16,062 bases of DNA from Thermoflexales bacterium (GTDB lineage: Bacteria; Chloroflexota; Anaerolineae; Fen-1058), in contig JAUQXD010000201.1 of the NCBI GenBank assembly GCA_030834835.1, positions 1 through 16,062 of the forward strand, written 5' to 3'. Position 1 is the first letter of the stretch, and the number at the start of each line of letters is the position of its first letter. The translations under genes and the position numbers were made by a program. Below, piece by piece: positions 1 to 16,062 of this stretch. Under the pieces are notes generated by a model, which was given only the letters and a program-made list of their open reading frames with translations, searched no databases and was not told the origin of the DNA.

Positions 1-513
1 GCCGCCGGCGGCAAGCCGCTGGGCAAGAAAGACCTCGGTCGGTTGGCGATGACGTACGGCAATGTCTACGTCGCGCAGATCGCGATGGGCGCGAACGATG
101 CCCAGACGATCAAGGCCATCGTCGAAGCCGAAGCCTACGACGGCCCGTCGTTGATCATCGCGTACTCGCACTGCATCAACCACGGCATCAACATGGCCAA
201 GGGCATGGAGCAGCAGAAGCTGGCCGTGCAGTCGGCTTACTGGCCGCTGTTCCGCTTCGACCCGCGCCGCGCTGCACACGGTGAAAATCCGTTTGTGCTG
301 GACAGCAAAGCGCCCGCGCTGCCGCTGGAGAAGTACATCTACAACGAGACGCGCTACAAGATGCTGACGCAGAGCAAGCCGGAAGTCGCCGCGCAGTTGC
401 TGGAAGAAGCGCAGGGCGACGTGATCAAGAAGTGGCATCTCTACGAACAGCTGGCCGCGATGAATTACAGCGGCAATGGCGATTCGGCGACGCAGATTAA
501 GGTGACGAAGTAG
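1..513 (+). CDS. nifJ: Pyruvate:ferredoxin (flavodoxin) oxidoreductase, C-terminal part (5' end outside window)
   Basis: The reading frame is open from base 1 to a TAG at 511-513 and gives 170 residues of the C-terminal end of a single-chain pyruvate:ferredoxin oxidoreductase. The family converts pyruvate, CoA and oxidised ferredoxin to acetyl-CoA, CO2 and reduced ferredoxin in the cytoplasm. The recognisable stretch is the thiamine-diphosphate-binding C-terminal domain: [20 protein letters not shown], then [16 protein letters not shown], then [12 protein letters not shown] and [10 protein letters not shown], all hallmarks of NifJ C-termini. The iron-sulfur and pyruvate-binding domains would lie upstream of the window. 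The TTG at 43 is not the start, because the homology runs through it to base 1. A PyrD-like gene follows 59 nt downstream on the same strand, a linkage commonly seen beside nifJ, so the two are probably co-transcribed. Confidence 0.95.
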
Positions 514-554
514 ACCCTCACCCCCTGACCCCTCTCCCGACTTCGGGAGAGGGG
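514..554. repeat. Palindromic CT-rich repeat abutting the nifJ stop codon
   Basis: Directly after the nifJ TAG there is a run of C-rich 8-nt words (ccctcacc, ccctgacc, cctctccc) leading into a perfect 11-bp hairpin: cccctctcccg at 529-539 pairs with cgggagagggg at 544-554 around the loop actt. The 'CCCTCACCCCCTGACCCC...' type of element is, from general knowledge, a dispersed intergenic palindrome found in many environmental bacterial genomes. No T-tract follows, so it is not a canonical intrinsic terminator. It could still attenuate read-through or protect the nifJ mRNA end. The ribosome binding site of the next gene (aaggag, 561-566) is just downstream and is not occluded. Confidence 0.7.
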
Positions 555-572
555 CGTAACAAGGAGCCAAAC

Positions 573-1577
573 ATGATCGATCTATCCACCACCTATATGG
601 GTCTCACTCTGAAGAATCCGCTCGTGCCGTCGGCGTCGCCAATGTCGAAGTCGCTGGATAATATGAAGCGGCTGGAAGATCACGGCGCGGCCGCGATCGT
701 GCTGTATTCGCTGTTTGAGGAGCAGATCGAGCACGAGAGCAAAGAACTGAATCACTACCTGACCTATGGCGCAGAAAGCTACGCCGAGGCCGTGTCGTAC
801 TTCCCCGATCTGGGCGAGTACAACCTGGGGCCGGATCAATACCTCAATCACATTCGCAAGGCTAAAGCAGCGTTGCAGATTCCCGTCATTGCCAGCCTGA
901 ACGGCATCTCAAAGGGTGGCTGGACGCGCTACGCCAAATTGATGGAAGAAGCGGGCGCGGACGGGCTCGAGCTCAACGTCTATCACATCCCGACCGATGG
1001 CTTTGTCAGCAGCGGCGCGGTCGAGCAGATGTACCTGGATCTGGTGCGCGAAGTCAAAGCCACCGTCCAGATTCCCGTCGCCGTGAAGATGATGCATTTC
1101 TTCAGCAGCATTCCCTACATGGCCGCCCAGCTCGATCGGGCCGGGGCCAATGGGCTGGTGATGTTTAATCGCTTCTATCAGCCCGACATCGATCTGGAAA
1201 ACCTGGAAGTCGTCACCAATCTCACGCTGAGCAGCAGCTACGAACTGCGCTTGCGCTTGCGCTGGGTGGCGATCATGTTTGGTCAACTGGTCGCCGACAT
1301 GGCGGTGACCGGCGGCGTCCACACCGCCGAGGATGTCGTCAAGGCGATGATGGTCGGCGCGAAGGTGACGCAAATGGCGTCCGTGCTGCTGCACAACGGC
1401 GTGTCGGCTCTCAGCGATATCCTGGTCGACTTGCAGCGCTGGCTGGAAACGCACGAGTACGAATCGATCGCGCAGATGCAGGGCAGCATGAGCCAGCGTC
1501 ACGTGGCGAATACGGCGGCCTTCGAACGCGCCAACTACATGAAGGTCTTGCAGGCGTTCGAAGTGAATATGGCGTAG
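573..1577 (+). CDS. Dihydroorotate dehydrogenase-like FMN protein (PyrD-like, nifJ-linked)
   Basis: The 334-residue protein is a TIM-barrel flavoprotein of the dihydroorotate dehydrogenase-like family. Visible marks are the N-terminal [19 protein letters not shown], the strands IPVIASLNG (about 103-111), GLELNVY (131-137), IPVAVKMM (167-174) and the phosphate-binding end [19 protein letters not shown] (245-263). The ATG at 573 has a strong Shine-Dalgarno sequence, AAGGAG, 6 nt upstream. True class 1 enzymes carry the catalytic cysteine in an N-x-S-C-P-N motif after the fourth strand. Here that position reads NVYHIP, so ordinary dihydroorotate oxidation is doubtful. In the family this paralogue sits next to nifJ, which suggests a redox role tied to PFOR, but the substrate is unknown. 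The stop codon lies inside a short word array, and a terminator follows about 50 nt later. Confidence 0.9.
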
Positions 1578-1617
1578 TCAGTAGTTTGATAGTCGCGTAG
1601 TCACGTAGTGATAGTTG
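1571..1617. repeat. Degenerate 8-nt word array overlapping the PyrD-like stop codon
   Basis: Successive words ending in tagt run through the end of the gene: ggcgtagt (1571), cagtagt (1579), ttgatagt (1586), cgcgtagt (1594), cacgtagt (1602) and a partial gatagt. The spacing is 8, 7, 8, 8 and 8 nt. The TAG stop at 1575-1577 is part of the first word. No inverted copy is present, so this array does not fold into a long hairpin. It belongs with the other stop-codon-anchored arrays of the window, although the word itself is different. Confidence 0.65.
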
Positions 1618-1623
1618 ACACCG

Positions 1624-1665
1624 AAAACCTCCGGCGGGGCTGATGAAGGACCGTCGGAGGTTTTT
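1624..1665 (+). terminator. Intrinsic terminator after nifJ / PyrD-like operon
   Basis: aaaacctccg (1624-1633) pairs perfectly with cggaggtttt (1655-1664), and the right arm runs into a T5 tract at 1661-1665. The 21-nt loop is larger than usual but the A-tract/stem/T-tract layout is that of a rho-independent terminator. It ends the nifJ-PyrD-like unit and lies about 40 nt before the start of the next gene. That gene must therefore be expressed by read-through or from a promoter that I cannot identify here. Confidence 0.65.
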
Positions 1666-1708
1666 GCATGTACAGATCAGGGACTTCAACTTTCAAGGAG
1701 AGAGTGTC

Positions 1709-3844
1709 ATGCGTTTTTCGAGTCGATGGTTCAAGCAGGTTGTCATTGTAGTAGCAGTGTTGGGCTTGTTGACTGCGGCGTGGCCGAGTGTGGCGCAAGC
1801 CCGGAAGCCTGTTCCAGATCTTCAGCAATTTGGGCCGCTTGAGCAACGCTTCCAGCAGCCCGATAAATTTCTAGATACAGTTTCGGCAAACTTAAAATAT
1901 AGTCCCAATCATGCTGATGTAGGCCATGCAACCCCAACTCAGCTTGCGGGTACTGACCCGCGTTTATGGACAAAGGTTACGTTCGCTTCCTATCGAACCT
2001 CAGACTGGGAAATCTATGTTGCTAACGGCGATGGCAGTCTACCGCAACGCATTACCTACAGTTCCGGCTATGATGGTAGTCCACGCTTTAATCGAGCCGG
2101 CACACAAATCGCTTTTGTCTCCAAGCGCGACGGTCACTACGAGATTTACACGATGAATGCAGACGGTTCCAATCAAAAACGCTTAACCAATTCAAAAACG
2201 AATAAATACGGGCCAACTTGGTCACCAGATGGTACTCAAATTGCTTTCTATGACGACGCCTATGGCCGGGCCGACATTTGGGTGATTAATGCTGACGGGT
2301 CGAATCTACGACAACTCACTTTCTTCAACAGTTGGGATGGGCACCCAGCCTGGTCGCCTGATGGCTCAAAAATTGCCTACATTTCAACTGGCACCGGTGT
2401 ATATGAGTTATGGACTATGAATGCTGACGGGGCAAACCAGACGCGAGTTTATTATGCGCAATATGGCCTCTTATATCCCGACTGGTCTCCCGACGGATCA
2501 AAATTGATATTTAACATCAATTGGGGTGGCGATGGATTCTTAGATATTGGTACCGGAGCTCCTGATGGCACACAGTTCGCAATAATTGCCTCAACGAGTA
2601 CCAATACAGACCTACTAGCTCCAGTATGGGATCCAAGTGGACGGTTCTTCGCGTTTACAAACATCAATTGGATCTACTATCAGGGTAGCTGGTATTGGAC
2701 CGATGCCTATGTCATCGCCCGCGATTTATCCGGTAGCACAACTTGGCCTTTGGCAAACTCTGGTGAAGATTGGTGGGCTAGTTGGCACTCCTTGGACACA
2801 ATCCCACCGTCTTCATCGGCCAGCAGTCCAAACTGGTCGAACTCCGCCAACTTTGTCGTCGCTTGGTCAGGAAGCGATGCGGGGCAGTCTAGCATTGCCA
2901 CCTATGATGTTCAATATCGTGACGGGCCAAATGGCGCTTGGATCGACTGGCTACTGAATACAGCTGATACATCAGGCGTTTTTTCTGGTCGGTATAACCA
3001 TACCTATTACTTCCGCTCCCGCGCCCGCGATTTCGCCAGCAACCTCGAAGCCTATCCCGGCGGCAACGGCGACACCTCAACCACCGTTTATCAGTATTCT
3101 CTCTCCGGCCAAGTCCTTGGCAATCGCAATCAACCCGTGGCCGCCGCATCGGTCGAGACTGCCCCGACGACCATAAACGACAGTCTGTCTCGACACGACG
3201 GCCTATTCGATCTCTACTTTGCGTCGGGCGGCACTTACACGCTCACCACTACTCGCAACGCGTTCGGCGTATTGCCGCCGCTGTTTAATGTGAGTGTCCC
3301 CCTTTCAACTTCCTTGCCAACACTTTATCTGCCCCCGCTCAATGATCAACTCAGCGACGGCCACTTCGAAAGCGGCACGTTAGCGGCCTGGAATCCAATC
3401 GGCCTGCTCACCCCCACGATCACCTCCACCGCGCACACCGGCGAATACGCGGCCCTGTTGGGCGGCATCGTCCCATTGGATACGGTGAGCGGCGGCCCCT
3501 ATCTCAGCGCCATCGAGCAGACCATCACCATGTCCATGACGTTGACCGATGGCACATTATCGCTGTTGTATGAAGTGACTGCCGCCGATCCCCTCAGCGA
3601 TACGCTCACGGCCTATCTCGTCGGCCCGACCGACACGCTGACTTTCACGCTGCCCGTCACGGCAACGGCCTGGACCCATCACTGGTTCGATGTCTCAGCG
3701 TGGACGTCACCCACTGCCACTTTGCGCATCGAGTTATCAACGCCCGACAAAGAGCGCGAGGTCGGCGTCCTCGTCGATGAAGTGACCTGGGGATCGTCGG
3801 TCATCGGTTCACGCCCGATCTATCTGCCCGTCATGCGGCGCTAA
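1709..3844 (+). CDS. Secreted TolB/PD40-type beta-propeller protein with C-terminal sandwich domains
   Basis: The 711-residue product starts at ATG 1709, preceded by AAGGAG (1696-1701). An upstream ATG at 1643 lies inside the terminator and would spoil the signal peptide. Residues 1-31 form a signal peptide (hydrophobic VVIVVAVLGLLTAA, cleavage after AQA). Residues about 90-320 carry WD40-like PD40 propeller repeats: WSPDGTQIAF, WSPDGSKIAY, WSPDGSKLIF, each with a following xxWxxNADGxNxxxLT. Residues 366-460 look fibronectin-III-like, 461-540 resemble a carboxypeptidase-regulatory-like domain, and 545-696 form a jelly-roll-like domain opening with SDGHFESG. The last residues are RPIYLPVMRR. 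Function is unknown; a surface binding role is inferred. Codons in about 1850-2990 are markedly AT-richer (23/60 GC at 2161-2220) than in the 3' part (37/60 at 3481-3540), suggesting domain acquisition. Confidence 0.85.
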   Translation: MRFSSRWFKQVVIVVAVLGLLTAAWPSVAQARKPVPDLQQFGPLEQRFQQPDKFLDTVSANLKYSPNHADVGHATPTQLAGTDPRLWTKVTFASYRTSDWEIYVANGDGSLPQRITYSSGYDGSPRFNRAGTQIAFVSKRDGHYEIYTMNADGSNQKRLTNSKTNKYGPTWSPDGTQIAFYDDAYGRADIWVINADGSNLRQLTFFNSWDGHPAWSPDGSKIAYISTGTGVYELWTMNADGANQTRVYYAQYGLLYPDWSPDGSKLIFNINWGGDGFLDIGTGAPDGTQFAIIASTSTNTDLLAPVWDPSGRFFAFTNINWIYYQGSWYWTDAYVIARDLSGSTTWPLANSGEDWWASWHSLDTIPPSSSASSPNWSNSANFVVAWSGSDAGQSSIATYDVQYRDGPNGAWIDWLLNTADTSGVFSGRYNHTYYFRSRARDFASNLEAYPGGNGDTSTTVYQYSLSGQVLGNRNQPVAAASVETAPTTINDSLSRHDGLFDLYFASGGTYTLTTTRNAFGVLPPLFNVSVPLSTSLPTLYLPPLNDQLSDGHFESGTLAAWNPIGLLTPTITSTAHTGEYAALLGGIVPLDTVSGGPYLSAIEQTITMSMTLTDGTLSLLYEVTAADPLSDTLTAYLVGPTDTLTFTLPVTATAWTHHWFDVSAWTSPTATLRIELSTPDKEREVGVLVDEVTWGSSVIGSRPIYLPVMRR

Positions 3845-3874
3845 TTCAACCTCGCCGCTAAACGCGGCCTGTTA

Positions 3875-3925
3875 AAACATCAAGACCTCGATGGTCCAAC
3901 CAAACCCATCGAGGTCTTGATGTTT
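3875..3925. terminator. 20-bp perfect-stem bidirectional terminator between convergent genes
   Basis: Bases 3875-3894 and 3906-3925 are exact inverted repeats, giving a 20-bp perfect stem with an 11-nt loop (tccaaccaaac). Each arm ends in a short A/T run (aaac on the left, gttt on the right). It sits between the propeller gene (+) and the M23 gene (-), exactly where a shared terminator is expected. A smaller 5-bp hairpin (gccgc 3854-3858 with gcggc 3864-3868) precedes it. The poly-U tail is short on both strands, so the stem stability would have to do most of the work. Confidence 0.75.
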
Positions 3926-3960
3926 CCCGCATCCTGCATCTTGCATCCTGCATCTTCTAC
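3926..3960. repeat. 7-nt word array overlapping the stop codon of the M23 gene
   Basis: Five contiguous 7-nt units: cccgcat, cctgcat, cttgcat, cctgcat and cttctac, with perfect 7-nt spacing from 3926 to 3960. The complement of the M23 gene's TAG stop (3957-3959) lies in the last unit. The array begins at the base after the 20-bp hairpin. No inverted copy of the word is present here. Confidence 0.75.
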
Positions 3961-5807
3961 GGCTTACACCGCGTCTGCACGCTCACCTCATCCACGTACA
4001 GGCTCGTCACCAGGTTGCTGTCCGACATGCCCTTGAGGCTCAACCGCACGCGTCGATTGCCCCACGCCTCGAAGCCCGAAAACACCGCCTGTTCGCTGAC
4101 CCAGCTGCCTTTGACGGGGCTGAGGTTGCTCAATCCGATCTGCGGCGATAACTCGTTGCCTACCTGATTCTCGATCACCACCTCAAAGTGATCGTACACC
4201 ACCGGCTCAGTCTCTTGCGTTGTCAGCAGCCGCTTAAACGTCACCGTCAAGCCTTCCGTATAGTACGGCACCACGAACGCTTGCAGCGCTTCATCGTCGG
4301 CCGTGTCGCGCCCGCCCAGCCACAAACCATACGAGCCAGAGTAAGCGTGCGCCGCGCTGATTAGATCAGACGCATTGTTGCGCACCTGCACCCACGGCGC
4401 ACTGCCTGGCCCGTCCTCGAAGCCGCCGTTCGATAATAATTCTTGCCCCTCCACACAGGCCGGTTCCAGGCGCAGATCAACGCGCACGATCAGCGGCAGA
4501 TTGACCGTGTAAGTCAGCGTGTCCGTCGTCACGAACTTCGGGGCCAGGATCGACGATGCGAGGGACGCCGGGATCAGGCCTTGACCGGTTGTCTGCAACG
4601 AAACCGTCGGGGTATAGGGGTCGGGCAAACCGATCGGCGTCAGCGCCGGGCCGCCGTGCGCCTGAATGAACGCATCGGGGTTGACGTAGCCAGCGTTCGG
4701 CGGAAAGTTGTTGGGATGGATCAAGTAGGTGTAGCCGCGCCCGTAGTAAAACGAGGGTACGCTGTTGCAACTGGTGTTGACTGGATAGATCGCGTGGCCG
4801 TCCAGAAACCACCGCATCTCAAAATGCAGATGTGAATCACCCGGCTGATACAGAATCGTCCCGATCGGTTGGCCGCTCGAAACGAGCTGGCCCTGAAACA
4901 CCGCCACCGTTCCCAGATGCGCGTACATCGAGTAGATGGTGCGGCTGTCGGTGAGCACGTGACTCACGATAACTACGCGCCCCGGATAAGCGGCGTACGT
5001 GTCATCGTAAAACGCCACCTGCCCGTCGGCTGCGGCATAGACCGTCAGACCCGTGGCATCAACCCCGTCCGCGCGATATAGATCCATGCCGCTGTGCAGC
5101 ATGCGCGGCCACGTCACATTGAAGCACTTGCGCGGCGAATCCGGCAGCGCCAGATTGCGAATACCATAGCGCGTGTCGCTGGTGATGATGTTCCACTGCG
5201 TTTCAAACTGAGTGGTTGTTGGCAAATTGAACGGCGACCCAAATTGCTCGGCCACATTGGGGCCAGGCGTTTGCGGCAGTGGCGTCGTAGATGGAGTGGG
5301 AAACAAGTGCGGCAGGCGCGGCAGCCGTGGCTGCCGCGGAATCAATCGGAAAGATTGAAGCGCGTGATCGAAGGCGGCGCGCGCTTCGCGCGTGGCGGGG
5401 GCGGGCTCGATCGAGCCGTGGTCGCCGGCCGCCAACTCGATCTTGATCACCGCGCCGTCGATCTTGATCCAGTATGCCGTCGCCGCGTCGTTGATAGCCG
5501 CCTCCAATCCATTGACCTGTGTCGACTTGAACAGGCCGTTATCGGCGCGCGCCGCCAGAACCTCGGCCAGCGATCGATCGGCCGAGTTATCCAGCACGAC
5601 GATAGCATAGCCCTGATAGGGCGGCTGTTGATTCAGCGCCACGTACACCGCGTCGCCGGCCGCGTCGAGGCGCGCTTCGGCAGGATACTCGATCGCATAA
5701 CCCGCTGCGAAATCGGTGTACGTCAACCAGTCCGTCGATTGCGTGCGAGCGCCGGTCGCCGTCAACAGCCAGACCGCCACGCCGATGATCATCAAATGCA
5801 GTCGCAT
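3957..5807 (-). CDS. Secreted M23-family (LytM-like) metallopeptidase with C-terminal sandwich domain
   Basis: The 616-residue product begins with a signal peptide (residues 1 to about 22, MRLHLMIIGVAVWLLTATGA). ATG 5807 follows AGGGAG in a good position. Residues 26-155 form an uncharacterised N-terminal domain, followed by a Pro-rich linker (157-183). Residues about 210-330 are an M23 peptidase domain with its ligands intact: HSGMD (H238, D242), YAHLG (H297) and HLHFE (H326, H328). The family cleaves peptidoglycan cross-bridges or other glycine-rich peptides outside the membrane using zinc. Residues 455-613 form a jelly-roll-like domain opening NGGFEDG and closing SLYVDEVS, similar in layout to the C-terminal domain of the neighbouring propeller protein. 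An LP-rich strand (TVNLPLIVR, 434-442) precedes it. A cell-wall hydrolase anchored or targeted by its C-terminal domain is the likely role; the substrate is not known. Confidence 0.9.
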   Translation of the reverse strand: MRLHLMIIGVAVWLLTATGARTQSTDWLTYTDFAAGYAIEYPAEARLDAAGDAVYVALNQQPPYQGYAIVVLDNSADRSLAEVLAARADNGLFKSTQVNGLEAAINDAATAYWIKIDGAVIKIELAAGDHGSIEPAPATREARAAFDHALQSFRLIPRQPRLPRLPHLFPTPSTTPLPQTPGPNVAEQFGSPFNLPTTTQFETQWNIITSDTRYGIRNLALPDSPRKCFNVTWPRMLHSGMDLYRADGVDATGLTVYAAADGQVAFYDDTYAAYPGRVVIVSHVLTDSRTIYSMYAHLGTVAVFQGQLVSSGQPIGTILYQPGDSHLHFEMRWFLDGHAIYPVNTSCNSVPSFYYGRGYTYLIHPNNFPPNAGYVNPDAFIQAHGGPALTPIGLPDPYTPTVSLQTTGQGLIPASLASSILAPKFVTTDTLTYTVNLPLIVRVDLRLEPACVEGQELLSNGGFEDGPGSAPWVQVRNNASDLISAAHAYSGSYGLWLGGRDTADDEALQAFVVPYYTEGLTVTFKRLLTTQETEPVVYDHFEVVIENQVGNELSPQIGLSNLSPVKGSWVSEQAVFSGFEAWGNRRVRLSLKGMSDSNLVTSLYVDEVSVQTRCKP

Positions 5808-5826
5808 AACAGTTCTCCCTCACAAT

Positions 5827-5862
5827 AAAAAGTTGGAGGCTGCTGATCTTCCAGCCTCCAAC
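5827..5862 (-). terminator. Intrinsic terminator downstream of hbd (minus strand)
   Basis: gttggaggctg (5832-5842) and cagcctccaac (5852-5862) form a perfect 11-bp stem with a 9-nt loop. On the minus strand the stem is followed by TTTTT (complement of 5827-5831), a textbook rho-independent terminator. It closes the hbd transcript 15-20 nt before the M23 start codon. The right arm contains the same cctccaa word that makes up the adjacent array, so the terminator appears to be built from array words and their inverted copy. Confidence 0.8.
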
Positions 5863-5895
5863 CCCAACCTCCAATTTCCAACTTCCAACCTCTAA
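5855..5895. repeat. 7-nt word array overlapping the hbd stop codon
   Basis: Units cctccaa (5855), ccccaa (5862, 6 nt), cctccaa (5868), tttccaa (5875), cttccaa (5882) and cctctaa (5889) follow one another without gaps. The complement of the hbd TAG stop (5892-5894) is in the last unit. The array touches the terminator hairpin at its far end. Confidence 0.75.
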
Positions 5896-6740
5896 TAACT
5901 ATAAAATCCCCGCCCGCTCTTGCGCCCCAGCAGGCCCGCCGTCACCATCCGGCGTAGTAAGGGTGGAGCCGCGAAGCGCGGGTCTTTGAATTCATTGTAC
6001 ATCGCGTCGCCGATGAACAGACACGTGTCCAGCCCCACGAAGTCCGCTAATGTGAACGGGCCCATCGGGTGGTTGAGGCCCAGCTTGATGCCGGTGTCGA
6101 TATCCTCTTTGGTCGCCACACCGTTTTCCAGCGCGCGGATCGCATCGAACAGATACGGCACCAGCAGCAGATTCACGATGAAGCCGGGATTGTCTTTGGC
6201 GAAGACCAGCTGCTTATTGAGCAGCGCGCCCAGCGTGCGCACTTCGTCCAGCGTTTCATCGCTGGTCAACAGGCCGCGCACGATTTCGATCAGGGGCATG
6301 ACGGGCACCGGGTTGAAGAAGTGCAGCCCCACCACCCGATCGGCCCGCTGCGTCGCCGACGCGATTTCCGTGATCGATAGCGACGACGTGTTGGACGCGA
6401 GGATGGCCTCCGACTTGCAGATCACGTCCAGCTCGGTGAAGAGGGTCTTCTTCAGCGCCATGTTTTCTGTGGCCGCTTCGATGACCAGATCGCAGCCCGC
6501 GAAGTCGGTCAACTGCGTGGTGGTCGTGATGCGGCTCAACGCGGCGTCCGCGTCGGTCTGTGACAATTTGCCGCGCTCCACCCCTTTGCCGAACGATCGT
6601 TTCAGGTAGTTCAGGCCGCGCGCCAGCAGTTCGTCGTTGATCTCGCGCGCGGTGACGTTGACGCCCGCCCGCGCAAAGACCTCCACGATGCCGCTGCCCA
6701 TCTGTCCCATGCCGACCACGCCGACGGTTTGGATTGCCAT
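5892..6740 (-). CDS. hbd: 3-hydroxybutyryl-CoA dehydrogenase
   Basis: The 282-residue protein has the usual length for this family. It interconverts acetoacetyl-CoA and 3-hydroxybutyryl-CoA with NAD(P)H in the cytoplasm. Residues 6-30 give the Rossmann dinucleotide motif (GVVGMGQMGSG). The catalytic residues are all present: S119 in SNTSS, H140 and E152 in GLHFFNPVPVMPLIEIV, and N190 in PGFIVN. The C-terminal domain ends GLLGRKSGRGFYSY, as expected. ATG 6740 has AAAGGAG upstream. A thiolase lies directly upstream on the same strand (95 nt gap), so together they make the first two steps from acetyl-CoA to C4 acyl-CoA, or the last two of beta-oxidation. With PFOR nearby this fits an anaerobic or facultative acetyl-CoA metabolism, but the direction cannot be told from sequence. 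Confidence 0.95.
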   Translation of the reverse strand: MAIQTVGVVGMGQMGSGIVEVFARAGVNVTAREINDELLARGLNYLKRSFGKGVERGKLSQTDADAALSRITTTTQLTDFAGCDLVIEAATENMALKKTLFTELDVICKSEAILASNTSSLSITEIASATQRADRVVGLHFFNPVPVMPLIEIVRGLLTSDETLDEVRTLGALLNKQLVFAKDNPGFIVNLLLVPYLFDAIRALENGVATKEDIDTGIKLGLNHPMGPFTLADFVGLDTCLFIGDAMYNEFKDPRFAAPPLLRRMVTAGLLGRKSGRGFYSY

Positions 6741-6779
6741 GATGACTCCTTTGCGCTAGATTGTTGCTGCTTGAAGCAT

Positions 6780-6840
6780 ACTGCGTAATGCGTGATGCGT
6801 AAGAGACATCCCGTTACGCAGTACGTATTACGCATTATTC
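6780..6840. repeat. Inverted 7-nt word array at the thiolase stop codon
   Basis: Left units actgcgt (6780), aatgcgt (6787), gatgcgt (6794) face right units tacgcag (6815), tacgtat (6822), tacgcat (6829). Spacing is 7 nt throughout, including the two central units. Bases 6780-6802 can pair with 6814-6837 (19 of 23 positions complementary), with an 11-nt loop. The complement of the thiolase TAA stop (6835-6837) is part of the stem, so the stop codon itself would be base-paired in the mRNA. The structure lacks a T-tract but may act as a terminator or 3'-end stabiliser. Confidence 0.75.
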
Positions 6841-8049
6841 TATCTCAATCGCCATCGCCACCGCTTCGCCGCCGCCCAGGCACAGCGTCGCCAGGCCGCG
6901 CTGCAAGCCGCGATCTTTCAACGCATAGATCAACGTGCTCAGCACGCGCGCGCCGCTACACCCCACTGGATGTCCCAGCGCGATCGCGCCGCCGTTGACG
7001 TTGACCTTGTTCCAATCCCAGGCGTGCCCGGCCTGCTCCATGTCGCGCGCATCGGCGATGACCTGCGCGGCGAACGCTTCGTTGATTTCGATCAGATCAA
7101 CGTCGTTCAGCGACCAGTTGATCTTCGTCAATAACCTGGGCATGGCCTTCGCGGGCGCGATGAACAACCATAACGGTTGAACCGCCGCGTGCGTATAACC
7201 GACGATGCGCGCCAGCGGCTTCACCCCCAACTCGCTCGCTCTGGCGCGGCTCATCACGACGACGGCCGCTCCACCGTCGTTCAAGCCCGGCGCATTGCCC
7301 GCCGTCACACGGCCATCGGCTTTGAACGCGGGCTTGAGTTTGCCCAGTACTTCCAGGGATGTATCGCGGCGCGGCCCTTCATCCGTATCGATGATGGTCA
7401 CGCGGCCCTTGGCATCTTTGATTTCGACCGGCGCGATCTCTGCCTTGAATTTGCCTGTCTCGATCGCGGCCACCGCTTTCTGATGGCTCTGGAAAGCGAA
7501 CTCATCCATCTCGGCGCGAGTAACTTCATACTTGTCCGCGATGAATTCAGCCGCGACGCCCATGCTCTGCTTCTCGAAGGGGCACCATAAGCCGTCTTGC
7601 ACCACCGCATCGATCACCTGCGTGTGGCCGTATTTGTGGCCGGTGCGGCCTTCGGGCAGCAGGAACGGCGCAGTGCTCATGCTCTCCATGCCGCCCGCCA
7701 CGTAGATGTCGCCGTCACCGGCTTTGATCATCGAGGCGGCCAACATCGCCGCTTCCAGACCCGAGCCGCACACTTTGTTCACCGTCACCGCGCCCACCGT
7801 GTCGGGCAGCCCCGCGCCGATGGCCGCCTGCCGCGCGGGCGCCTGTCCCGCGCCGGCCGTGACCACCTGACCCATGATCACTTCGTCGATCAACGCGGGA
7901 TCGATGCCGGCGCGTTTCACGGCTTCGCGAATCGCCACTGCGCCCAGCTGCGTGGCAGGGATCGATCCAAATGCGCTCAGGAATTTGCCAATGGGCGTGC
8001 GCGCAGCGCTGACAATCACGGGATCACGATCGGATGGGGAGTGGGTCAT
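6835..8049 (-). CDS. Acetyl-CoA acetyltransferase (thiolase)
   Basis: The 404-residue protein is a full-length degradative/biosynthetic thiolase. The family condenses two acetyl-CoA to acetoacetyl-CoA, or cleaves 3-ketoacyl-CoA. The nucleophilic cysteine is C94 in [10 protein letters not shown], the catalytic histidine is H360 in [12 protein letters not shown], and the second cysteine is C390 in LCLGGG; NEAFAAQ (323-329) is also conserved. The segment [16 protein letters not shown] replaces the more usual MGIGP-type loop, so chain-length preference may differ from the standard acetoacetyl-CoA enzyme. ATG 8049 has GGAGG (complement of 8054-8058) close upstream. It lies upstream of hbd on the same strand. 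Both are probably in one pathway, though an inverted word array at the stop codon separates them. Confidence 0.95.
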
Positions 8050-8066
8050 AGAACCTCCGTGGAAAA

Positions 8067-8156
8067 GTAAATTGGCTACCTAGTAAATTAGTAGATTGAT
8101 CACCGCGTGAATTTCGTAGCGGCTGAACCAATTTACCAATCTACTAATCTACCGCT
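8067..8156. repeat. Inverted 8-nt word array between HIT gene stop and thiolase RBS
   Basis: Left units gtaaattg (8067), gctaccta, gtaaatta (8083), gtagattg (8091) face right units gaaccaat (8125), ttaccaat (8133), ctactaat (8141), ctaccgct (8149), all spaced 8 nt. Bases 8082-8100 pair with 8135-8153 at 16 of 19 positions, with a 34-nt loop. The right end touches the complement of the HIT gene's TGA (8156-8158). The left end stops about 9 nt before the thiolase ribosome binding site. The array therefore fills nearly the whole intergenic gap. Confidence 0.75.
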
Positions 8157-8650
8157 CACTGCTTTGCACATTGCTCAAACGCCGGTTTCAGCCGCGCCCA
8201 CAGATCATTCAAGTTTTCCGGCAGCACGCGCGTTTCGGCGATGATGGGCATGAAATTGGTGTCGCCCGGCCAGCGCGGCACGATGTGAAAATGAAAGTGC
8301 TGATCGATGCCGCCGCCGCTGGCCTTGCCTACGTTGGCGCCCAGGTTGAACGCGTGGGGGTTGGAGGCCAATCGGATGGCGCGCAGACTTAAATTCGTCA
8401 GCAGCATGATCTCCGTCAGCGTGGCTGCATCGAGTTTCTCCGGTGAATCGACGTGCGCATACGGGTTCACCATCACGTGGCCGGTGTTGTAGGGGAAGAT
8501 GTTCATGATGACGTAGGCCAGTTGCCCGCGGTGCAAGATGAGTGTGGTGGCGTCGTCATGCCTGGGCGCTTCGCAAAACACGCACACCCCGTCGGGCGGT
8601 TTGGCCGCGCCCAGAATGTACGCCATGCGATCGCGCCAGATGTGATCCAT
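8156..8650 (-). CDS. HIT-family protein (histidine triad nucleotide hydrolase/phosphorylase)
   Basis: The 164-residue protein carries the histidine triad QHFHFHIVPRW (H118, H120, H122), the middle histidine being the nucleophile in the family. Other family marks are CVFCEAP (C23/C26, a probable zinc site), NIFPYNTGHVMVNPYAHV (50-67) and FNLGANVGKASGGGIDQH (101-118). Proteins of this longer, zinc-containing type act on dinucleoside polyphosphates such as Ap4A, or on adenylated metabolites. The exact substrate cannot be assigned. ATG 8650 is only weakly supported by an AGGGG about 10-14 nt upstream, and an internal ATG at residue 9 is an alternative. It heads the minus-strand group HIT-thiolase-hbd and is divergent from the MscS gene. 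Confidence 0.93.
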   Translation of the reverse strand: MDHIWRDRMAYILGAAKPPDGVCVFCEAPRHDDATTLILHRGQLAYVIMNIFPYNTGHVMVNPYAHVDSPEKLDAATLTEIMLLTNLSLRAIRLASNPHAFNLGANVGKASGGGIDQHFHFHIVPRWPGDTNFMPIIAETRVLPENLNDLWARLKPAFEQCAKQ

Positions 8651-8680
8651 TCAGTTTTGCCCCTGGTGGTTGATGGCACT

Positions 8681-8686
8681 ATTTTA
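8681..8686 (-). promoter_or_regulatory. Possible -10 element for the HIT gene
   Basis: On the minus strand the HIT gene is preceded by TAAAAT, 30 nt before the ATG at 8650. This is a fair match to the -10 consensus, and the surrounding GC-rich DNA makes an A/T hexamer stand out. No convincing -35 box is visible at the right spacing, so the call is weak. The 95-bp gap (8651-8745) is the only divergent intergenic region in the window and should hold promoters for both sides. Confidence 0.3.
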
Positions 8687-8732
8687 CACCAAATGACCCT
8701 GAGTTTGCGCCGCAATGCGCCAGCGGTTGGAG

Positions 8733-8738
8733 TACAAT
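8733..8738 (+). promoter_or_regulatory. Candidate -10 box TACAAT, possibly leaderless start of the MscS gene
   Basis: TACAAT lies 7 nt before the ATG at 8746, and there is no Shine-Dalgarno sequence in the space between. If transcription starts the usual 6-8 nt after the -10 box, the mRNA would begin at or next to the start codon, i.e. a leaderless transcript. No good -35 hexamer is seen. The same TACAAT occurs upstream of the gene at 11931. Confidence 0.4.
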
Positions 8739-8745
8739 TACGGCC

Positions 8746-9621
8746 ATGACCATCTGGCAAGACCTGGTGACCGGTATGACACAATCGATCAGCGGCGTGC
8801 TGATCGCGCAAATTGTCCTCATCGCCGTGGCGGCCTGGCTGCTGGGCCAGGTCTTAAGCTGGCGGATGCCGCGCCTGTTTGTCGGCCGCGCTCGCCGCAA
8901 CCTCAGCGCCGCCCGCCGCGAGACGCTGTTCAAGCTCATCGGCGGCGCCACGCATGCGGTAGTGTACATCATCGCCATTCTGATGATCCTGTCGCTGTTC
9001 TTTCCCGGCGGCAATGTGCTGACCGCGCTGGGCCTGATCAGCGCGGGCGTGGCGTTTGCCGCGCGCCCTTTCTTCAGTGATGTTATCAGCGGTATCGCGC
9101 TGCTGTTTGACGATCACTACAGCGTGGGCGAGAAGGTGCAGCTGCTGGACGTGAGCGGCTACATCGAAGATGTGCAGCTGCGCTACACCTACATTCGCGG
9201 CGACGGCGGCGAACTGCTGATCGTGCCCAACGGCGAGGTGCGCCTCATCCGCAACTTCAGCCGCAGCGCCTTCTCGCTGGCGTCCGTGCAGGTCACGGTG
9301 CCGCGCGAACAGGTGGCGACCACGCTGTCCATTTTGCGCAAGGTCGCGGCGCAGTTCTATGCCGAAAGCGACAACATCGTGGAGGAGCCGCTGGTGCTCA
9401 GCGAAAGCGGCCTGCTCAGCACCGAGACGCTGCTGACCGTCAAGGTCAAAGCGGAGTACGGTCACGGCGCAAAAGTGCGCACGCATTTGATCACACGCAT
9501 CCATAAGGCGCTGGGCGAGCAGAGCATCAGCGCCACGCCGGAGCCTACGCCCGAGCGAGCCACGGTGCCTATCAATACGGCTGAAGTCCGCGCCGCCCTG
9601 CGCAAGAAAGGCGATCTGTGA
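8746..9621 (+). CDS. MscS-family mechanosensitive ion channel
   Basis: The 291-residue protein is a small-conductance mechanosensitive channel, a membrane protein that releases solutes on osmotic downshock. Three hydrophobic helices are visible: about 17-35, 68-86 and 91-108. The third is the Gly/Ala-rich pore helix (LTALGLISAGVAFAARP) followed by the family signature FFSDVISGIALLFDDHYSVGEKV. The cytoplasmic beta domain contains SGYIEDVQLRYTYIRGDGGE and LIVPNGEVRLIRNFSR. The C-terminal tail (262-291) is Pro/charged and ends RKKGDL. ATG 8746 is unusual in having no Shine-Dalgarno site and a -10-like box 7 nt upstream. The TGA overlaps the ATG of birA by one base (TGATG), so translation is probably coupled. 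Confidence 0.93.
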   Translation: MTIWQDLVTGMTQSISGVLIAQIVLIAVAAWLLGQVLSWRMPRLFVGRARRNLSAARRETLFKLIGGATHAVVYIIAILMILSLFFPGGNVLTALGLISAGVAFAARPFFSDVISGIALLFDDHYSVGEKVQLLDVSGYIEDVQLRYTYIRGDGGELLIVPNGEVRLIRNFSRSAFSLASVQVTVPREQVATTLSILRKVAAQFYAESDNIVEEPLVLSESGLLSTETLLTVKVKAEYGHGAKVRTHLITRIHKALGEQSISATPEPTPERATVPINTAEVRAALRKKGDL

Positions 9622-10472
9622 TGCTCACGACCGATCTCGTCCGTGCCGCGCTGCGCGACATGCCGTTGATCTCGATCGTCGAACATCACGCCTCGATCGG
9701 TTCCACCAACGATCGAGCGCGCGAACTGGCGAACGCGGGCATGCGGGCGCAAACTGCTGCGCCCGAAATCGCGTTGATTTCCGCCGACGAACAACTCAGC
9801 GGGCGCGGGCGGCAAAATCGAGCGTGGTTCACGCCCCCCGGTACAGCGCTGGCGATCTCGCTGCTGACCCGACCGGTCATCGCCCCTCAACACGCGATGC
9901 GCCTCACCATGCTGGCCGGCCTCGCCACCGTCGAGGGCATCGAGCAAGCGACGGGGCTGCGGCTCGATCTCAAGTGGCCGAATGACGTGGTGGCAATTCA
10001 TAATTCACAATTCACAGTGCACAATGCTCAGCCTTCAGCCTTCAGCCTTCAGCCATTGAAAGTCGGTGGAATCCTGACCGAAGCCTCATTTCAGGGCGAT
10101 GGATTAGAGTACGCCGTCGTCGGGATGGGCATCAACGTCAACGTCGATTTCAGCAGTAATGCCGACCTGCGCGACATCGCCACGAGTTTGAATACGCTGC
10201 GCGGGAACCCAATCGATCGCGCCGTTGTATTGAAAGAGATCGTCGCCGCTTTCGTCGAACGCTATGCCTGGTTGAACGACGGCGATCGATTGCGCGAAGC
10301 GTGGGCCGCGCGGCTGATCAACCTGGGACGCGACATTCGCGTGCAGTTGGACGACACGATCCTCACCGGTCGTTCAGAAAACGTCGATACGGATGGCGCG
10401 TTGTTGTTGCGCACGCCGGATGGACAATTACACCGTTTGCTCTCGGGGGATGTGACCCTCCACAACCTATGA
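9621..10472 (+). CDS. birA: Biotin--[acetyl-CoA-carboxylase] ligase with in-frame repeat insertion
   Basis: The 283-residue protein attaches biotin to the carrier domain of acyl-CoA carboxylases through biotinyl-AMP. It lacks the N-terminal DNA-binding domain of the E. coli bifunctional BirA, so it is a stand-alone (monofunctional) ligase. Motifs are GSTNDRA (27-33), the biotinyl-AMP loop GRGRQNR (61-67), KWPND (118-122), KVGGILTE (147-154, K147 being the expected biotin-contacting lysine) and GMGINVNV (168-175). Between KWPND and KVGG the family usually has a few residues; here there are about 23, encoded by a 7-nt word array. Start: ATG 9621 (TGATG overlap with the MscS gene) is preferred to GTG 9618, with GAAAGG about 10 nt upstream. 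The stop overlaps the next gene by ATGA. Confidence 0.93.
   Translation: MLTTDLVRAALRDMPLISIVEHHASIGSTNDRARELANAGMRAQTAAPEIALISADEQLSGRGRQNRAWFTPPGTALAISLLTRPVIAPQHAMRLTMLAGLATVEGIEQATGLRLDLKWPNDVVAIHNSQFTVHNAQPSAFSLQPLKVGGILTEASFQGDGLEYAVVGMGINVNVDFSSNADLRDIATSLNTLRGNPIDRAVVLKEIVAAFVERYAWLNDGDRLREAWAARLINLGRDIRVQLDDTILTGRSENVDTDGALLLRTPDGQLHRLLSGDVTLHNL
9995..10054. repeat. In-frame 7-nt word array inside birA
   Basis: Sixty bases show strict 7-nt periodicity: aattcat (9995), aattcac (10002 and 10009), agtgcac (10016), aatgctc (10023), agccttc (10030, 10037, 10044) and a final agcc. The word changes from an aattcac type to an agccttc type through two intermediate units. Sixty nt is 20 codons, so the frame is kept. 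The encoded residues 125-145 are His/Asn/Gln/Ser/Phe-rich and unlike any part of the ligase family. It is the same kind of array seen at the gene ends, but here within a reading frame. Confidence 0.85.
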
Positions 10473-11857
10473 GTCCTGATCTCGAATGGCGCGTTGATGA
10501 TCCCGCCGGTGAACAGACCATCGCCACGACGCCCCCGCCACGTCCACCACGTTGGCGCAAATGGGCGATCGGGTTGGTGGTGATGCTCGGCGTTGGCCTG
10601 GGTGTGCTGTATCGATCCATCCCGGAACCCGTTCGACCCGCACCCACGCCGACAGTGATCCCATCGCCAACCCCAACCGCGATGCCGGCGGCGCTTTACA
10701 AAACCATCGCGCGCGAGGCGCAGGCGCTGGCCGATGGCGATCGAGCGGCCTTCGATCAGATCATCGACATCCAGAACTACAACCATTACCAGGCGCTGAT
10801 CGACAACTTCGAAGCGTGGGGCCAGCCAACCGATGCCGCGTTGTATTCCATTCTCGATTTCCGGCTGACGGCCAAAGATAAAGCCTGGGTAAGGGTCAAA
10901 CAGTTCCGAGTTAATGATTTTGTGCAGGAAATCCGGTTCTATCACTTGCGCAACGGCGAATGGCGGCGCACCGATTTCGATCCATCATTCTGGAGCGGAC
11001 GCACCGAAACCAGTGAAACGCCACATTTTCGATTCACCTACTTCATCGAAGACTACGATCTGATCGAGCCAATGGCAACTCTGCTGGAAGCCGATTATGA
11101 GCAGATCTGCGCCGACTTTGCCTGCGCGAGATTGCCTCTGCCTGAAGGCATCTCCCCCCCGGGCGCTTACGAACCTCCGATCTGTGCTTTCGGCTACTGT
11201 TCAGGGCCAGAAGAGTGTGTCAAGGCGCTGGGCAAACGGTGGTGTAGTGGCTTTCCACGCGAAATCACCATTACCTTCAAAATGACTGCTCCGTCTGAGC
11301 AGCAGAATAATTTCGACATTGCACCCAATGGTGATCTGACTCTTACCATGGCGTCACTACGCTATTTGAACCAGATCGCGCCGCTTGATCTGGAACAATC
11401 GCTTCGCAACCCGATCACGTGGCTGCACATCATGCGGCTGGCCTATGGTCGGGTGGATCTTCAGGGGCCGCCGCCGCAGGGCCGCGCTCTGGTGATTGCC
11501 ATCTTCTTCCGCGAATACGATCGGGTGTTGAAGCTCACGGGCAGTGCGCCGCTGGAGATGCCGGAAGAATTCAAAAATCTGGACACACTGAACTTGCTGC
11601 CGCTCGATAATTTGTGGAGCGAAATCGACGATGCCAATGCGACTCAACTGTATGCTATGGCCTACGCCGTCGTCGGATACATCGAGGACGAATTCGGCTG
11701 GCCCGCCGTTGTCAAATTACTGAAGGCTATTGGCCCCTCGAAGTCACTGGCCGAAGCCCTGGCTGGGACAATCGACTTCAAACCGGGCAGCACCTATATT
11801 GAATTTGAACAGAACTGGCGGGCCTGGGTGAAATCTAATAGTTCAGCCGCGCCGTAA
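10469..11857 (+). CDS. MSPDxEW membrane protein, paralogue 1 (SnoaL-like + peptidase-MA-like extracellular part)
   Basis: The 462-residue product starts at ATG 10469 (ATGA overlap with birA). The longer frame from 10301 is out-of-frame birA and is rejected. Layout: cytosolic peptide 1-30 (MSPDLEWRV... PPRWRK), one TM helix 31-49, Pro/Thr linker 52-72, then an extracellular part. Residues 75-180 (ALADGDRAAF, EIRFYHLRNGEWRRT, SFWSG) look SnoaL/NTF2-like. Residues 185-455 resemble the peptidase-MA fold, ending with YIEDEFGWPAVVKLLKAIG and FEQNWRAWV. The expected HExxH is absent; the region reads WLHIMRL. This copy alone has a cysteine-rich insertion (C214, C219, C239, C244, C250, C259), probably disulfide-bonded. 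Function unknown. Fold assignments are inference from layout and motif memory, not a search. Confidence 0.8.
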   Translation: MSPDLEWRVDDPAGEQTIATTPPPRPPRWRKWAIGLVVMLGVGLGVLYRSIPEPVRPAPTPTVIPSPTPTAMPAALYKTIAREAQALADGDRAAFDQIIDIQNYNHYQALIDNFEAWGQPTDAALYSILDFRLTAKDKAWVRVKQFRVNDFVQEIRFYHLRNGEWRRTDFDPSFWSGRTETSETPHFRFTYFIEDYDLIEPMATLLEADYEQICADFACARLPLPEGISPPGAYEPPICAFGYCSGPEECVKALGKRWCSGFPREITITFKMTAPSEQQNNFDIAPNGDLTLTMASLRYLNQIAPLDLEQSLRNPITWLHIMRLAYGRVDLQGPPPQGRALVIAIFFREYDRVLKLTGSAPLEMPEEFKNLDTLNLLPLDNLWSEIDDANATQLYAMAYAVVGYIEDEFGWPAVVKLLKAIGPSKSLAEALAGTIDFKPGSTYIEFEQNWRAWVKSNSSAAP

Positions 11858-11876
11858 ATTTAGGGGGACGATCAGG

Positions 11877-11882
11877 TACAAT
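11877..11882 (+). promoter_or_regulatory. Candidate -10 box TACAAT upstream of MSPDxEW paralogue 2
   Basis: The 73-bp gap between paralogues 1 and 2 contains TACAAT, the same hexamer that precedes the MscS gene. It would place a transcription start near 11889 and a leader of about 40 nt. There is no clear -35 box. The start codon at 11931 is preceded by GGGGG (11921-11925), a weak ribosome binding site. Confidence 0.35.
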
Positions 11883-11930
11883 CAAATCACTTAACGGGCA
11901 GCACGACGCGACAGCGAGCCGGGGGTAATC

Positions 11931-13256
11931 ATGTCGCCGGATATAGAATGGCAGATCGGGGAAGCGTCTGAACAAGAGACGGTCGTCAAGACGCAGCCCA
12001 GGCCGCCCTCGCGCTGGCGGAAAATCCTCGTCGGCACAACGCTAATCTTGGGCGCGAGTTTGGGCGTCGCCTACTCGTTCATTCCCGCCGCACCTCCACC
12101 CCGCACACCCACCCCGGTCTCGACGATACCACCGCCTCCGCTGCTGGAGCCTGTCATCCATCGCGAATCGCACGCCTTGGCCACCGGCGATGAAAGCACC
12201 TACCTGGCGCAGCAAGATCAGGTTGACGGCGCGTGGTATCGCGATCAGCAGGCCGCCTTCAAACCGTGGGGGACGCCGCCGGGCGATCGGTTGTACACGA
12301 TTCTGGAGCAGGGCTACTCCGCCACCGGTCGTGCCTGGGCCGAAGTCACGCAGTGGATCAGCCCCGATGTGTACGTGCGCGAGACGCGCTTCTATCAACT
12401 GCGCGAGACGATGGATGGACCGCAATGGAAACGCGCGCGCCCCGATCGGTCGTTCTGGAGCGGCGCGCAATGGCGAGGCAGTTCCGTGCAGTTCCAGATT
12501 GCTTATCCGGCTGAAGACAATCGGCAGGCGTGGCGCGTGACACAGCGCTTTGAGCGCGTGTACGATATTCTGTGCCGCGATCTGAATTGTCCGGCGCGCA
12601 CTCGACGCAGGCAGGCCATCGACCTGATCTTTGATCCGGCGCAAGCCGTGCCTGTTATCGATGTGGGCGAGCGCTTAATCATCACGTTACCGTCGCCGCG
12701 CCTGCTGGAATTCCACGAACCGTACGGCACCGCCGACGATGCCGTCACCACCCTCGCGTATCGCGTCTTGCTTGACTCCGTCACGCGGCAGGCTAGCGGC
12801 GACGCCGCGCGCTGGCGGACCAACACCAACGGCGATCTGATTTTGCAGGGCGTTCAAGCCTGGCAGCAGCTGCGCATCCAGCTGGCGCGGGCCACGCCGC
12901 CCGAACAGACTTTCATCAACGCCCCCGGCGAATTGTGGTCCGGCCCGTCGCAGGGTGAACCCGGCGAGACGCAACAGTTCTATCGTGATGTGCTGGCCGG
13001 GGCGCAGCTCATGCCGCTGGCGCAATTGTGGACGCTGCCGCCCGACGCGCTGATGACCAGCGGCGATGGCGATGTAGTCGATGCCGAGATCGATGCACTG
13101 ATCGCCTTCATCGAAGAACGCTACGGCAATGCCGGTGTGATCAAGCTTCTCAACGCGCTCGGCCCGGCCCGATCGCTCGAGCAAGCGATCGAGACCGCGT
13201 TCAGCGTGCCCTTCGCCGAGTTTAATCAGCAGTGGCAGGAGTGGATCGATCAATGA
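11931..13256 (+). CDS. MSPDxEW membrane protein, paralogue 2
   Basis: The 441-residue product repeats the layout of paralogue 1. A cytosolic peptide opens MSPDIEWQIG and has QETVV and RWRK before the TM helix (31-49). A Pro/Thr linker (52-72) follows, then a SnoaL/NTF2-like segment (HALATGDESTYLAQQDQ, WYRDQQAAFKPWGTP, VRETRFYQLR, SFWSG) and a peptidase-MA-like C-terminal half. C215 and C220 (LCRDLNC) are conserved in all three copies and probably form a disulfide. Where active peptidase-MA enzymes have L-A-H-E-x-x-H this copy reads LAYRVLL, and the 'WLxEG' helix is represented by LQGVQAW. A zinc peptidase activity is therefore unlikely. The C-terminus (IEERYGNAGVIKLLNALG, FNQQWQEWID) matches the usual end of that fold. 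The stop overlaps paralogue 3 by ATGA. Confidence 0.8.
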   Translation: MSPDIEWQIGEASEQETVVKTQPRPPSRWRKILVGTTLILGASLGVAYSFIPAAPPPRTPTPVSTIPPPPLLEPVIHRESHALATGDESTYLAQQDQVDGAWYRDQQAAFKPWGTPPGDRLYTILEQGYSATGRAWAEVTQWISPDVYVRETRFYQLRETMDGPQWKRARPDRSFWSGAQWRGSSVQFQIAYPAEDNRQAWRVTQRFERVYDILCRDLNCPARTRRRQAIDLIFDPAQAVPVIDVGERLIITLPSPRLLEFHEPYGTADDAVTTLAYRVLLDSVTRQASGDAARWRTNTNGDLILQGVQAWQQLRIQLARATPPEQTFINAPGELWSGPSQGEPGETQQFYRDVLAGAQLMPLAQLWTLPPDALMTSGDGDVVDAEIDALIAFIEERYGNAGVIKLLNALGPARSLEQAIETAFSVPFAEFNQQWQEWIDQ

Positions 13257-14689
13257 GTCCCGACATCGAGTGGCGCGTTGGCGACGACAACGCCGGCCAG
13301 GAAACAATTGTGCGTATCAAACCGCCTGCACCGCCGCGCTGGCATCGACTCGCGCTGTTGGCCGTGGTAAGCCTGGGCGTGGGCTTAGGCGTCACCTACG
13401 CTTCGATCCCTGAGCCGCCCAGGCCGCCGCTGACGCCGACACCGCGGCCTACGGCCATCGTTGTTCCCAGACCTACTCTGCCGCCGGTACTTTCGGCCTC
13501 ATTGCAGGCCACTTCGCTGGAAGCCGCGATCGAACGGGATGCTCTGACCCTGGCTGATCATGCGGGCGAAAACAACTTCGACTTAAGGTTAACGGGCCTT
13601 GATACGATCGCCGATGAAGATCGAGCGAGTTCGTATTACGATTTACTGTCGGCGAGCGGGCGTTGGGGCCGCGACGGCGATCCATCGTTCAAAATTGATG
13701 CAACGGGCATGCTGCCCGATGGCACCACCTGGGTTGAGATACAGCAAGCTCGTCACGGCGTCAATTTCAGGCAGACCCGTTTCTATCGCCTTGACGATCA
13801 ACGCTGGCAGATGAGGCTACCGTCGCGCACCTTCTGGGGTGGTCACTTCCGCGCCATCAATACGCTCAGTTTGAGTCCAACGCTGAACAGCCCGCTCATC
13901 TCATTTGAGATGGTGTATCCACTTGAAGACGAAACTTTGATTCCGCTCGTGGCCGATCGGTTTTCGCGCGCCTTCAAGTATCTGTGCATCGAGTTAGGTT
14001 GCCCGATCAAAGACTCGCCCAGCCTGGCGTGGGGCCAACCGATCGCGTTGACGGTGTCGATCCGCGCCACCGCGCCGTACGCGGTACGCGATACGGGCCA
14101 CACGGTTTCGGTGACGATCCCATCGCCACGGGTGACCGGCTACTACGAAGTGCCTGAGACTCAGGGCGATCCGATCGAGTCGATGGCATTTGACAGCTTG
14201 CTCGCACCCGCGGCGCGGCTGGCCGCCGGCTATGCCGCTCACTGGCCGGATGATGATCATGGAGCGTTGTTGTTGAACGCCATCATCGATTGGCTGCGCG
14301 TGCGCGTGTCGGACGAATACGCCTTGTCGCCGGTGCTGGTCCAGCCCACGCGCCATGGCTCGGCCAGTCCTGCGTTGCGACTGAACGGCACGGCGACGCG
14401 GGTCCACTATCAGCAGTTGCTGGCCGACGAGGATTTGCTGCCGCTGGAAACGATCTGGCGTTGGCGCCCGGACGATGCGCTGTTGAGCGGTTCAACTAAT
14501 CTGGCGGAGAATGAAGCCGAGGCGTTGATTGCTTTTCTGGATCAACAGTTCGGCGGCGACAGCGTGATCAGATTTCTGCGCACGCTGGGCACAACCGATT
14601 CGCTACCGCTCGCGATCGAGCGGGCGCTGGTTGTCAACTACAGCGACTTTGTGATCGGGTGGGAACAGTGGATTGGAAAACAAGATTGA
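13253..14689 (+). CDS. MSPDxEW membrane protein, paralogue 3
   Basis: The 478-residue product starts at ATG 13253, overlapping the previous stop by ATGA; an upstream in-frame start at 13232 lies inside paralogue 2 and is rejected. The cytosolic peptide MSPDIEWRVG...QETIV...PPRWHR is followed by a TM helix (32-50) and a Pro-rich linker (52-78). The SnoaL-like segment is the most diverged (DALTLADHAG, NFRQTRFYRL, RTFWGG). The peptidase-MA-like half has the conserved LCIELGC pair (C245, C250), VTIPSPRVTGYYE, and AFDSLLAP at the expected HExxH site, again without ligands. The end (LIAFLDQQFGGDSVIRFLRTLG, FVIGWEQWIG) is conserved. It is the last gene of the plus-strand run and converges on the AT-rich ORF, with no terminator that I can see. 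Confidence 0.8.
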   Translation: MSPDIEWRVGDDNAGQETIVRIKPPAPPRWHRLALLAVVSLGVGLGVTYASIPEPPRPPLTPTPRPTAIVVPRPTLPPVLSASLQATSLEAAIERDALTLADHAGENNFDLRLTGLDTIADEDRASSYYDLLSASGRWGRDGDPSFKIDATGMLPDGTTWVEIQQARHGVNFRQTRFYRLDDQRWQMRLPSRTFWGGHFRAINTLSLSPTLNSPLISFEMVYPLEDETLIPLVADRFSRAFKYLCIELGCPIKDSPSLAWGQPIALTVSIRATAPYAVRDTGHTVSVTIPSPRVTGYYEVPETQGDPIESMAFDSLLAPAARLAAGYAAHWPDDDHGALLLNAIIDWLRVRVSDEYALSPVLVQPTRHGSASPALRLNGTATRVHYQQLLADEDLLPLETIWRWRPDDALLSGSTNLAENEAEALIAFLDQQFGGDSVIRFLRTLGTTDSLPLAIERALVVNYSDFVIGWEQWIGKQD

Positions 14690-14744
14690 GATGTTTCGCG
14701 TGCCGAAGGCGCTAGCGTAACCGACGTGTTCGACTACTGCGCAG

Positions 14745-14762
14745 GCGCGGGCGAGGAGCAAG
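14745..14762 (+). repeat. Left arm of imperfect inverted repeat flanking the AT-rich ORF
   Basis: gcgcgggcgaggagcaag (14745-14762) matches the reverse complement of 15370-15387 at 15 of 18 positions, including 9 identical bases in a row. The two arms bracket exactly the AT-rich segment. They could be remnants of terminal inverted repeats, but the core is a GC-rich word that may recur by chance in this genome. Confidence 0.35.
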
Positions 14763-14776
14763 GGGGACAAACGGAG

Positions 14777-15400
14777 TCACTGCGTCAGATACCACCACCA
14801 GTGAGTTCTTGGGATCAGTAACTTTTCTCGAACTTCGGCAGTAAAGCAATCAAGTTTTGCAGAATTTGCTTGATATTCCGTTCTTAGTTGCTGATCTGTC
14901 CTATCAACTTGCTCTCGAAACAAGTCGATACTTGCTTTTCCTGACAGATATTTCAACAACCATTCGATGCTGTCACGGACTTGAAGCATATTAACATTCT
15001 CTTCAGAATCGTGATTTTGGAAATACCGCATGTTGCGTTCGTATTGCTCTACCTCCTGCTTTGTTACATTCACTACTGACTGAACAATTTCTTCGCTTGA
15101 CATACCTTGCTCTATCTCGAACAACCGTCCATCCAAATCTTTTTTCTCATTTTGTAATGATGCAAATCCAGGAATTGCTTCCGCGCCTAAAGCCTTCATC
15201 TCTTGAATGGCGTCATCCAGTCGCAACGAGATAACATGAGCCCCAGGAATGTTCGATTGGCCCGGAAAGTATTCCCTCTTTTCTTGGATTGCTGTCAGAC
15301 ACGCATAATAGGATTGAATTCTTCGCTGCAAATGGGTTAGCTTTAGTTCAAGGTTATTATTCACTATCTCTCGCTCTCCGCCCGCGCGCATCGCGGACAT
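14777..15400 (-). CDS. AT-rich hypothetical coiled-coil protein
   Basis: The frame gives 207 residues from ATG 15400. Other starts are ATG 15391 and GTG 15364. The first 12 residues are encoded by GC-rich host-like DNA, while the AT-rich part begins at the GTG, so the original start may be 15364 (195 residues). I do not recognise the family. There is no signal peptide, TM helix or known catalytic motif. The body is rich in Glu, Gln, Asn and Lys with long helical stretches (LELKLTHLQRRIQSYYACL, EVEQYERNMRYFQN), suggesting a cytosolic coiled-coil or helical-bundle protein. It ends with the odd aromatic tail HWWWYLTQ. Base composition (23/60 GC at 14941-15000) is unlike its neighbours, and the segment sits between imperfect inverted repeats, so recent acquisition is likely. 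A defence or toxin-antitoxin cargo role is possible but unsupported. Confidence 0.6.
   Translation of the reverse strand: MSAMRAGGEREIVNNNLELKLTHLQRRIQSYYACLTAIQEKREYFPGQSNIPGAHVISLRLDDAIQEMKALGAEAIPGFASLQNEKKDLDGRLFEIEQGMSSEEIVQSVVNVTKQEVEQYERNMRYFQNHDSEENVNMLQVRDSIEWLLKYLSGKASIDLFREQVDRTDQQLRTEYQANSAKLDCFTAEVREKLLIPRTHWWWYLTQ
15370..15387 (-). repeat. Right arm of imperfect inverted repeat flanking the AT-rich ORF
   Basis: Partner of the repeat at 14745-14762 (15 of 18 positions match in inverted orientation). It lies immediately upstream of the GTG at 15364, i.e. at the sharp GC-to-AT boundary. The whole bracketed segment is 643 bp long and contains only the one ORF; no transposase is present. 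Confidence 0.35.
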
Positions 15401-15415
15401 TGGAACGCCTTAACA

Positions 15416-15447
15416 AAACGGAGAGCCAACGACTCTCCGTTTGTTTT
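15416..15447 (-). terminator. Intrinsic terminator of the DUF11-type surface protein gene
   Basis: aaacggagag (15416-15425) pairs perfectly with ctctccgttt (15433-15442) around a 7-nt loop. On the minus strand the stem runs into TTTTGTTAA, giving the U-tract expected after the gene ending at 15461. On the plus strand it is followed by tttgtttt (15440-15447), so it could act in both directions. No word array is associated with this stop codon. Confidence 0.75.
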
Positions 15448-15460
15448 GATAGCGTAGCCG

Positions 15461-16062
15461 TTAACGCTTGCGGCGGCTCAGGGCGATCAGCGTCAGCCCG
15501 CTCAGCACGAGTACAAGACTGGCCGGATCAATCGGTGCACCGGATACCGGCAGAAATAACGGCGGTCGATTGGGATCATAGATGGGGCGCTGGCCGTTGG
15601 GCGGCAGGTCGCCTCTCGGGCGGGTGCCGGGCGGTACGGCCGATTGATTCGGCAGGCAGGATAAGCGCGCGACGCCGTTCGTGAACGTCAGGCCGGCGCA
15701 CACATTGAAGGGCGCATCGCTGGGATAAGCGGCCACTACCGTCACATCCACATACACCGTCACGCTCTGGCCGACCTCCAGATGCCCGACGTGTACGGTG
15801 AGGGCGGAATTGTATACGGACACATCGCCCTGCGAAGTAGTGACCGCCTCAATGGCGATATTGTTCGGCATGCCGCTGGTGATGGTGACGTTGTCAAACG
15901 CCGTTGGACCGGCGTTCAGCCCCACGATGGTAATCCGCGCCAGTTGATTGACGACCAGCGGAAATGGCGCCGCAGTAATGGTCAGCTGGAGATTCGGACC
16001 GGCGTGCAGCGGGGCGGCCTGAATGGGCGCGGCCAGCAGGCCGCAGATCACACTGATCAGTA
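15461..16062 (-). CDS. DUF11-type surface protein with LPVSG sortase-like C-terminal anchor (5' end outside window)
   Basis: The frame stays open to the window edge. A GTG at 16051 could start it, but the upstream codons (L-I-S before V-I-C-G-L-L-A-A-P-I-Q-A) continue the hydrophobic core of a signal peptide, so the true start is beyond base 16062. After the signal peptide, about 85 residues (NLQLTITAAPFPLVVNQLAR ... VGQSVTVYVDVTVV) look like one DUF11-type beta-sandwich, a module common in repetitive surface proteins. Then come a possible disulfide pair, a Pro/Arg/Asn-rich linker and a tripartite tail: LPVSG, a hydrophobic helix (SLVLVLSGLTLIAL) and RRKR. This is the layout of a sortase substrate, with LPVSG in place of LPxTG. 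No sortase gene is in the window. Confidence 0.8.
   Translation of the reverse strand, partial: LISVICGLLAAPIQAAPLHAGPNLQLTITAAPFPLVVNQLARITIVGLNAGPTAFDNVTITSGMPNNIAIEAVTTSQGDVSVYNSALTVHVGHLEVGQSVTVYVDVTVVAAYPSDAPFNVCAGLTFTNGVARLSCLPNQSAVPPGTRPRGDLPPNGQRPIYDPNRPPLFLPVSGAPIDPASLVLVLSGLTLIALSRRKR

Follow-up and report, generated by a model that had tools for sequence, protein, structure and literature searches.

The 16,062-nt stretch of DNA from a Thermoflexales bacterium analyzed here, referred to below as the window, raises the question of how short tandem arrays with a period of 7 or 8 nt, built from different words at different loci, came to stand at the stop codons of neighboring genes. 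The initial annotation had described such arrays at the ends of six genes in a row. The features of the window relevant to this question were as follows:

515–554, plus strand: end of the nifJ-like gene, two similar 8-nt words (515–530), then a hairpin (arms 529–540 and 543–554)
1575–1615, plus strand: end of the DHO/PyrD-like gene, single array with a TAGT core, read from the sequence
1624–1664, plus strand: separate terminator-like hairpin 3' of the DHO array (arms 1624–1637 and 1651–1664), then a T-run
3875–3925, no strand: perfect 20-nt hairpin between the convergent PD40/TolB-like and M23 genes
3922–3959, minus strand: end of the M23 gene, 7-nt array with the sense word GATGCAG, reaching into the stop codon (3957–3959)
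5825–5897, minus strand: end of the HBD gene, 7-nt array TTGGARG (scan 5860–5897) starting in the stop codon
6778–6838, minus strand: end of the thiolase gene, inverted pair of 7-nt arrays TGCGTAA / TTACGCA (scan 6775–6803, inverse arm 6814–6838)
8083–8158, minus strand: end of the HIT gene, inverted pair of 8-nt arrays GTAGATTG / CAATCTAC (scan 8126–8158, inverse arm 8083–8098)
9991–10060, plus strand: two C-rich 7-nt arrays (AATTCAC-type and TCAGCCT), in frame in a BirA-like ORF (9618–10472)

A scan for at least four units recovered arrays at four of the six gene ends (M23, HBD, and thiolase with period 7, HIT with period 8), whereas the nifJ-like and DHO/PyrD-like ends were not called. At the nifJ-like end, neither TRF nor the scan yielded an array, and the hairpin carries its C-rich arm first, a polarity opposite to that of the arrays. 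The TAGT core of the DHO/PyrD-like array recurs at 1575, 1582, 1590, 1598, 1606, and 1612, its first copy lying inside the stop codon, and TRF reported only 2.5 units there (1590–1609, period 8). The description of six genes in a row was also inexact in that a PD40/TolB-like gene (1643–3844) lies between the DHO/PyrD-like and M23 genes; it has no array of its own, and its end hairpin is common with M23. The partner scan found no inverted partner for the M23 array, the final unit of the HBD array is also an arm of a hairpin that has TTTTT behind it, and the arms of the thiolase pair (25 nt) and the HIT pair (16 nt) are complementary at 84% and 94% of positions, respectively.

The fixed period was borne out beyond the window. 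In the source genome, 28 arrays of 7-nt words were found in 201 kb of a first sample (0–1 in shuffles) and 26 in 187 kb of a fresh, unselected sample (0–2 in shuffles), contigs consisting mostly of N having been left out (14 of 40 and 12 of 40, respectively, and 2 of 20 for the relative G004). About one in eight gene ends in the sampled DNA of the source genome carried a run of 7- or 8-nt words within 90 nt past the stop codon. In the fresh sample, 11 of the 27 elements had an edge within −30 to +40 nt of a stop codon, against 3.5 expected, a number reached in none of 1000 random placements, and start codons were mildly enriched (9 against 4.2 expected). Stop-proximal elements accounted for 11/20 in the first sample and 8/16 in the congener G001, and those in G004 (4/17) were not significant, four being reached in 90 of 1000 placements. 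The claimed anchoring at stop codons is a preference and not a rule: it exceeded chance in the source-genome samples, but 9 of the 27 fresh elements lay inside called genes, and several arrays run in frame through recognizable proteins such as BirA-like and TrpS-like ones. A stop trinucleotide stood in register with the gene's stop in 7 of 25 stop-adjacent arrays (2.5 expected, P = 0.007) and in 3 of 15 orthologous arrays (1.7 expected, P = 0.23); the idea that the stop codon seeds the word, for which these counts are suggestive only, was set aside. The words do differ between loci, as had been claimed, but they are not private to them, being reused at many places in the genome; TTGGARG with up to two mismatches gave 185 overlapping matches, against 62 for the reversed control. 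Most words (e.g., AATGATC and TGCGTAA) contain no run of three G.

Where an array has an inverted partner, the G-rich word comes first and its C-rich complement second. This order was observed at ratios of 12:0 in the source genome, 8:0 in G004, and 33:1 with eight ties in named taxa, counts in which a single element may enter twice, and at 5:1 with one tie in the fresh sample and 4:0 in G001. Plain intergenic hairpins showed no order (38 G-first vs 43 C-first), and plain hairpins in coding DNA were also G-first (22 vs 12). The arms are near-mirrored, with a median identity of 0.86 over 59 hairpins. Neighboring arrays of different words in the source genome and its relatives comprised five G-then-C, two C-C, and no C-then-G cases (n = 7), and their order was loose in other taxa (29 G-then-C vs 11 C-then-G). 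The sense strand of stop-adjacent arrays was mostly G-rich, with 12 G, 4 C, and 2 ties in the source genome and 4 G, 2 C, and 2 ties in G004.

Comparison with relatives revealed that sites persist as words change. In two of the four relatives, orthologous gene ends kept an array above a base rate taken from gene ends with a gap of at least 60 nt, this gap-matched rate being used because arrays at gene ends need an intergenic gap, which possibly inflates persistence. Arrays were present at 9/19 orthologous ends in G004 (base 9/84, P = 0.0007) and 8/14 in G001 (base 15/83, P = 0.004); G002 and G003, pooled (5/28), showed no difference from the G004 base rate (P = 0.16). Matches below 50% identity, or ending before the final 25 residues of the query segment, had been dropped. 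The anticipated empty orthologous sites were present in the relatives, and orthologues without an array mostly stop at the same codon; the arrays thus did not make the stop, and their supplying new stop codons is not the main cause of the anchoring. The word or the period differed in 14 of 25 orthologous array pairs. One glycosyltransferase site bears an in-frame array in all five genomes, with four word types among them; the HIT site has an 8-nt word in the source genome and a 7-nt word in G001; and one site showed replacement by other cassettes, non-heptamer hairpins included. For the O-antigen-ligase site, the G001 row was left unresolved in the comparison and the G004 site was read separately. 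In the thiolase hairpin, each arm has three units in the source genome and two in G001, and in one element compared between these congeners the loop and flanks could be aligned and the arms showed two gaps, one of 7 nt and one of 8 nt. A whole-genome search with one element gave full-length matches only at itself and its orthologue among the candidates scored (40 of 61 and 40 of 47), nine other matches among them spanning both arms and the middle at 69–76% identity. The same word families were present in distant taxa; in the survey of 41 genomes, the ARTGANN pattern (9/41) was used for presence only, because its reversed control is also frequent in array-bearing genomes; in another of the word surveys, one genome (G022) gave a high control as well.

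The reading we favor, at a probability of about one half, is that these are degenerate 7/8-nt tandem arrays, partly arranged as inverted pairs, which would arise through slippage and fold-back of the G-rich strand and survive at positions where their cost is low. On this view, units would be added as the polymerase slips by 7 or 8 nt at a time, a G-rich 3' end may then fold back on itself and be copied into a second arm, giving the fixed order, and an existing array or hairpin could make its site hot for the next array; placement behind stops and in protein loops would reflect tolerance at positions of little harm. The arrays are probably tolerated rather than needed, and perhaps some hairpins have been co-opted as transcription terminators, a candidate by its sequence being the HBD stem with TTTTT; immediately after the thiolase and HIT stems there is no T-run. 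The excess of 7-nt arrays over shuffles, the G-then-C order, the 7-/8-nt arm gaps, the change in unit number, the mirrored arms, and the lack of dispersed full-length copies among the candidates scored, of common loop sequence, and of wobble bias in the arms count for slippage and fold-back, as does the mostly unmoved stop in orthologues without an array. The word families common to distant taxa, the period change at the HIT site, and a whole new word between congeners are unexplained by slippage alone. No partner was detected for 23 of 30 arrays in the fresh sample and 16 of 20 in G001, so that fold-back would not be universal. The loose order of different-word neighbors in other taxa, the G-first coding hairpins, the G004 stop result, and the nine further matches spanning both arms and the middle count against slippage and fold-back.

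Alternatively, selection could keep the arrays as functional 3'-end RNA hairpins, that is, as terminators or mRNA stabilizers for which any stem-forming word would serve. The persistence of sites under changing words is compatible with such a role, as are the folds of the six window gene ends (z = −2.8 to −5.7, two of the folds including a separate hairpin), the T-run after the HBD stem, and the mostly G-rich sense strand next to stops. The mismatches between arms, however, gave no clear signal of selection for an RNA fold, G.U-compatible and A.C mismatches numbering 29 vs 25 in the source genome and relatives and 51 vs 43 in other taxa. Furthermore, the DHO and M23 arrays precede separate hairpins, arrays occur inside proteins too, terminator-like sites in the region (7) were as frequent as in shuffles (6.6), and no Rfam match was obtained at the gathering threshold. 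The RNA elements suggested initially are thus an unlikely explanation. Mobile elements resembling MITEs, REP/REPIN, or RPE, whose hairpins a trans-acting enzyme would move preferentially into gene ends, would account for dispersed copies, inverted arms, in-frame protein copies, empty orthologous sites, and replacement at one site by other cassettes, and Y1 transposase domains occur in 33 of 41 genomes, including four of the five formed by the source genome and its relatives. These domains, however, were equally common in genomes without array words and were not found in the array-bearing G001 (73% complete). Considering also that arm length and ends are variable, that the loops of four TTGGARG hairpins have nothing in common (scoring 4.33, against 4.30 after shuffling), and that the whole-genome search with one element gave full-length matches only at that element and its orthologue among the candidates scored, the mobile system proposed initially appears quite unlikely.

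The constant G-then-C order, seen in five of the seven pairs of different words in the source genome and relatives, and the block change of word at one site would also fit templated 3'-end repeat addition, in which an enzyme extends the two 3' ends at a break with words and their joining places a G-rich word before its C-rich complement, as in head-to-head telomere fusions. Our analysis makes this improbable: the same word is usually present in both arms, which are near-mirrored, no one template would fit the broad, graded word set, the source genome and G003 (each about 91% complete) showed no reverse transcriptase domain, and different-word neighbors in other taxa include both orders. Its bacterial telomere-like form, whereby G-rich 7/8-nt words would be added on both 3' break ends, the arrays would be scars, and a new break would overwrite the word, is no less improbable. 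An artefact of chance or coding bias could draw on period 6, which also exceeded shuffles (7–13 arrays per sample), mostly in coding DNA (6/7 in the source genome, 9/11 in G004), so that some arrays come from protein repeats; at periods 7 and 8, however, it was refuted by a more than tenfold excess over shuffles in the source-genome samples, and with the near-complete polarity we consider it very improbable. Among RVT_1, Y1_Tnp, and Ku, searched in 41 genomes, no maker enzyme was identified: RVT_1 occurred in 16 genomes, Y1_Tnp irrespective of the words, and Ku in a single genome, one without the TTGGARG word.

The STRR of filamentous cyanobacteria are heptameric tandem repeats, mostly intergenic, and we know of no STRR literature describing word change at persistent sites. 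The proposed kinship with such repeats was supported, the arrays being tandem heptamers, dispersed and mainly intergenic, with period 8 occurring too and a third of the fresh elements in called genes. Rickettsia palindromic elements likewise insert in frame in proteins, but their sequence is conserved within a family, and the arrays have no conserved family sequence (four word types at one site, unshared loops). Unlike REP/REPIN with RAYT, the arrays have no conserved palindrome common to many dispersed copies, judged from the candidates scored for one element, and Y1 transposase does not track them. The closest parallel is provided by the heptamers GGGAATC / GGGGA(C/T)T of Xanthomonas and Nostoc (Rehm et al., 2015, PMC4692102), which, in the available part of that report, are degenerate, G-rich, dispersed over the genome, arranged in convergent pairs in 70 and 75 cases, and in most cases flanked by the same genes in two species, with variable length and sequence; they are described with one word per species, four favored units, and quadruplex formation, whereas the source genome has many words, two periods, in-frame protein copies, and different words at orthologous sites. 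Proximity to the stop of the preceding gene, weaker in G004, and convergent inverted pairs are found in both, the G-rich-first order being a result on the present arrays. In stem P6b of the trnL intron in Nostoc, heptamers of Class I (TDNGATT) or Class II (NNTGAGT) form a hairpin at a fixed site whose word class was replaced as a block repeatedly with a similar fold, according to the sections seen of Kaasalainen et al. (2015, PMC4476775), at one intron site of one group as opposed to many gene ends and protein loops. The TAACTGA repeats of marine Beggiatoaceae are also intergenic heptamers, scattered in Cyanobacteria and Bacteroidetes, with stops in all frames of the forward repeats, and, as far as the excerpted account goes (MacGregor, 2015, PMC4679880), differ in being one fixed word, mostly 5' of start codons, whose related heptamers seldom if ever form repeats. 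The tandem repeats of Borgs differ from the arrays in having, in the portion consulted, units of about 18–21 nt in perfect copies and no inverted word pairs reported (PMC9879509).

A stop-anchored version had been thought undescribed; stop proximity, often with convergent pairs, is already reported for one word in Xanthomonas (PMC4692102), and words replaced as a block have been described in one intron stem of Nostoc (PMC4476775), in the parts of these reports available. What is new is the occurrence of many words under one polarity and the turnover of words at persistent sites. Our literature search listed no report of such arrays from Chloroflexota and none of words being exchanged at gene ends; most subscription journals lay outside it, and this is no proof of absence. 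Until now, descriptions of heptamer repeats have dealt with one word and one species at a time, whereas here one genome family holds many words that follow the same rules, namely a period of 7 or 8 nt, the G-rich word in front, a position next to stops, and a site kept as the word changes. With rules shared across words, the question of the builder becomes testable by close-strain comparison of unit gain, arm mirroring, and block replacement. Since arrays enter proteins in frame, they give rise to new protein segments and to errors in annotation. The in-frame arrays at 9991–10060, which are additional to those of the initial annotation, are placed between LKWPNDV and KVGGILTE of the ORF, whose BirA name was read from the sequence.

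The 6.48-Mb assembly in which the window is contig C1153 (1452 contigs, ~91% complete, 7% contaminated) was examined for the tandem runs of degenerate words (arrays) that the initial annotation had placed at six gene ends. Pfam supported the dihydroorotate-dehydrogenase-like (DHO), M23, 3-hydroxyacyl-CoA dehydrogenase (HBD), thiolase and HIT genes, as well as a PD40/TolB-like gene left out of that gene count, while "nifJ" is a label given from sequence alone. Repeat scans recovered four of the arrays, with the remaining two ends taking other forms:

M23, HBD and thiolase gene ends: period-7 arrays
HIT gene end: period-8 array
DHO end: TAGT core recurring at intervals of 7, 8, 8, 8 and 6 nt, beginning within the stop codon
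515-554, nifJ-labelled end: two similar words and a hairpin

The hairpin at 515-554 is C-rich-first, its polarity reversed relative to the arrays. A further 7-nt array (CGCGGTA, 14073-14101) lies within a called gene and may be due to chance.

Arrays were defined as four units at ≥75% match, and Markov shuffles served as controls. In a first sample of this genome (27 readable of 41 contigs, 201 kb, including the window and one contig picked for a match), 28 seven-nt arrays were found vs 0-1 in shuffles; period 8 contributed another five, and every longer period tested 0-2. For a fresh sample, 40 contigs were taken at even steps, of which 28 were readable (187 kb); these yielded 26 seven-nt arrays vs 0-2, and 20 contigs (176 kb) of the congeneric relative G001 yielded 13 vs 0-2, in each case more than expected by chance. 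Period 6 likewise exceeded shuffles (7-13 per sample), its arrays being mostly coding where examined (6/7 in this genome, 9/11 in the relative G004).

The proposed anchoring to stop codons was assessed with gene calls from our own script, counting elements with an edge within -30 to +40 nt of a stop codon against 1000 runs of random intergenic placement. The preference was borne out in the fresh sample (11/27 vs 3.5 expected; 11 reached in 0/1000 runs), in the first sample minus the window and the chosen contig (11/20 vs 4.2; 4/1000) and in G001 (8/16 vs 4.0; 27/1000), but was weak in G004 minus three chosen contigs (4/17 vs 1.9; 90/1000). Start codons were mildly enriched in the fresh sample (9 vs 4.2; 14/1000), with no clear signal by the same test in the first sample, G001 or G004. 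An array lay ≤90 nt downstream of 15/114 gene ends in the fresh sample, 27/142 in the first, 17/129 in G001 and 14/150 in G004.

The words themselves were not private to each locus, as had been supposed: TTGGARGTTGGARGTTGG at ≤2 mismatches gave 185 overlapping matches in this genome vs 62 for the reversed control. At 1 mismatch it was present in 10 of 41 related genomes, including all five of the family, and its 21-nt version matched at least 119 stretches in named species genomes, the matches listed including records titled Bacteroidetes, Acidobacteria, Chloroflexi, Oceanospirillaceae, Verrucomicrobia, Pirellulaceae and candidate phyla. The array catalogue showed a broad and graded word set. 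In loci L296-L325 and a pattern listing, units had a fixed core and variable last bases: the two bases after AATGA were mostly NC, and those after AGTGA mostly NG or NA. At compound gene ends (L270, L275, L073:569), a first array of AATGACC, AATGATC or AATGC type precedes the C-rich complement of TTGGAAG, an arrangement conserved in three genomes.

Where an array had an inverted partner, the G-rich word was almost always the 5' arm: 12 to 0 in this genome, 8 to 0 in G004 and 33 to 1 with 8 ties in named taxa (loci selected via one word), tallies in which one element may be counted twice, and 5 to 1 with one tie in the fresh sample and 4 to 0 in G001. Since a hairpin reads identically on either strand, this order is a property of the element and not of gene direction. 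Array hairpins were 26 G-first to 4; plain hairpins in the same samples were 38 to 43 in intergenic DNA, and those in coding DNA 22 to 12. For most arrays (23/30 in the fresh sample, 16/20 in G001) no inverted partner was detected. Stops in all three frames occurred on the G-rich strand of 29/53 arrays and the C-rich strand of 5/53. The arms were near-mirrored (median identity 0.86) and their mismatches showed no clear wobble bias, giving no visible sign of selection for RNA pairing, even though single hairpins fold well.

Comparison of 22 gene ends (17 sampled, 5 from the window) with 61 orthologous ends in relatives G001-G004 revealed arrays, at a strict cut, in 8/14, 2/17, 3/11 and 9/19, respectively, which are lower bounds because short or decayed arrays escape detection. 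Against base rates at ends with gaps ≥60 nt, G001 (15/83, P 0.004) and G004 (9/84, P 0.0007) showed an excess, and G002 and G003 none. Among 25 pairs with arrays on both sides (looser cut), 14 differed in period or matched at ≤5/7 and 11 matched at ≥6/7, a level that unrelated pairs reach in 15%. Sites are thus maintained in G001 and G004, the two best cases, with words partly kept and often replaced. The thiolase end carries TGCGTAA here and in G001, a GAGTAAC-like word in G002 and AGTGATG in G004; gene end L071:12641 carries AATGACC here, TTGGATG in G002, TTGGAGA in G003, GAGTGAC in G004 and a non-heptamer hairpin in G001. Empty orthologous sites exist, namely the HBD end in G001, G002 and G004 and gene end L048:8439 in G001 and G004. 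The orthologous ends L248, L242 and L245 bear non-heptamer hairpins of CATTGCGAGC..., ACGGATTA... and GCCGAGAACGC... types where relatives have arrays, and thus these sites accept other hairpins too.

Arrays also lie inside proteins, named here by sequence reading: TrpS-, formate-dehydrogenase-, O-antigen-ligase-, MurE- and glycosyltransferase-like. The glycosyltransferase-like site holds an in-frame 7-nt array in all five genomes (39, 39, 60, 45 and 45 nt), of CTTCCAA type here and in G001, CAATCAG/CAAGCAG type in G002, CGATCAG/CATTCAG type in G003 and ATTCCGC type in G004. In the window:

9991-10060, BirA-like ORF: 69-nt in-frame stretch encoding VAIHNSQFTVHNAQPSAFSLQPL, flanked by LKWPNDV and KVGGILTE

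This stretch comprises two distinct C-rich 7-nt arrays back to back; in the orthologue from G003, 48 nt lacking periodicity occupy the corresponding place.

Stop-proximal heptamers are already published for GGGAATC in Xanthomonas, with stop proximity, location downstream of genes on the coding strand, convergent pairs and between-species variation at the same places all reported (PMC4692102). In a Nostoc intron stem, one heptamer class has reportedly been exchanged as a block for another, and repeatedly so (PMC4476775), and TAACTGA (PMC4679880) and Borg repeats (PMC9879509) are further relatives in kind. The literature searched gave no account of many words per genome that obey one polarity rule and give way to one another at persistent sites behind genes and within proteins.

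As to origin, a G-rich 3' end folding back would produce near-mirrored arms and the constant G-then-C order, but by itself leaves unexplained both the words common to distant taxa and word replacement with period change. As for transposition, a genome-wide search with one element (40 candidates scored per genome) recovered only that element and its orthologue at full length; nine other matches, at 69-76%, ran through the middle from one arm into the other, the remainder covering a single arm, and four loops of its word family had nothing in common beyond shuffles. In one element compared with its G001 counterpart, loop and flanks were alignable and the arms differed by 7-nt and 8-nt gaps plus base changes, and each arm of the thiolase hairpin contains three units in this genome against two in G001. 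The gapped arms, unit-count change, lack of other full-length copies among those scored and unshared loops thus favour local growth and copying over transposition as the likelier origin of the arrays.
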